Source: Candidatus Fermentibacterota bacterium (GTDB lineage: Bacteria > JAFGKV01). From it: 64,000 bases of DNA. Where the stretch lies: NCBI GenBank assembly GCA_030620115.1, contig JAUXFG010000002.1, positions 4,855 to 68,854 on the forward strand, written 5' to 3'. The first letter of the stretch is position 1, and every line of letters starts with the position of its first letter. The notes beneath the pieces were generated by a model. The model did not search any database, was not told the DNA's origin, and saw nothing but the letters and a program-made list of their open reading frames with translations. The position numbers were made by a program, and so were the translations under genes. Of this stretch, positions 1 to 64,000 are shown piece after piece.

Positions 1-283
1 TCCCGATATTTGCCCCCATGATCACGCCTACCGCCTGCTTCAACGTAAGCAAGCCAGCGTTCACGAAACTGACCACCATCACGGTGGTGGCGCTGGAGGA
101 TTGGATTGCCGCCGTGACCATGAGTCCGGTCAAGACGCCTGCAACCCGACGACCCGTAATCGTGCCCAGAATGCGCCGGAGGCTCCGGCCTGCGGCATTC
201 TGGAGACCCTCGCTCATGACTCTCATACCGAAAAGGAAAAGCCCCAAACCACCGATAAGCTGAAAGATCATTGAGAAAGTCAT
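1..283 (-). CDS. Na/Pi cotransporter family protein (N-terminal fragment, cut by window edge)
   Basis: The first 94 codons of a membrane transporter run off the left edge. The protein opens with a hydrophobic helix containing GLGLFLFGMRVMSEGLQ and then shows QSSSATTVMVV, the QSSS signature of the Na+/phosphate cotransporter (NptA/PF02690) family, which in bacteria moves phosphate with sodium across the inner membrane. The start is ATG at 283, with AGGGG about seven bases upstream. This ATG overlaps the TGA of the preceding L,D-transpeptidase gene by four bases, so the two are probably translationally coupled. Whether a C-terminal PhoU-like domain follows cannot be seen. The family call is firm; the actual substrate is inferred. 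Confidence 0.88.
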   Translation of the reverse strand, partial: MTFSMIFQLIGGLGLFLFGMRVMSEGLQNAAGRSLRRILGTITGRRVAGVLTGLMVTAAIQSSSATTVMVVSFVNAGLLTLKQAVGVIMGANIG

Positions 284-1221
284 GGCCAACCCCTGGTTGG
301 CTGCCTTGAGATATCTCGGATTGCAAAAGGGGAACGCCGACTACACAATTGGGAAAGTGTGCACGAGAAACGCATTCCTCCATGGTCCTCCCATCTCGAT
401 TGCAAGCCCAAAGGGACGTCATTCCTGAATGCATCTGTGTGCTGAGACCCCGCATCTCTGTTGAACGCATCCACCGCCGCAGGATCCAGCTCAATATCAA
501 CCGAGAAGATGGTCAAATCATTCGGCTGGAACCAACGGGTCACGGCGAGGAGTTCCTCCAGATCGTCGGGTTCCATCACAATGCAGCCCAGGCTCCAATT
601 CTCGCATGTGGCACAGGTATCTTGAGACCTCTGCGCAGTATGTATCAGTATCTGAGCCCCCAAAGGGGTATTTCGGGGAGGAGGCCGGCGCTGCTCCAGG
701 GCCAACTCAATCCTCCTGAATTGCGTATAGGTGATCTCCCCAGTAAGGAAAGCCCGAAGACCATCGGCTCGATTGGGGTAGCACACATAGAAACATCGCC
801 CGTAGGAGGGACTAATATGCTTCATAATCTTATAGCGGCCCTCTGGGGTCTTTTTGTCCCCCTGATGGGTCTTGTGGCCAATGGGATTCCCGCTCAATGA
901 GACGGCATACGCCTTGACGACCCTCTCCTTTGCCAAAATCAGGAGCACAAACTGGGATTTGAAGATCTCGAATCGAATATCCGTGCTGGGCGGAGGGATT
1001 TGCTCAAAATGACATGCCTCTTCCAGGGATATGCCCCGACTACTCTCTATCAAATCCTCAACCCATCCTGAACGGATCGGGTGAGGAACCACCGTATCCT
1101 CATCGAGAAGCCGCCACGGTATCGCCGAAAACACCGGAATCTCCGATGTCGAGCTCACAGAAAAGGTCAACAGCATCATGACGCCGAACAGAAATCGCCG
1201 GGATACAAGACCCTGGAGCAT
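280..1221 (-). CDS. L,D-transpeptidase (YkuD domain) protein
   Basis: This 313-residue exported protein has an N-terminal hydrophobic segment (about residues 9-25) and a YkuD catalytic domain at about residues 85-245. The domain shows GDKKTPEGRYKI (about 121-132), the histidine of ILIHTAQ (His194) and the nucleophile motif SLGC (Cys213). YkuD enzymes form 3-3 cross-links in peptidoglycan or attach proteins to it in the periplasm. The last 65 or so residues match nothing I know, and the motif is SLGCIVM rather than the usual SHGCVRM. The gene overlaps the downstream Na/Pi transporter by ATGA. A start about 14 codons later (MMLLTF) is possible. It is divergent from hutH across about 200 bp. Confidence 0.8.
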   Translation of the reverse strand: MLQGLVSRRFLFGVMMLLTFSVSSTSEIPVFSAIPWRLLDEDTVVPHPIRSGWVEDLIESSRGISLEEACHFEQIPPPSTDIRFEIFKSQFVLLILAKERVVKAYAVSLSGNPIGHKTHQGDKKTPEGRYKIMKHISPSYGRCFYVCYPNRADGLRAFLTGEITYTQFRRIELALEQRRPPPRNTPLGAQILIHTAQRSQDTCATCENWSLGCIVMEPDDLEELLAVTRWFQPNDLTIFSVDIELDPAAVDAFNRDAGSQHTDAFRNDVPLGLQSRWEDHGGMRFSCTLSQLCSRRSPFAIRDISRQPTRGWP

Positions 1222-1421
1222 TGAACTGAGCCACTCCTTCGATTAGTGCGACAGCCGAGGGTGTTTTCCACCCGGGGAACAGAGAATTGGAAGTGAGCCG
1301 AATGTATGGATGCACCGGGCAGCCGTCAACACGAGCCTTGCCTGGACATGCAGCATGGAAGCACATTGATTCGAGCGAGGAATCTTGAGAATTCGTAGCG
1401 CCAAACTATAGGGGAACTCCT

Positions 1422-3371
1422 GTGCTTGCTCCGATCCGCAACGACCCCGCTCTCATTCAGCATGTCGTGGTCAATGGCCATGATCTCTCACTGTCTGACG
1501 TCATGGCAGTGGCGCGCTTCGGAGCCAAGGTCTCCATTGCGCCTGAGGCGTCGGCCAGGATACGAAAATCACGAGAGCGCGTTGAGGAACTCGTGCAGTC
1601 AGGGGAGAAGATCTACGGACTCAACACAGGATTCGGATCACTCCGCGATGTACTGATTTCGCCATCCGAGGTTCGGCTCCTGCAAACAAATCTGATACGA
1701 AGCCATGCAGCCGGCGTGGGTGAACCGCTCCCTGAGGATGTGGTCCGCGCCATGATGCTGCTTCGGCTGAATACGCTTTCAGCCGGATACTCAGGGATCA
1801 GGCATTCGACATTGGAGAGAATCGTCACACTCCTCAACGCGCGCGTGTATCCATGGATACCATCCAGAGGATCCGTGGGCGCTTCGGGAGACCTGGCGCC
1901 TTTGGCGCATCTTGCATTAGTGATCACCGGAGATCCCGCGGGAAAAATCTATATCAGGGAGAGCGATCCGGTCTCCAACCACCGTGGTGATTTCATTGAG
2001 ACGCCACGGGCAACCTCATTCGTACCCTTGGAGCCGGGCCTCCTTCAACGATCATGCGGGCTCGGACCCTATGATCTTGATGCGAAGGAAGGGCTCGCTC
2101 TCACCAACGGTACCCAGCTCATGACCGCATTAGGAGCGCTGTCTCTGTATGATGCGTTTGTCTCACTGGAAGCGGCACTTGTTGCCGCGGCTGCCAGCAT
2201 CGAGGCAATCAAGGGTTCTGTGCAAGCCTTTGATGAACGCCTTTCGGAACTCAGGGGATTCCAGGAGCAATCCGAAATAGCATCCTCCATCAAAGGTATG
2301 TTGCGGGGAAGTTCGATCCTCGCCAGCGCATGCAATATCCCCTACCTCAAGCGAATCAGCCAACGAATCGAGGCAATTCTTCACGAGGATATCCCGCTCA
2401 GCGTGCGGCAAGCATTGACCATGGTGATCCAGGAATGTGAGAGGGCCTTGGGCAAGGCTCGCTTCGGAGATCACCCCCGCCTCGAAACCCGGCTCATTTT
2501 TCGCCTCGTGTCCGAGGCTATCGTCTCTCTCGATGCCGAAGGCCAAGACCGCCTGAGAGCGAATCTTGTCCCGATTCTTACCGAGATAGAAGCGGTTGCT
2601 CCAGGATCTCCGCGGGTCCAAGATGACTACAGTTTCCGCTGCATCCCTCAGGTACTCGGAAGCGCATTATGGGTACTCAATACATGCGGTGAGCGCATCG
2701 TGGCCGAGATGAACGCAGTCACCGACAACCCCCTGATCTTCGAGAGCGCTTCCGGGAAGTCATCGGATTCTCCGAATGTCTTGAGCGGGGGCAACTTCCA
2801 TGGGGAGCCTGTGGCCATGGCCATGGACATGGCCGCAATCGCCATCAGCGAGATCGCATCCCTTTCGGAGCGGCGATCCGCGCAACTCCTCGACTCTTCG
2901 CACCACTACGGCCTTCCGTCTCAGCTCATTGCGCGGAGCGGTGTCAACTCGGGCTTCATGATTGCACAGTACACGGCGGCGGCTCTTGTCTCCGAGTGTA
3001 AGCTGTTGGCACATCCAGCCAGTATTGACTCCATCCCCACATGCGAGAATACCGAGGATCATGTGAGTATGGGGCCCATCGCAGGCCTCAAGCTCCGGCG
3101 TTTGCTGGCCAACCTGGAAGAAGTCATCGGCATTGAGCTGTTGCTGGCGGGGCAGGCCCTGAACATGTGGCACCCTCTCGAGCCGGGCCCCGGTGGAAGA
3201 CTGCTCCTCGATCTATTCGCCAAGGCCGATATTCCATTCGTGGAAAGCGATCTCCCGCTGTACCAGCTTATGGAGCGCACTGTCTTTTTTATACGCAAAG
3301 AGATGCTGCATCTCGCAATCATCCAAGCCGATGCCCAGGGGATAGCCCGGACTTCTCACCGGCTTCCGTAG
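1422..3371 (+). CDS. hutH: Histidine ammonia-lyase (HAL/PAL family) with a large internal insertion
   Basis: This 649-residue MIO-dependent lyase would deaminate histidine to urocanate. The catalytic tyrosine motif IYGLNTGFGSL lies near residue 65, and the MIO-forming Ala-Ser-Gly is in GSVGASGDLAPLAHLAL near residue 150. EGLALTNGTQ, RVQDDYSFRC, EMNAVTDNPL, GGNFHGEPVAMA and EDHVSMG follow. Ordinary HutH is about 510 residues; here roughly 100 helical-looking residues (about 300-397) lie between LRGSS and RVQDDYS. The start is GTG with GGGGAA upstream. The last eight residues (ARTSHRLP) and the stop codon lie inside a mobile repeat, so the native C-terminus was replaced. No hutU, hutI or hutG is adjacent, so a related ammonia-lyase or aminomutase activity is possible. 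Confidence 0.88.
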   Translation: MLAPIRNDPALIQHVVVNGHDLSLSDVMAVARFGAKVSIAPEASARIRKSRERVEELVQSGEKIYGLNTGFGSLRDVLISPSEVRLLQTNLIRSHAAGVGEPLPEDVVRAMMLLRLNTLSAGYSGIRHSTLERIVTLLNARVYPWIPSRGSVGASGDLAPLAHLALVITGDPAGKIYIRESDPVSNHRGDFIETPRATSFVPLEPGLLQRSCGLGPYDLDAKEGLALTNGTQLMTALGALSLYDAFVSLEAALVAAAASIEAIKGSVQAFDERLSELRGFQEQSEIASSIKGMLRGSSILASACNIPYLKRISQRIEAILHEDIPLSVRQALTMVIQECERALGKARFGDHPRLETRLIFRLVSEAIVSLDAEGQDRLRANLVPILTEIEAVAPGSPRVQDDYSFRCIPQVLGSALWVLNTCGERIVAEMNAVTDNPLIFESASGKSSDSPNVLSGGNFHGEPVAMAMDMAAIAISEIASLSERRSAQLLDSSHHYGLPSQLIARSGVNSGFMIAQYTAAALVSECKLLAHPASIDSIPTCENTEDHVSMGPIAGLKLRRLLANLEEVIGIELLLAGQALNMWHPLEPGPGGRLLLDLFAKADIPFVESDLPLYQLMERTVFFIRKEMLHLAIIQADAQGIARTSHRLP

Positions 3372-3525
3372 CGAGACAGAATAGATGGTTGTGGCTGCAA
3401 GGCTTGCGACCGAGGCTTCCGCAGGCGTATCCTCTGCGATACGTCGAGGAAGCCGACAGAGCGTAACGCAGCAGACGGAGCCATATCGGATGTCGCAGCC
3501 GAAAGCTGATGAGAAGTCTGGGCTA
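3343..3525 (+). repeat. Family A inverted-end repeat, copy 1 (MITE-like)
   Basis: A 183-bp element with imperfect inverted ends of about 24 bp. The left end begins TAGCCCGGACTTCTCACC and the right end reads GGTGAGAAG-type sequence finishing GGGCTA. Inside is a conserved hairpin, CGTATC-CTCTGC-GATACG. Copies lie at 25856-26038 (inverted) and 49236-49402, with a truncated copy near 34584. Its left end overlaps the 3' end of hutH and its right end stops just before the ribosome-binding site of hisS. No transposase is encoded, so it is probably mobilised in trans. Confidence 0.85.
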
Positions 3526-3541
3526 ATAGCATGGAGTAATC

Positions 3542-4912
3542 ATGAAAAGACGTGACACTGAGCTCCAGCCTCGACTTCCCTCTGGCTTCAGGGATCTCCT
3601 GCCCGAGGAGAACGCCGCTCGCACTTGGATGATTGAAACCGTGTGCGAGGTGTACAAGTCCCACGGTTTCGTGTCTCTGGATACGTCACCTGTGGAATAT
3701 TACCAAACGCTTGTCTCGGGCCATGAGGAAGGGGGAGAGAAGCAGATATACCGCCTTTTCAAGGAACAATTGCCTGCTCCACGCAGAACGTTGGCACTCA
3801 GGTTCGAACTCACGGCCTCTTTGGCGCGCTTTCTCGCTCAGAATATCGATAGGATTTCAATGCCATTCAAGCGGTACCAGTCAGGGTATGTGTGGCGAGG
3901 GGAACGCCCGCAACGCGGCCGGTTTCGCCAGTTCCTCCAGTTTGATGTTGACACTGTGGGGGTCGCCGATCCTGTGGCGGATGCCGAGATCGTGGAGGTC
4001 ATCTACAGAAGCTTGGAGGCCTTGGGAATCAAGGAGTTCCAGATACGGCTTTCCAGCAGGAATCTGCTGGCCGGGCTGGCCAAGATATTGGGCCTTCGCT
4101 CCCCTGAAGATCGACTCCTCTTCTTCCGGCTTCTCGATAAACATGATAAGATCGGAACCGAGAAACTCCTGGAGCTGCTCTCGCAAACCATAGTGGATCA
4201 AGACAGTACTTTCTCGTTGGAGAAGCCCCAGAGAGACATCGTGGAAAAAATCCTGACGCTGGAGGGGGACAACGAGGCCTTGTTGGAGCAGACCGAACGC
4301 CTGGTCTCAGGTCCAGAGGAAAGCCGCACAGGCATAGAAGAGCTGAGGAGCATTCTCTGCTACTGGTCTCACACCAGGCTCGGAAATCCGGAATTCCTCC
4401 GTATCGTCCCGCACCTGGCCCGTGGCCTTGATTACTATACGGGACCCATCTTCGAAACCGTGGTAACGGGGCACGAGAATATCGGGTCAATCATGGCTGG
4501 GGGTCGGTATGATGGCCTTGTCGGCTGTTTTCTTGGCCGGGATATCCCTGCAGTAGGCGTATCCATGGGTGTGGATAGGCTATTCGTGGCCCTCGGGAGT
4601 CTCGGTCTGCTCCCCGGTTCCATATCAAGCTGTAGAGTACTCGTTGCGGTCCTCAGCGAACCCGAACGTCAGGGCATGTACGGTCTGGCTTCAAAGCTCC
4701 GCGACGCAGGCATTCACGCGGAACTCTATCTCGGTTCGAAGCTGACCTTCAGGGAGCAGATCAAGTATGCTTCCGCCCAGGGCATACCATTTCTGCTGAT
4801 TCAAGGGGAAAATGAACGAACACGAGGCGTGGTGGGCTTGCGGCACCTGGGAAGACGAGAACAGGAAGAGCTTACGTTGCAGGAGGCCATCACGCGGCTT
4901 CGGGAGGCGTAA
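3542..4912 (+). CDS. hisS: Histidyl-tRNA synthetase
   Basis: A 456-residue class II aminoacyl-tRNA synthetase that charges tRNA-His in the cytoplasm. It begins with LPSGFRDLLPEE, followed by motif 1. Motif 2 is in RYQSGYVWRGERPQRGRFRQFLQFDVD (arginine pair), and the histidine-specific GLDYYTGPIFE is near residue 300. The motif 3 region is GGRYDGLVG/VGVSMGVDRL. A C-terminal anticodon-binding domain occupies about residues 365-456. The start is ATG with GGAG five bases upstream, immediately after the right end of a family A repeat. Being beside hutH gives two histidine-related genes in a row, though they share no overlap and probably no regulation. Confidence 0.96.
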   Translation: MKRRDTELQPRLPSGFRDLLPEENAARTWMIETVCEVYKSHGFVSLDTSPVEYYQTLVSGHEEGGEKQIYRLFKEQLPAPRRTLALRFELTASLARFLAQNIDRISMPFKRYQSGYVWRGERPQRGRFRQFLQFDVDTVGVADPVADAEIVEVIYRSLEALGIKEFQIRLSSRNLLAGLAKILGLRSPEDRLLFFRLLDKHDKIGTEKLLELLSQTIVDQDSTFSLEKPQRDIVEKILTLEGDNEALLEQTERLVSGPEESRTGIEELRSILCYWSHTRLGNPEFLRIVPHLARGLDYYTGPIFETVVTGHENIGSIMAGGRYDGLVGCFLGRDIPAVGVSMGVDRLFVALGSLGLLPGSISSCRVLVAVLSEPERQGMYGLASKLRDAGIHAELYLGSKLTFREQIKYASAQGIPFLLIQGENERTRGVVGLRHLGRREQEELTLQEAITRLREA

Positions 4913-4935
4913 GGAATCCCCACCCAAGGCGGCCT

Positions 4936-7275
4936 CTATCTGATCCGGAACGTGACCTGTGCGGCTCCTGGATTGCCAACCTTATCCCGAACGACCATGC
5001 GTACTGTGTGCAATCCCCTGGGAAGATTCGATCGAGGTCTGTAAACCCACGATCCACCGCCCATGGGACACGCAGGAACCGCTCTCCCATCCACGTACAT
5101 CTGCACGCTCTCCTTGGCAATTCCCGAGCCATGGTCAGACACCGTGGCCCTCAATGTGGGTCTTCGTCCGGTTACCACCATGCCCTGTCGTGGACTGATC
5201 TCCACACAAGGTGCATAGGGATCGCGCAGGAGAGCGAAAGTACCCAGAGATTCCGTGGTGCCGCCAACAGCGGCGGCCGAGCTGTCCCAGGATGCGCCAA
5301 CTATCTTGTAGCTGCTCCCTGCCCATCTGAACAACCCGATACCACCCTCTGAACCCTGATTCATCGCGGACTCAGGCACCAGCAAACTCACTCTCACCGG
5401 TCGTTTGAGAACTGTCTCTTCCGGTTTGAACTGGTATCCGGCAGTGAGAAGCTCCAACCCATTCTGAGGTACGGAGAGGCTTCTCTCAATAACCTGAATA
5501 TACGTATCGCTGAATACTGCACCCCGCGCTGCGGAAATACGTGCATCCCCATCCCCGACCACCGACCCCTCCTCAACAAGCAGTGCCTGCAGGGGGATCT
5601 TGAGCTCTTTCCTCCCCACGCGGCCATCGAGCCCTTCCATGGTGAACAAGATCCGATACAGAGGCACGACCTCCGGCAGCAAGGTGAGCTCCATCTCGTA
5701 TTTCCGCTCGTTCACTGCCCGCATCCGAGCCGGCGTATAGGCGAGTTTCCCGGGCGCCACGAACACCACGGGGGGACGTGCCAGATCGACTTGCCCCTCC
5801 AATGTCACCGAGATGAGGGTTGGTTCTATATCATAACGAACGGCGCATCTCAACTCCCCCTCGCCTTCAAGCACGATGCCATGGTAATACGGCGGGGATT
5901 TCATCCCATGGGGATCAATGATGGTGCATTCAAGAAGACAACCAGGGGGAGGCTCTGTCACCTTCCAGACTCCTCTTTCGTGGAGCAGGGTATTCAGAGA
6001 CCGCCACCGTCCCTGATGTTTTAGCCTGAATTTCGCCTCACAGGAGAGGGGATCCTCATCCTGTATCACAATCCGGAGTGAATCCTCACCTATCCAAGAC
6101 AGGAAGCGCACCTCCGGGGGTTTGTTCACAAGAAAAGGAAGCTCGGCATGCCTGCTATTGCCGGCAGCATCTCGGATAATGACCTCGATAAGGTGATCAC
6201 CGTATTCGATGTCTCCTATCCCCGCCCGGATGATGCCATCGCCGGGGCTCTGCTCATGGAACTGCAGATCATCCCCTTGCAATCTATAGAGCCGCTCACA
6301 CTGTCCGAAGCCACGCCTTCTGAGATCCCGGTCATGGACGAGATCGATGAGCTTCCACTGGTCAATAGCCATTCTCTCATAGACACGATTGAATATCTCC
6401 TCGCCATCCACCTCTACTACAAATTCGTAGATACCAACCTTGTCGCCTCCGAGATTGACCCGGTCAAAGGCTCGCACGGAAAGGCCTATTTCTCCCCAGA
6501 GCTGGGGTGTGGCAAGTGCTTGATAGGTCTTGGTATCCCGATCAAACCGAAGACGAATGGTTCGGCTTCGACGTCTTCCGTTGATGCGAGCCTCTGCACC
6601 GCGAGGCGACATCACGAATCGATAGAAACGAGGTGGCGTGCTATCCGGAAGCGCATAAGGCCCAAGGAGCGGATTGATGGGATCATTGTTCCTATCCCTG
6701 AGCTCCATGTGCAGATGAGGAGGGCCTACACCCGTCCCTCCGGCGGTGCCCACTATTTCTCCTTTGGCGAATCGTACTCGATCAGGCTCGGGGTAGAAAT
6801 CGACCACGCATCTCCCGGTCTCTTCTTGCATCTCTTGCACGCAATCCCTGATCTTCCGCGCGAATCGTTCCATGTGCGCAAATACCACGATTCGCCCATC
6901 ATCGAGCCTGAGGTAGAGCATATTGCCGTAACCGTCGGGATCCACCCTGACTCGCCAGAGACTTCCCTTCCCCACGGCCCGGAGTGCATATCCGGAACGC
7001 CCGTAGGTCGAGAGATCAATGCCGGCGTGGAAATGTGTCTTGCGATATTCACCGAACGTCGATGTCACGCGCGGCGGCAGGCTCATGGGCCACAGGAGTG
7101 AATCGTCAAGGGCCGCGAAATGATCTCCTGATGCCTCCTCGGCCACTGCAGATGCCCAAAATGCGCACGGACGCAGGCTCCCGAAAGAGGAGCACGGACA
7201 GGCGTCAAAGAGGGAACACACTGCTCCCACCAGAAAAACACAGATCACTCCCACCCAGATGCCGCGTCGTTCCAT
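4936..7275 (-). CDS. Secreted M23-family metallopeptidase with long Ig-like tail
   Basis: A 779-residue exported protein from the ATG at 7275, chosen because a clean signal segment (GIWVGVICVFLVGAVCSLF) follows directly; an in-frame ORF extends about 47 codons upstream. The M23/LytM domain lies at about residues 65-220. Zinc ligands are visible in FGEYRKTHFHAGIDL (H and D) and the closing PHLHMELRD. Active enzymes cut peptide bridges in peptidoglycan. The remaining 550 residues look like several beta-sandwich modules, including PPRFYRFVMSP, PPEVRFLSW and a C-terminal Bacterial-Ig-like segment with DHGSGIAKESVQMYVDGRAV. This size is unusual for LytM proteins and suggests surface attachment or substrate binding. 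It converges on hisS. Confidence 0.82.
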   Translation of the reverse strand: MERRGIWVGVICVFLVGAVCSLFDACPCSSFGSLRPCAFWASAVAEEASGDHFAALDDSLLWPMSLPPRVTSTFGEYRKTHFHAGIDLSTYGRSGYALRAVGKGSLWRVRVDPDGYGNMLYLRLDDGRIVVFAHMERFARKIRDCVQEMQEETGRCVVDFYPEPDRVRFAKGEIVGTAGGTGVGPPHLHMELRDRNNDPINPLLGPYALPDSTPPRFYRFVMSPRGAEARINGRRRSRTIRLRFDRDTKTYQALATPQLWGEIGLSVRAFDRVNLGGDKVGIYEFVVEVDGEEIFNRVYERMAIDQWKLIDLVHDRDLRRRGFGQCERLYRLQGDDLQFHEQSPGDGIIRAGIGDIEYGDHLIEVIIRDAAGNSRHAELPFLVNKPPEVRFLSWIGEDSLRIVIQDEDPLSCEAKFRLKHQGRWRSLNTLLHERGVWKVTEPPPGCLLECTIIDPHGMKSPPYYHGIVLEGEGELRCAVRYDIEPTLISVTLEGQVDLARPPVVFVAPGKLAYTPARMRAVNERKYEMELTLLPEVVPLYRILFTMEGLDGRVGRKELKIPLQALLVEEGSVVGDGDARISAARGAVFSDTYIQVIERSLSVPQNGLELLTAGYQFKPEETVLKRPVRVSLLVPESAMNQGSEGGIGLFRWAGSSYKIVGASWDSSAAAVGGTTESLGTFALLRDPYAPCVEISPRQGMVVTGRRPTLRATVSDHGSGIAKESVQMYVDGRAVPACPMGGGSWVYRPRSNLPRGLHTVRMVVRDKVGNPGAAQVTFRIR

Positions 7276-7695
7276 GAAACAGCAAGCTCTTCCTGGCGGG
7301 TCATGAAACAAGAAACGTTTGCCTCGCATCCAGACTCCTACTTCGGCGTTGATCGTCCAATGTTCGATGATTCTTCTTCCGGGCGAAGTCTCGGAAGAAG
7401 CCTGGGGATGTTTCAAAATAGACCGGGAAGTGCTTTACGCTTTCGGAACCCTCCCTGCAATGATTTAGGCCGTGCCGGGGGTCATCGCGAGCACTTCGAC
7501 TTCGCTCAGCATAAACTCCGCGCGGCGATCCCGCGTACCGCGCGGGATTGCTTCGTCGCTACTCTCCTCGCAATGACAGAGGGTGGTGTCACAGTTCCGG
7601 GATCTCTCTACGGAATTCTCTATTCCTATCGTGAGCCGCTATGTTGGGCCGAGACCGCAAAACGAGAGAATGAAGCATCCCGAGAAATGCGAACC
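7276..7695. other. Intergenic region with one interspersed hairpin repeat
   Basis: 420 bp between the M23 gene and the upstream TPR lipoprotein gene, both on the minus strand. It holds the repeat at 7481-7577 and presumably the promoter of the M23 gene. No convincing gene, RNA or clear promoter was recognised in the rest. Confidence 0.5.
7481..7577. repeat. GTCATTGCGAGGAG-type interspersed inverted repeat
   Basis: A unit beginning GTCATCGCGAGCACTTCGA and closing CTCGCAATGAC, with a GC-rich core (GCGCGGCGATCCCGCG). The same unit recurs twice at 58465-58682 in related form. The ends are mutually inverted, so RNA from either strand would fold. This type of intergenic repeat is widespread in environmental bacteria. 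Confidence 0.75.
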
Positions 7696-9777
7696 CTAAC
7701 TTTCGGTGCTATCCTGCGGTGCCGGCCGCGTGGGAATAAAGGGGACGCCAATATCCAACCATGCTTCAACCCCTGACGAATCCTTCAGTGCAGGTGCATA
7801 CTCGGCGCCCCGAGCTGCCTGCATGGCGGCATCATCGCAGAGCAGTGAGCCAGTCCCCTTCACGAGCTCCACATTCTTCGCCTCGCCAGTGGCATCTACC
7901 AGCACACGAACATCGATTACACCAAGTCTATGCAGAGAATCTACCGGGGCAATCTCCTCGCATGTCACCGTGTCAATGCAGGCGAGAGAAGGCGGGATGT
8001 CATACGGCAGGGTTTTGTGAGTCAGGGATACACCCAACTCCGTGGCTGCCCGACGCGCTTCCTCGGTTTTCGGATAGAGTTCTGTTACCTTTTCCAAATA
8101 CGATTTGGCTGCTGTAGTATCATGGAGGCTCTCCGAGCAGATCCATGCGCACGCCAACAACGCCTTTGACGCTTCAGGCGATTTCGGGAATGAGTCCGAG
8201 ACTTGACCAAGAGTCTCCAGGGCTGCGCGGGGGTCATCCATGTACAGCCACCATGCTTCCCCCTGGGTAAGAAGCCACATTGACTCACTCATCCCCTGTG
8301 CAATCTGGGGGATATCTCCACGGTCCGCGAGCACCGTTCTCGCTTGAGCCGACCACCCATAATCAGAAACGAGCCGCTCGGTGAGCTCCGAAGAAATCAG
8401 AGCCAACGAATCATCCCCCTGCCCCAGAATCCATGCTTCTACATAAAGCGCGCGGGCCGCCCAACTGCTCTCAGGAAATTCCTCATGCGCCAAGTGATAG
8501 TATCGGGAGGCACTGTCTGGCAGTTCCAAGCTGAATAGATAGGTATCCGCCAACTCCATGAGCCTTGCGCCCAACTCTGCTGAACTGTCTTTCAATGCCT
8601 CAGTCAGCTCCAGTACCTTCCGCAGCGCTTTTGCCCTTCTTCCCGCCTCTTCCACCAATGCCCGCGGGCGTCCCTGTTTTGAGAGTTCCTCATACTCTTT
8701 CAGTGCGGCTCCAAGCTCATGTTCCTTTGTTTCCAGCATGGTTGCCAATTCCATCATGGCACGTTTGGCTGCTCCTTCTCGAGGATAGGCTTGTATCACA
8801 TTCCTCCAGGCTTCCTCGGCCTCCCGAAACTCGTTGAGTGAGAGCCAGCTCTTCCCCACGGAAAGCCCTACTTGGGCAAGCTCCGAGTCGACACGAGCTA
8901 TGGAACTCAACTCACGAAACGTCGTCAGGGCTTCTTCTCCCCGCCCAAGAAGAGCCAGTGTCTCGCCCTTTTCGATCTGGCCTTCGAAACGATCCTCTCG
9001 TGTGGAGGCCCGATCGAAGGCCACGGCAAAGGCGTCCACCGCGTCATCGAGCCTCCCAACCTCCCGCAGACACCTCCCCTTGAGCAGATACGCCTGTCCG
9101 ATGACCTCTTTGCGACCGGCGCGCCCAAGGAGATCCGACACATGCCCCAGGGCGCGTTCGTAGGCGTAGTTCCATTCTGCAATCTGCGCCAGGAGTAGAG
9201 CGCTCCGTTCCTGCCAAACGGTCCACCTATCGCCTTTCTGAAGGTGGATCTTCAAGAGATTCTCGACTCGTGCCCACTGTTCCAGTTCGCTTCGCTCTTT
9301 CGCCTCCAAGTAATACGAAGCGTCCACAAAGGGGCTCTCGGGGAAATATTCTCTCAATTCCGAGAACTTATCGGCCGCTGCGCTGTGTGACTGTTTGAGG
9401 ACGAATGCTTTCCCCATGAGGAATAACGCGTCGTCAACAAGCCCACTCTCAGAGTAGCGGGTTATGATGATGCGGCACTTGTCCAGGCAATTGTTCAGCT
9501 TTGTGTCCTCCGTTCCCGATGGTTTCGAACCCTTGTTCCTGGACTTGGAGAGATCTTCCGCTTCTTGGTAGAGCTTACTGGCATTGTAGTACGTATTGAA
9601 GCGTGCCGAGCTGCAGCCTATGATCACCGCAACGGCGGTGAGGAAAAGAATGGCCGCGCGCGAGAACTTGGCTCCGCGACGCTGCGCATCTGGGGTACTG
9701 GATGTTCCATCATTCCGTTCAGGGAGACCAAAGCGTGAGTCGGCACAGAAGGCGTTGCTTACCAAGGGATTCCTCAT
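7696..9777 (-). CDS. TPR-repeat lipoprotein with C-terminal TonB_C-like domain
   Basis: A 693-residue predicted lipoprotein. A hydrophobic helix (FSRAAILFLTAVAVIIGC) ends in a lipobox with the cysteine at about residue 60, after an unusually long polar N-terminus. A solenoid of tetratricopeptide repeats fills about residues 70-610 (for example AAADKFSELREYFPESPF and EAEEAWRNVIQAYPREG). The last 70 residues (GVIDVRVLVDATGEAKNVELVKGTG...DDAAMQAARGAEYAPA) match the TonB C-terminal fold. The start chosen is the ATG that overlaps the rtcB TGA as ATGA; an ATG 12 bp further upstream is possible. It is probably a periplasmic scaffold that couples to envelope partners, but its exact role is unknown. 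Confidence 0.75.
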   Translation of the reverse strand: MRNPLVSNAFCADSRFGLPERNDGTSSTPDAQRRGAKFSRAAILFLTAVAVIIGCSSARFNTYYNASKLYQEAEDLSKSRNKGSKPSGTEDTKLNNCLDKCRIIITRYSESGLVDDALFLMGKAFVLKQSHSAAADKFSELREYFPESPFVDASYYLEAKERSELEQWARVENLLKIHLQKGDRWTVWQERSALLLAQIAEWNYAYERALGHVSDLLGRAGRKEVIGQAYLLKGRCLREVGRLDDAVDAFAVAFDRASTREDRFEGQIEKGETLALLGRGEEALTTFRELSSIARVDSELAQVGLSVGKSWLSLNEFREAEEAWRNVIQAYPREGAAKRAMMELATMLETKEHELGAALKEYEELSKQGRPRALVEEAGRRAKALRKVLELTEALKDSSAELGARLMELADTYLFSLELPDSASRYYHLAHEEFPESSWAARALYVEAWILGQGDDSLALISSELTERLVSDYGWSAQARTVLADRGDIPQIAQGMSESMWLLTQGEAWWLYMDDPRAALETLGQVSDSFPKSPEASKALLACAWICSESLHDTTAAKSYLEKVTELYPKTEEARRAATELGVSLTHKTLPYDIPPSLACIDTVTCEEIAPVDSLHRLGVIDVRVLVDATGEAKNVELVKGTGSLLCDDAAMQAARGAEYAPALKDSSGVEAWLDIGVPFIPTRPAPQDSTES

Positions 9778-11201
9778 CCCTTCAGGCATCCCATGGGGCG
9801 CAGCCGCGCAACCGCCGTGCACAAGCCGGCACCTTCCACCGCTTCCACGACGCGCGACACATCCTTATACGCATCGGGCATCTCCTCCTGAAGCGTTCTT
9901 CTGCCGGTGGCAGTCACGTATACGCCTTGGCTGGCCAACTCATCGGGGATCGACCTCCCCTTGGCGCGCTGAACCGCCTTCTTCCTGCTCAGTACACGTC
10001 CCGCACCATGACAGGCCGAGCCAAATGTTTCTTCCATAGCTCCCGCCTTGCCAAGAAGCACGTATGAAGATCTCCCCATATCGCCAGGCACGAGAACAGG
10101 CTGTCCAAGTGCCCGGTATCGGACGGGAACCTCCGGCCTCCCGGGGCCAAAGGCCCGGGTCGCGCCTTTCCTGTGGACGCATAGCTTTCGTCTTTCCCCG
10201 GCAAAAACATGCTCCTCGATCTTTGCGATGTTGTGCGCAACCTCATACACCGTCGTCACCCCTGCCTCTCTCTCCCCGAAGATCCGATTGAAGACGACTC
10301 GGGCACGATGTGCAAGAAGCTGCCTATTTGCAAAGGCATAGTTCACTGCTGCACACATAGCCTTGAGATAGTCGCCCCCTTCCCGTGAGCCGATCGGTGC
10401 ACAACAAAGCTGCCGATCGGGGAGGGAGATTCCATAGCTTGCTGCGGCTTTCACCATAACGCGTATATAGTCGTCACAAACCTGGTACCCCAAACCTCGC
10501 GATCCCGAATGGATTGAGACCGTCACCGTGCCTTTCTCAAGCCCCATGGCGACAGCCGCCGTGTCATCGAAAATCGTATCCACATAGGCCACTTCGACGA
10601 AATGATTCCCCGAACCCAAGGTTCCCAACTGCGGCCTTCCTCGCTGCAGTGCCCGTGGGCTCAATGCCGCAGGATCTGCACCATCCATACAGCCTTCCTC
10701 TTCGATGCTCGTGAGATCAGCCAGAGTTCCATACCCGTGCTCCACCGCCCACTTCGCCCCTCGGGTCAGCACCGACTCCTCATCACGGTTGCTCAACCTA
10801 AGCTGAGAACAAACACCCACACCGCTGGGAATGGAACTGTTCAATGCATCCACCAGCTCCTTGATCCGCGGGGCCACATCACCCCTCTCAAGCCGCGTCG
10901 TGAGGAGGCGTACACCACAGTTGATATCATAGCCAACACCGCCGGGAGAGATTATGCCGTCTTCCAGACCGAATGCCGCGACGCCGCCAATAGGGAAACC
11001 ATATCCCCAGTGGATGTCCGGCATGGCCAGACTATAGCCCACGATGCCGGGCAATTGCGCGACATTGGCCACCTGGAGTGGTGCACGGTCGGAGACAATC
11101 CCCTCAAGAAGAAACGGTGATGCATAGATCCTTCCCGGAACCCGCATCGAGCCCGTTTTTGGTATCTCCCAGCGAAACTCATCGATCCTTTTGAGCTCCA
11201 T
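9774..11201 (-). CDS. rtcB: RtcB family RNA ligase
   Basis: A 475-residue GTP- and Mn2+-dependent ligase that joins 2',3'-cyclic phosphate (or 3'-phosphate) and 5'-hydroxyl RNA ends. Metal-binding motifs are seen in GGVGYDINCGVR, GTLGSGNHFVEV, IHSGSRGLG and YEVAHNIAK. The guanylylated histidine lies in SACHGAGR. The start is the second methionine of the ORF (MELKRIDEF), which has AGGAG seven bases upstream. The length fits the bacterial family. No archease or RtcA gene is adjacent. Its TGA overlaps the next gene, a TPR lipoprotein, which is an odd partner for an RNA-repair enzyme. Confidence 0.93.
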   Translation of the reverse strand: MELKRIDEFRWEIPKTGSMRVPGRIYASPFLLEGIVSDRAPLQVANVAQLPGIVGYSLAMPDIHWGYGFPIGGVAAFGLEDGIISPGGVGYDINCGVRLLTTRLERGDVAPRIKELVDALNSSIPSGVGVCSQLRLSNRDEESVLTRGAKWAVEHGYGTLADLTSIEEEGCMDGADPAALSPRALQRGRPQLGTLGSGNHFVEVAYVDTIFDDTAAVAMGLEKGTVTVSIHSGSRGLGYQVCDDYIRVMVKAAASYGISLPDRQLCCAPIGSREGGDYLKAMCAAVNYAFANRQLLAHRARVVFNRIFGEREAGVTTVYEVAHNIAKIEEHVFAGERRKLCVHRKGATRAFGPGRPEVPVRYRALGQPVLVPGDMGRSSYVLLGKAGAMEETFGSACHGAGRVLSRKKAVQRAKGRSIPDELASQGVYVTATGRRTLQEEMPDAYKDVSRVVEAVEGAGLCTAVARLRPMGCLKG

Positions 11202-11451
11202 GTCACGGCTCCTGTCGTACATCATTGGGATACGGGATCGGCTTGCACATGTGAGCTATCATTGCCGGGACCAGGGCGCAAGTCAAGACAACTCTTCTTG
11301 TACGCCCCAAAACCTCCATGCTCAATCCACCCGGTGAAAGAACATGGATTCCAGTCCGTCTGTGATTGAAACACATTCCGCGATCTTCAGATCCCCTATG
11401 CACATTGCCGGGCTAGGAGGCATCATCTGGCGGGTGCATCGTCTTCCTTGT

Positions 11452-11480
11452 TTGAGTTCGAGGCACGACCTCCCTATATT
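11452..11480 (+). promoter_or_regulatory. Putative sigma70-type promoter for the small lipoprotein gene
   Basis: TTGAGT at 11452-11457 and TATATT at 11475-11480 are separated by exactly 17 bp. They lie about 70 bp upstream of the lipoprotein start, in the divergent region between rtcB and that gene. Assigned by motif and position only. Confidence 0.4.
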
Positions 11481-11551
11481 GAGAGAGTTCAACGGTGCGT
11501 TATCACAGCCCGTGGTACTGGCCCACCCACTCACTGTCCAGGGAGGAACCT

Positions 11552-11845
11552 ATGCTTGCACGGTGGTCCATAGTCATTCTTGGGGTTCTTGTTCTCACCA
11601 TCGCCTGCGCGGGAGAAAAGGCGGAAGAGGCCGCAACGCCCGCGGCCAAAGCCCCCGCGGTGAAAAAAGCTGAGGTTCCCGCCGTAGCTACACCTGCTGT
11701 GGAAGAAGCAGCGGTAGACACGACAATAACCGAAGCGGTCGAGGAGGCGGGTGAGACGGAAGAACTGAAGGAGAAAGCTGAGGCGGACATCAAAGAGAAG
11801 GAAGAGGCTCTCAAGAAGGCGGCAAAAGAAGTCACTACTGAGTAG
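11552..11845 (+). CDS. Small Ala/Glu/Lys-rich lipoprotein
   Basis: A 97-residue protein. The ATG at 11552 follows GGGAGGAACC and begins MLARWSIVILGVLVLTIACAG, a signal peptide with lipobox TIAC at about residue 18. The mature part is a low-complexity chain of alanine, glutamate, valine and lysine, ending in EELKEKAEADIKEKEEALKKA, likely a charged helix or coiled coil. It resembles small Lpp-like or spacer lipoproteins but has no diagnostic family motif, so the function is unknown. A strong hairpin lies just downstream, and it appears to be monocistronic. Confidence 0.72.
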   Translation: MLARWSIVILGVLVLTIACAGEKAEEAATPAAKAPAVKKAEVPAVATPAVEEAAVDTTITEAVEEAGETEELKEKAEADIKEKEEALKKAAKEVTTE

Positions 11846-11856
11846 CGCTTCGCCAA

Positions 11857-11884
11857 GGCCCGCCACGAGCCTCTGTGGCGGGCC
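11857..11884. terminator. Bidirectional hairpin terminator
   Basis: A 10-bp perfect stem (GGCCCGCCAC / GTGGCGGGCC) with an 8-base loop, 12 bp after the lipoprotein stop and followed by TCTCTCT. It lies between convergent genes and could stop transcription from both sides. The U-tract is weak. Confidence 0.7.
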
Positions 11885-11907
11885 TCTCTCTATCCAGTCC
11901 CGGCTAA

Positions 11908-14235
11908 CTAACGATAGCAGACTATCCGACGCGTCATCCTTCCCCAATGACCATACGCCACTAGTACATGCGAACCGCTCCCTACCGCGCCCCACTCAAG
12001 TTCAACAGTATCCGATCCTGGATCCAGCTGTCTGGTCAGCACTCGTCGGCCGGCCATGTTGTAAAGTGCAACACGCGTAAGAGTTGGAGCATAGACGAGT
12101 AGCCGCGTCCCATGGATCCAGGGATTGGGGCCAATCGCAAGTACGAGATGCTCTGGGGAGGATTCCTGGGTCACTGACAAGGCAAGAGTATCGGATCCTC
12201 CCGCTTGATGGTATCTGGCCATGAATTCTTGAAGGTAAAGATTCGCCACTCGTGCATCGTGTATGAAAAGCACATTCTCATCATGCTGGGTTTCGGCGCT
12301 ACGCGTCCAATTGTAGCTCCCCGTGGCCACGGCGCCATCATCGCCAATATTATCCGCGTCGACCAGGAGATACTTGTGGTGCATTGAGGGAAATGCCCCC
12401 AGCAGGTGTACATCCGCGGGAGGGGACCACGCTCCCGAGCCCTGCCCGCTCATGGGCCAATACTCGCTGGATGAGCCAACCTGCCCATCATCAAAAATCC
12501 CGGCCACCCTGAGCCCATGCGCGTTCCGGGCCTCTTCCATGGAAGAAGAAAAGTCATCATTCGTGAAATTGAAGATGGCGAAGTATAGGCCGCGCTCCGC
12601 AGTACCTATGTAGTCCATGAATCGAGATGCCACCCCGTCGCTGGGGCTCATGTAGAGCTCCACGGACGCCTCTCCAATCTGGAATCGGTGTGGCGTATTG
12701 TCCGTCTTGCGACGACCGAACCGGGCGTCATCTTCCGAGGGCAGCGCATCCGGGCTTCCCCACATCTCTTCAAACTCCGCGGAGTAGGCGCCTGCCAGCG
12801 CTTGATCCTGGACAAGGATTACGTTCTCTGCATTCTCATAGAAGCCATAATGCGTCACGTTCGCCGAGCCGCTCCACACATAATCATCCGCCGCGGAAGA
12901 CCGGTCTTTGTAGTCAAAGATAAGGAATTTGTTGTGCATCAATCCAGAGCCATCATTGTCACCGCTATCATCGGCAAGCACTGGAATCCCGGCATTTCGC
13001 AGACGATCGATCTCCTGCCCCTCAGAGTCCGCCTCGTAGACAACCCTTACGTGAACGCCTCGATTCTTGGCACTGATGAGCGCCGTGGTAATCTCGGGCA
13101 CCGTGAGATAATAAAAGCACGCATCGATAGAGAAGGATGCTCCGTTGATTCGATCCTGGAGCCTTCGCTGCAGAGACACCTCGCCATGGGCTGACTGATG
13201 CGTGGCATACTCTGTCTCCACTGCCTGATTGAAATATACGGTAATCTTCCCGCTACAATCTTGCGCTGACGCGGTCGAGGCAAACCAGACGGGGCTTCTG
13301 CTTTCCCCTGTGACATTGCTGCTTGCTGCCTGGAGCCGGTAGATGGTCGCAGGTTCGAGACCCGTGACGGTGATACAGTGAGCGGTGGTTTGGGTGGAAT
13401 CCTCGATGACTCCCAGATCTCCTGCCTGATCAATTCCCCACAGCAACATGGAGGATGATGGCACGTCCGTATGCCAGGAAACAGCAAAACCGGTAGGCGT
13501 GATATTCCCTTCCACCGGCTCAGTAATGAACTGTGGTCCTCCTGTGCCTTCGATATCCCCTTGAAAACGCGGGAGCAGCTCGTAGTCCCCGGTGTACGGC
13601 AAGGAAGGATCCCATTGCTTCACAATGCCTGTGACATGGTAGGTCCCCGATGACAACTCTATCCCCGTGTCGGAATCTATGTAGAGGATGCACGAACCGC
13701 TGGCATCGGTGATCGTCTCGGTGTTCTCGTCATAGGTGGCAAAAAGAACACGAACAAGCTTGCTCTCGTCAGGTTCGCAGTAATCTGTGCCAAATGCGTG
13801 TGTTATCATACTGCACGTCACAATCTCCGGTTCGGGCGGGGTTAGTCCCGAAGCAATGATCTCAAGCCCGGAGGGAATCACCTCCGTGGTTCCCTTGTAC
13901 TGGGCGATCTCTCCCGTGACCAGCACGCTGTCACCAAGCGTAGCCTGCCACATGAAATCACTGCGATAGAGCAGCATGCCCCCCGTGTCATCTTGCACAT
14001 AGAGTTCGGTTCGGATATTGGAAAATGTTCCCGTGCCCGCAGTGATGACACCTGCTATCTGTACCAGTGTTCCTATCTCATAGGGTGCTGCGGGTATCCC
14101 TTGGGCATCATTGCAGTGCAGCTCAGCCATAGGCGCCACCTGGCCATGAACCGTCCCAGGACTCCCCGCAAAAAAGACGAGAAGGGCGCAGGCAATCGAT
14201 GTCAGGCTGTCAGGAAACATGCCTCGAGATCGCAT
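11908..14235 (-). CDS. Secreted phospholipase D-like protein with OB-fold, FN3 and C-terminal sorting-type domain
   Basis: A 775-residue protein from ATG 14235; the ATG five codons later is equally possible. Signal peptide MFPDSLTSIACALLVFFAG. An OB-fold-like module follows (IGTLVQIAGVITAGTGTF...LYVQDDTGGMLLY), then a fibronectin-type segment (FAVSWHTDVPSSSMLLWG). Two PLD half-domains carry the HKD motifs MHNKFLIFD...SGSANVT and MHHKYLLVD...TGSYNWT. It ends with GPNPWIHGTRLLVYAPT...LYNMAGRRV, a module like FCB secretion tails. PLD enzymes cleave phosphodiesters in lipids or nucleic acids; the OB-fold suggests an extracellular nuclease. Four bases separate it from the upstream small gene. Confidence 0.82.
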   Translation of the reverse strand: MRSRGMFPDSLTSIACALLVFFAGSPGTVHGQVAPMAELHCNDAQGIPAAPYEIGTLVQIAGVITAGTGTFSNIRTELYVQDDTGGMLLYRSDFMWQATLGDSVLVTGEIAQYKGTTEVIPSGLEIIASGLTPPEPEIVTCSMITHAFGTDYCEPDESKLVRVLFATYDENTETITDASGSCILYIDSDTGIELSSGTYHVTGIVKQWDPSLPYTGDYELLPRFQGDIEGTGGPQFITEPVEGNITPTGFAVSWHTDVPSSSMLLWGIDQAGDLGVIEDSTQTTAHCITVTGLEPATIYRLQAASSNVTGESRSPVWFASTASAQDCSGKITVYFNQAVETEYATHQSAHGEVSLQRRLQDRINGASFSIDACFYYLTVPEITTALISAKNRGVHVRVVYEADSEGQEIDRLRNAGIPVLADDSGDNDGSGLMHNKFLIFDYKDRSSAADDYVWSGSANVTHYGFYENAENVILVQDQALAGAYSAEFEEMWGSPDALPSEDDARFGRRKTDNTPHRFQIGEASVELYMSPSDGVASRFMDYIGTAERGLYFAIFNFTNDDFSSSMEEARNAHGLRVAGIFDDGQVGSSSEYWPMSGQGSGAWSPPADVHLLGAFPSMHHKYLLVDADNIGDDGAVATGSYNWTRSAETQHDENVLFIHDARVANLYLQEFMARYHQAGGSDTLALSVTQESSPEHLVLAIGPNPWIHGTRLLVYAPTLTRVALYNMAGRRVLTRQLDPGSDTVELEWGAVGSGSHVLVAYGHWGRMTRRIVCYR

Positions 14236-14239
14236 TGCG

Positions 14240-14602
14240 CTAGACCTGTGTGCTGGGGGAAACGCCAATTGATACGGATCCGCCGTACCGAGTTCGCGCC
14301 ACCACCTCCTTTGCCCATGTGTATGAGAAGCCGCCCAAGCCCAATTGGACATCATAGACGCACGTGACCTCCCATCCCTGCTGAAAAGGCACGATGAGAA
14401 TGGCATCTTCCTTGAGTGTGATGTTCGCCTCGGCGGCAATCTCGCGAATCCTGTAGTGAATCGCATCCGGGGCCTCCCCGACGGCATTTTGCACATATGC
14501 CGAAAACTTGCTGTCGAAATCCATGGATTTCCAGAGTGAGTTGCCCACAGAGGCGAGCAACCCGACCACCAAGACAAAGAAGATCAACCATTTGATATTC
14601 AT
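14240..14602 (-). CDS. Small membrane-anchored protein of unknown function
   Basis: A 120-residue protein with one N-terminal transmembrane or signal segment (WLIFFVLVVGLLASVGN). A soluble alpha/beta-looking part follows, with REIAAEANITLKED and VTCVYDVQLGLGGFSYTW. It has GAGGAGG ten bases upstream, and its ATG overlaps the TGA of the DUF2142 gene, so it is translationally coupled. The layout resembles DUF4845-type small membrane proteins, but I cannot assign it firmly. It lies between a glycosyltransferase-like membrane protein and a secreted nuclease/phospholipase. Confidence 0.65.
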   Translation of the reverse strand: MNIKWLIFFVLVVGLLASVGNSLWKSMDFDSKFSAYVQNAVGEAPDAIHYRIREIAAEANITLKEDAILIVPFQQGWEVTCVYDVQLGLGGFSYTWAKEVVARTRYGGSVSIGVSPSTQV

Positions 14603-16374
14603 TGTAGAAAAACCTCCTCGTGATGACGTTCATTGCACCAGATCACAAACCTCAAATCTCCTCCCCGCGGTTCTCCATCCTCAAGGCGCACACCTTCGAG
14701 GTAAGGATTGCCAAGCGCGAAGCGAAGCGAAAGATCCCCTGAAGAGTCCGGCTTTTCGAGCCGGATACGAAACGAAAGCCCACGGTGTGCGGATTTCGCA
14801 ATTGGCGCGAATTCGAATCGTGTGTATCCGTGCTTCACGAGACTACTCAACGGAAGCTGAGTGGTTCGAAATACCTTACCGCTCTCCTCGTGCACCACCT
14901 CAAGATAGACGACGCCGCCGCGCTTCTGCGCACCCTCAAACATGACGTCAATGGCACAGAGCCCGGCTCTACAACAGTAGAAACTCTGCCCCAATTCCGA
15001 CCCCGAGGAGAGTGAATAGAGAACTACTCTATCTGCATAGCATTGATGTGCGTCCATCTCTCCTCTCTCAGGAAGGGAAGATAAGCCATACATGTGCTGA
15101 AGTTGCATAATACATGCCACGTCAGCGCCTCCACACAAGAGGGGTAGCGCTACCCACCATCGAGATACACGCAGACCCGCCAGCCCCCGAACAAGAAGAA
15201 TGGCTATTGGTCCTGCGTAGGGAAACAGAAATCTCCCCTGGAGCTGGCTAGTCGAACCAAGGGTCATCATCCAGCCAAGAATCACCGCCACAACAGGAAT
15301 CCACAAGGGCCAGATGGGGACCGGAGCCCGATAAGTGCCCATGGACCATCCTATGGTTGCCAAAGCAAGTATCGCCACCCAGAGAGCCCGCACCCCCCAC
15401 GCAACATCGATGTCCATCCAGCCAAACTGCGCCCAGTATGAGGATAGAAGCGAGGAGAGGGACGCAAGGTAGTCCTTCCTCACAAGCTGTACGGCCTGTG
15501 AGCCTATTCTCATTCTCCATGAGGATAACTCCTGCCCCGCCAATGATCCGGTGAGAAGCAGACCAGCAGCAACGACAATCAGTACGCCCAGCAGATATCC
15601 GGAGAGCACCCTTCTGCACTTGTTCGGACGCCACATGATAAGCATCACTGGAACAGTGACCAAGTAAGCTGCCAAGTTCACTTTGACGGAGATCATGATG
15701 GCGGCAATGGCTCCTGAAATCGCTGCGGTCCAGAATGGGCGCGAAGATCTCACGAATACGGCAGCCGCCATGACGAGCCCTCCTGCGAGTATCGCTGCTC
15801 CATCATTTGATACGGATGTGGAGATGAAAAGGATCTGGGGAATGAGAAGATGCAGGGTCAACACCAGGAGAGCCAACCGCGCATCACCAAACAGATACAG
15901 GCCACAGAGGTACGCCAACAGGCCAGACAAGAGGAGGGCAAGCAGGCCGAGCAATCGGATCACCACAACAAGGATCGGAGGATCGCCCCGGTGCGATCCC
16001 TCGAGGATGAAATGGCGACTTCCATCCATGCACCCAAACAAAGGTGATGGTCTCACGGTCCACGAGATGTCAGGCAGAGCCTTTGCCACAAGCGCAGCCA
16101 TCCGATAGTACAAAGATGGTTGCACCGCCTCGTAGGTCACCACGCCAGGGAAAAATTCATCACCGTAAGCATGGGGCTCCTCGCCGTATCGAGCCAGGTG
16201 CAACACCCTTGCCAAATGGCTCGGCTCGTCTGGTTTCTCACCCACCGGCACCACCAGACAGAATGCGAGCCCAAGCAGAATTCCCGCCACAAGCAGTACT
16301 GCAAGAAGAAGTCGGCTCCACCTTTGGCTATCCTGCACGTCGTATCGCCCCTTCCACGAAGAGAAGCATTCCAT
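14599..16374 (-). CDS. DUF2142-type multi-pass membrane protein (GT-C-like)
   Basis: A 591-residue integral membrane protein with about ten to eleven hydrophobic helices between residues 20 and 450, and a soluble C-terminal beta domain of about 140 residues. The first loop contains PVGEKPDEPSHLARVLHLARYG, the acidic D-E motif typical of the DUF2142 family, whose predicted fold is that of GT-C glycosyltransferases using lipid-linked sugars. A role in decorating lipids or surface polymers is inferred and would fit the nearby lptF/lptG genes. The ATGA overlap joins it to the following small membrane protein. Confidence 0.78.
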   Translation of the reverse strand: MECFSSWKGRYDVQDSQRWSRLLLAVLLVAGILLGLAFCLVVPVGEKPDEPSHLARVLHLARYGEEPHAYGDEFFPGVVTYEAVQPSLYYRMAALVAKALPDISWTVRPSPLFGCMDGSRHFILEGSHRGDPPILVVVIRLLGLLALLLSGLLAYLCGLYLFGDARLALLVLTLHLLIPQILFISTSVSNDGAAILAGGLVMAAAVFVRSSRPFWTAAISGAIAAIMISVKVNLAAYLVTVPVMLIMWRPNKCRRVLSGYLLGVLIVVAAGLLLTGSLAGQELSSWRMRIGSQAVQLVRKDYLASLSSLLSSYWAQFGWMDIDVAWGVRALWVAILALATIGWSMGTYRAPVPIWPLWIPVVAVILGWMMTLGSTSQLQGRFLFPYAGPIAILLVRGLAGLRVSRWWVALPLLCGGADVACIMQLQHMYGLSSLPERGEMDAHQCYADRVVLYSLSSGSELGQSFYCCRAGLCAIDVMFEGAQKRGGVVYLEVVHEESGKVFRTTQLPLSSLVKHGYTRFEFAPIAKSAHRGLSFRIRLEKPDSSGDLSLRFALGNPYLEGVRLEDGEPRGGDLRFVIWCNERHHEEVFLQ

Positions 16375-16440
16375 GAGACATGCGAACCCTTAGGACAAAG
16401 AGGAGAGAAACCGTCGACAGTCACCCAGCTCGAGTGGATA

Positions 16441-17526
16441 TCATTTGCGCACTTTGATCAGAATCCATGCGCCTGCAACAAGAAACAGAATGTCGGGAAT
16501 CCAGGCAGCAACAGCCGGTGGGAGCGTTTCATGATGTCCCAACGCTTGGCAGGCTCTTACTGTGCCGAAAAAAGCAAAACTGATCGCAATGGAGAGCCCA
16601 AAACTGAGCGCCAACCCCGATCGCCGCGGATTTGAAGCAAGAGGTGCGCCAAGGAGTACCATCAGGAAGTTTGCAAGGGGAAAGCTGAAGCGGAGGTTGA
16701 GCTCGACCTCCTGTTTGGCGGTCGATAACCCGCTCCGTTGCATCCTTCTGATAAGCCGTTTCAGATCACTGACGCCTATCTCCTCCGGCTCTTGGGGTTT
16801 GCCCAAGAGATCGATAGGAGGCACACTGAGGTTGGCGGAACGTAGAAACCGAAACGGCGCCACATGTTCAACATGCCCAGAAAACACGCGAAGCAGGCCG
16901 GATCCTAGATTCCATAAGCCATTCACATACCTGCCGCGCTGAGCGTCGATTCGCCAATCCACGGTGCCGTCACTGCCAGATATGATCGAGATGCCTTCAG
17001 CGTCCCCCCTATCAGCGCGGAGCATATTCACGTGATAGATTCTCCCCGCCTCATCTTGATGGACTAGATTCCGTTTGGGCTCGCTCCCCCGTGTGCGCCG
17101 CCTTTCAATCTCATGCCTCTTGATTCGCTCCATTCTCGCATTCGTCTCGGGATAGATCCAGCCTCCCAGGAAGCCAACGAGGATACTGAGCGCAAGCCCG
17201 ATCCCCCAAAGGGGCGCCAGCAATCGGTAGAGGCTGACTCCGCTTGTTTTCATGGCCACCAATTCATTGCTCCGCGCCATGGAGCCAACCGAGAGGAGTG
17301 ATGCAAGAAGAGTGGCGACCGGCAACGTAAGGACGATGATATAAGGACAGAGATACACGTAGTACATGACTACTGCCTTCAGAGGAGCGCGTCTATCGAT
17401 GTAGGTATCGATATTATCAAGAATATCAACAAGCAAAAAAATCACTATAAAAGCACCCAATGACACTGAGAGTATTCTCAGGAATTCCCATGCGACATGA
17501 CGATCAAAAGTGCCCATCATGAGCAT
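16441..17526 (-). CDS. lptG: LptF/LptG-family LPS export permease (LptG position)
   Basis: A 361-residue permease of the YjgP/YjgQ family. It has transmembrane helices near both ends and a periplasmic jellyroll between them (about residues 125-265). The N-terminus FDRHVAWEFLRILSVSLGAFIVIFLLVDILDN and the segment SNELVAMKTSGVSLYRLLAPL are diagnostic. Together with LptF and the ATPase LptB2 it drives lipopolysaccharide out of the inner membrane toward LptA and LptD. Lptd is encoded 38 kb away in this window. The third codon (ATG 17520) has better RBS spacing to GGAG than the first. About 60 bp holding a palindromic CTGCCTGCCGGCAGGCA sequence separates it from lptF. Confidence 0.9.
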   Translation of the reverse strand: MLMMGTFDRHVAWEFLRILSVSLGAFIVIFLLVDILDNIDTYIDRRAPLKAVVMYYVYLCPYIIVLTLPVATLLASLLSVGSMARSNELVAMKTSGVSLYRLLAPLWGIGLALSILVGFLGGWIYPETNARMERIKRHEIERRRTRGSEPKRNLVHQDEAGRIYHVNMLRADRGDAEGISIISGSDGTVDWRIDAQRGRYVNGLWNLGSGLLRVFSGHVEHVAPFRFLRSANLSVPPIDLLGKPQEPEEIGVSDLKRLIRRMQRSGLSTAKQEVELNLRFSFPLANFLMVLLGAPLASNPRRSGLALSFGLSIAISFAFFGTVRACQALGHHETLPPAVAAWIPDILFLVAGAWILIKVRK

Positions 17527-17586
17527 GGCTCCGCTTCGCTACCTGCCTGCCGGCAGGCAAGCGCAACTGTGGCCCTGGGGTGATGC

Positions 17587-18963
17587 CTACTCATCCTGGC
17601 CTGTGCCTTCTTTTTGTACACTCTCCACCAGAGAGCGACGAGGCTGGATGATTGACCTCCAGCTCCATCGACCAGGTCCCCATTCCAAGAAAATAACCGC
17701 CACCAGATAGAGACCCACCGCCCCCACGACGACATTCGCTCCCCACATGGCAACTGCGGGAGAAATGAAGCGACGGTCGGCGAGTTCCTCCCCCCCTATG
17801 AGGAAGACATAGTAGATTACAAAAAAAATGAGGCTGATGCCAAGACCTGTCCCAATCCCTCCTCTTCTCGTGATGATCCCAATTGGCGCGCCAATGAGGA
17901 CGAACACAATACATGAGAACGCCACGCTGTACTTCTTCTGTATCTCAACCTGATACCTGCTGATATCCCTTAGCTTGTACTGGATTGCCTGGTCTTCATT
18001 TTGAAGTTTCATGTAGAAACTCCGCTCGGCAAGTGGGCCGTACGGTGTGTCTTTCGAGGTACTCGGGGCAATAGGCCAGAGCGGTCCCAGTGTCCGCCCC
18101 AGCCTCTCATCAACAATCCGTACGATTCGCTCTTTCACGCTTCGAATCTCCCCCCGAAATCCGACGATCCGTTCCTCCATATCATGGGAAGTCATCTCTC
18201 TATCGCTCCTGTAACTCCGCTCGCGTTGCTCAAGAGTCAGGTGAAGACCAGAAAGATGGAGGCTGTTTTTTTTGAATCCAAGTCGCCTATATCGCCCGGG
18301 ACTCTCCGGGTCTATCTCGTGGATCTCGCCGTCGAAGAGGTGAAGGGTCAGCATATCAAGCTCCGGTCGAGATTCGAGACGCCCACGCTGGGCCACGATT
18401 GCCCTTGGCCCCTCCTCCCCTTTACCATCCTCGTAGATAATCACGCCCCGCAACTCACCCGTATCTGTGTTCTCGCTTCTGATCAGGATATGGTAGCCGG
18501 GAAAGTCGTCGATGAACACGCCTACCCGTATGTTCACGGCGGGCTTCTTTCTGCTGATATCCGAGTGGAGAGCTGCGTACTGATGATTCACTTGGGGGAG
18601 GACACTGTTATTGAAATAGACCATGAGCAACGAGAGCACCAGTGAGGCGCCCAGTACAGGAATCAGAAGCCGCCCGAGACTAGTGCCGCTCGCCCTGACG
18701 GCCACGGTTTCGCCATCAGAGCTCAGTCTTCCGAATGTCATGAGTGTGGCCACAAGCACCGACATGGGCACGGTGAGCGCAAAAGTGAATGGCAGCATGA
18801 GAAAGAGCAGACGGATAACAGCCCACAAAGGCACCCCTCTGCCGAGCAGGAGGTCGAACACTTTGAGCAGATGATTCATGATCATGACGAAGGTCAGGAT
18901 TGCCAAAGCTCCCAGGAAAGGGGAAACATGCTCCCGGAGCATATATCTGCTCAGAATTCCCAT
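17587..18963 (-). CDS. lptF: LptF/LptG-family LPS export permease (LptF position)
   Basis: A 458-residue YjgP/YjgQ permease: three N-terminal transmembrane helices, a large periplasmic beta-jellyroll (about residues 135-330), and three C-terminal helices. The markers are SRYMLREHVSPFLGALAILTFVMIMNHLLKVFDLL and DGETVAVRASGTSLGRLLIPVLG. It is longer than E. coli LptF (366 residues), mostly through the region YRSDREMTSHDMEERI...DEDQAIQYKLRD. Its start lies three bases after the DUF362 gene stop, so DUF362, lptF and lptG probably form one transcript. lptB and lptA are not in the window. Confidence 0.9.
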   Translation of the reverse strand: MGILSRYMLREHVSPFLGALAILTFVMIMNHLLKVFDLLLGRGVPLWAVIRLLFLMLPFTFALTVPMSVLVATLMTFGRLSSDGETVAVRASGTSLGRLLIPVLGASLVLSLLMVYFNNSVLPQVNHQYAALHSDISRKKPAVNIRVGVFIDDFPGYHILIRSENTDTGELRGVIIYEDGKGEEGPRAIVAQRGRLESRPELDMLTLHLFDGEIHEIDPESPGRYRRLGFKKNSLHLSGLHLTLEQRERSYRSDREMTSHDMEERIVGFRGEIRSVKERIVRIVDERLGRTLGPLWPIAPSTSKDTPYGPLAERSFYMKLQNEDQAIQYKLRDISRYQVEIQKKYSVAFSCIVFVLIGAPIGIITRRGGIGTGLGISLIFFVIYYVFLIGGEELADRRFISPAVAMWGANVVVGAVGLYLVAVIFLEWGPGRWSWRSIIQPRRSLVESVQKEGTGQDE

Positions 18964-18966
18964 GGG

Positions 18967-20037
18967 TCAGACCACCTCAACAAGCCTGTAGGCCCTGCTT
19001 CCGAGGCCAATTGCCTCTCCATGAGCAAGCTGGATCGTGGGATCTATCTTCGGATAGCTCCATTCCGCCAAGCGCTTCCCGGATCTTTCCTTTATCAAAT
19101 CCAAGATGGCCTGATCAACGGCAACCGGATCCGCGGAACCCAGAAGCCCGATATCGGGAAACAGCACAGGCCCCGGGTCTTGCATACAGTCGCAATCCTT
19201 GGTGATGCGGAGACCAATCGCCACATGGATGAATCGATCCTCCCTCCTGTGCACCACCGCAAGCGCGTGTTCCGCAATCCTCCTCTGCAAGGACTCGGAT
19301 GATACCTTCCAGTCAAACCCGATTGCAGCAGATCGGCACATGGCCAAACACTCCCCACATCCGATGCACCGCGAGGAATCGATCTGTGCCTTGCCTTTCT
19401 CAAGGGTGATGGCGTCCACAGGGCACCAAAGCGCACACTCGCCACAGCCAATGCAGGCCTTTCGCCGAATGAATGGCTTGGCAACCGAGTGCATGGCCAA
19501 TTTGCCTTTTCGGGAAGCGAGCCCCATGCCGAGCATCTTGATCACACATCCCAAGCCCGTAATGATATGACCTGTGGGATGTGCAAGAACCACGAACCCC
19601 CGGGCTCGTCTGGCCAGGCCTGCAACCATCAGGCGTTTCCCGCCATCCACAGGGATCGCCACCTCCTCCTCGTAGGCCCCTGTGAGACCGTCAGCAACGA
19701 GGAAAGGAGCTCCTGCGCTCTCGAGAGAATAGCCGTGCTCGGCAGCAAGTCGAGTATGACTTACTGCATCTGCCCGGGGGGATCGGTAGAGAACACATGT
19801 GTCGGTGAAAAACGGTTTCGCACCGAGAGCAGTAATCCCTCGCGCAGCCCCGGCGGCAAGTTCCGGTCCCAGGTAGCTGCTTTTTTTTCCCTCGCCGACA
19901 TGCACCTTTATACCGATCAGGTCACCTCTTCTGCCCATCTTGGGAAGACCGAGCCGATTGAGCAACGCTTCCAGCTTGGATGGCCACTCGTCGGAATGAA
20001 CACCGTCAGCAGGACAGAACAGGACTGTACTGGGCAT
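18967..20037 (-). CDS. DUF362 domain protein with two 4Fe-4S clusters
   Basis: A 356-residue cytoplasmic iron-sulphur protein. The DUF362 domain (GIKVHVGEGKKSSYLGPELAAGAARGITALGAKPFFTDT...YRSPRADAVSH) wraps a ferredoxin insert with two classical motifs, CIGCGECALWCP and CIGCGECLAMCR, near residues 195-235. DUF362 proteins are thought to be electron carriers or redox enzymes without a well-defined substrate. It is the first gene of a probable transcript leading into lptF with a 3-bp gap; a functional link to LPS export is not evident. The divergent neighbour is a TRAP transporter. Confidence 0.88.
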   Translation of the reverse strand: MPSTVLFCPADGVHSDEWPSKLEALLNRLGLPKMGRRGDLIGIKVHVGEGKKSSYLGPELAAGAARGITALGAKPFFTDTCVLYRSPRADAVSHTRLAAEHGYSLESAGAPFLVADGLTGAYEEEVAIPVDGGKRLMVAGLARRARGFVVLAHPTGHIITGLGCVIKMLGMGLASRKGKLAMHSVAKPFIRRKACIGCGECALWCPVDAITLEKGKAQIDSSRCIGCGECLAMCRSAAIGFDWKVSSESLQRRIAEHALAVVHRREDRFIHVAIGLRITKDCDCMQDPGPVLFPDIGLLGSADPVAVDQAILDLIKERSGKRLAEWSYPKIDPTIQLAHGEAIGLGSRAYRLVEVV

Positions 20038-20480
20038 CTAATACCGATCCTTTCCAAACTCAAACACAATCAATGGCATCAAGCATCTTTGGAGTGCGCA
20101 AGCCACGCTTGCGCTTTCGAAGGCTGGAGCCACGCTCCCGCACACAAGATTATGAGACATGCCTGTTCGCAATCATCCGATTAGACCCTCAGAACATAAC
20201 TGGTGAGCACGTATCCGTCAGCCGTCAACGAGGCTAAAGACACCTCCTGCCTCGACATTCCCATTCCCTTGGACCGGTGGCGTATGGTCCCGCAACCCTT
20301 TCCCGAAAGGAAAGGAGTCGGCATATTCAGGCGCAGTGGCCTATTCGGAAGTATGGTAACATATCGTGCCCCGACACGCCGAACAGGTCAGTGTGTAAAT
20401 AGTACGAACTCATATGCTTCGCAGAACGGCGACCAGAAGAAGCTCCGGTCACCGGATTCTCTCGCCCCTGGAGGGTTCCC
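20038..20480. other. Divergent regulatory region between DUF362 and TatT genes
   Basis: 443 bp that must hold both divergent promoters. The only structure I can support is the pair of short hairpins at 20096-20138. No ORF with a plausible ribosome-binding site was seen. Confidence 0.5.
20096..20138. repeat. Tandem CAC-loop hairpins
   Basis: Two adjacent hairpins with the same three-base loop: GCGCAAGC-CAC-GCTTGCGC (20096-20114) and GGAGC-CAC-GCTCC (20126-20138), linked by TTTCGAAGGCT. This resembles a common GGAGTGCG...CGCAC interspersed hairpin repeat rather than a terminator, since there is no T-tract. Confidence 0.55.
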
Positions 20481-21338
20481 TTGAAGCGATTGCTCTTGCT
20501 ACTGCTCACGATTGTTCTGGGCACATCATGTTCCGTGACCACAGGCATGACGATGCGCGGCATGTTACCTGTGCTGGAAGAGATGGAGCTCTCCGTAAAT
20601 GCCAGCTCCGATCTGGAGACTATCCGTGACGGACTACCGTCCGGCATGCTCTTCCTCGAGGCAATTGTCCGGAAGCTTCCTTCCGATCACCGTGCGCGGC
20701 TCCTCGCATCCAAGATCTATTCGGGGTACGCCATCGCATTTGCGGAGGAGTCGGACCACAGCAGAGCGGTGACCCTTTACCTGAAAGCGAAAGACCACGG
20801 TCTTATGGCTCTCCCTGGTGGAACGATAATCCGTGAAGGGAAATACAGAGATGCCGAGCAAGCCATCTCTCGTCTGGGCAAGAATGATGTCCCTCTCCTC
20901 TTTTGGACTGCCCAGGCGTGGGCCGGCGCCATCCGTCTCGGCCTCGACAATCCAAGAAACCTGGCAGCACTGGCACGTGTAGAGGCAATGATGGACAGAG
21001 TTCTCCAGCTTGATGGTTCCTACTATCATGGAGGGCCCCACCTCTTTGCCGGTGTTCTTCTCGGCGCCAAACCTCCGCCTGCGGGAGGAGACCCCGATCT
21101 CGGTCTGCAGCGCATAGATGAAGCCCTCCGGATTTCCGAAGGCCATTTCCTCTTGGCCCTGTATTACAAGGCCGCGCTTCTCGCAACACTCCCGGGGCGA
21201 GAGGAAGAGGCAAAAGAAACCATCGGATTCTTGTTGGAGAATAAGGATCCTCATCCGGAACAACTTACACTGACAAATACCGTGGCAATGGCGCGTGCAA
21301 AGCATCTGCTAGCACGTATCCTCGAGGAGGAACTGTGA
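20481..21338 (+). CDS. TRAP transporter TatT component family lipoprotein
   Basis: A 285-residue lipoprotein with a TTG start, GGAGGG five bases upstream, and signal MKRLLLLLLTIVLGTSCS (lipobox GTSC, cysteine 17). The rest is all-helical and TPR-like, with the family landmarks SGYAIAFAEESD, LFWTAQAWAGAI, SYYHGGPHLFAGVLLGAKP and LALYYKAALLA. TatT (TPR-type) proteins form periplasmic trimers that dock the DctP binding protein of some TRAP systems. Its TGA overlaps the GTG start of dctP, which supports a dedicated partnership. Confidence 0.88.
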   Translation: MKRLLLLLLTIVLGTSCSVTTGMTMRGMLPVLEEMELSVNASSDLETIRDGLPSGMLFLEAIVRKLPSDHRARLLASKIYSGYAIAFAEESDHSRAVTLYLKAKDHGLMALPGGTIIREGKYRDAEQAISRLGKNDVPLLFWTAQAWAGAIRLGLDNPRNLAALARVEAMMDRVLQLDGSYYHGGPHLFAGVLLGAKPPPAGGDPDLGLQRIDEALRISEGHFLLALYYKAALLATLPGREEEAKETIGFLLENKDPHPEQLTLTNTVAMARAKHLLARILEEEL

Positions 21339-22336
21339 GCTTCTTGCGTCGTAATTCTCTGCTGGCTTTGATGCTGACTCTCGCCCTGACAGCCCCATCC
21401 CACAGTACATATCTGAAATTCGCATCGTTGGCGCCGGAAGGAACGAGTTGGATGAAACGGATGCATGAGTTGGCCGATGAGTTGGCTGACAGCACGGAAG
21501 GACGAGTAAAGATTAAGTTCTACCCGGGAGGAGTTGCCGGAGACGAGCGGGACGTACTCCGCAAAATCCGCATCGGCCAAATTCACGCTGCGGGCTTCAC
21601 TGGGAATGGGCTCGGGGAGATCGTTCCTGCTATGAGGGTCTTGGATACGCCGTTCCTTTTTGTCAGCTTGGAGGAATACGACGCCGTTCTTGCTGCGGTT
21701 GATGACACCTTGCGGGCCATGTTTCGCGAGCAGGGATTCGAACTGGCCGGCTGGGCCAGTGTCGGCATGGTCTATCTCTTCTCAAAGGAACCTATCTCAT
21801 CAGTCGACGCATTGAGGAAGTCAAGACCATGGGTATGGGAGACCGACCCCCTGGCATCCGCCCTCTTCGCAAAACTGCATATCAGCCCGATCCCGCTTCC
21901 ACTCCCGCAGGTGCTCACAAGCCTGCAGACCGGGGTCATAAACGTGGCGTACAGCTCACCCACCGCTGCCGTGTCTCTCCAATGGTTCACGCGAGTATCA
22001 TGCATGACCGACCTCCCCATCACCCACTCCACGGGCGGAGTAGTAATCTCATCAAAATTCCTCAATAAGCTAAAACCTGTTGATAGAGAGATGACATTGC
22101 GCCTCTTCCAAGACCATCTGAACAGGCTGGAGCCTGTCACTCGGAACGAGGAGGTCATCTCGCTCGAGGTGCTCTCTGAGGAAGGCATACAACCAATCCC
22201 CGTGGCCGAAGATGACATCGTCTTGTTCCGGGAGCTTGGTCGTGAGGTGCGCCGGGAACTGGTGGGCCAACTCTATCCTCAATGGCTCCTCGACGAGGTG
22301 ATAACAGCGCTCTCGGAGTTCCGTACGGCAGAATGA
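21335..22336 (+). CDS. dctP: TRAP transporter substrate-binding protein DctP
   Basis: A 333-residue periplasmic binding protein with a GTG start overlapping the TatT stop, and a signal peptide cleaving near SHSTYLKFASLAPEG. Family marks include GRVKIKFYPGGVAGDERDVLRKIRIGQIHAAGFTGNGLG, DTPFLFVSLEEYDAVL and LTSLQTGVINVAYSSPTAAVSLQWF. The usual arginine that contacts a carboxylate ligand falls near the SRPWVWETD segment, where the family normally has LRVPG or similar. TatT-linked DctPs often bind hydrophobic or lipid-like ligands rather than C4-dicarboxylates, so the substrate is open. Confidence 0.9.
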   Translation: MSFLRRNSLLALMLTLALTAPSHSTYLKFASLAPEGTSWMKRMHELADELADSTEGRVKIKFYPGGVAGDERDVLRKIRIGQIHAAGFTGNGLGEIVPAMRVLDTPFLFVSLEEYDAVLAAVDDTLRAMFREQGFELAGWASVGMVYLFSKEPISSVDALRKSRPWVWETDPLASALFAKLHISPIPLPLPQVLTSLQTGVINVAYSSPTAAVSLQWFTRVSCMTDLPITHSTGGVVISSKFLNKLKPVDREMTLRLFQDHLNRLEPVTRNEEVISLEVLSEEGIQPIPVAEDDIVLFRELGREVRRELVGQLYPQWLLDEVITALSEFRTAE

Positions 22337-22836
22337 CTCGGCACACCGAGGATAATTTCCGCCACAAGATCACCCGAATCCTCAATGCATTGGAGACTGG
22401 TTTTCTCGTTCTCCTTGTTGCGCTTCTTCTCCTGAGCGGACTCGCGCAGTTCTTCCTACGCAATTTCTTTCATACCGGTCTCCTCTGGCTCGAGCCGCTC
22501 TCTCGTTATCTCGTGCTGTGGATCACGTTTTTGGGCGCTCTCAAAGCCGCTGGTGAAGAACGACACATACGGATAGATCTAGTTCCCCGGCTTCTCAAAG
22601 GGAGAGCTCGCACGCTGTTCGATATCATGGCATCGCTCTCTGCGGCCACAGTATGTCTCTTTCTTGCACGCTGGGCTCTGGATTTCCTTCGTATGGAGCG
22701 GGAGTTCGGTGGGATGGCATTTCTCGCCGTGCCCACCTGGATTGCTTTGGCGGCCATTCCAGTAGGATTCCTCTGTTTGGGGCTGCGCATGGGGGGCCGT
22801 GCCATACAAGAGCTCTTAGGGTTCACACAGGAATAG
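22333..22836 (+). CDS. dctQ: TRAP transporter small permease DctQ
   Basis: A 167-residue four-helix membrane protein. The ATG at 22333 overlaps the dctP TGA. The DctQ pattern is clear: first helix ALETGFLVLLVALLLLSGLAQFFLRNFF, then WLEPLSRYLVLWITFLGALKAAGEERHIRIDLVPRLL, where the E-RHIRID motif is conserved. It works with DctM as the membrane part of a sodium-driven importer. Unlike most TRAP operons, 156 bp of repeat-like DNA separates it from dctM. Confidence 0.9.
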   Translation: MTRHTEDNFRHKITRILNALETGFLVLLVALLLLSGLAQFFLRNFFHTGLLWLEPLSRYLVLWITFLGALKAAGEERHIRIDLVPRLLKGRARTLFDIMASLSAATVCLFLARWALDFLRMEREFGGMAFLAVPTWIALAAIPVGFLCLGLRMGGRAIQELLGFTQE

Positions 22837-22992
22837 GTTCGCAGTCTTGACGCACAGATTTGCCATGGAATTGTTTTCCCCATGTAGGGGCACGGCATGC
22901 CGTGCCCACCGGAGGCATAGTCCCGCCGTCGGCGGGATAAAGATGGGAAGTCAGAATGCCGAGTTATCCTTGCCGATCCGGGCAATGACCTG
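22837..22992. repeat. Palindrome-bearing insertion between dctQ and dctM
   Basis: The 156-bp gap holds a perfect 20-bp palindrome, GGGCACGGCATGCCGTGCCC, at 22888-22907 and a second hairpin, TCCCGCC-GTC-GGCGGGA, at 22921-22937. No coding potential was seen. It probably represents interspersed repeat sequence that has opened a formerly overlapping gene pair. Confidence 0.6.
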
Positions 22993-24243
22993 ATGCCTAT
23001 TCTTCTGATCGCCCTGGCGCTGATAGGAACCCCGTTATTCGCCGTCCTGGCCGGTCTGGCCCTGATTGGTTTTGCTTCGCAAGACTCACCAGGCAGTGCC
23101 GTGATCATCGAAATGGCACGCATGGCCGGCACCTCGACACTTACACCGATACCGCTCTTTGCTCTGACGGGCTATCTTTTGGCCGCCGGAAGCGGCCCCA
23201 CACGCCTCATCGCACTCTCTCAGGCCTTGCTCGGCTGGCTTCCGGGGGGATTGGCAATCGCATGCCTGACCGCTTCCGCGTTGTTCACGGCGCTCACAGG
23301 CGCCTCAGGCGTCACTATCATTGCCTTGGGGGGCCTGCTCCTGCCGGCCTTGAGAGGTTCCGGGTATCGGGAGAAGTTCAGCCTTGGTCTCGTAACCACC
23401 TCGGGCAGCCTTGGTCTTCTATTCCCGCCCAGCCTACCACTCATCATCTATGGCTTCATCGCTGAAGTGCCGATAGATGATCTCTTTCGAGCTGGCCTCT
23501 TGCCCGGGCTTCTCTTGGTATCGCTCCTGGGAGTATATTCCGCTGTCACGGCGCGCAGGCATCGGATTCCAAGAACACCCACATCATTCCCCGCGCTTCT
23601 GAGGGCCTTCAAAGAGGCCTTCGGAGAACTCATACTGCCGGTACTCGTGCTTGGAGGCATCTACGGAGGCTTCCTCACTATTTCAGAAGCCGCAGCCTTG
23701 GCAGCAACCTATGCACTCATCCTCACGGTCGTGGTGAGGAAGGAACTCGCTTTGTCACAGCTTGTGCAAGTCATCAGGGAAAGCATGGTGCTTGTCGGCG
23801 GAATCCTCATCATTCTCTGTTCCGCAATGGGACTCACAAGCTACCTCGTGGATATTCAGCTCCCCATGAAAGTCCTGGCAGTCATGGAGGGACATGTGGC
23901 GAGCAAGATCGGCTTTCTCCTTCTTCTCAATGTGATGCTCTTGGCGGTCGGCTGCCTCATGGACATTTTCTCTGCGCTGGTCGTCGTGGCCCCTCTCATC
24001 ATCCCATTGGCTACCCAATTTGGCGTCAATCCAATCCATCTGGGAATCATCTTCCTCGCCAATCTTGAGATTGGATACTCCACTCCACCGGTAGGCCTGA
24101 ATCTTTTCATCGCCAGTCTCCGTTTCGACAAACCGATGCTTACTCTTTATGCGGCGAGTCTCCCCTTTCTCGCGCTCCTCTTGCTTGCACTGGCCGTCAT
24201 CACTTACTGGCCGGCCCTCTCCATGGCCCTAGTCGGCTCCTGA
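22993..24243 (+). CDS. dctM: TRAP transporter large permease DctM
   Basis: A 416-residue permease with about twelve transmembrane segments. The DctM signatures are ASALFTALTGASGVTIIALGGLLLPALRGSGYREKFSLGLVTTSGSLGLLFPPSLPLIIYG and, near the C-terminus, HLGIIFLANLEIGYSTPPVGLNLFIAS. It is the transport channel of the system, carrying the sodium and substrate sites. The length is normal, so the upstream repeat did not truncate it. The RBS before ATG 22993 is poor, so expression may depend on read-through from dctQ. Confidence 0.92.
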   Translation: MPILLIALALIGTPLFAVLAGLALIGFASQDSPGSAVIIEMARMAGTSTLTPIPLFALTGYLLAAGSGPTRLIALSQALLGWLPGGLAIACLTASALFTALTGASGVTIIALGGLLLPALRGSGYREKFSLGLVTTSGSLGLLFPPSLPLIIYGFIAEVPIDDLFRAGLLPGLLLVSLLGVYSAVTARRHRIPRTPTSFPALLRAFKEAFGELILPVLVLGGIYGGFLTISEAAALAATYALILTVVVRKELALSQLVQVIRESMVLVGGILIILCSAMGLTSYLVDIQLPMKVLAVMEGHVASKIGFLLLLNVMLLAVGCLMDIFSALVVVAPLIIPLATQFGVNPIHLGIIFLANLEIGYSTPPVGLNLFIASLRFDKPMLTLYAASLPFLALLLLALAVITYWPALSMALVGS

Positions 24244-24409
24244 GGGTTCGCATTCTTGGCGAGAGTATTCGCCGTAGGATCGGTCTCCTCAATGTTGGAG
24301 CATCGCCCGCTGGCGGATTCAATCCCTCAATTTGCGATCAAGAAATCCGCTTTTCTTTCCACTTCCTCAGAATGACACACACCGCCATATATATGTATCC
24401 ATAACCACT

Positions 24410-24443
24410 GTCATTCTGAGCGACCCACAGGAACGAAGAATCT
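24410..24443 (+). repeat. TCATTCTGAGCGA...AACGAAGAATCT interspersed repeat
   Basis: A short unit starting TGTCATTCTGAGCGACC and ending GAACGAAGAATCTC. Related copies occur at about 49603-49688 (an inverted pair), 62706-62742, 62883-62922 and 63966-64000. All are intergenic. Confidence 0.75.
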
Positions 24444-24463
24444 CTCTTCCTTCCAGAGTCGAG

Positions 24464-24600
24464 TGGGGTGAGGGTACCAGGAAGAAGTCAAGGGAAAAGC
24501 TTGAGCTCCGATTTTGGCAATAATCCTCCGTTGCCGATCGATGTCGGTTTTCGAGAAACGAGTTGTTCAGGACCAGGCTCTCACGACACCAAGTGCTCGA
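24464..24600 (+). repeat. Family F repeat, copy 1 (GGTACCAGGAAGAAGTCA end)
   Basis: About 137 bp beginning GGGTGAGGGTACCAGGAAG and continuing through CTCCGTTGCCGAT and GTCGGTTTTCGAGAAACGAG. The same order of words is found at 42595-42735, and the first 25 bp also occur alone at 39496-39520, directly joined to a transposase-derived repeat. It is probably a mobile-element end. Confidence 0.75.
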
Positions 24601-25089
24601 GGACCGACGTAGTCCCGCTGGAAGGCGGGACGGACCCTGCCTTATGTTGCCCGACTTTGGCAGTCTGGTTTGACGAGATCTCTTGGTTTGTCCCAGGATC
24701 AAGGTACCTTGGAGCCATCTTACTCAATCTGCCCAACACATCATGGGGCATGTCCGGATCATCTCCATAGGTCCCCCCACGACCATCGTCTCTTCCATCT
24801 CCGACCACAAAACGCCGATGAGAACCACATAACGCCTTGCCTGGCCCACCACGGCCCGCGACGCGGCGCAACGCGAAGACGGCCTATCCTGAGCTTGCCG
24901 AAGCCGACTCCGTCCAACACATCCTATCCTGAATGCTGCTCCCAAACCGCTTGCCTCCGTCCGCGAATGTGACATACTTACAGCACTCAGGATAGAACGC
25001 TATTCGTTCGGACGTCGGCTTCCGCCGAACAACTCGCTCGAGCGGACACCCCGGCGCAGCTCAGCTCACGCACATTGGGCGTGCATGAA

Positions 25090-25118
25090 TTGACCCGCTG
25101 GAGTCGATGGCATAGGAT
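25090..25118 (+). promoter_or_regulatory. Putative promoter of the DUF4258 gene (near-leaderless)
   Basis: TTGACC at 25090-25095 and TAGGAT at 25113-25118 with a 17-bp spacer. The -10 box ends only six bases before the ATG at 25125, so transcription would start at or within a base or two of the start codon. Assigned by motif and position. Confidence 0.45.
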
Positions 25119-25124
25119 GATTGC

Positions 25125-25442
25125 ATGGCATTGCTTGGCGATATTCGCGACAAGATCGTGCGGAGGCAGTATGAGTTCTCGAAGCACGCGGTGGATCAGA
25201 CTATCGTGCGTGACATCAGCGTCTCCGAACTGGAGCAGGCGATATCACACCGAAGTGAAGTGATAGAGGACTATCCCGAGGACAAATACGGTCCGAGTTG
25301 TCTGGTCTTGGGATTCACAGATGCGGGTCGGCCGCTTCATGTTCAGTGTAGCTATCCGGTACGACCCTTGATCAGGATTATCACGGTGTACGAGCCGGAT
25401 CCGGAACTCTGGATTGATTTGAGGATTCGGAAGGCGGATTAA
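25125..25442 (+). CDS. DUF4258 domain protein (putative toxin of a toxin-antitoxin-like pair)
   Basis: A 105-residue protein with the DUF4258 pattern: YEFSKHAVDQTIVRDISVSELEQAI, then EVIEDYPEDKYGPSCLVLGFTDAGRPLHVQCSYP, and RIITVYEPDPELW at the end. This small alpha/beta fold (histidine in the SKHA motif and tyrosine near the end) resembles RelE/BrnT-like toxins and is often encoded just before a YgiT-type antitoxin. The next gene begins ten bases later and fits this. The biological activity is inferred; the family call is good. Confidence 0.82.
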   Translation: MALLGDIRDKIVRRQYEFSKHAVDQTIVRDISVSELEQAISHRSEVIEDYPEDKYGPSCLVLGFTDAGRPLHVQCSYPVRPLIRIITVYEPDPELWIDLRIRKAD

Positions 25443-25451
25443 CGAGGTGAC

Positions 25452-25664
25452 ATGATGAGAGAAACGATGATTGAAACTGAAGTAACCTACACACTGGAGC
25501 ATGAGGGCAAGTTCTACCTCATCAAGCACGTGCCGGCACGGGTGTGTCGGGAGACCGGGGAGCAGTACTTCGCGCCCGAAACCGTCGAGCGTATTCATGC
25601 GGTGATCAAGACCCGGAAAAAGCCCACGAAGGTCATTGAGACCCCCGTGTATGAGTATGCATGA
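25452..25664 (+). CDS. YgiT/MqsA-like small protein lacking the zinc-finger half (putative antitoxin)
   Basis: A 70-residue protein with GAGGTG before its ATG. The segment YLIKHVPARVCRETGEQYFAPETVERIHAVIK matches the second half of YgiT-type zinc-finger antitoxins, which normally reads VPAxVCxxCGExYFxxExxxxL. Here the first CxxC knuckle is missing altogether and the second is reduced to a single cysteine (VCRETGE), so zinc binding is unlikely. It follows the DUF4258 gene directly and probably neutralises or represses it, as in MqsRA-like modules; that is inference. ATG 25455 and ATG 25476 are alternative starts. Confidence 0.75.
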   Translation: MMRETMIETEVTYTLEHEGKFYLIKHVPARVCRETGEQYFAPETVERIHAVIKTRKKPTKVIETPVYEYA

Positions 25665-25730
25665 AGAATGTACTATGAGTATAAGGGGACCAATGTATCT
25701 CTTACTTCTAGGGTGCCAAGCCTGGTGTCT

Positions 25731-25845
25731 GATCTTTAATGTTTAATATGCGAGATCCTCGTCTTGGGCTCACATCTTTATTCTCCAGTATTGTCTCGTG
25801 ATATGCTCTGATATGTCTTGCCATCGATGGCTTTGTTGTTGGTGA
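25731..25845 (+). repeat. Family B repeat, copy 1
   Basis: About 115 bp starting GATCTTTAATGTTTAATATG and ending near TGCCATCGATGGCTTTGTT. It is closely matched at 34735-34850 and more weakly at about 34506-34570. Both good copies lie next to a family A end, so B and A may travel together or mark the same element. Confidence 0.7.
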
Positions 25846-25855
25846 AATGGTGAAC

Positions 25856-26038
25856 TAACCCGGGCTTCTCACCAGTTTTCGACTGCAACCACCGATATAG
25901 CCCTGCCTGCTTCGTTACGCTTCCTCGGCCTCCTCGCCGTATCGCAGAGGATACGACTGCGTTGTTTTCGGTCGCAAGCCTCGCAGACGCAGCCAACTTC
26001 CCCGCTTCGCGACGAAAGCCGGTGAGAAGTGCGGGATA
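25856..26038 (-). repeat. Family A inverted-end repeat, copy 2 (inverted orientation)
   Basis: 183 bp, the same length as copy 1 but in the opposite orientation: its reverse complement carries AGGCTTGCGACCGA, the CGTATC-CTCTGC-GATACG hairpin and GAAGCGTAACG in the same order. The ends read TAACCCGGGCTTCTCACC and GGTGAGAAGTGCGGGATA. It directly abuts a transposase C-terminal remnant. Confidence 0.83.
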
Positions 26039-26206
26039 GGAGCAGCTCGCAGAGATGTCGCTCAGATTGCCGAAAAGAAGCTTGGAATGAGCGCGACGGA
26101 AGTGGCACGCCACCTGGGAGTAAGCACTTCCTATATAAGCAGGATAGTAGCGAAAGGAACAATCAGTCAAACAGCGCAAGAAATCGTCGGGCAGTGGGAT
26201 TCATAA
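26039..26206 (+). pseudogene. C-terminal helix-turn-helix remnant of a Y1-type (RAYT-like) transposase
   Basis: Fifty-five codons with no start codon, read from the end of the family A repeat to a TAA: RRDVAQIAEKKLGMSATEV, then ARHLGVSTSYISRIVAKG and a short tail. This is the DnaA-like helix-turn-helix found at the C-terminus of Y1_Tnp transposases, and it parallels NDICQLAVKRLGYSGAEVAR in the decayed gene at 35205-35902. The catalytic part is absent. Confidence 0.72.
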
Positions 26207-26423
26207 GTTACATTCGGTACCAACGTCCCCTATATACGTTCGGTACCATCGTCCCATAGATACGCAGTTTGTGTTATATTTTGAACAGCGATTTGGAGCT
26301 CTGCCCGGCTATTGGTCGTTTCAGTGGCGGGCCGAACTTCATCTGCGCCTGACCCGCAGAACGTCCCCCGGAACCAGCAAGCAGCGGCGAAGGAAGCCGA
26401 CCAGCTTGAAAGGATAATTGTCC

Positions 26424-27887
26424 GTGCCCAAGCGAAGGCAAAGACGCATTGAGGAAGGTCTGATAGATGGGCGCATTTCTCGGTCTATCTGGAAGCTTGC
26501 CCTACCCATGATGATAAGTGGCGCTTTACAGAACCTCTTCTCGATTGTGGACCTCTATTTCGTGGGCAGACTGGGGCATGTGGAGGTAGCGGCTCTGTCC
26601 ATAGCGGGTGTTGTCTTGTCCGTTCTCGTGATGTTTGTCATGGGCATAGCCATCGGCACGACAGCGCTGATTGCCCACTGCACGGGGCAGAAGAACCACG
26701 AGCAAGCTGATGAAGTGCTTGGGCAGACACTTCTCCTTGGCGCCATGGCTTCTGCAATTATGCTTGCCATAGCGCTGTGGGCGGTAGAGCCGCTCCTGGC
26801 ACTCTTTGGTGCGACGGAAGGTGTGCTCGTATTTGGCGCCGAGTACTTACGGATTGTCTTCGGATGGTCAATCGTCATTTTCGCCTTCATGGGAATAAAC
26901 CAGGCTATCCGGGGCGCCGGGGACGCAAAGACCCCCCTCAAGGCACTTATCGTGGCAAACGTGATAAACATCTTCCTTGATCCTATGCTTATTATGGGAT
27001 ACGGCCCTTTCCCGGAGATGGGAGTCGCAGGCTCAGCAGCCGCAACAGTCTTCAGCAGGGGTGTGGGGGTCATGTTCCTTCTCATCCACATCACAATCGG
27101 TCACGCGACAGTCCACCTGAAGCTCCAGAACCTGAAACCAAACCCAGTGATATTGAAGAGAATACTCAACATCGGTTCGTTTGCCTCAATACAGGTTCTG
27201 ATTAGAGAGATATCGTTCCTTCTGCTTATGCGGCTTGTCGCCTCTTACGGGCCGGTGATTCTTGCCGCATACGGCATAGGCGCTCGCCTGAGAATGATCA
27301 TTATGGTGCCCGGGTTCGGTTTCGCCAATTCAGCCTCGATTTTGGCCGGCCAGAACCTGGGCGCCAATCAGCCTGAGCGGGCAGCAAGATCGGTTTGGCA
27401 AACAGTTGCATATTACGAATGCATCGCAATTCCGACAGCTGCCGCATACATTGTCTTTGCGCCCCACCTCGTGGGTTTCTTCAATGACCATCTCGAGGTG
27501 GTCAGGGTTGGCGCCTCATTCCTCAGGTTTCTCGGTGTGAGTTTCCCCTTCCTTGCCATTTCGCTTGTTCTTGGGCAGGCTATGAACGGTGCGGGTGATA
27601 CACGCACGCCTACTATCGTCACTGCAATAGGGCAGTTGGTTTTCCGTATTCCGGTGGCCTACCTGTTGGCCCTGACCGTTGGAATGGGTCCAACCGGAGT
27701 ATGGCTGGGGATCAACGCCTCTGACGCGGCACAGGGGCTCTTGATGGCGCTTGTCTTCCGCTCGGGTCGGTGGAAAAGGGCGTACGCAAGACACAAGAGA
27801 ATCCTTGAAGGCAGGCCTGTTTCGTCCTTCCCTGATTCCGGAACCCCTAGGCACGTTGGCAAAATGGAAAGCTGCGAGGAATCCTGA
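26424..27887 (+). CDS. MATE family efflux transporter
   Basis: A 487-residue protein with twelve transmembrane helices in two pseudo-symmetric halves. It begins ISRSIWKLALPMMISGALQNLFSIVDLYFVGRLGHVEVAALSIAG, typical of MATE exporters that expel cationic drugs or metabolites in exchange for Na+ or H+. The second-half motif is SILAGQNLGANQPERAARS and GQAMNGAGDTRTPT. GTG 26424 was chosen because AAAGGA stands about ten bases upstream; a TTG at 26418 is in frame but too close to it. It stands alone downstream of the decayed transposon region. Confidence 0.93.
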   Translation: MPKRRQRRIEEGLIDGRISRSIWKLALPMMISGALQNLFSIVDLYFVGRLGHVEVAALSIAGVVLSVLVMFVMGIAIGTTALIAHCTGQKNHEQADEVLGQTLLLGAMASAIMLAIALWAVEPLLALFGATEGVLVFGAEYLRIVFGWSIVIFAFMGINQAIRGAGDAKTPLKALIVANVINIFLDPMLIMGYGPFPEMGVAGSAAATVFSRGVGVMFLLIHITIGHATVHLKLQNLKPNPVILKRILNIGSFASIQVLIREISFLLLMRLVASYGPVILAAYGIGARLRMIIMVPGFGFANSASILAGQNLGANQPERAARSVWQTVAYYECIAIPTAAAYIVFAPHLVGFFNDHLEVVRVGASFLRFLGVSFPFLAISLVLGQAMNGAGDTRTPTIVTAIGQLVFRIPVAYLLALTVGMGPTGVWLGINASDAAQGLLMALVFRSGRWKRAYARHKRILEGRPVSSFPDSGTPRHVGKMESCEES

Positions 27888-28177
27888 GTTGGTATGGTTT
27901 GCGGATGAGTATCCGGGGGGATATCCGGGACGTCTATGAAATCAGAACGTTCGCTTCTCAAGATGAAGATCGCGTTCCTTGACCAACTGCTCTCCGCAGG
28001 CGATCGCCTTGCGGATCGCGGAAGATCTTCCACCGATCTATCCCCCGAAAGATGATATGTGCAATGCACCAGCATCAGGAGCGTCTATCCGTCCAGTTCA
28101 TGGCCTTATGCCAATGTATGACCCTCTCCAACTCAGAATGACAAGGAATAATTTCATGAACGTCCCCTAACCCTTTG
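27888..28177. other. Intergenic stretch with no recognised feature
   Basis: About 290 bp between the MATE gene and an IS630 relic. The phrase CTCAGAATGACA near 28132 resembles a fragment of the CATTCTGAG repeat, and GAACGTCCCCT near 28158 resembles a transposon end. Nothing firm can be annotated. Confidence 0.4.
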
Positions 28178-28393
28178 CCAGTTCACGCCAGTTGACTTAA
28201 TCAGATCGAGATATATTTCTCGATCGTCCAACGAAAGATTCTTACACCGAAAGACCTTGACTCTCTACAGGCAGTAAAAGAACGATTGCTCGCATTCCAA
28301 GATCGGTATAAAGAAATAGCCAGACCACTAAGGATCGGAAGTCAGTCTGGTGGTGTTTCAGCATGGAACCCTAATAGACGGCGTCTCTACTGA
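28178..28393 (+). pseudogene. IS630-family transposase C-terminal relic with in-frame stop
   Basis: In one frame this reads PVHAS, stop, LNQIEIYFSIVQRKILTPKD and continues to LLAFQDRYKEIARPLR before similarity is lost; the frame ends at 28393. This matches the end of IS630-type DDE transposases (HASWLNQIEIYFSIVQRKVL). The conserved tryptophan codon TGG has become TGA at 28193. Only about 50 codons remain and no inverted ends were found, so it is a dead fragment. Confidence 0.7.
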
Positions 28394-28503
28394 ACCGTGC
28401 TGGAAGGAGATCATCTGAAAGCCTGAGAATCCGCTGTGGGCTCAGAGATGCGAGTTCACGCGACCGCGTAAGTCGCTCGCCGGATTGTGGAGGAGCGAGG
28501 AAT

Positions 28504-29709
28504 TTGGATCATACTATGAGAAAAAAGATTCTTGTTGGCCTCGCGGTGCTCTTCGCCGTATTGGCGGCCTGGCGCATCATCAGTCATGTCGCCGGCGGCA
28601 AAGACAATTCGGGACGCCCCAGGCGCCCTCCGGTCGCTGTGGAGGTTGACACCGTTCGGGTCGGCGAGATCCGCGAAGTGCGGCAGTTCACCGGGACGGT
28701 GTTTCCAAAGTACCAGTATGTGGTGGCCCCCAAGGTCTCGGGTCGCCTGATCGCCATCCACAAGCGCATCGGCGACGCGGTGATTCGAGGCGAGCTCATC
28801 GCGCGGATCGATGACGCAGAGTACCAACAGGGAGTTCTCGAGGCCGAGGCCGCCCTCAAGATTGCGGAAGCATCGCTCGCCGAGTTCCGCGTTCAGTTCC
28901 GACTGGCCAGCCAGGAGAAGACGCGGGTAGAATCGCTGCAGGTCAAGGGTATCGCTTCCCCGTCCGAACTAGACGCGGCGGTGGCGAACTATACGGCCCA
29001 GGATTCCCGCCTGCAGCTGGCGGAAGCCCAGATCGAGCAGCGAAAGGCTTCGTTGCAGGTGGCCCGGATTCGCCTGGGCTACACGCGGTTGACTGCTTCG
29101 AAACCGGGACTCGTCGGAGAACGTTTCGTGGATGAGGGAGCGCTGCTTGCCCCCAACGCGGCGGTAGTATCCGTCATTGGCATTGATTCGGTCATCGTTC
29201 GCACCACGGTTATCGAGCGTGACTATGCATTCATCAAGACCGCTCAGCCGGCGGTGGTCAGGGTCGACGCCTTCCCGTCCGAACGCTTCTCGGGCAGCGT
29301 GGCTCGCATCGCGCCGATGCTGCAGGAGGCGACTCGCGTTGCGCAGATGGAAGTCGAGATCGTCAACGATCCCTCGCTGCTCAAGCCCGGAATGTTCGCA
29401 CGTGTTGAGGTGGTGACTGCAAAGAAGCAGAACGCGCAATACGTGCCGACACGAGCCGTCGTGACCCGGGATGGAGACACGATGGTCTTCGTCGTGGAGG
29501 GAGATGAACCGATCACTCGCCAGATGACCATCGTCACGGGGATTACGACTCTAAAGGACACGGAGATTGTGAGTCCGGTGATCGAGGGTATCGTGGTGAC
29601 ATTGGGGCAACACCTCTTGAACGATGGCAGTCCGGTCCTCCTGCCGCAACCATCGAGCGGGGGAATGTCGGCCGAGAAGACAGCTCTTTCGGGGAAAAAG
29701 CGGCAATGA
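28504..29709 (+). CDS. RND efflux periplasmic adaptor (membrane fusion protein)
   Basis: A 401-residue adaptor: an N-terminal membrane anchor (KILVGLAVLFAVLAAWRII), a biotinyl-lipoyl domain (VVAPKVSGRLIAIHKRIGDAVIRGELIARIDD), an alpha-hairpin around residues 110-190 and a beta-barrel with NPSLLKPGMFARVEV-type sequence. It would bridge the RND pump and the outer-membrane channel encoded next. A TTG start at 28504 is close to GGAGGAGCGAGG; ATG 28516 is the alternative. Its TGA overlaps the pump ATG. The base composition of the whole operon looks more GC-rich than the flanking repeats. Confidence 0.92.
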   Translation: MDHTMRKKILVGLAVLFAVLAAWRIISHVAGGKDNSGRPRRPPVAVEVDTVRVGEIREVRQFTGTVFPKYQYVVAPKVSGRLIAIHKRIGDAVIRGELIARIDDAEYQQGVLEAEAALKIAEASLAEFRVQFRLASQEKTRVESLQVKGIASPSELDAAVANYTAQDSRLQLAEAQIEQRKASLQVARIRLGYTRLTASKPGLVGERFVDEGALLAPNAAVVSVIGIDSVIVRTTVIERDYAFIKTAQPAVVRVDAFPSERFSGSVARIAPMLQEATRVAQMEVEIVNDPSLLKPGMFARVEVVTAKKQNAQYVPTRAVVTRDGDTMVFVVEGDEPITRQMTIVTGITTLKDTEIVSPVIEGIVVTLGQHLLNDGSPVLLPQPSSGGMSAEKTALSGKKRQ

Positions 29710-32700
29710 GCATCGCGAACGGATCGGTTCGTCGACCCATCCTGACGAGCATTGTTTTCGTGGCAGTGGTCACCTTCGGTGTAGTCTCATTCACCCGCCT
29801 GTCTATCGATCTCATGCCGGAGTTCACGTATCCCACCATCTCCGTGGTGACCAACTATGGAAACGTGGGGCCAGAAGAGATCGAGGAATCGATCACGATC
29901 CCCCTCGAAGAGGCGCTCGCGGCGGTACAGGGTGTCGAGGAGATCACCTCCACCTCAACCGAGGGCAGGAGCCAGGTTCGCGTCGCCTTGGCGTGGGGGA
30001 CAGACCTCGACGTCGTAGCCAATGACATCCGCGATCGTATCGACCGAGTATTGGGAAAGCTGCCGGAAGACATCTCACGCCCCATGATCCGCAAGTTCGA
30101 TCTTTCGGCATTCCCGGTCATGTTGCTCAGCGTCTCCAGCGATCTGAATCCACTCGATCTTCGACGAATCGTGGAAGATCAGGTGAAGTACCGGCTCGAA
30201 CGAGTACCCGGTGTGGCGGCAGTAGATATTCGCGGCGGCCTCAATCGGGAAATCCATGTCGATCTGCACGCCGACCAGTTGAAGGCGCTTAGCCTCTCCA
30301 CCGATGCCATCCTGTCGGTCTTGCGGAATGAGAATCGCAACGTGCCGGCGGGTCTCTACGAGAAGGGCAACGTAGAGATGCTGGTGCGTACCTTGGGGGA
30401 GTTCACCAACCTTGACGAGATCCGCAACACGGTCATCACGACCCGGGGAGGCGCTCCCATACGCGTCGGGGATGTCGCACAGGTCGAAGATTCCTGGGAA
30501 GAGGTTCGCCAACTGGTCCGCATCGATGGGAAGCCGGGGCTCCGCATCTCCATCAACAAACAATCGGGCGCCAACACGGTGAAGGTGGCGGAAGGTGTTC
30601 GCGCGGAGATGCGCAACATCAATCGTGACATCCCGCAGATTCGGCTGCTTCCGCTGCTCGACACCTCGGTCTACATCAGCCGATCCATCAACAACGTGGG
30701 GAATGCCATCCTTCTGGGCGGCGCCCTGGCACTCCTCGCTCTCTTCCTCTTCCTTCGCAACATCACGAGTACGTTGATCATCGCCACCGCCATTCCAATC
30801 TCCATCGTTGCAGCCTTCGGCCTCATGTATTTCGGCGGGTTCACGTTGAATATCATCACCTTCGGGGGATTGGCCCTGGGCATCGGCATGCTTGTGGACA
30901 GCGCGATCGTGGTGCTGGAGAACATCTACCGGCATCGAGAAGAAGGAATGCCCCGAATGCAAAGCGCCGTCACGGGCACCGACGAGGTCTGGTCGGCCAT
31001 TCTGGCGAGTACCTTGACAACGTTGGTGGTATTCTTCCCGGTGGTGTTCATCAGAGGGATGTCGGGAATCATGTTCCAGCAGATGGCGTATGTCGTGAGC
31101 TTTTCGCTGCTCTGCGCGCTCATCGTGGCTCTCACGCTCGTGCCGGTGCTCGCCTCGCGCTTTTTGCGCGTCCAGTCATCAGAGGCCCACGAGAATGGGA
31201 GCCGCCTCCACCGCATCTACTCCCAAAGCGAGGAGACGTTCCGGCGGGTGGAACGGCGGTATGCCCGCCTGCTCGGCTGGGCCCTGACGCATAGACGGAC
31301 GGTCGTGATCCTGGCCTTCTCTCTGTTTGTGGCGTCACTGATCGTAATCCGCTTCATCGGAGTGGAACTGATGCCCACCACCGATGAGGGGGAAGTACGG
31401 ATCACTGTCGAGACCGCGGTGGGAAGCCGGCTCGGTATCATTGATCAGGCCACGCGTGCCGTGGAGGAGATTGTCCGCGCCGAGGTCCCCGAAGCGACGT
31501 CGATTCTTGCGAGCATCGGTGGCGGAGGCTTTCGCTCATCAGGCGGGCATATGTCGGAGGTTCGTGTCAGTCTCGTCCCGAGGAATGCGCGTCGGCGCAG
31601 CAGCGAACAGACCGCCAACGACCTGCGCAGGTCCCTCGCCGAGTTGCCCGGCGTGACGGCCCGAACCCGTGCCGGCGGAGGCATTTTCCTCATGCGCATG
31701 GGCAGGTCGTCATCGCAGAGTATCGCGATCGAGATCCGTGGCTACGATCTCGAAACCGCTCATCTGCTCGCAAGCCGTGTCGATCAACTGGTGCAGAGAG
31801 TCCCCGGTATTACCGACACGAAGATCAGCCGGGAAGAGGGGAGCCCGGAACAGATCTTCCGTATCGACCGTCAGAGAGCTGCCGACCTGGGCGTAGGCGT
31901 GTCAGGCATTGGCGAGGCGTTAAAAACCGCTATTGGCGGTACGCAGGCCTCGTTTTATCGCGAAGGCGGGAAACAGTACCGCATTCTGGCGCGTTTGAGC
32001 GAGAGGGATCGCGGAGATCTGAACGAGCTCCTCGACTTGACGGTCATCAACAACAGGGGAGAACCGGTCGTGCTTCGCAACGTCGTAGAGACCGTTCAGC
32101 GGGAGGGGCCGGTTCGCATCGAGCGCAAAGATCAGGAACGGATCATCACCGTGGAAGCCAACTTCACGGGCAGAGATATGGGGTCGGTGATCGGTGATAT
32201 CCGTCGACAGCTCCAGACCGTTCCAGTGCCAAAGGATTTCGTCATCTTCTTCGGCGGTGACTATGAAGAGCAGCAGGAAGCGTTCAGGGAGCTTCTTCTT
32301 GGCCTCTTCTTGGCCATATTCCTGGTCTATTTGGTCATGGCAGGCCAGTTCGAATCGTTCCGCGATCCCTTGGTCGTCCTCTTCGCCGTTCCAATGGGGC
32401 TCGTCGGCGTCGTGCTGACGATGCTGCTGACCGGCACCATCTTCAGCATACAGGCGTTCATCGGCTGTATCATCCTGACCGGCATCGTGGTCAACAACGC
32501 CATCCTCATAGTTCATCATACGAATCAGCTTCGACGAAGCGAACGGCTGCCTCTCTTCGAAGCTATCCGCCTCTCGGGAAGCCATCGCCTTCGTCCCATC
32601 CTGATGACGACCTCGACCACGACACTCGGGTTGCTTCCCCTCTCCCTAGGGCTGGGCGAAGGCGGCGAAGCGCAGGCCCCCCTGGCGCGGGTCGTGATCG

Positions 32701-32804
32701 GCGGATTGCTCAGCGCAAGCTTGATCACCCTGGTGCTCATCCCGGTCATCTACTCGGTATTCGAGCAGCGACGCCGCCAAAGAGGCGAGGAAGCTGCGCC
32801 ATGA
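29706..32804 (+). CDS. RND efflux pump inner-membrane subunit (AcrB/HAE1 type)
   Basis: A 1032-residue proton-driven pump with twelve transmembrane helices and two large periplasmic loops. It begins with ANGSVRRPILTSIVFVAVVTFGVVSFTRLSIDLMPEFTYPTISV. Helix 4 reads GLALGIGMLVDSAIVVLENIYRHREEG, which has one of the two adjacent aspartates seen in AcrB (VDD becomes VDS), as in many HAE1 relatives. The second half shows GGDYEEQQEAFRELLLGLFLAIFLVYLVMAGQFESFRDPLVVLFAVPMGLVG. It overlaps both neighbours by ATGA, so the three parts are co-translated. Substrates are unknown. Confidence 0.95.
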   Translation: MSIANGSVRRPILTSIVFVAVVTFGVVSFTRLSIDLMPEFTYPTISVVTNYGNVGPEEIEESITIPLEEALAAVQGVEEITSTSTEGRSQVRVALAWGTDLDVVANDIRDRIDRVLGKLPEDISRPMIRKFDLSAFPVMLLSVSSDLNPLDLRRIVEDQVKYRLERVPGVAAVDIRGGLNREIHVDLHADQLKALSLSTDAILSVLRNENRNVPAGLYEKGNVEMLVRTLGEFTNLDEIRNTVITTRGGAPIRVGDVAQVEDSWEEVRQLVRIDGKPGLRISINKQSGANTVKVAEGVRAEMRNINRDIPQIRLLPLLDTSVYISRSINNVGNAILLGGALALLALFLFLRNITSTLIIATAIPISIVAAFGLMYFGGFTLNIITFGGLALGIGMLVDSAIVVLENIYRHREEGMPRMQSAVTGTDEVWSAILASTLTTLVVFFPVVFIRGMSGIMFQQMAYVVSFSLLCALIVALTLVPVLASRFLRVQSSEAHENGSRLHRIYSQSEETFRRVERRYARLLGWALTHRRTVVILAFSLFVASLIVIRFIGVELMPTTDEGEVRITVETAVGSRLGIIDQATRAVEEIVRAEVPEATSILASIGGGGFRSSGGHMSEVRVSLVPRNARRRSSEQTANDLRRSLAELPGVTARTRAGGGIFLMRMGRSSSQSIAIEIRGYDLETAHLLASRVDQLVQRVPGITDTKISREEGSPEQIFRIDRQRAADLGVGVSGIGEALKTAIGGTQASFYREGGKQYRILARLSERDRGDLNELLDLTVINNRGEPVVLRNVVETVQREGPVRIERKDQERIITVEANFTGRDMGSVIGDIRRQLQTVPVPKDFVIFFGGDYEEQQEAFRELLLGLFLAIFLVYLVMAGQFESFRDPLVVLFAVPMGLVGVVLTMLLTGTIFSIQAFIGCIILTGIVVNNAILIVHHTNQLRRSERLPLFEAIRLSGSHRLRPILMTTSTTTLGLLPLSLGLGEGGEAQAPLARVVIGGLLSASLITLVLIPVIYSVFEQRRRQRGEEAAP

Positions 32805-34360
32805 TTCGTCATGCCAAAACGCGGCGAAGGAAATCTTGCTGCCGAACCGTACGGATGCTCCGGGAGGCCTTGTCCTATCTGGCATTTCTCCCTCTCGCGC
32901 TTCACGCCTCGGGCATCACGCTCTGCGTTTTGCCCATTCACACGACTGAGGTATCCGACACCCTCAGGATCGGGGTGCACGAAGCGGTGCTGCTTGCTCT
33001 CGAGAACAGCCCGACCGTGGCCATCCAACGCGCTGAGACCGCAATCATGAAAACGTATGTTCGAGAGGAACACGCGGCATTCGATCCGGTGCTCAGCGTG
33101 ACCGGGGAGAAGAGCGAGATCACCTCGCGGCGCCGTTTGGGTACGCAGCCGATGCCTCTTGAGCTGCGGGACGAGCGGTTCGACATGACGGCCGAGCTCA
33201 CCGCAGACCTCCCGACCGGCGCCTCACTTTCCCTCACCGCGGGGATGACCGGATCGGTCTCGAACCTTTACACGGATCAGTACACGGGCACCCTCGGGCT
33301 TACCGTTACCCAATCCCTCCTGGAGGGTTTCGGCTTCGTGCCGAACTTGGCCCGTCTCCGCAAAGCCAGGATCGATGCGGAGATGTCCGACGCCGAGCTC
33401 AAGGAGGTCGGGCAGGATGTGGCCGCCTCTGTCGAGAAGCGCTACTGGGACCTCTATCTCACGCAGGAGGAGAAGGAAATCCAGGGGCGATCGCTGGCAT
33501 TGGCCGAGCAGCAGCTCGCCGAATCACTGGAGAGAGTCAAGGTTGGCAAGTTGCCCGAACTGGAGCTGGCATCGGTCGAAGCGGAGGTCGCCGCGCGCCG
33601 GGGCGCACTGATCGACGCCCAGAGCCGCCAGCAACAGGCTCGCCTGCAACTCCTCTATTTGCTTTCGTTGGACACCGCCTCGTTGTGGTCTATCGTGCCG
33701 CTTCTCGCTGACCGGCCCTTCGTGCCTGCGGATACTCTCGATACCATCGCGGTCCACGAGCGGTTGGGCTTGGACTATCGACCGGATCTCACCTTGGCGC
33801 GCCTGGAGCTCGCCAAGGATGAAATCGAGGTCAGCCGCACGAAAAACGGCCTGCTCCCACGACTCGATGTGTTCATCAGCCTGGGGAAGACGAGCTACGC
33901 GGAATCCTTTCAAGACGCCTATCCCGATCCGACCAGCCCCCACAACCAGGCCACGGCTGGGCTCTCGTTCGAGTTTCCCGTGCCGAATCGGAAAGCATCC
34001 GCCAGGCTCTCCCGGGCCTCTCTCTCCCGCGAGCAGCAGGAACTGGCAGTCAGGAACATGGAACGGCTCGTGCAATTGGACATCCGCTCGACCTACGTAG
34101 AAGTCCTCCGCGCACGCCAGCAGATCGAGGCCACTCGCCTCACGAGGGTTCTACAGGAGAAGAAGCTGGCCGCGGAGCAGGAGAAGTTTCGCGTCGGCAA
34201 GTCCACCAATCTGCTGGTGCTTCAAGCGCAGCGCGATCTCGTCGCCAGTCATCTCGACGAGGCTCGAGCGATGGCGGCATATCTTGAAGCGCTCATCGAT
34301 CTGTATGTCGCCGAGGGAACACTCCTCGAACGCCGCGGCATAACTCTGGCAAGGGGCTGA
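32801..34360 (+). CDS. TolC family outer-membrane channel protein
   Basis: A 519-residue protein whose ATG overlaps the pump TGA. A signal segment (ALSYLAFLPLALHASGITLCVL) lies after about 20 polar residues, so a later start is possible. The TolC/OEP pattern follows: VHEAVLLALENSPTVAIQRAETAIMK, a beta strand region, LAEQQLAESLERVKVGKLPELELASVEAEVAARRGALIDAQ, and the second repeat RVLQEKKLAAEQEKFRVGKSTNLLVLQAQRDLVASHLDEARAMAAY. It completes the tripartite exporter by spanning the outer membrane and periplasm. Confidence 0.92.
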   Translation: MIRHAKTRRRKSCCRTVRMLREALSYLAFLPLALHASGITLCVLPIHTTEVSDTLRIGVHEAVLLALENSPTVAIQRAETAIMKTYVREEHAAFDPVLSVTGEKSEITSRRRLGTQPMPLELRDERFDMTAELTADLPTGASLSLTAGMTGSVSNLYTDQYTGTLGLTVTQSLLEGFGFVPNLARLRKARIDAEMSDAELKEVGQDVAASVEKRYWDLYLTQEEKEIQGRSLALAEQQLAESLERVKVGKLPELELASVEAEVAARRGALIDAQSRQQQARLQLLYLLSLDTASLWSIVPLLADRPFVPADTLDTIAVHERLGLDYRPDLTLARLELAKDEIEVSRTKNGLLPRLDVFISLGKTSYAESFQDAYPDPTSPHNQATAGLSFEFPVPNRKASARLSRASLSREQQELAVRNMERLVQLDIRSTYVEVLRARQQIEATRLTRVLQEKKLAAEQEKFRVGKSTNLLVLQAQRDLVASHLDEARAMAAYLEALIDLYVAEGTLLERRGITLARG

Positions 34361-34378
34361 GTTTCCCCGTCAATCGCG

Positions 34379-34430
34379 GCAAATGGGGCAAATGGGGGAC
34401 GTTGCTGAAATTAGGACTTTCTTGGGGGCG
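34379..34430 (+). repeat. Family D solo end (GGGGGACGTTGCTGAAATTAGG)
   Basis: Reads GCAAATGGGGCAAATGGGGG, then ACGTTGCTGAAATTAGGACT, then TTCTTGGGGG. This is the left terminus found complete at 40538 and, inverted, at the right end of the element at 39529-39660. No partner end is nearby, so it is a solo remnant. Confidence 0.75.
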
Positions 34431-34583
34431 GGTTGCATGTTAGATCGGGTCCATGCCTAGATCATCACGGATAGACGCGCCCGGCGCCCTGCACTCCGCC
34501 GGCAGTCGGATCTTCGATATTGGCTCCTGGCGAAGTCCGATATATCTTGGCATCGATGGATTGGGGCTTGTCCAGGAATAACC

Positions 34584-34680
34584 TTGACTCGGACTTCTCA
34601 CCAACTATCTGCTGGCAGCGTCGGATCTGGCAGCGCCTGCTTTCCGCCAGCTGACGGACTTCGTCAGCCTCCTCGATCGG
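34584..34680 (-). repeat. Family A repeat, truncated copy 4
   Basis: One end (TGACTCGGACTTCTCACC) and about 80 bp of interior are present, including GCCTGCTTTCCGCCAGCTG, which matches the reverse complement of copy 3 at 49236-49402. The other end is missing and the sequence runs into GGGTCGG repeats and then family B. Confidence 0.65.
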
Positions 34681-34734
34681 CCGGCTGGCTGCTGGGTCGG
34701 GCTGGGTCGGGGTCAACGGGCTCGGTCGCGGTCA

Positions 34735-34850
34735 GATCTTTAATGTTTAATATTCGAGATCCTCGGCTTCTCCTCTCATCTTTAATTGTTTCTATTGGCT
34801 GGTGATGTGCCCCGATATGTCTTGCCATCGATGGCTTTGTTACCGGTGTA
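34735..34850 (+). repeat. Family B repeat, copy 2
   Basis: Same order of words as at 25731-25845: GATCTTTAATGTTTAATATT, CGAGATCCTCG, TCATCTTTA, then GATATGTCTTGCCATCGATG and GCTTTGTT. It again lies next to a family A piece. Confidence 0.7.
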
Positions 34851-34947
34851 TTGATGCACTGATGCCCAGAGCACATCAGAGATCATTGCCAAAGAGGCAT
34901 AGATCTAATCACAAGTTGACTCGATATCTTCGCCTTCTACCATCCGT

Positions 34948-35040
34948 GAAGTCCTATCTGATGAAGATCGCGTATCCCCCGAACATCAGGATCGTTGCCC
35001 GCTAAATCTCTAGTAAATCCATGGATTTACTAGAGATTTA
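34948..35040 (+). repeat. Family C repeat, copy 1, with perfect 38-bp palindrome
   Basis: A 93-bp unit: GAAGTCCTATCTGATGAAGA, then ATCGCGTATCCCCCGAACAT, and at 35003-35040 a perfect 38-bp palindrome whose half is TAAATCTCTAGTAAATCCA. The second copy (43423-43515) has the same length and an identical palindrome. The upstream 55 bp are nearly identical too. Confidence 0.88.
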
Positions 35041-35126
35041 TCCCAGCACCGAAACGGACCGGGGTCAGTATTCTGTATTGATGTCAAGTCGCCCGATTCT
35101 GGACATTATGCCGTGCGTGAGAATTT

Positions 35127-35927
35127 AGGGGACGTTGGTGCAGAAAGTGCTTGAGGCAGGAAAGACGAGGCTGATATTCGGAGCATTGTGGCAAGAGGAC
35201 CACGTTGGGACTGCCCCGGAACACTCCACTCCACCGGTTGTCGGATCTCCGACATGTAATGGCTCATAGCATCGACCGGCTGAAGATATTTCGGGCAAAG
35301 AAGGACTATGAAGATTTCCTTGATCGATTGGAGATCATAGTCGAAGACGACAAGCTTCGTGTGTATGCGTGGGCTCTTATTCCGAATCACACACATCTCC
35401 TAGTTCGCAGTGGTCCGAAGCCCTTGTCTGCAGCCATGCGCAAATTGATGACCGGGTATGCGGTATCGTACAATCTGCGGCGCAAACGTCACGGGCATGT
35501 ATATGGTCGGAGGTATTGGGACTCCGACGTCGGAAGGAGCGGATGGCATCGGACAGCCGCATCTTGGGGAGCGGGGAGTTTGTAGAAGCGATGCTGCGTG
35601 ATGTTGAGGAACGACAAGCCGACAGCCTGAGGTTGCGACGCGCTGGAATCGGCCTCCACGAGATAGTGGAGGCGGTAGCGAGGCATCGTGGATTAGAGGA
35701 AGAAGAGGTCATTTCCGGAGGACGACGGGTCATAACTGAAGCGCGCAACGACATATGTCAGTTGGCAGTGAAGCGACTCGGGTACAGCGGAGCGGAAGTT
35801 GCCCGTCATCTTGGCGTGACGACATCGTGTGTCAATAGACACGTGGCAACGGGTGAGATGAGTTTCGTAGCCCAATCGATTATAGATTCATGGTCATCAT
35901 AATGCACTTTCTGTAACAACGTCCCCT
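35127..35927 (+). mobile_element. RAYT-like transposon unit with inverted ends
   Basis: An 801-bp unit bounded by AGGGGACGTTGGTGCAGAAA (left, 35127) and, reading inward from the right end (35927), AGGGGACGTTGTTACAGAAA. The inverted ends match at 21 of 24 positions. It contains one decayed Y1-type transposase gene whose stop codon lies one base before the right end. Y1/RAYT enzymes use a tyrosine and an HUH motif to move hairpin-ended DNA; the long perfect-like inverted ends here are more extended than a typical REP. Confidence 0.78.
35205..35902 (+). pseudogene. Y1_Tnp (REP-associated tyrosine) transposase, internally deleted and frameshifted
   Basis: The first frame (to about 35530) reads VGLPRNTPLHRLSDLRHV, and then the HUH metal motif in IPNHTHLLVR. 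The segment AMRKLMTGYAVSYNLRRKRHGHVYGRRYWD follows, which is the end of the catalytic domain. The second frame resumes at ERMASDSRILGSGEFVEAML and runs to LGYSGAEVARHLGVTTSCVN, a DnaA-like helix-turn-helix. Family members carry about 100 more residues between these parts, so a deletion plus frameshift has killed the gene. Early start-proximal sequence also looks degraded (TGGACTGCCCCGGAAC region). Confidence 0.8.
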
Positions 35928-36204
35928 GAAGTCAAATGGCTGGCGATATGGGGTGGGTACTGTCGGCTGTCCTCTCCTTCCGCTGCCTGTAGGTGCGGGG
36001 TCGGATTGCCTTTCGGGGCCGGCGGCACGACCCATTCTGAAGGGGTTGTAGTTCTCGGAGTACTAGCATAATTTGGTAGGCTTCTGTTCGCAGCGGCCGG
36101 TTGGCTGTGGTACACTCAACGCGGTTGACCCGCCCTCCAGCCTTTGCAGAAAGATGCCCTGTCGTGGCTTAACGCTGCCACCACCTTTGCCGAGGAGGTC
36201 CCCC

Positions 36205-39200
36205 ATGCGCGCCGTCTTATTCGCTCTGGTTGTCGCGTTGCTCGTGAGCATCGCGGGCACTTCCATCGCCCAGCCCTCGTTGACCTTGGTACCTCCGGAT
36301 CCGCAGGCCGACAGTTATTTCGGCCGCCGCCTTTGTACCCTCGGCTACTTCGGCGGTGATCCTTCCGGTGATGGGGTGGTTGATCTGATCGTGACCGCCG
36401 AAAATCAGACCGCCGGTGCAGATGCGTCAGGGGCCGTCTTCCTGTTCGACGGCGCCACCGGAGCGCCCCTGTGTGCCTTTCGCTCGGATAACGCCGAGAC
36501 GTGGGGAAACTTCGGGCACTCGGTCGGGGAAGTTCCGGATGCCAACGGCGACGGATACGACGATTTCATCGTCGGTGCCTGGCGGGAAGACCATTCCGGA
36601 ATCACCAACGCCGGCAGGGTCTACGTCTTCGATGGGGATGTCGATGCGCCCGTCTACACCCTGGTATCTCCCAACCCCGAAAGCGATGGGCGGTTTGCCT
36701 GGTCAGCGGGCTTCGCAGGCGACGTGAACAATGACGGCGACCCCGACATCGTGGTGGGGGCCTACATCGAGGACGGTGGGGCCTCAAATTCCGGTCGCGC
36801 CTATGTCTTCGATGCCCAGACAGGCACGCTGCTGTGGACGTTGGTCTCGCCGAATCCCGAGGACACCGGCAGATTCGGCGATTCTGTCGCGGGCGCCGGC
36901 GATATCGATGACGATGGGTTCGATGATGTGATCATCGGAGCCAATTCCGAAGACGGCGGCACGTTCGAGGCAGGCCGCGCCTATGTGTTCGGTGGGCAGA
37001 CCGGTTCCCTGATCCATACCCTCGTCTCTCCCAATCCTTCCATCAACGGCCTCTTCGGTGTGGCAGTGTCTGGCGTGGGCGACGTCGACAATGACGGTTA
37101 CGACGACGTGATCGTAGGAACGCAAGAAGCCCCCGGTGGGCTCTTGGGGGCAGGCAGGGCCTATGTGTTCAGCGGGCAGACCGGCTCGCTTCTCCACACC
37201 CTGGTCTCGCCCAATCCCGTGGAGTGGGGGTTCTTCGGTTCCGGTGTCATTGGGACCGGCGACATGAACAGTGATGGTCGGCCTGACATGGTCATCTCCG
37301 CCTCAACGGAGGACGGCGGCGCCACCGATGCCGGCAGGGTCTACGTGTTCAGCGGGATCGATGGCTCTCTCCTCAGGACCTTTGTCTCTCCCAATCCCGA
37401 AGTGGACGGCACCTTCGGTGCTTCCATCGCATCCGTACCCGATGTGAACAGCGACGGCTGCCCTGACCTGATGGTCGGTGCCTCCTACGAGGACGGCGGC
37501 GATAGCGACACCGGCAGGGCCTACTTGCTCAGCGGCAGCGACGGGGCACTGCTGTCCACCTTCGTATCGCCCAATCCGGAGAGTGGCGGAGACTTCGGCA
37601 CCTCGGTATCCTCCATCGGAGATCTGAATGGCGATGGGTTTGCTGATGCTTTGGTCGGCGCCCGTCTAGAGGACGGCGGCGCGGCCAATGCGGGGAGGGC
37701 CTACGTGTTCAGCGGCGCCGACGGCGCTCTCATCCATCCCATCGGGTCGCCCACCCCCGAGGCGAACGGGTTCTTCGGGCATGCCGCGTTCTCCGTGGGC
37801 GATGCCACGGCGGATGGGCTGGATGACTTCGTGATCGGCACCTACTACGAGGATGGCGGCGGGGTTCTGGACGCCGGCAGGGTCTACTTCTTCGACGGCG
37901 ATCTGGACGCCCCGCGGCTCACCTTGATCTCGCCCAATGCCCAGACCAACAGCCGTTTCGGCTGCGCGGCAGCCGGCGCGGGCGATGTCGACAATGACGG
38001 CGATCCCGATATTGTCGTCGGCGCCTACGGCGAGACGGTCGGCGGTTCCACCGCTGCTGGACGGGTCTATCTCTTCGATGCGGGCACCGGCGCCTTGGTG
38101 CGGACGTTGGTCTCGCCGAACCCCGAATATGCCGGTCGGTTCGGATGGTCGGTCGCCGGGACCGGCGATGTCGACGACGACGGCTACGACGACGTGGTCA
38201 TCGGCGCAGATAGCGAGGACGGCGGTGCCGGCGGGGCCGGCAGAGCGTATGTGTTCAGCGGGCAGACCGGCGGCGTGCTCTACACCCTGGTTTCTCCGAA
38301 CCCGGTTGGCAGCGGCGGGTTCGGCTCGCACGTGTCGGGAGCGGGCGACGTCGACGATGACGGATACGCCGACGTGATCGTCGGAGCCTCGGAGCCCCCC
38401 GGAGGGCTCTCAGGGGCCGGCAGAGCCTATGTGTTCAGCGGGCAGACCGGGAGCATCCTCTACACCCTGGTCTCGCCGAACCCGGAGGAGTGGGGCTCCT
38501 TCGGAGCTTCGGCCGCCTGCGTAGGCGACATCGACAATGACGGCTACGATGACGTGGTCGTGGGAGCGGGCGGAGAGAGCGGAGGAGAATCGGCGTCGGG
38601 GCGAGTCTACGTGTTCTCCGGTTCCACGGGGAATCTCCTGGCAACCCTTGTCTCGCCTGCCCCCGAGGAGGGCGGCCATTTCGGTGCGGCGGTGGCGGGG
38701 ATCGGCGATCGCGACGGCGACGGGTTTGACGACTTGATGATCGGGGCGCTCTACGAGGACGGAGGCGCCACGGATTCAGGACGAGCGTATGTCTACAGCG
38801 GCACGGTCGTACCGGTCGAACTGGCTCTGTTTGAGGCATTCCCGACAACGGACAGGGCAGTATCGCTGCGATGGACCACCGCCAGCGAACAAGATAACCT
38901 TGGCTTCTTGATCTACCGGGCTGACGGAGAGCATGCACCGCGGCGTCTCATTACCTCGGACATAATACCGGGCGCAGGCACCTCCTCAGCCACGAACTCC
39001 TACGAGTATGTGGACCATGTGCCGGGCCCCGGAACCTATCTCTACTGGCTCGACCAGGTGGACATGGGCGGTGCGACCACGACCTATGGGCCCATCCGTG
39101 CAGTCGTGAAACCCGACGGCCTGGCCATCGATGGGCTTCGGCCGAACCCGGCGATTCGAGACGTCCGTGTCACGCTCATGATCCCCGACGACGCGTCGAC

Positions 39201-39384
39201 GCCTGCATGCCTGGCGCTGTACGACTTCGCAGGCCGGGAGGTCGTGATCCTTCGGGATGATCTCGTCAGTGGTGTCCACGAGATCGAGTGCGCGATCCCG
39301 GATGACATCGCCGCGGGCGCCTACCGGATGATGGTCCGGACTGACAAGAGCGCGGCAGCACTGCCGTTGGTCATCGCCAGGTAG
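36205..39384 (+). CDS. Secreted FG-GAP repeat protein, 14 repeats, with C-terminal sorting-type domain
   Basis: A 1059-residue protein from ATG 36205, which has GAGGAGGT upstream and a clean signal peptide (MRAVLFALVVALLVSIAG); an open frame extends 44 codons further upstream without support. Fourteen FG-GAP repeats of about 62 residues follow, each with an FG or similar turn and a calcium-loop motif such as DVDDDGYDDVVIGA, interrupted by conserved LVSPNPE. Fourteen suggests two seven-bladed integrin-type propellers. After residue 870 come a beta-sandwich (VSLRWTTASEQDNLGFLIYRA) and a terminal module (LRPNPAIRDVRVTLMIPDDAS...LYDFAGREV) like FCB secretion tails. It is likely a calcium-binding surface or extracellular protein; the ligand is unknown. 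Confidence 0.88.
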   Translation: MRAVLFALVVALLVSIAGTSIAQPSLTLVPPDPQADSYFGRRLCTLGYFGGDPSGDGVVDLIVTAENQTAGADASGAVFLFDGATGAPLCAFRSDNAETWGNFGHSVGEVPDANGDGYDDFIVGAWREDHSGITNAGRVYVFDGDVDAPVYTLVSPNPESDGRFAWSAGFAGDVNNDGDPDIVVGAYIEDGGASNSGRAYVFDAQTGTLLWTLVSPNPEDTGRFGDSVAGAGDIDDDGFDDVIIGANSEDGGTFEAGRAYVFGGQTGSLIHTLVSPNPSINGLFGVAVSGVGDVDNDGYDDVIVGTQEAPGGLLGAGRAYVFSGQTGSLLHTLVSPNPVEWGFFGSGVIGTGDMNSDGRPDMVISASTEDGGATDAGRVYVFSGIDGSLLRTFVSPNPEVDGTFGASIASVPDVNSDGCPDLMVGASYEDGGDSDTGRAYLLSGSDGALLSTFVSPNPESGGDFGTSVSSIGDLNGDGFADALVGARLEDGGAANAGRAYVFSGADGALIHPIGSPTPEANGFFGHAAFSVGDATADGLDDFVIGTYYEDGGGVLDAGRVYFFDGDLDAPRLTLISPNAQTNSRFGCAAAGAGDVDNDGDPDIVVGAYGETVGGSTAAGRVYLFDAGTGALVRTLVSPNPEYAGRFGWSVAGTGDVDDDGYDDVVIGADSEDGGAGGAGRAYVFSGQTGGVLYTLVSPNPVGSGGFGSHVSGAGDVDDDGYADVIVGASEPPGGLSGAGRAYVFSGQTGSILYTLVSPNPEEWGSFGASAACVGDIDNDGYDDVVVGAGGESGGESASGRVYVFSGSTGNLLATLVSPAPEEGGHFGAAVAGIGDRDGDGFDDLMIGALYEDGGATDSGRAYVYSGTVVPVELALFEAFPTTDRAVSLRWTTASEQDNLGFLIYRADGEHAPRRLITSDIIPGAGTSSATNSYEYVDHVPGPGTYLYWLDQVDMGGATTTYGPIRAVVKPDGLAIDGLRPNPAIRDVRVTLMIPDDASTPACLALYDFAGREVVILRDDLVSGVHEIECAIPDDIAAGAYRMMVRTDKSAAALPLVIAR

Positions 39385-39423
39385 CGGCATCGCGACCCAG
39401 ATCAGCACGACCTCATCCTCGGC

Positions 39424-39451
39424 GGTGAGGGGGCTAATCGGCCCCCTCACC
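39424..39451. terminator. Hairpin terminator after the FG-GAP gene
   Basis: An 11-bp perfect stem GGTGAGGGGGC / GCCCCCTCACC with a 6-base loop (TAATCG), 40 bp after the stop codon and followed by GTTTCGT. A good intrinsic-terminator candidate, although the T-tract is short. Confidence 0.72.
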
Positions 39452-39495
39452 GTTTCGTCCTGCCTCGCATCGCGAGTGGAAGATGGGCACAAGTG

Positions 39496-39520
39496 GGGTC
39501 AGGGTACCAGGAAGAAGTCA
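39496..39520 (+). repeat. Family F end, solo copy
   Basis: GGGGTCAGGGTACCAGGAAG followed by AAGTCA, identical to the start of the repeat at 42595. The rest of family F is missing; a family D derivative begins eight bases later. Confidence 0.7.
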
Positions 39521-39528
39521 ACGGGGGC

Positions 39529-39660
39529 AAATGGGGGACGTTGCTGAAACTCGATCAATCGTCGGTCAGCAAGGCCGCTCGGCAGGGAGAGCAACTCTGC
39601 CGGGAGCTGGGAGTCACGCTTGAGCCCCAAGAGTCCTAATTTCAGCAACGTCCCCCATTT
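39529..39660 (+). mobile_element. Family D internal-deletion derivative (132 bp)
   Basis: Inverted ends AAATGGGGGACGTTGCTGAA(A) and its reverse complement flank only the last 30 or so codons of a RAYT-like protein (LLKLDQSSVSKAARQGEQLC, then RELGVTLEPQES). At the left junction the terminus word GTTGCTGAAA merges into the same word that stands within the coding sequence at 40538-40826. The element is therefore explained by a deletion between two direct copies of that word. Confidence 0.78.
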
Positions 39661-39685
39661 TTTATCCTAAGAACGATTGAGCCCC

Positions 39686-39705
39686 AGGGTGAGAAGTCCG
39701 GGCTA
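39686..39705 (-). repeat. Family A right-end fragment
   Basis: AGGGTGAGAAGTCCGGGCTA, the right terminus of family A, without its interior or left end. It lies 35 bp upstream of the hicAB promoter. Confidence 0.6.
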
Positions 39706-39720
39706 ATACTTCGAGGTTAC

Positions 39721-39768
39721 GATTGCAATCAGTTTTAGCTTGCATTTGCAAACATTCTATGTTATCAT
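39721..39768 (+). promoter_or_regulatory. hicAB promoter and candidate operator (near-leaderless)
   Basis: TTGCAT (39740-39745) and TATCAT (39763-39768) are spaced by 17 bp, and the ATG of hicA is at 39776, so the predicted transcript would have almost no leader. Two inverted repeats overlap or adjoin the -35 box: GATTGCAATC (39721-39730) and TTGCA-TT-TGCAA (39740-39751). HicB proteins with a ribbon-helix-helix tail repress their own promoter, so these are candidate operators. Confidence 0.45.
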
Positions 39769-39775
39769 TCCATTC

Positions 39776-40030
39776 ATGAATGTGAAGCACAGAAAAACAC
39801 TTGCAGCTATCTACACAGATCCGATAAACGGCAATATTGAATGGGGCAGGATTGAAGCTCTTTTTCTCCATCTTGGTTGTCGAGTCATTGAAGGAACCGG
39901 TTCAAGTGTTACCTTTGAGAAAGATGGCATCCGGTCTTATTTTCACCGACCACATCCTGCCAAGGAAGCACTCAGATACCGCGTCAAAGATGCCCGTGCA
40001 TTTCTTACAACCCTAGGAGTCAAGCCATGA
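39776..40030 (+). CDS. hicA: HicA toxin (mRNA interferase)
   Basis: An 84-residue protein beginning MNVKHRKTLAAIYTDPINGNIEWGRIEALFLHLG, exactly the pattern of longer HicA-family proteins. The catalytic histidine lies in the GSSVTFEKDGIRSYFHRPHP segment of the double-stranded-RNA-binding-like fold. HicA cleaves mRNA and tmRNA to stop growth when HicB is lost. Its TGA overlaps the hicB ATG. No Shine-Dalgarno sequence is present before the start. Repeat elements flank the module on both sides. Confidence 0.9.
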   Translation: MNVKHRKTLAAIYTDPINGNIEWGRIEALFLHLGCRVIEGTGSSVTFEKDGIRSYFHRPHPAKEALRYRVKDARAFLTTLGVKP

Positions 40031-40362
40031 AGGGAATAAGCTACAAAGGCTACTCTGCCCACATAGAATTCGACCCGGAGGATCGCATTCTTGTTGGTCA
40101 CATCATCGGCATACGCGATGTCGTTGGCTTCCACGGAAAATCTGTAAAGGAGCTTGAGAGAGCCTTTCATGAAGCCGTTGATGATTATCTCGCAGCGTGT
40201 AGGGAGCTTGGTCAAGAACCCAATAAGCCCTATTCCGGTAACCTTATGCTGCGGGTCCCAACTGAAGTTCATGCTGCTGTTGCAGCAGCCGCCGAAGCCA
40301 ATGGGAAGAGTATCAATCAATGGGCAGCTAGAGTTCTTGCGTCAGCAAGTCATGCTCATTGA
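40027..40362 (+). CDS. hicB: HicB antitoxin
   Basis: A 111-residue antitoxin. The N-terminal partial RNase H-like fold reads MKGISYKGYSAHIEFDPEDRILVGHIIGIRDVVGFHGKSVKELERAFHEAVDDYLAACRELG. The C-terminal ribbon-helix-helix, NLMLRVPTEVHAAVAAAAEANGKSINQWAARVL, should bind operator DNA. It blocks HicA and represses the pair. The ATGA overlap with hicA supports coupled translation. Both genes look intact, unlike most of the surrounding accessory DNA. Confidence 0.93.
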   Translation: MKGISYKGYSAHIEFDPEDRILVGHIIGIRDVVGFHGKSVKELERAFHEAVDDYLAACRELGQEPNKPYSGNLMLRVPTEVHAAVAAAAEANGKSINQWAARVLASASHAH

Positions 40363-40990
40363 CAAATGGAAAGGTCTGCAATACTGCGCTGTAACGAGGG
40401 GAACCGGGCTTGCATATTTGGTGAAACGATTGAATTCCTAATAATTGGCATTGGCTCATGACGAGCCCTGATGTTTCTGTGGATTTCGGCCTGTGAACGC
40501 GTGGGGTCCGCATTCCGTAACGGGCAAATGGGGGACGGCAAATGGGGGACGTTGCTGGAATTAGGACTTTCTTGGGGCGGGCGACTTGGGCTTTTGACGT
40601 GTTGGTAGAGGACATCTACGGAGGTGGAAAATCGAGACCACAAGCCAAGGCACGCAGTCTGTTCTGTTACTGGGCGACTCGCGAGCTGGGGATAACAGCG
40701 ACAGTTGCTGAAACTCGATCAATCGTCGGTCAGCAAGGCCGCTCGCCGGGGAGAGTATCTCTCCCGGGAACTGGGAGTCACGCTTGAGCCCCAAAAGTCC
40801 TTATTCCAGCAACGTTCCCCATTTGCCCTCATTTGCCTTGAACTACCTATCCGACGAGCTAGCGATATACAAGCGTTTATTCCCTGAGATCTGTGAAAAA
40901 GTCCAAAGACCAATGCGGAATGCTGACCCCCGATCACGATCACGGATTCTTCGAATCAGCCGCGAGGGAAAGGTCGACCGTGCTCTCGTG
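40363..40990. other. Intergenic region holding the larger family D element
   Basis: About 630 bp between hicB and the convergent secreted protein gene. It contains the element at 40538-40826; the remaining sequence shows no feature I can support. Confidence 0.5.
40538..40826 (+). mobile_element. Family D element carrying a transposase C-terminal remnant (289 bp)
   Basis: The inverted ends of about 39 bp begin GCAAATGGGGGACGTTGCTG (left) and, reading inward from the right, GCAAATGGGGAACGTTGCTG. Inside, one frame reads AKARSLFCYWATRELGITAT and then shifts to LLKLDQSSVSKAARRGEYLS. Together these form the C-terminal helix-turn-helix of a RAYT-like transposase with a frameshift. A short extra copy of GCAAATGGGGGAC precedes the left end. 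Confidence 0.8.
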
Positions 40991-42415
40991 TCAGGGGAGA
41001 TTCCACACGAACTCGCGCTCGCCTGCGTAGTTGGAGCGCGCCAATTCGGCGTTGAGGTCATCGACCGCCACGATAACGAAGGACCATTCGCTCCCGGGGT
41101 CGCCGATGCCTGCGGAGAACGTGAAGGTAAAGACTTCCGGAGACAACAGCGCCAGCATGTTCCCGCCTCCGGGTTCGAAGCAGGCATGGTTCTCCTCGCC
41201 ATGGCAACAATGGGAGCTCGCCCACGGATAAGGCGACCAGTACAGCACCAGGTCGCTTCCCACCACCCGGGCAGCGAGGGAAATGCCCTCGCCTTGCACA
41301 TGCCTCAGGCTCGAGTTGCTCGCGTGGTAGCTGATCTGAGGAAACCCATACGCATCAAGCGATAGGGATGGGAAGGAGCCGCCACCCATGCCCGGGGCAT
41401 TGACTCGCTCCAGGTGCCAGATGGTTCCCAGCATGGCGGCAAACGTCAAACCGCGCGCGCTTGCCTCCCAGTAGGCGATCCGTGGCGCACCGTAGTCGTC
41501 GACTGCCAGGGACGCATACATGCCAGCATGAAAGGCGTCGTCGACCACCTGGGTGTGCCATCCTTCGCCATTCTTGAAGGCATACTTGAGCCGTTTCGGG
41601 AGATCGTCGTAGAAGTAAACCTGTTCCTGATAGCCGATATGAGGGAAGCCCTGCGCATCGAGATCCAGCGACGCGTACGCCCCGACACAGCCCTCGCCAT
41701 CCGCGATCTCGATGCTCCAGCCTGCTGCGCCTCGGTAGGCATACCTCAGATCCTCGGGATGATCGTACCACGAATTAAGGCAATAATCGCAGTAACCCAC
41801 ATGGGCACGGTCCGCGTCATCGAGCTTCAGCGAGGCCCACTTGCCTCTGTTGCCCCCGCTATCCACCAGCTCGAGGTGCCAGCCACCGGAATCCTTATAG
41901 GCATACCTGAGATCGCCGCCCCATTGGCTCGTGGACCAGTAGTAGGCAATGTGGGGGAACCCCGTCTGATCCAATGCCAATGAGGTGGAGCCCCCAAAGT
42001 AGGCCTCGGTCTGCACGGTCTCGATGTACCAGCCATCGCCGTCCATGTACGCGTAGCGAAGGTCAACCGAACCGAAGTAGCTGATGTGAGGAAACCCGGC
42101 AGCATCCAGTGCAAGCGATGTGTACCACCCGACCCTGTAGGAGGTCGTGTCGACAACGGCCGTGTGCCATCCTGTGCCATCCTTGTAGGCATACTTGAGG
42201 TGCTCGTTGGTTTCGTCGTAGTAGCTGATATGGGGGAACCCGCCGGAATCGATGGCAATAGAGCACCACATGCCGACATCTCCTGCGGTATCCACTGTCT
42301 CGGAATCCCATTCAAGCCCTGTGGCCATGTGCGCATTCCCCGCGAGGCCGAGAATCACAAGGCTGCGGGTCAGGAATCTCGCAAGGCCGCGCGCTATGAC
42401 GTGTGTCGAGTGCAT
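40991..42415 (-). CDS. Secreted seven-repeat beta-propeller-like protein
   Basis: A 474-residue exported protein. The ATG chosen follows GGGAGGTG; the open frame continues 35 codons upstream without an RBS. A signal peptide lies near residues 8-30 (RFLTRSLVILGLAGNAHMATG). Seven repeats of about 50 residues contain GFPHISYYDETNEHLKYAYK-type sequence (the variants include GFPHIAYYW, RAHVGYCDY, GFPHIGYQE, APRIAYWEA and GFPQISYHA), alternating with GWHTAVVD. Seven repeats suggest one propeller related to BNR/sialidase-like folds, but no catalytic set was recognised. The last 110 residues hold several cysteines and a beta module. The function is unknown. Confidence 0.75.
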   Translation of the reverse strand: MHSTHVIARGLARFLTRSLVILGLAGNAHMATGLEWDSETVDTAGDVGMWCSIAIDSGGFPHISYYDETNEHLKYAYKDGTGWHTAVVDTTSYRVGWYTSLALDAAGFPHISYFGSVDLRYAYMDGDGWYIETVQTEAYFGGSTSLALDQTGFPHIAYYWSTSQWGGDLRYAYKDSGGWHLELVDSGGNRGKWASLKLDDADRAHVGYCDYCLNSWYDHPEDLRYAYRGAAGWSIEIADGEGCVGAYASLDLDAQGFPHIGYQEQVYFYDDLPKRLKYAFKNGEGWHTQVVDDAFHAGMYASLAVDDYGAPRIAYWEASARGLTFAAMLGTIWHLERVNAPGMGGGSFPSLSLDAYGFPQISYHASNSSLRHVQGEGISLAARVVGSDLVLYWSPYPWASSHCCHGEENHACFEPGGGNMLALLSPEVFTFTFSAGIGDPGSEWSFVIVAVDDLNAELARSNYAGEREFVWNLP

Positions 42416-43012
42416 GGGGCACCTCCCGGCGTCACTCCGCCCATGAGATGATGAACACAACCCCAGGCTCACCTCCGTTAACAATAAAGCGGAAAGACGA
42501 CGGAATGGCAACTGATCCACAACCCGGAATCCACGACGTTGAGAGTGTTGTTCTCGGGCGTCGGCATCGACAAGTGCCAGGGGGTCAACAGCCTGGGGTC
42601 AGGGTACCAGGAAGAAGTCAGGGGAAAGCCGCGAGCTCCGATTTTGACAATAACCCTCCGTTGCCGATTTGTGTCGGTTTTCGAGAAACGAGTGGATCAG
42701 AACCAGACTGTCAGTTCGGTGAGTGCCGGGGCGACGTAGCTACGCTGTGATATTCCCCGGTCAGAATGGCAAAACCCGCCCGGCCGACCATCTTGGATTG
42801 AGATTGAACGGTGCAAGAGATGGTGTGCTCATGCTATCTCCCGTAATCGCTGTTGGATAGCCGTATCTCCATTATTGTAGAGACTTCTCATCGCCCCAAG
42901 CGAAGTCCAAATGCCCTCGATCCCCTCAGATAATCTGTTGCTTTCTCATCTTGAAGGCGTTATGTATGTGGATATCCACTGGCAAAACGGTTATAGAATC
43001 TTTTTGGGAGCC
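42416..43012. other. Intergenic region with a family F repeat
   Basis: About 600 bp. A complete family F copy occupies 42595-42735. The remainder, up to the promoter at 43013, shows no gene or structure that I can support. Confidence 0.5.
42595..42735 (+). repeat. Family F repeat, copy 2
   Basis: Begins GGGGTCAGGGTACCAGGAAG and continues with GAGCTCCGATTTTGACAATA, CCTCCGTTGCCGAT and GTCGGTTTTCGAGAAACGAG, parallel to 24464-24600 over about 140 bp. Confidence 0.75.
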
Positions 43013-43041
43013 TTGAGAAACCCATCGTACTGAGGTATTCT
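43013..43041 (+). promoter_or_regulatory. Putative promoter of the antitoxin-like gene
   Basis: TTGAGA (43013-43018) and TATTCT (43036-43041) with a 17-bp spacer, followed 13 bp later by a strong purine run, GAGGAGGGGAGG, in front of ATG 43070. Assigned by motif and position. Confidence 0.45.
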
Positions 43042-43069
43042 GCAGCAAGATCTTGAGGAGGGGAGGCCA

Positions 43070-43306
43070 ATGGTCCTGGTCAAAGCGAAGGTAGTGGACT
43101 CCACCCATCTGGAGCTCTTGAAGCCCATCGCGGTACGTAAGGGACTAACCGTGCTTGTCTCGGTTGCCGAATCGGGGGACAAGGATGCCGAGCGGCAGCA
43201 GTGGCTCGCCGTTTCCGCTGAGTCTCTTCACGCAGCATACGGCGAGCCGGAGCCGGACTATCCCGCCTCCATGGTCAAGGAGAGCAATCCGGACTACGGT
43301 ACATGA
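43070..43306 (+). CDS. Antitoxin-like small protein (AF2212/DUF104-like family)
   Basis: A 78-residue protein with an excellent RBS. VKAKVVDSTHLELLKPIAVRKGLTVLVSV forms the N-terminal beta part. The C-terminal ERQQWLAVSAESLHAAYGEPEPDYPASMVKESNPDY resembles antitoxins that precede MazF/PemK-type toxins. Its TGA overlaps the next ATG, the normal layout for such a pair, but the second gene is broken here. If that is right this is an orphan antitoxin. The family name is from memory of pattern only. Confidence 0.7.
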   Translation: MVLVKAKVVDSTHLELLKPIAVRKGLTVLVSVAESGDKDAERQQWLAVSAESLHAAYGEPEPDYPASMVKESNPDYGT

Positions 43307-43422
43307 CGGAACAGGTCTTGTTGCGGATTCCTCAATCCGTTTGGGCTTCCTTGCCGTCCTTCGAAGTTCGGGGGGAAATCTTGGGAAAATCGACAAGGCT
43401 CCCGATGAAGTTTCAGGTCAGA
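43303..43422 (+). pseudogene. Remnant of a MazF/PemK-like toxin gene, cut by a family C repeat
   Basis: The ATG overlaps the antitoxin stop (ATGA). The first frame reads MTEQVLLRIPQSVW; a shifted frame then reads IRLGFLAVLRSSGGNLGKI. Together these resemble the N-terminus of MazF/PemK proteins (VVLxPxPQADGxIRxRPAVVLR). After 40 codons the sequence enters the family C repeat at 43423 and the open frame ends at 43488 within its palindrome. The identification is tentative, the truncation is clear. Confidence 0.45.
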
Positions 43423-43515
43423 GAAGTCCTATCTGATGGAGATCGCGCATCCCCCGAACATCAAAATCGTTGTCCGGTAAATCTCTAGTAAATCCATGGA
43501 TTTACTAGAGATTTA
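43423..43515 (+). repeat. Family C repeat, copy 2, with perfect 38-bp palindrome
   Basis: 93 bp: GAAGTCCTATCTGATGGAGA, ATCGCGCATCCCCCGAACAT, then the palindrome at 43478-43515 with half-site TAAATCTCTAGTAAATCCA. It lies at the break in the toxin-like gene. Same length as the copy at 34948-35040. Confidence 0.88.
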
Positions 43516-43949
43516 TTCCAATACCAGAATCCGGGTAGCGCCTCATTGGCACCGCGAGCTGGGCATACCGACAATAGACTCTCAGCTCGACCACGTTTCT
43601 CCATCTCACCATAGCCTTCCACATGCGTGCCAGCCCTTGCGAAATCGGGGTCAACAGGAGAACTTGGCACGAGTTTTGATCCCAGTCAGACGACAGTGAT
43701 AAAGAGAGAAGCCAAGTCCGGATTCCTTATATTGGGGTTCGCACAGGAATAGGATCGCAGGCAGGGAAAAATCACAGGCAGGGACGCCTGCGCCACTGAG
43801 CTGCGCCACTGAGCTGCCCCACTTGGCAAGGCCGAAAGATGGGACATCATAATGGGAGATTATTCCCGAGCGGATCTTGGCACGCATATTCGGACATGGA
43901 CCGGGGTGGTTTTGGGCCACACCAGATTAAGTCATAGGAGGATGATGTG
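43516..43949. other. Intergenic region upstream of ppdK
   Basis: About 430 bp with no supported gene. A 13-bp word, GCGCCACTGAGCT, is repeated in tandem near 43788-43815, after AGGCAGGGAC. The ppdK promoter should lie in the last 150 bp but I could not pick a convincing one. Confidence 0.45.
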
Positions 43950-46661
43950 ATGGCGAAGCAAGTATATCTTTTTGGACTCGGTACGGCTGATGGTTCCGTT
44001 CAAATGCGGAATCTGCTTGGCGGAAAAGGTGCGGGTCTGGCCGAGATGACCAACCTGGGGCTGCCTGTGCCCCCTGGATTTACGATCTCCACGGAAGTCT
44101 GTACCTACTACGAGACGAATAATCACCAGTATCCCGAAGGCATGAAAGAGGCCGTGAAAGACGCATTGAGAAAGGTCGAGGAGAAGATGGGGCTCGTATT
44201 CGGCGATCCCGAGAAGCCACTCCTCCTCTCGGTGCGGAGCGGCGCCAGAGTTTCCATGCCGGGAATGATGGATACGGTACTGAATCTCGGACTCAATGAT
44301 CAGACCGTTGAGGGCCTCATCAAGATGGGCGGGGATGCCCGGTTCGCATATGATAGCTACCGCCGATTCGTGCAGATGTACGGTGATGTGGTGTTGGGCC
44401 TTAAGCCGACGTCGAAGACGGAGGAGGACCCTTTCGAGGTCAACATACAAGAGAAAAAGAATGAAGTAGGCGCAAAGCTCGACATAGACCTCTCCACTGA
44501 AGACTTGAAGGACCTGGTAGGAAGGTTCAAGCAGGCCATCCTGTCCGCCACAGGAAGTGATTTCCCCGAGAATCCTGAAGATCAGCTATGGGGATCCATT
44601 GGTGCAGTGTTCGGGTCGTGGGACAATGATCGGGCAATCGCATATAGGGAATTGAACGGGATCCCGGATGATTGGGGAACCGCGGACAATGTACAAACCA
44701 TGGTCTTTGGGAATATGGGCCCTGACTCGGGAACAGGTGTGGCATTCACCCGTGACCCTGCCACAGGTGAGAAGAAACCGTACGGTGAGTACCTCATGAA
44801 TGCCCAAGGAGAGGACGTCGTTGCAGGTGTCAGGACTCCATTGCCGCTTTCGGATCTCAAGACTTCCCGCCCCGAGATCTATGATCAGCTTATCTCGACC
44901 TTTCAGCGCCTGGAAGATCACTTCAAGGACATGCAGGACGTTGAGTTCACCATGCAAGAGGATCACCTCTGGATGCTCCAGACCAGAACCGGGAAACGAA
45001 CCGGGTTCGCCGCGGTGAGAATCGCGGTGGAGCTTGCTGAAGAGAGGCTCATCGATGAGAAAACCGCGCTGGAACGAGTAGACCCTGAACAATTGAACCA
45101 TCTACTCAGACCCGTCTTCGATCCGGAAGAGAAGAGAACCGCCATCTTCCAAGAAAACCGGCTCCTGGCCAAGGGTCTGAATGCAGGCCCCGGGGCGGCC
45201 AGCGGCAAGGTGGTATTCAGTGCTCCTGATGCGGAAGAGTGGCGATCCAGAGGAGAGAAAGTGATCCTTGTCCGGATCGAGACCAGCCCAGAGGATATCA
45301 GAGGCATGAACGCCGCAGAAGGAATCCTTACGGCCCGGGGCGGCATGACCTCCCATGCGGCATTGGTGGCGCGGCAGATGGGCAAGGTGTGTGTCGCCGG
45401 CTGCGGTGCGCTGAACATCGACTACTCTCAAGCTCGGATGACCGTTGGCAGCAAGGAGGTCAGAGAGGGCGATACTATCAGTATCGATGGCTTCACCGGC
45501 GAAGTGATTGCCGGAGATCTCTCCACGCGTCCTTCGGAGGTTATCCAAGTGCTCATCGAGGGTTCTTTGAAGCGCGAAAAGTCAGCCATGTTTGGGAAGT
45601 ATCAGAAGCTCATGCAATGGGCTGACAGATTCCGCCGACTCCGCGTGCGAACCAATGCGGACCAGCCTGACCAGGCGCGGAATGCCATCGCATTCGGGGC
45701 GGAAGGGATTGGTCTGTGCCGGACCGAGCACATGTTCTTTGGGGAGAGCAAGATTACGGCTATGCGCGAAATGATCCTGGCCGCAAACTTGGAAGATCGA
45801 GAGAAGGCCCTGGCCAAACTCCTTCCCATGCAGCGGGAAGACTTCAGAGGCATCTTCCGAGCCATGGACGGATATCCGGTCACCATCAGGACCCTTGATC
45901 CTCCGCTTCACGAGTTCCTTCCGCACGACGAAGACAAGATCATTGACCTCGCCGCCTCCATGGGAGTGGACGCTGATCAACTGAAAGCAAAGGTCAAGAG
46001 TCTGCATGAAAGCAACCCCATGCTGGGGCATCGCGGCTGTCGACTCGGCATCTTCTACCCTGAGATCACGCGGATGCAGGCAAGGGCAATCTTCGAAGCC
46101 GCATGTGAGGTGGCGAAGGAGGGTATATCCGTCATGCCGGAGATCATGATTCCCGTGGTTTTCGAGCGCAATGAATTTGCCGACCAAGAAAAGATCGTTC
46201 GCCAGGTAGCCGAGCAAGTCTTCCAGGAACGGGGGATGAAGGTCGATTACCTCGTGGGCACGATGATCGAGCTCCCCCGGGCCGCCATCACCGCAGCTCA
46301 AATCGCACGAGATGCCGAGTTCTTCTCATTCGGCACCAATGATCTGACACAGACCGCCTTGGGCATCTCTCGTGACGACGCAGGCACCTTCCTGCCACGC
46401 TACATAGAGACTGGCATTTTACCCTTTGATCCGTTCCAATCCGTGGATAGGGAAGGGGTCGGCGAGCTCATGAAGTGGGGTGTGGAGAAGGGACGGACAA
46501 CTCGACCGGACCTAAAGGTTGGCATATGCGGTGAACATGGAGGAGATCCCAAGTCGGTCGAATTCTGTCACGAGATCGGTCTGAACTATGTGAGCTGCTC
46601 TCCGTTCCGTGTGCCAATTGCCTGTCTCGCCGCAGCAAGGGCGGCAATCAACGACGACTAG
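43950..46661 (+). CDS. ppdK: Pyruvate, phosphate dikinase
   Basis: A 903-residue enzyme interconverting pyruvate + ATP + phosphate and phosphoenolpyruvate + AMP + diphosphate. The nucleotide-binding domain begins [45 protein letters not shown]. The phosphorylated histidine lies in [27 protein letters not shown] near residue 455, and the PEP-binding barrel ends with the catalytic cysteine in [15 protein letters not shown] 43950 has AGGAGG eight bases upstream; the GTG one codon earlier is less likely. Length is normal. The following gene starts ten bases after its stop, so they are probably co-transcribed. Confidence 0.97.
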
Positions 46662-46670
46662 GAGATACAG

Positions 46671-48593
46671 ATGATCGGTGTGCTCCGGCTTCAGAGTGGG
46701 GCAGGCACTCTCCTTGTTTATCCGGAAGTAGATCCGGGCACGGGAGAGCTCATCCATCTGGTGATGGTGGCGGCGCAGGGCTATCAGGAACAAGAGGTGG
46801 CAAGGGCAGTCGCCTCTTTTCTGGTCCATGCGAGCGGTGATACGGACGCATGGATGGCGGGTCCCGGGCCCATGCTCACCAAGGCGCTTGCACAGGTGGA
46901 ACCTATCACCGTCCAGGGCGGGCTCTTGCTCAGTTGTGCGGTATGCATCCGCAAGGGACAGATGGTGGAGACTGCATTTGCTGGTGATATCGAGGTGAGG
47001 CTTGCGCGGATGCACAAGACGGAGTGGTTCGAGGGGAGCCGGAGCCAGGAATCGGGTCTTACCACCGCAACCTTCGGCATTGCTGCTGACGATGTCCTGG
47101 TGATCACCACACAAGCCCTCATGGACGAAATGACCGCTGAGGAGCTGGCCAAGACGGTTCTCGTTGCGGACCCGCCCGAGGCGGTCAATCGTGTGGAGAG
47201 ACGCCTTCAGAATGCCACGTTTCGCGACCCGCAAGCAATCATTCTGGCTTCATTTCGGAAGAACCTCCCCGCCATGGGGGAACCGGGCAGTCCGGCCAAG
47301 GTTTTCCCCGGCTTGTTCGGGATTTCCCAACCCCGCAGGCACTTCCCGAAAATCGCGCTTCCCGTAGGCCTGGCGGCAGTGGTGGTCGCCATCCTCTTCG
47401 TGATATTCGGCACCAATCTCTTCCGGGAGCCCGGCCCAGGCGAGCCCGGCATGGTGCGGGAACGAGAAACAGACCGGCAGCCGGTGGAAACGACCAAGAT
47501 CCCGGCAGCGGAACCAGAAACCACCGTGATCGAATTGCCCCCTGCTGTCCAACCTCCGACTGATTCAGTGGCGAGGATTCCTGCAGCGGTCACCGAGCCT
47601 GACGAACAAGAACCCCTGGGCAAACCAGGAGAACTTCTGTGGAAGGTGAGAATCGGCGGCAGCAACTTCTCTTCTTCTCCATGTGTGGCGGGGAAGAAGA
47701 TCTATGTGGGGAGCAAGGATACCCATCTCTATTGCCTCTCCACCTCCAGTGGAGAAGTCGTGTGGAAGTACAAGACGGATGGCGGGATTGGATCATCGCC
47801 GCTCATCGTGGACGACAGACTCTGCTTCGGGAGCTATGACAGTACTCTCTACTGCATCAACCGCCACTCCGGTGAGCTTCTCTGGAAACAAAAGGTCAAC
47901 AATCGTATCGCGACAAGCCCTGAGGCTCGCCACGGGATGGTTTTTTGCGGCAGCGATGACCATTCACTCTACGCATGGAAGCTGTCGACTGGCGCGCCAG
48001 TCTGGAATCGCGAGACCGGCGATGTCATTTGGGCCAGACCGGTGATTCTTGATGAACAGCTGTTTATTGGAAGTCTCGATGGCCTGTTTTATTGCCTGCA
48101 CCCAAAGACCGGCGAGATACAGTGGAGTCAGGAGGCGGGAGGAAAGGTCTATGCGTCGGCCGCACTCGCGGGTCGAAAGACGGTGCTGTACGCCTCTGCT
48201 GCCGGGCACATCAGGCGAGTCACCCGAGACAGTGGTGACCTTATTTGGCAGAGCAATTTTGGTTCTATCTACTCCACGCCTGTCTTTTTTGAGGATCTGA
48301 TCTACTTTGGCAGCAAGGATGGTCTTTTCCATTGCCTGGCCGCTGATAAGGGCAATCAGATATGGAGTTTCTCAACCACCAGGGCCATACGCTCCTCACC
48401 TGTCATTTCAGGGAATACCGTGTACGTTGGAGGATATGACGGAAGACTCTACGCCCTGAACCGGGATACAGGCAAGAAACGCTGGGAGTTTGACACAAAG
48501 TCTCGTATCTATTCCACGCCGGTTGTCTCTGGCGGTCGTGTCTTCTTCGGAGATCTGACGGGCTGGTTCTACGCGTTGGCCGCTTCTTCCTAG
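46671..48593 (+). CDS. PP2C-like domain fused through a membrane helix to a PQQ-type beta-propeller
   Basis: A 640-residue protein with a very unusual layout. Residues 1-215 have PP2C/SpoIIE phosphatase style: VMVAAQGYQEQEVARAVASFLVH, GLLLSCAVCIRKGQMVETAFAGDIEVRLARM (compare AHVGDSRAYL), LTTATFGIAADDVLVITTQALMD (compare DDFLLLATDGL) and ASFRKN. The first metal-binding DGMGG motif has been replaced. One transmembrane helix (IALPVGLAAVVVAILFVIFG, about 226-247) and a proline-rich linker follow. Residues 326-640 hold about eight BamB-like repeats (GELLWKVRIGG, SGEVVWKYKTDG, DTGKKRWEFDT). It is probably a signalling protein linking a periplasmic sensor to a cytoplasmic, perhaps inactive, phosphatase. 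It follows ppdK by ten bases. Confidence 0.72.
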   Translation: MIGVLRLQSGAGTLLVYPEVDPGTGELIHLVMVAAQGYQEQEVARAVASFLVHASGDTDAWMAGPGPMLTKALAQVEPITVQGGLLLSCAVCIRKGQMVETAFAGDIEVRLARMHKTEWFEGSRSQESGLTTATFGIAADDVLVITTQALMDEMTAEELAKTVLVADPPEAVNRVERRLQNATFRDPQAIILASFRKNLPAMGEPGSPAKVFPGLFGISQPRRHFPKIALPVGLAAVVVAILFVIFGTNLFREPGPGEPGMVRERETDRQPVETTKIPAAEPETTVIELPPAVQPPTDSVARIPAAVTEPDEQEPLGKPGELLWKVRIGGSNFSSSPCVAGKKIYVGSKDTHLYCLSTSSGEVVWKYKTDGGIGSSPLIVDDRLCFGSYDSTLYCINRHSGELLWKQKVNNRIATSPEARHGMVFCGSDDHSLYAWKLSTGAPVWNRETGDVIWARPVILDEQLFIGSLDGLFYCLHPKTGEIQWSQEAGGKVYASAALAGRKTVLYASAAGHIRRVTRDSGDLIWQSNFGSIYSTPVFFEDLIYFGSKDGLFHCLAADKGNQIWSFSTTRAIRSSPVISGNTVYVGGYDGRLYALNRDTGKKRWEFDTKSRIYSTPVVSGGRVFFGDLTGWFYALAASS

Positions 48594-48860
48594 GCCGCAT
48601 ATGTCTGGTTCGAATTCGTGTTTCTTGAAACTTGAAACCCGACACCTGAAACCTGTAGTAATCTCTTGATGGATCCGGACAACATCGGAGAAATCCCCCT
48701 CAGTCCCCCTTTGCAAAAGGGGGAGGTGTTCGGATGCTCGGATTTATTGAAAGATTGGAAACATGACACCTGACAACAGCGTAGAATCCTGACTTCGCCC
48801 GGGGCATGAGGTTTCTAAGGAATAGACAAAACAGCGTTCTCTCAGAGAATAGGAGGGGTC
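48594..48860. other. Intergenic region with a foldback repeat
   Basis: 267 bp including the CCCCCT/AGGGGG repeat at 48688-48726 and several GAAACTTGAAAC-like words. No gene. The FmdB promoter is presumably within the last 100 bp. Confidence 0.45.
48688..48726. repeat. AATCCCCCT...AGGGGGA foldback repeat
   Basis: GAGAAATCCCCCTCAGTCCC followed by CCTTTGCAAAAGGGGGAGG. It folds as CCCCCTTTTGC-like arms around TTGCAA. The same unit is found at 62808-62847. Confidence 0.75.
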
Positions 48861-49238
48861 ATGCCGCTGTATGAGTATCGTTGCAGAGATTGTGGGAAGG
48901 TGAGCACCATCCTGGTTGGAATTACCATGGAGAAGCCGGCAATCTGCTGCGCACGCTGCGGCGGAACCGACTTGGAGCGGCTAATATCTCGCGTACATCA
49001 TCTCCTTGGTGAGGAAGCGCGCATGGAGAAGATGTTGGATCCTTCCATGCTGGCGGGTGTAGATGAGAACGATCCCAAGAGCATCGCACGTTGGGCACGG
49101 AAGATGGGGCGAGGCCTCGGAGACGATATGGGGGAAGACTTCGACGGTCTTGTTGATGAAATGGAGGAGACAGCGGCCCGTGAGATCGAATCTGGTCCGC
49201 ACGGAGACGATGAATCCATCCCAAACGATCTTGATTAG
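48861..49238 (+). CDS. FmdB-family zinc ribbon protein
   Basis: A 125-residue protein with AGGAGGGG before its ATG. The N-terminal zinc ribbon is MPLYEYRCRDCGKVSTILVGITMEKPAICCARCGGTDLERLIS with two CxxC pairs (CRDC, CARC), typical of the FmdB regulatory/zinc ribbon family found in small proteins linked to transcription or stress. The acidic C-terminal 70 residues (GRGLGDDMGEDFDGLVDEMEETAARE) look partly helical. The stop codon TAG is the first three bases of a family A repeat, so the original end of the protein may have been altered. Role unknown. Confidence 0.87.
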   Translation: MPLYEYRCRDCGKVSTILVGITMEKPAICCARCGGTDLERLISRVHHLLGEEARMEKMLDPSMLAGVDENDPKSIARWARKMGRGLGDDMGEDFDGLVDEMEETAAREIESGPHGDDESIPNDLD

Positions 49239-49402
49239 CCCGGACTTCTCACCGGCTTTCGAGGCGAAGCTGCCGAGATGGTTCTGAATGCGAGGCTTAC
49301 GACTGAGGACCTCGCAGGCGTATCCTCGATCCGCCAGCTGGCGGAAAGCAGGCAGTGCCATATCGGCTGCTGCAGCCTAAAGTTGGTGAGAAATCCGGGC
49401 TA
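49236..49402 (+). repeat. Family A inverted-end repeat, copy 3
   Basis: 167 bp. Left end TAGCCCGGACTTCTCACCGG at 49236, right end ending GGTGAGAAATCCGGGCTA at 49402. The interior includes GCGAGGCTTACGACTGAGGA, CGCAGGCGTATCCTCGATCC and ATATCGG, in the same orientation as copy 1, but 16 bp shorter. A second start-like word, TAGCCCAGACTTC, follows at once. Confidence 0.84.
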
Positions 49403-49873
49403 GCCCAGACTTCCCTGTTTCTTGCTGATGTGAACAGTTGACCGATTTAATGGACGGAACTCAGCTCCGCTTCGCCACCTGCCAGCCGGCAGGCACGCAG
49501 AATTGGGGCATTGGTATGATGGAGTGGGAAAGAATCTGTAATATAGAATCTGGTAATCTGACGAGATGGGAAAAAGCGAAGTGCGGAAATGCTGGAATGC
49601 AGAGATTCTTCGCTCCCTTCAATCGCTCAGAATGACAGTGGTATCATGTGTCATTCTGAGGGAGCAAAGCAACTGAAGAATCTGGGTGGGGAAGGGGGAT
49701 TGTGATTCTGTCATCTCTTCTCCTTGAGAAGTCATTCCCCAACATTCCATTATCCCATTATTCCAGCATTCTTCAGGGAAAGGTCGAATCGTGAGTCGGT
49801 GCAGGAGACGTTGCATGCCAAAGAGGTGTGGAATTTCCGATACATCCAATAATACTGTGGTGCGAGTACTGAT
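49403..49873. other. Repeat-bearing intergenic region upstream of secA
   Basis: About 470 bp. It holds GCTCCGCTTCGCCACCTGCC-AGCCGGCAGGCA (49463-49500), which is closely related to the spacer between lptG and lptF, and an inverted pair of CATTCTGAG repeats at 49603-49688. No gene was supported; the secA promoter was not identified. Confidence 0.5.
49603..49688. repeat. Inverted pair of TCATTCTGAG repeats
   Basis: AGATTCTTCGCTCCCTTCAA...CTCAGAATGACA is followed by TGTGTCATTCTGAGGGAGCA...GAAGAATCTGG. The two arms are inverted copies about 10 bp apart and could form one long cruciform or RNA hairpin. Confidence 0.72.
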
Positions 49874-52867
<2,994 letters not shown>

Positions 52868-53011
52868 AAGGAAGTTCGAAGCAATGGCGCAAGCACGTGT
52901 GATCAGTTTCGCAATATTGGAGGTCCCCCATTTCTCACCAGCTTGGCTCACAAGACAGCCCAGATGTCAGGGCCTTCCATCGGGTCGAGTACATAGCAGA
53001 AGAGGCATACG

Positions 53012-54625
53012 ATGATTAGACAATTCTTGGCTGGACCTAGCGCACTTTTGGTGCTCCTCCTCGCCTGCGCGAGCACGACCGCGGATCGTCTGCCGGTAGG
53101 CGAGGCATATTCCGACACCCTGCAACTCGCCGTAAGGCTTTCTGAGGAACGCGACCTTGATGGATGCGTCCAGGAGCTCCAGCGGATCGTGGCACTGCCC
53201 TCGTCCCCCATGGTGAAGATCCAGGCGTACTGGAGACTGTATCTTGTGCATCGCGATAGAGGAGAAAGCCTGGACGCATTGCAGGCGCTTGTTTCCTGTC
53301 TTGAACGAGACGCCGCACATCGATCCAGCATATACGGGAGAGCACGATCGAGTCTGGGCCCCGCAGTGGTGGATGCCCTGGCGGCGGATATCAGCTGGGC
53401 CACGATCTCGAATCTGCTCGGCGGCATCGAGGAAGTGGAGCTAACCCTCGATCTCGTCTCCTATTTGACCGAAAACGAAGACTGTTATCCCGCGTCGATA
53501 TTGCTCGGTAAGCTCGCACGCCAAGGACTCGACGCAGGGGATGAGCAAAGAAGAACGCGATTGGCGAAGAAAGTGATGCGCTGCATGGAGAAGACCAGAC
53601 CAACGCTGGCTCTGGTGGTACCGCTCACAGGCGACTATGCGGAGTATGGATCGAACCTCGCGCGCGGAGCGGAACTCGCATTGTTGGATTCAGCTTCCGC
53701 CGGCACTCTCATTCTGGAGAAAATCGATTCCGGTTCCGATCCGGTTGAAGCCACATTGGCCATGAGTCGATTGGCAAGGTCACCGCACGTCATTGCGGTC
53801 ATCGGCCCGCTGCAGAGCAGAGCGGCCACGGGAGCCGCAATGGCAGTGACCCAGGGGGAGCTACCCAATCTTGTTCCCCTTCCTGCCCCACAGGGTCTAT
53901 CCAGATTCGGCAAATGGGTCTTCCAGAGTGCCGTGCCGATTCAGGCTGAAGCGAGAACCGTGGCCAAGTATGCCATGATTCACGGAGGAATATCGAGGTT
54001 CGCCATCCTGTATCCTTCCCACGCCACAGGAGAGCGTGCCATGGATGCCTTCAAGAGCCAGGTATACGACCTTGGCGGCGAGGTTGTGGCCATCGAGCGC
54101 TACAGCGAGGACCGAGATACTGATTTCCGTACACAGATCGTGAATATCAAGCGGGCATCCCCCCAGGCGCTTTTCGTGCCCGGGCAGCCAAGGGAACTGA
54201 TTCAGATTGCCCGACAGGTCGCCTTCTATGAACTCGAATGCCAACTCCTTGGCACCGATGGTTGGAGCTCAACCGAGGTTATTGCCCGGGGTGGACGACT
54301 GGTTGAGGGTGTCATCTTCTCCGACCTTGCCGGCATGGAGAAAAACACCTACGCGGTTGACATCTTCAGAGCAACTTATCAGGAACGGTTTGCACGGGAT
54401 CCCGATCACTATGCCTACATCGGATTCGACCTTGCCTCCTGCGTGAGAAAGGCGGTTGAGAACGGGAGAACCACCAGAGACGGCCTGCGGCGATACCTCG
54501 AAGGTCTCGGGCCTATCATGCGGGTTTCAGGGGTCCTCAGCTGGCGCGACGAAGACACTCCCGGCGCGATTCAGTTGCTTACCATCGCCGATGGTCTGGT
54601 GGTACCACTGCCCATGGGGTCGTAG
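53012..54625 (+). CDS. LpoA-like / periplasmic-binding-fold lipoprotein
   Basis: A 537-residue lipoprotein. The signal peptide MIRQFLAGPSALLVLLLACAS has a lipobox ending at Cys19. About 170 helical residues follow, then a type I periplasmic-binding fold from about residue 192: TLALVVPLTGDYAEYGSNLARGAELAL, VIGPLQSRAATGAA, RFAILYPSHATGERAMDAF, SPQALFVPGQPRELIQIARQ. This helical-domain plus Peripla_BP_6 arrangement resembles LpoA, the outer-membrane activator of penicillin-binding proteins, as well as amino-acid-binding proteins of ABC importers. No ABC transporter genes are nearby, and secA and lptD flank it, which favours an envelope role. Confidence 0.75.
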   Translation: MIRQFLAGPSALLVLLLACASTTADRLPVGEAYSDTLQLAVRLSEERDLDGCVQELQRIVALPSSPMVKIQAYWRLYLVHRDRGESLDALQALVSCLERDAAHRSSIYGRARSSLGPAVVDALAADISWATISNLLGGIEEVELTLDLVSYLTENEDCYPASILLGKLARQGLDAGDEQRRTRLAKKVMRCMEKTRPTLALVVPLTGDYAEYGSNLARGAELALLDSASAGTLILEKIDSGSDPVEATLAMSRLARSPHVIAVIGPLQSRAATGAAMAVTQGELPNLVPLPAPQGLSRFGKWVFQSAVPIQAEARTVAKYAMIHGGISRFAILYPSHATGERAMDAFKSQVYDLGGEVVAIERYSEDRDTDFRTQIVNIKRASPQALFVPGQPRELIQIARQVAFYELECQLLGTDGWSSTEVIARGGRLVEGVIFSDLAGMEKNTYAVDIFRATYQERFARDPDHYAYIGFDLASCVRKAVENGRTTRDGLRRYLEGLGPIMRVSGVLSWRDEDTPGAIQLLTIADGLVVPLPMGS

Positions 54626-54685
54626 GAGCGCGCTATTCGGGCCACTGATCAAGGCTTTCACTGGGGCGTTCTTGTCTGGATCGCC

Positions 54686-57600
54686 ATGATGATTCTCTTT
54701 TGCTCTCCCCTTTCAGCCACCCACCGCGCATCCACCAAGAAATCCATTGCCTATCGAGCCGACGAATGCGTCACCAATCTGAAGGAAGGGATCACGACGC
54801 TGCGGCGGAACGTCAGGGCGGTGGCAAAGCAGTGGACCTTGACGGCGGCATGGGGTACGTATCGAACGACTCCTGAACTACTCCGATTGGGTGGCGACGT
54901 GCAGGCCACGTGGCACGGAGACTCGGCATGGGCCCAACAGGCGAGGATCGTGCCTGCCGATTCTCTGGTTGAGCTTCTTCATCGAGTTCGGCTTCTCCGG
55001 GAAGATGGATCCCGTCTTCTATGCTCCCGTTTGTTGTTCAGTGGCCTCACGGATGTCACAGAGCTCACAGGCCCACTCTCCCTCGTCGACTCCACGGGCT
55101 CCTATGAGGCCAGAGCGGACACTGGTTGGTTCTTCGAACAGCAGCATATCCTTCACCTGGCACGATCCTGTACTCTATTGATACAAGCATCGGAATCCGA
55201 TCCTGTGACCGTTCTGTCTGACTCAGCACTCATCGAACAACCTTCGAATCGACTCGTGGCCAGTGGCAGGGTCATCATAACGGGCCCCGAGATACACGGA
55301 ACGTGCCAGGATTTGGAGTATGACGGCAGCGAAGACCGCGTCATTCTCACCGGCGATCCTTCGCTTCAGAGCGGACAATTCCTCTGCACTGCACAGAGGG
55401 TGGTACTGCAGCGGCGTGACGGCGCCTTCAGCCAAATGGTGCTGGAGGGAGACGCTTGGGCGGCTCAACAGGAGGTCAATGCCGACTCTGCCTCCTGGGA
55501 CCAAACGTGGGGCGACAGAATGGTGCTCTGGCTCCGTGACCGCAAACCCTCGTCCATGTTGGTTACGGGGAATGCCAGGGCCATTCATGCCGTGGCGGAC
55601 TCAAGCGGTCGTCACGTGGGGATCAATGATTCCCACGGGGACAGCCTTTTCCTGGAACTGGAGGATCAAGACCTGGCATATCTCAGGATCTCCGGTTCGG
55701 CTAATGGCACCTATGTCTCGAAACACGGCCATACCGACATGCCAGATGAATCGACGGACTATTCGGCGGACATGATATCCTTCGCCAAAGAGGATCACCT
55801 TCTGACTATGAAAGGCAATGCCGATCTCCAGAGCGGTACACTCCGGCTCACTGCATCGGAGGTCAGGTTCTCTCTCTTTTCCAAGGAAATGGTGGCACTG
55901 GAGAATGCTGTTCTGAGAGACGGCGAACAAGAGGTCTCCGGCAAGCGCATGAGCTTCAGTACGATCAAACGGCAAGGCGTAGTCACGAACGGCATAACCC
56001 AATTCGAGAGCGCCTTCTCATTCGGCACACAGGTTGCCCGCGTGGATGAACGATCGCTGGACATCAGACATGGGCAGTTCACCTCATGCGATGAGGATCA
56101 TCCGCACTTCTACATCACCTCGCCCAGAATGCGCGTCACCATGGACGACAAGGTCGTATGCCGGCCGTTGATCATGTGGGTACACGATGTCCCCGTCTTC
56201 TGGCTCCCCTACTCGGTTTTCCCCATTCGAAGAGGTCGACATTCCGGCTTCCTCGTTCCTCACTTCAGTGCCCGCAACATCCTGGGCTTGGAGGGTTCGC
56301 ACACGAGTATCGAGGACCTTGGATACTACTTCGTGCTGGGTGACTATGGGGATCTGAATCTATCTCTTGACTGGGAAGAGGATCTCGGGTGGACTGCCAA
56401 GGCCAATGCGCGCTATGCACTGCGCTACCGTATCAGACAAGGCGATATCACGTTCAACTATGCGCGACGGGATAACATATCCCAATGGATAATCCACCAT
56501 GTCCACGATCAGTATCTTCCCCATGGGTGGCGGCTCAAGGCAGACATCAATGCCACGCGCAGCAAGGAATATATTGATCAAGAAACTCCGGACATCGAGG
56601 ACCGCCTCAATCAACAAGCCGGGTTCAAATCCGCCTTGACTCTGAACAAGAATCTCCCTGGCTGGAGCCTGCGGATGAGCTTGAGGAGGGACCAGAAATG
56701 GACTACCACCCAGCCGGAAGGGGAAGAGGAATCCACGACTGAGACCATCACCACCATGCTTCCGGAGATAGTGATCTCCCGTCCCAGCAAACGGCTCTTC
56801 TCTCCACAAGCTCCCACAGTGCCATGGTTCAAGGAGCTCTATGCATCACTGAGTTCCTCGTTCAAGAACCAGACCATACAAGGAAGCGATGAGGTAACCG
56901 AGGATCACTCGATAGGAACGCGGCACTCCACATCGTTGCGATGGCAACTGCCCAAGATACTGCGGAGAGTAAGCCTCTCGCCCAGCGCCTCATACAAGGA
57001 GACATGGGTTCATCTGGGAAAAGAGCCTGAACAAGGAGAGCGGATGAAGTGGGATCGTGTCGGTGTGCTCTCCAACATCAGCGTGTCCGCATCAACCAAG
57101 CTCTACGGGCTTCTCGAGCCACCCATTGGTCCGGTAGTGGCGCTCCGCCACGTGGTCACGCCGAGCCTCGGCTACAGCTATACGCCGGACTGGTTCACCT
57201 ATGGATGGGACTTCAGGACAGGCAAGTTCAGCCAGGACGATGATCAGCCGTACAGCGACGCTGGCTTTGGTGTTTCGTCTACCAAATCGAGGCGGCTCAA
57301 CCTGGGCCTCGGCAATCTATTTCAGGCAAAGCTCAAGAGGGGAGAGGATGTCGTAAGAAAGGATAACCTGGCCAGCGTGAACTTCTCCACGAGCTATGAC
57401 TTCCAACGCAAGGAAAATGGGGAGGATCCGTGGTCATCCTTGCGCACAAGGCTGGACTTCTCCCCCGCGCGGGCTCTTTCGTGGAATCTCACCCTGAACC
57501 ACGATCCAAATGAGCGCCTGGGATTTCTTTCCCTCACGTCGTCGGCAATGCTCCGCTTGAACGGTGGTTGGGAACGGCCGTCCATGCTCGGTAGCGGGGG

Positions 57601-57928
57601 TATGCCGCTGGAGCCATTTCGCTATAAGTGGAATCTCACGGCGAGGCATTCCTGGAGCCATTCCAGAGGCTCAGCCAACGATCCACAGACGGTGATGCTC
57701 AATGGCAGCCTTGCCCCCACCAAGGGATGGAACGTGAGCGCCAACCTGGGCTACGACATCACCAATAACAGGGTGATGACCAAAGGTTTGGCAATTACGC
57801 GTGATTTGCACTGCTGGCAGATGAACTTCTCGTGGTCCAAATCGGAAACACATTGGAACTATCGCTTCAAGATTTTCGTGAAGGCCTATCCCGAGTCAAT
57901 CTTCATTAAACACCATGAGAGACAGTGA
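54686..57928 (+). CDS. lptD: LPS assembly outer-membrane protein LptD
   Basis: A 1080-residue outer-membrane barrel that inserts LPS into the outer leaflet. An OstA/LptA-like N-terminal domain (about 20-330) is rich in short beta motifs such as GSYEARADTGWFFEQQHI and VTGNARAIHAVADSSGRHVG. The barrel starts around residue 470 with FYITSPRMRVTMDDKVVCRPLIMWVHDVPVFWLPYSVFPIRRGRHSGFLVPHF, which is highly characteristic. The length is above E. coli LptD (784 residues). From ATG 54686 the signal peptide would be only MMILFCSPLSA, without positive charge. In the same frame, ATT at 54635 with TAGGAG six bases before it would give MRATDQGFHWGVLVWIAMMI, a better signal. Confidence 0.88.
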   Translation: MMILFCSPLSATHRASTKKSIAYRADECVTNLKEGITTLRRNVRAVAKQWTLTAAWGTYRTTPELLRLGGDVQATWHGDSAWAQQARIVPADSLVELLHRVRLLREDGSRLLCSRLLFSGLTDVTELTGPLSLVDSTGSYEARADTGWFFEQQHILHLARSCTLLIQASESDPVTVLSDSALIEQPSNRLVASGRVIITGPEIHGTCQDLEYDGSEDRVILTGDPSLQSGQFLCTAQRVVLQRRDGAFSQMVLEGDAWAAQQEVNADSASWDQTWGDRMVLWLRDRKPSSMLVTGNARAIHAVADSSGRHVGINDSHGDSLFLELEDQDLAYLRISGSANGTYVSKHGHTDMPDESTDYSADMISFAKEDHLLTMKGNADLQSGTLRLTASEVRFSLFSKEMVALENAVLRDGEQEVSGKRMSFSTIKRQGVVTNGITQFESAFSFGTQVARVDERSLDIRHGQFTSCDEDHPHFYITSPRMRVTMDDKVVCRPLIMWVHDVPVFWLPYSVFPIRRGRHSGFLVPHFSARNILGLEGSHTSIEDLGYYFVLGDYGDLNLSLDWEEDLGWTAKANARYALRYRIRQGDITFNYARRDNISQWIIHHVHDQYLPHGWRLKADINATRSKEYIDQETPDIEDRLNQQAGFKSALTLNKNLPGWSLRMSLRRDQKWTTTQPEGEEESTTETITTMLPEIVISRPSKRLFSPQAPTVPWFKELYASLSSSFKNQTIQGSDEVTEDHSIGTRHSTSLRWQLPKILRRVSLSPSASYKETWVHLGKEPEQGERMKWDRVGVLSNISVSASTKLYGLLEPPIGPVVALRHVVTPSLGYSYTPDWFTYGWDFRTGKFSQDDDQPYSDAGFGVSSTKSRRLNLGLGNLFQAKLKRGEDVVRKDNLASVNFSTSYDFQRKENGEDPWSSLRTRLDFSPARALSWNLTLNHDPNERLGFLSLTSSAMLRLNGGWERPSMLGSGGMPLEPFRYKWNLTARHSWSHSRGSANDPQTVMLNGSLAPTKGWNVSANLGYDITNNRVMTKGLAITRDLHCWQMNFSWSKSETHWNYRFKIFVKAYPESIFIKHHERQ

Positions 57929-57972
57929 TCCCCGATGCGCATGGCGCAAGACAAACGCAATAGAACCTGAGC

Positions 57973-58203
57973 TTATCTAGTATGCTTCACGCAGTTCGCT
58001 CTAGTGTAATACCGCGCCCACAGCTCAGGATGCTTCTCCCAACATTCCCGGCACTCTCTAATGCTGGCGGAAGGCCTGAAACAAGTGCTCATCTCGACTT
58101 CCTCGACAATCTCCAATTCAGTAGTCTGGGAAATCTGGGGAGCAATCGGAGGGGCATCCACAACCGAAAACAGATCGAGTTGTGCTGAACTCTCTCTCAT
58201 CAT
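57973..58203 (-). CDS. Small cysteine-containing hypothetical protein
   Basis: A 76-residue ORF starting at tandem ATGs, with AAAGGAG immediately upstream, an arrangement that supports it being real. The N-terminal half (MRESSAQLDLFSVVDAPPIAPQ) looks disordered. The C-terminal half, MSTCFRPSASIRECRECWEKHPELWARYYTRANCVKHTR, holds four cysteines (C, CxxC, C) and several aromatic residues and may bind a metal. I do not recognise a family. The frame extends 19 codons upstream with no better start. Confidence 0.5.
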   Translation of the reverse strand: MMRESSAQLDLFSVVDAPPIAPQISQTTELEIVEEVEMSTCFRPSASIRECRECWEKHPELWARYYTRANCVKHTR

Positions 58204-58464
58204 CTCTCCTTTGGGGTTTAACACTTGCCACAAGTTAGCATATCTAAGGCCAAATGTCAACTACCTGCCCATGATCAATCATGATAATGCGCGGATAAGG
58301 AATGCTGCTACACTTTCACCTCGCATCTCCCACCGCTCCCCTCTTTTCGTGTGAAATGCGGAGATGGCTCACTTTCTCGTTGTACGGTCTCGGCCTCGCG
58401 CTACCACTCACCATAGAAATACAAAATCTGGTAGAGAGATCCCGGAACCGTGGCCCCACCCTCA

Positions 58465-58682
58465 GTCATTGCGAGGAAAGTAGCGACGAAGCAATTTCAT
58501 GCCCTCAACTGAGATCGCCGCGCTATCGCTCGCGATGACCAGTCTCTCCTCCTGTCATTGCGAGGAGTGTAGTGACGAAACAATCCCGCGCAGTACGCGT
58601 GATCGCCGCGCGGAGCTTATGCTGCCTCCGGCCCGTAGGGCCTACGCCCCGGAGGGAGCGAAGTCGAAGTGCTCGCGATGAC
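58465..58682 (+). repeat. Two GTCATTGCGAGG interspersed repeats in tandem
   Basis: The first unit runs from GTCATTGCGAGGAAAGTAGC to CGCTCGCGATGAC (58465-58538), the second from GTCATTGCGAGGAGTGTAGT to GTGCTCGCGATGAC (58554-58682). Each has inverted ends. The second contains GCGATCCCGCG-related and GTAGGGCCTACG palindromes and corresponds to the repeat at 7481-7577. Confidence 0.78.
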
Positions 58683-58928
58683 CCGCGGGGCCTCAGTCTT
58701 TGCAAAGAGGATTCCGAATGCGTAAACCACCGCTACGCGGGGCTCTTGATTCAGGCCATGGTCAGCATTTGACCGATGGGCAATCCACCGGCGGACGGAC
58801 AGACCGGGACAAATCCCTTGCTCTTCATACCATTTCAGCATTACTGTCCTCAGTCATCTGTCCTCTCGTCCCGAAGGGACGGTTTCATTTCAGCGCGAAG
58901 CTGCGGAAATGACATGGGAGGTTCTCTG

Positions 58929-59954
58929 GTGAAGGCTATGGGAATGTTCTCTGGCGGTCTTGACAGTCAACTGGCAGTTCGTGTGATGAAGGACCAGGGC
59001 ATAACGGTCATGGCCGTCTACTTCTATCACCGGTTCAACAGGATCGGAGAGCAAGGAACATGGCCCGACATGGATCATGCCCCACCCCAGGTGGCCTGCA
59101 TGTCCGAACTGGCGCGAGAGGCAGAAGTCGATTTCGTGGCCGTGGACTTCTCCCAGAAATTCCTGGATATCACCAACAGCCCGAAACACGGCCGTGGCAA
59201 AGGCTTCAATCCTTGTCTCGATTGTCGAATCGCCATGCTCACCTCCGCGCGTGATATCATGGAAGAGGTAGGCGCTGCTTTCGTCTTCACCGGCGAGGTG
59301 CTGGGGCAACGCCCCATGAGTCAACACAAGCAAGGCCTTCAGATGGTGGCAAAACGGAGTGGTCTTGAGGGATTACTGCTCCGCCCTCTCTCCGCGAGAC
59401 TACTTCCACCCACTCTACCGGAAGACAAAGGATGGGTTGATCGCTCACGGCTTCTCTCGCTCCAAGGGAGAAACCGCACCCCACAATTCGACCTGGCGAA
59501 AGAGCTTGGAGTCAAACATTACCCAACACCGGCAGGGGGCTGCTTCCTTACCGATCCCAACCTCGCTACACGCTTCTTCTCATGGACCACGCATCACGGC
59601 GAAATCGGACCGCGAGAGATGGTCCTTCTCCGTATAGGCCGCCACTTCCATCTGCCCGGGGGCGTCCACGTCGTGGTGGGAAGAGAGAAGAGCGAGAACG
59701 AACAGCTCCGCTCCATGCTGCCGAACGTCTTTCACCTCGCCACCACGGACTCACCCGGCGCATCCGTGTTTCTCCTGCAATCCCCTACAAGGGATGATGT
59801 AGAACTGGCGGCTCGCCTTGCGGCGAGATACTCAAAAGCACGGACGGAAGACACCGCCCATGTGAGCATGACGGGGCCTGGGACATCCGCGATGATAGTA
59901 GCCCATCCCGCTGACGATGATCTCCTGGCCAAACTCCGCGTGGGAGGAAGATGA
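58929..59954 (+). CDS. PP-loop thiolase-like protein with NFACT-R-type C-terminal domain (tRNA thiouridylase-like)
   Basis: A 341-residue protein. The ATP-pyrophosphatase PP-loop is AMGMFSGGLDSQLAVRVMKDQGITVMAVYFYHRF. NPCLDCRIAMLTSARDIMEEVGAAFVFTGEVLGQRPMSQHKQ carries the paired cysteines common in MnmA/ThiI relatives. GGCFLTDPNLATRFFSW lies between the two halves. The last 100 residues (RIGRHFHLPGGVHVVVGREKSENEQLRSMLPNVFHLATTDSPGASVFLL) are of the NFACT-R/DUF814 type. Known relatives are annotated as tRNA-modifying thiolases of unproven substrate. GTG 58929 follows GGGAGG; ATG 58914 and ATG 58938 are alternatives. Its stop overlaps the next ATG. Confidence 0.8.
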   Translation: MKAMGMFSGGLDSQLAVRVMKDQGITVMAVYFYHRFNRIGEQGTWPDMDHAPPQVACMSELAREAEVDFVAVDFSQKFLDITNSPKHGRGKGFNPCLDCRIAMLTSARDIMEEVGAAFVFTGEVLGQRPMSQHKQGLQMVAKRSGLEGLLLRPLSARLLPPTLPEDKGWVDRSRLLSLQGRNRTPQFDLAKELGVKHYPTPAGGCFLTDPNLATRFFSWTTHHGEIGPREMVLLRIGRHFHLPGGVHVVVGREKSENEQLRSMLPNVFHLATTDSPGASVFLLQSPTRDDVELAARLAARYSKARTEDTAHVSMTGPGTSAMIVAHPADDDLLAKLRVGGR

Positions 59955-62668
59955 TGAAGGGTTTGGGCTCTCGCACAATACTCCTCGCCTTGGGTGCACT
60001 GTCCTGCCTGAATATGCAAAGCCTTGCCTCCTTCGAGGAGCTACTCCTTATCCCCTGGGGATCAGGCCCTGGAAAGGTCGTCAATCGATCAGAGCCGTCA
60101 GGCCGGTACGGCCCCACCGACTTCGTGGTTCGCACCGCTGACCAAGACAGCACTGGCGGACGATACCTCTACCTTCTTGATAGGGAGCAACAGCTTCTGC
60201 AGGTCTTCGACATACGAAGGCGCACGGCAGTGGCGGCATTGCCTATCCCTCCGCATAGCGAACGGCTATCGGTCTCATCTGACGCGATAGCCGTATGGGA
60301 TGGCATAGCTCTGCACACAGCCCGCTGGGGGGACCAGTGGGAAAGCACCGGAGGCGATTACCCGTTTCGCACCATCCAACGCCTTCTTCTGCAAGACGAA
60401 GAGCTTTTGGCCTCGGACGAACAAGGACAATGGTACCTCGTTACAGAGACGGGCAAAGTGGTCTCACGCAATTCGATACGACGGGTGGATCCCCCACTGC
60501 CCGCGATCTCGAAACTCAGTGCCACCACGTTCAAGGTCTCCCGTGGCAACATTGACCTTTTCCATAGCAGTCACGACAAGGAGCTTGGGGCCTTTGAATA
60601 TGCTGGCATCGTGGATGATATTCATGTTTTCCTGACCGAGGAAATTCTCTCACACACGCCCATAGAAGCCCACGAAATCATACTGCTCTTTTCCGCGGAG
60701 GGAACAAAGATCGGTTCCATTAAGGTCCCCTTCGTGTACTTCAGTTGGGTTCCGCGAAACGTCGCAGTCTTCGATGGCACCTTGTATGTGCTGATCTCTT
60801 CCCCACGAGGTCTCCACCTCTTTGGTGTGGGCAAGGGACAGCTGATTTCAGGCGAACCCTCCTTCCCCCTGTTCCCTGAGGAGCCCTACCACTTCAACGA
60901 TTACCTCCCCCTTGCCCTTGAAGCCGAAGAGGGGGATGGGCAGCTGCGCGACGAAGATCCTCTCTCAAGAACCGATATGATGGCCATTGCGCGGGAATAC
61001 ATCGACCTTGAGTGGACCGCCACATCTGCCAACATCACCGATGGGATTGAGAATGTGGGGGGGCATTTGGTGAGGACACCGTCGTGGGTGACCGTGGGTC
61101 CAAAACGGAAAATCCCCTACAAGTGGGGAGGATTCACCAGCACTGCCACATTCGCCGCAGGTGTTCCCGCGGGCAAAAAATGCGGCGACGATTACACGGA
61201 AGACGTGAGTTGGGGTGATACCTACTGCATCGGAGTAGACTGTTCAGGGTTCGTGAGCCGCTGTTGGAACACAGACATCAAGTATGGAACCAGCACACTG
61301 CAGGGGATTACTACAGAGCTCCCCAGTGTCAACGATCTTCGCAAGGGAGATTGCTTGAATCTTGTCGGAAGCCATGTTCGCCTTTGCATGGAGGACAATC
61401 CAGCCGGTATGGTGCTCACCGCTGAGGCGGCGGCAAATGATTGGCGCGTGAGTTATCGCGCCTTCAAGCTCACTGAGCTGAGCTCCTATGTACCCCGCCG
61501 GTTCAACTGGGTCATCGAAGAGGATCATCTCGAAAACCCTTTTGTGATCAAGGTCAAAGACTGGCGTGAGAGCCTGAACGTACGCCAGGGTCCCTCCACC
61601 AACGAGGACATCATCACCATAATCGACTCTGAACAGGTTTTCGTCAGTACCTGTTCCCATGAGGGCTGGTATCACCTTCACCTCCCCGCGGGCACCGGTG
61701 ACTACGATGGGTGGGCCTTTGGCGGCTCCACCAGCACCGATGGCTATCTGGAAGGTTCCCAGGGCACACCCATTGCTTGCGTCACCGTGGAGGCCCTCAA
61801 CGTGCGAACCGGGCCCGGCACCGAATTCTCGGTGCTCACTACCGTGAGCGAGGGGCAACGCTTCGCCGTGCTCGACAGCTCCGGTTGGTGGTATCAGATC
61901 CAGCTGGCCAATGTGAGCGGATCCGACACCGGATGGTCGTCCGGGGGTGATGCCGGTCAATTCCTCTCGGTTTCCTCCGGAGGCCCGTCCAACGGCTACG
62001 GGGCAACCATAGTCTCCTTGAGCGCCCCCGCAGATCTCGATGAACGAGAGAGTGCCTTCTGCACCATGCTCGTCACCAATACAGGCCTCTGCAGCTGGGA
62101 CAGCGCAACCCTGCTTCGCACCACCGTATCCAGGGAACGATCAAGCTGGTTCGCAGCCGAAAGCTGGATGGACTCATCAACTGTTTCAACGCTGGGCGTC
62201 GCAGTACTACCCCATCAGACCCATACGCTGACATTTGAGATCAAGGCCCCCATGGTCCCGGAAAATACCCAATTCGTGGAGCACTTTGGCATTGTGCAGG
62301 ATGGCTTCTGCTGGTTTGGCGATCCAGAACAGTTCGGACCCTCTGATGAGGATATCGCGTTTCCCATCACGGTGCATGACATCGGGCTTCCCCCCGCGCC
62401 CGAGATAGTCGCCGCAGGAGTGCTTGGCTACAGTATGACCATCACATGGAACCCCGTAGCCGAGGCCACCCACTATGGCGTATTCCGAGGAGACTTTGAA
62501 CACCAGCCAATCCCACGTCTCATCATCACCGCAGCAGGCCCCACTTTCACCAGCTCATATGGCGTGCAAAATCCCGCGCTCAATGTTTTCTATCAGATAC
62601 GTGCCTATGCGGTCACAGATTCCTCAGAACTCTCCGCCCAGGTAGGCGAATTCGACTATGCGGGCTGA
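59951..62668 (+). CDS. Secreted multi-domain NlpC/P60-like and SH3 protein
   Basis: A 905-residue exported protein (signal GSRTILLALGALSCLNMQSLAS). Residues 30-330 look like a beta-propeller (RYLYLLDREQQLLQVFDIRRR). The NlpC/P60-like cysteine peptidase domain follows at about 345-515: KWGGFTST, the nucleophile in YCIGVDCSGFVSRCW, and GSHVRLCM supplying the histidine. Two SH3-type modules come next, VRQGPSTNEDIITIIDSEQVFVS and VRTGPGTEFSVLTTVSEGQRFAV. After them are a beta-sandwich like the NBR1 central Ig domain and an FN3-like end. Such enzymes cut peptidoglycan peptides. It overlaps the PP-loop gene by ATGA, an odd pairing. Confidence 0.8.
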   Translation: MMKGLGSRTILLALGALSCLNMQSLASFEELLLIPWGSGPGKVVNRSEPSGRYGPTDFVVRTADQDSTGGRYLYLLDREQQLLQVFDIRRRTAVAALPIPPHSERLSVSSDAIAVWDGIALHTARWGDQWESTGGDYPFRTIQRLLLQDEELLASDEQGQWYLVTETGKVVSRNSIRRVDPPLPAISKLSATTFKVSRGNIDLFHSSHDKELGAFEYAGIVDDIHVFLTEEILSHTPIEAHEIILLFSAEGTKIGSIKVPFVYFSWVPRNVAVFDGTLYVLISSPRGLHLFGVGKGQLISGEPSFPLFPEEPYHFNDYLPLALEAEEGDGQLRDEDPLSRTDMMAIAREYIDLEWTATSANITDGIENVGGHLVRTPSWVTVGPKRKIPYKWGGFTSTATFAAGVPAGKKCGDDYTEDVSWGDTYCIGVDCSGFVSRCWNTDIKYGTSTLQGITTELPSVNDLRKGDCLNLVGSHVRLCMEDNPAGMVLTAEAAANDWRVSYRAFKLTELSSYVPRRFNWVIEEDHLENPFVIKVKDWRESLNVRQGPSTNEDIITIIDSEQVFVSTCSHEGWYHLHLPAGTGDYDGWAFGGSTSTDGYLEGSQGTPIACVTVEALNVRTGPGTEFSVLTTVSEGQRFAVLDSSGWWYQIQLANVSGSDTGWSSGGDAGQFLSVSSGGPSNGYGATIVSLSAPADLDERESAFCTMLVTNTGLCSWDSATLLRTTVSRERSSWFAAESWMDSSTVSTLGVAVLPHQTHTLTFEIKAPMVPENTQFVEHFGIVQDGFCWFGDPEQFGPSDEDIAFPITVHDIGLPPAPEIVAAGVLGYSMTITWNPVAEATHYGVFRGDFEHQPIPRLIITAAGPTFTSSYGVQNPALNVFYQIRAYAVTDSSELSAQVGEFDYAG

Positions 62669-63011
62669 GGATTGCCACAAGGGAAGGGAAACTCGGGAAG
62701 ATGAAGAGAGATTCTTCGCTCCTTTCAATCGCTCAGAATGACCGCAGTAGTGCACAGAAAAATGAGGTCCATGTGTCGTAACTTCTCAATAAGTCAGTGC
62801 AGCGTGAGAGAAATCCCCCTCAATCCCCCTTTGCAAAAGGGGGAGAAGGTTGGATGCACGGACTCATTGAGAAGTTACCATGTGTCATTCTGAGAGAGCA
62901 AAGCGATCGAATAATCTGCACAGAAGGCACTCCTCCGCATTTCAGCAATCCCTCGTTCCGCTCTTCCAACCCATCAACCCATCAACCCAATCGCGAAGCG
63001 AAGCTCCGCTA
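62669..63011. other. Intergenic cluster of short repeats
   Basis: About 340 bp between convergent genes, without a gene. It contains CATTCTGAG-type repeats at 62706-62742 and 62883-62922 and, between them, the nested inverted repeat at 62779-62877. Confidence 0.6.
62779..62877. repeat. Nested inverted repeat around an AATCCCCCT unit
   Basis: The outer arms are TAACTTCTCAATAAGTC and GACTCATTGAGAAGTTA. Inside is AAATCCCCCTCAATCCCCCT, TTGCAAAAGGGGGAG, the same foldback unit as at 48688-48726. About 99 bp, able to form a branched hairpin. Confidence 0.72.
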
Positions 63012-63842
63012 CTAATCCTCCGCGATCTGAAAGGCGCCGGAAGTCAGCAACTGTTCAGACCTGTATACTTCCACCGTGTAGGTGCCAGGAAGCCGTTGAC
63101 GCTTCGGCGAAATGCTCATTCTGCTCTCCAATGAGGGAGAATCCTCTTCGGGGATGAGGTCCACGGCCTTTTCAAAGACCTTCGCACTGTCGGGCCCGAT
63201 CCAACGGAAAAGGAGACATTCTTCCACGCCGGGTTCACAGCCTGACAGCAGAATGTTCGCTTGGACTTTTGCGCCCCTGGCAGGCGTGAACACAGGAGGA
63301 ATGGCAGTCGCCTCTCCCCCCGGCGCTTTGGGCTCCTTTCTCCCGCCTACACGTTCGAACTCGATCCTTCCTGTGATCTGAGGCCGCTCCCGTAGCTCGA
63401 ACTCCGCCGAGGTCAGGAGCCGCCTGTATCGATACACCTTCACCGTATAGATCCCCGGTGTACGCTGTTTTGCCGGAGTTATGGAAAACGAGCTTCGCAT
63501 CACAGAAGAGGAATCATCCGGTTCGAATTCGAAGATCTTTTGGAAAAGTTTCTTCCCTCCCGGCTTGAGCCAGACCACATGATAGCTCTCACGGAAACCA
63601 GGTTCAAGCCTCCAGAGCCTGATTTTCGCTTCTACTTTGACGCCATCCGCCACCCAGAATGTGGGCCGGCCTTGTATCATCCTGGCTTTCTTCCCGGTCT
63701 TCGAGCCCTTCTTGACAAGGGAGAACTCCACCGAACCACTCACTGATGAGGGATGGGGGCTGCAACCACCTCCCAATAGAAGACCAAACAAGAGCCCCAG
63801 GCAAATTCCCTCTCCCACACGCCAAACATGCCTTCTATGCAC
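63012..63842 (-). CDS. Lipoprotein with two tandem beta-domain repeats
   Basis: A 276-residue lipoprotein from GTG 63842, chosen because GGGAGG stands eight bases upstream and the signal VHRRHVWRVGEGICLGLLFGLLLGGGC follows; an ATG 35 codons earlier lacks support. The lipobox ends in GGGC. The mature protein is two copies of a 105-residue module. Landmarks of copy 1 are LVKKGSKTGKKARMIQGRPTFWVADGVKVEAKIRL, HVVWLKPGGKKLFQKIFEFEPDDSSSVMRSSFSI and PGIYTVKVYRYRRLLTSAEFEL; of copy 2, GAKVQANILLSG, FRWIGPDSAKVFEKAVDLIPEEDSPSLESRMSI and PGTYTVEVYRSEQLLTSGAFQI. No known family recognised. Likely an Ig-like fold anchored to a membrane. Confidence 0.72.
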   Translation of the reverse strand: MHRRHVWRVGEGICLGLLFGLLLGGGCSPHPSSVSGSVEFSLVKKGSKTGKKARMIQGRPTFWVADGVKVEAKIRLWRLEPGFRESYHVVWLKPGGKKLFQKIFEFEPDDSSSVMRSSFSITPAKQRTPGIYTVKVYRYRRLLTSAEFELRERPQITGRIEFERVGGRKEPKAPGGEATAIPPVFTPARGAKVQANILLSGCEPGVEECLLFRWIGPDSAKVFEKAVDLIPEEDSPSLESRMSISPKRQRLPGTYTVEVYRSEQLLTSGAFQIAED

Positions 63843-63965
63843 CCTATACCTCCCTTCTGTACCGATCAAATCCTCCTTCTCTGCCCATATTCGACGTTTC
63901 CGCCAGCTGGCGGATTCATTCCCCCATTCCAGCAATCCAACATTCAACTCCCCTCATCCCCACCC

Positions 63966-64000
63966 AGATTCTTCGGTCGCTCCGCTCCCTCAGAATGACA
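63966..64000. repeat. CATTCTGAG-type repeat at the window edge
   Basis: AGATTCTTCGGTCGCTCCGC followed by TCCCTCAGAATGACA, running to the end of the window. Its other arm, if any, is outside. Confidence 0.65.

Follow-up and report, generated by a model that had tools for sequence, protein, structure and literature searches.

A degenerate PP2C-fold domain joined by a predicted transmembrane helix to a BamB-like propeller: a candidate pseudophosphatase receptor encoded downstream of ppdK in Candidatus Fermentibacterota

The gene directly downstream of ppdK in a 64,000-nucleotide stretch of DNA from a Candidatus Fermentibacterota bacterium (hereafter, the window) encodes a protein in which a degenerate PP2C-fold domain, a single predicted transmembrane (TM) helix, a proline-rich linker and an eight-bladed propeller follow one another. 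We propose that this protein acts as a receptor that crosses the inner membrane once and has a pseudophosphatase as its output, and we put the probability of this whole mechanism at roughly one half. The structural identity of the protein, that is, its architecture and folds, is assigned with high confidence. The features of the gene are as follows (positions are those of the window).

46671..48593, + strand: whole gene for a degenerate PP2C domain, TM helix, proline-rich linker and eight-bladed propeller (640 amino acids, ATG start).
46671..47258, + strand: predicted PP2C-fold domain, residues 1-196 (AlphaFold2 model, fold searches, profile comparison and alignment).
47352..47408, + strand: single TM helix, residues 228-246, predicted N-in/C-out (hydropathy and flanking positive charges; helix 232-247 in the model).
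47409..47624, + strand: proline-rich linker, residues 247-318 (pLDDT mostly under 50, disordered; poorly conserved).
47625..48584, + strand: eight-bladed BamB/PQQ-type beta-propeller, residues 319-638 (PF13570, 2e-68; PF13360, 3e-47; Foldseek).

The open reading frame and the layout of its product were confirmed: the frame runs on the plus strand from an ATG through 640 residues, as the original prediction had described, and a ribosome-binding site and orthologs were found. The phylum was sampled by three genomes, all of one family: that containing the window (G000) and two relatives, G001 and G002, which are metagenome-assembled genomes (MAGs) labelled Candidatus Fermentibacteria bacterium Zod_Metabat.355 and Candidatus Eisenbacteria bacterium Prado127 in GenBank. 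One genome is 98% complete, and one of the sequences comes from an 82% complete MAG. Orthologs are present in all three genomes, which cover two genera, at about 40% identity (42% and 39% to the window protein over the full length for the two relatives), and the domain order is kept in each of them. The two orthologs outside the window are located as follows.

L008:3162-5012: ortholog in G001.
L009:9496-11358, minus strand: ortholog in G002.

When 84,980 species genomes were searched with a peptide pattern, the same two relatives and a planctomycete propeller were obtained, and nothing else.

A PP2C-type cytoplasmic domain had been predicted from the sequence. Residues 1-200 gave no Pfam or NCBIfam PP2C/SpoIIE match even at a permissive threshold, and the assignment of the PP2C fold depends on a model built from three sequences. 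AlphaFold2 modelling of residues 1-200 with the three-row alignment gave a pLDDT of 82 and a pTM of 0.81, and the secondary structure agrees between this model and the full-length model, which are two separate predictions. When the model of the N-terminal domain was submitted to Foldseek, the best among the matches listed were PP2C-family proteins (tPphA, 2.6e-9; PstP, 2.0e-8). Structural alignment by VIA gave a Z value of 17.3 against tPphA across 186 residues (3.0 Å), and values of 16.5 against PstP from M. tuberculosis (1txo), 15.9 against RsbX and 13.3 against the pseudophosphatase TAB1. Comparison of profiles by hhalign pointed in the same direction: the three-row profile scored 35.6 (local) and 26.6 (global) against 28 PP2C_2 domains and was above every one of 100 column-permuted controls (maxima, 27.0 local and 13.0 global), with an hhalign probability for the PP2C match of 61% on its own. 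The scores against SpoIIE domains were below those against PP2C_2 (30.5 versus 35.6 local, 14.1 versus 26.6 global), and a SpoIIE-type origin of the domain is therefore not preferred. Thus, the AlphaFold2 fold, Foldseek, VIA and the profile comparison concur, and residues 1-200 are modelled as PP2C and not as some other fold. Several further matches were discarded as chance. These were a CMD match to residues 1-220 (E 0.026), PDB matches of the same residues to designed toroids and ribosomal protein L5, and profile matches of the N-terminal domain outside the phylum (386 genomes), which were weak and several of which were ribosomal protein L5 by sequence.

PP2C enzymes hold two metals by the aspartates of the (A)DG, SDG and DN motifs, and the Asp of the GDSR motif lies near a third metal. 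In the alignment of the three orthologs, the (A)DG motif reads AQG in every case, so that the bridging Asp is lost, and residues 28-39, where this Asp would be expected, contain neither Asp nor Glu in any ortholog. The position that hhalign aligns with SDG reads TQA in the window protein and TLG and SLG in the relatives, and the metal Asp is again lost in all three. The Asp of DN is deleted in both relatives, and D186-P187 of the window protein is ambiguous in this respect. Only the GD of GDSR is invariant (G105-D106), D106 being the sole core metal Asp that is kept. The motif alignment also included one PstP sequence, on which no result rests. From this combination of motifs, no PP2C catalysis is predicted. 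The original prediction had stated that the first metal motif was lost. The DG motif is indeed gone, but this statement understated the change: of the four core Asp positions, three are either missing or not conserved, and the flap insertion is also absent from the domain, which is shorter than typical bacterial PP2C. Nevertheless, the domain is maintained. Between G001 and G002, the two closest orthologs, the pN/pS of the N-terminal domain is 0.25/0.65 and dN/dS is about 0.2, although the synonymous changes approach saturation; judged from these sequences, the domain is under purifying selection. The proposal of an inactive phosphatase is thus borne out by the fold, the motif loss and the conservation, and the domain, as far as sequence and model can tell, is very probably a pseudophosphatase.

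The best 19-residue hydropathy value in the protein is 2.98, at residues 228-246, and the runner-up elsewhere is 1.34, in agreement with the single TM helix proposed earlier. An Arg-Arg-His...Lys stretch lies on the N-terminal side of this helix, and the relatives are alike. Because the positive residues precede the helix, the N-terminus is predicted to be cytoplasmic. The linker was likewise found to be rich in proline (14 Pro per 74 residues), and the identity of the TM helix plus linker among the orthologs is 16-29%. Neither a signal peptide nor a lipobox was found at the start of the protein, which begins with a folded domain of 200 residues and then enters the TM helix. PstP consists of a cytoplasmic PP2C, one TM helix and an extracytoplasmic domain. 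From hydropathy, charges and domain models, the window protein is predicted to have the same layout, with its C-terminal domain outside the cytoplasm.

The C-terminal domain gave strong Pfam matches to PQQ_2 and Beta-prop_ACSF4, and the Pfam search detected no Pkinase domain in the window protein. In Foldseek, the propeller model matched the designed eight-bladed Cake8 (TMt 0.94), and its best natural matches were BamB. These structural and Pfam matches agree with the eight BamB-like repeats that had been counted in the sequence. The score against the BamB equivalog TIGR03300 was 160.3 bits, under the cut-off of 285.2. Within the protein, conservation is highest in the propeller (47-49% identity versus 36-38% for the N-terminal domain). 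At E 1e-5, it is the only PQQ_2 protein in G001, and in G002 it is the only strong one. Because these two genomes contain no other strong PQQ_2 protein, they have no obvious separate BamB. In G000, a second PQQ propeller was observed (L002, G000:C146:22856-23437). Its open frame of 500 residues has a stretch resembling a signal peptide and a tail of T9SS-like appearance, and it does not look like BamB.

The gene is embedded in the following neighbourhood.

43947..46661, + strand: ppdK, pyruvate phosphate dikinase (TIGR01828, 1317 bits; directly upstream in three of three genomes).
46660..46664, + strand: AGGAG ribosome-binding site, overlapping the ppdK stop codon (46659-46661).
48861..49238, + strand: FmdB-type zinc-ribbon protein (TIGR02605, PF09723; next gene in three of three genomes).
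49874..52867, + strand: secA (TIGR00963, 1017 bits; conserved block, three of three genomes).
53012..54625, + strand: periplasmic-binding/LppC(LpoA)-like protein (PF13458, PF04348; conserved block, partial at the end of the G001 contig L008).
54686..57928, + strand: lptD-like LPS assembly protein (PF19838, PF03968; end of the examined block; also in L009 of G002, and contig L008 stops short of it).

As had been noted from the sequence, the gene stands directly behind ppdK. The gap is 9 nt in the window, with the ribosome-binding site overlapping the stop codon, and 6 nt in both relatives. The linkage to ppdK recurs in all three genomes, which belong to one family, within a conserved synteny that spans four to six genes or more. 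Because this block also holds fmdB, secA, the solute-binding gene and lptD, the adjacency to ppdK is not specific. Two further observations were made by eye upstream of ppdK in the window. At 36073-39384, a long secreted protein has many FG-GAP-like repeats and a T9SS-type C-terminal tail, and at 39740-40362, two small overlapping open reading frames resemble a HicA/HicB toxin-antitoxin pair, with no NCBIfam match at 1e-4.

The nearby secA, lptD and LpoA-like genes suggest a role in envelope biogenesis and not in signalling, and this counts against the receptor reading. The protein might be an inner-membrane-anchored BamB-like scaffold that joins Sec export to outer-membrane assembly, the PP2C remnant serving as a cytoplasmic anchor or as a dock for SecA. 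The BamB matches of the propeller, both structural and to TIGR03300, are consistent with such a scaffold, as is the PQQ_2 search, in which a separate BamB candidate was not seen in G001 or G002. The higher conservation of the propeller also fits: the propeller could be the chief functional part, with the cytoplasmic domain mostly an anchor, which again counts against a receptor. However, 160 bits is well under the 285 bits of the BamB equivalog cut-off, and a lipoprotein signal is absent, a folded domain and then the TM helix occupying the N-terminal region. Moreover, the purifying selection on the PP2C domain and its many invariant residues would not be needed by a mere anchor. We regard an envelope-assembly scaffold as possible but doubtful.

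The original prediction had also connected the protein with the control of PPDK by phosphorylation. We know of no established bacterial family of PPDK phosphoregulators other than PDRP/DUF299 (PF03618). PDRP is a kinase/pyrophosphorylase and is unrelated to PP2C. A profile search found PF03618 in none of the three genomes, one of which is 98% complete, and it is absent from the window protein. PDRP is said in a review to occur in all PPDK-bearing bacteria (PMC8100219); contrary to this, G000, G001 and G002 have a PPDK and no detectable PDRP. The pseudophosphatase domain might bind PPDK, perhaps according to its phospho-His or regulatory Thr state, and couple PEP/pyruvate flux to a periplasmic signal, thereby replacing PDRP. 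Apart from the missing PF03618, the immediate adjacency with the overlap of ribosome-binding site and stop codon, conserved in all three genomes, would fit this idea, as would the Thr-Ser-His in the GGMTSHA motif of PPDK. However, this motif is general among PPDKs, and the conserved block extends well past ppdK in genomes of one family. What we found for the control of PPDK by this protein is the adjacency, in a synteny longer than ppdK; the link is weak, and we consider such a regulator unlikely. It is still less probable that the protein hydrolyses phosphoproteins at an unusual metal site made of other acidic residues. E19 and D21 are invariant alongside D106, and the modelled fold around the pocket is that of PP2C. 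However, none of the three orthologs retains the bridging Asp or the Asp of SDG, which are ligands of the two catalytic metals in established PP2C chemistry, and no activity was detectable for PHLPP2, whose PPM site has diverged (PMC12002173).

We return to the receptor with a pseudophosphatase output. Each of the three genomes encodes five to seven Hanks kinases. In addition, two of the three (G000 and G001) encode a protein composed of PP2C, a TM helix and a proline-rich part (L011, G000:C177, and L010, G001:C117), in which DGMGG, GDSR, SDG and DN are intact, so that both proteins look active by sequence. Because Hanks kinases and active-looking PP2C-TM proteins are present in the same genomes, partners would be available. 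Pairwise alignment did not show that the N-terminal domain of the window protein descends from the active-looking proteins, and the layout is common to both. The contig of L010 in G001 also encodes a Hanks kinase, about 2 kb downstream of L010, and the two are likely a kinase/phosphatase pair. As a separate observation, a dispersed palindromic repeat, CCCCCTTTGCAAAAGGGGGA, is present in L010 at 2425-2441, 2466-2486, 2595-2615 and 2835-2855. Three to four of the copies are in frame in the proline-rich extracytoplasmic tail, where they give PPLxKGDxGGFPSP-like peptides. The same repeat occurs at 48705-48724 and 62825-62844 of the window, for which 0.01 would be expected per window.

In the proposed receptor, the propeller would bind a periplasmic ligand or protein, and this binding would alter the oligomeric state or the position of the cytoplasmic domain. 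By analogy with other single-pass receptors, the signal would cross the single TM helix probably by association. The dead PP2C domain, comparable to TAB1 in animals, may then provide a platform for the docking or allosteric control of a partner, which could be a phosphoprotein, an active PP2C or a Hanks-type kinase, and its output would be exerted by binding and not by catalysis. The pathway served is most likely Ser/Thr-phosphorylation signalling. Sensing of the periplasm, as suggested in the original prediction, would be compatible with the predicted topology. Only tentatively do we extend this to a dead-PP2C transmembrane receptor that uses a periplasmic signal to direct either a circuit of Ser/Thr phosphorylation or PPDK itself, the phylum seemingly lacking the usual PPDK regulator. 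If true, the protein would add a layout with a dead phosphatase to the known transmembrane signalling devices of bacteria and, to our knowledge, would be the first example in bacteria of transmembrane signalling through a pseudophosphatase. Its three orthologs, clear domain border and defined residues make it a clean object for tests, and for lineages in which PDRP is not found the question arises how PPDK is controlled.

Pseudophosphatases are established in eukaryotes. TAB1 resembles the window protein in that the metal site of its PP2C fold is degraded, but TAB1 is eukaryotic and is not fused to a TM helix and a periplasmic propeller. The same applies to PHLPP2, which is described as inactive (PMC12002173). 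Our search of the open-access literature found neither a bacterial PP2C pseudophosphatase nor a PP2C joined to a PQQ propeller, and coordinate matching across 290 genomes gave no PP2C_2/PQQ_2 fusion among the matches listed (about 150 per family). PstP has the PP2C fold in common with the window protein; however, it is an active metallophosphatase with all metal aspartates and its outer part is not a propeller, whereas the window protein has lost the catalytic aspartates and carries a BamB/PQQ propeller. BamB shares the eight-bladed PQQ-type propeller, but it is a lipoprotein of the outer membrane and has no cytoplasmic domain, whereas the window protein is predicted to be anchored in the inner membrane and does not reach the BamB cut-off. 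PDRP, the regulator expected in PPDK bacteria (PMC8100219), belongs to an unrelated family. PQQ-repeat kinases have been described from Deinococcus and Streptomyces (PMC1262709), and the extracellular propeller of PknD has six blades (PMC6213207). AfsK, other PQQ-STYKs and PknD resemble the window protein in combining a cytoplasmic Ser/Thr signalling domain with a propeller, but in them this domain is a kinase and here it is a degenerate phosphatase. Although uniqueness is not claimed and each part is known (PP2C-TM proteins, propeller sensors on kinases and eukaryotic pseudophosphatases), the combination was not encountered in the literature searched or among the matches listed for the 290 genomes, and we regard the window protein as a new variant among these systems.
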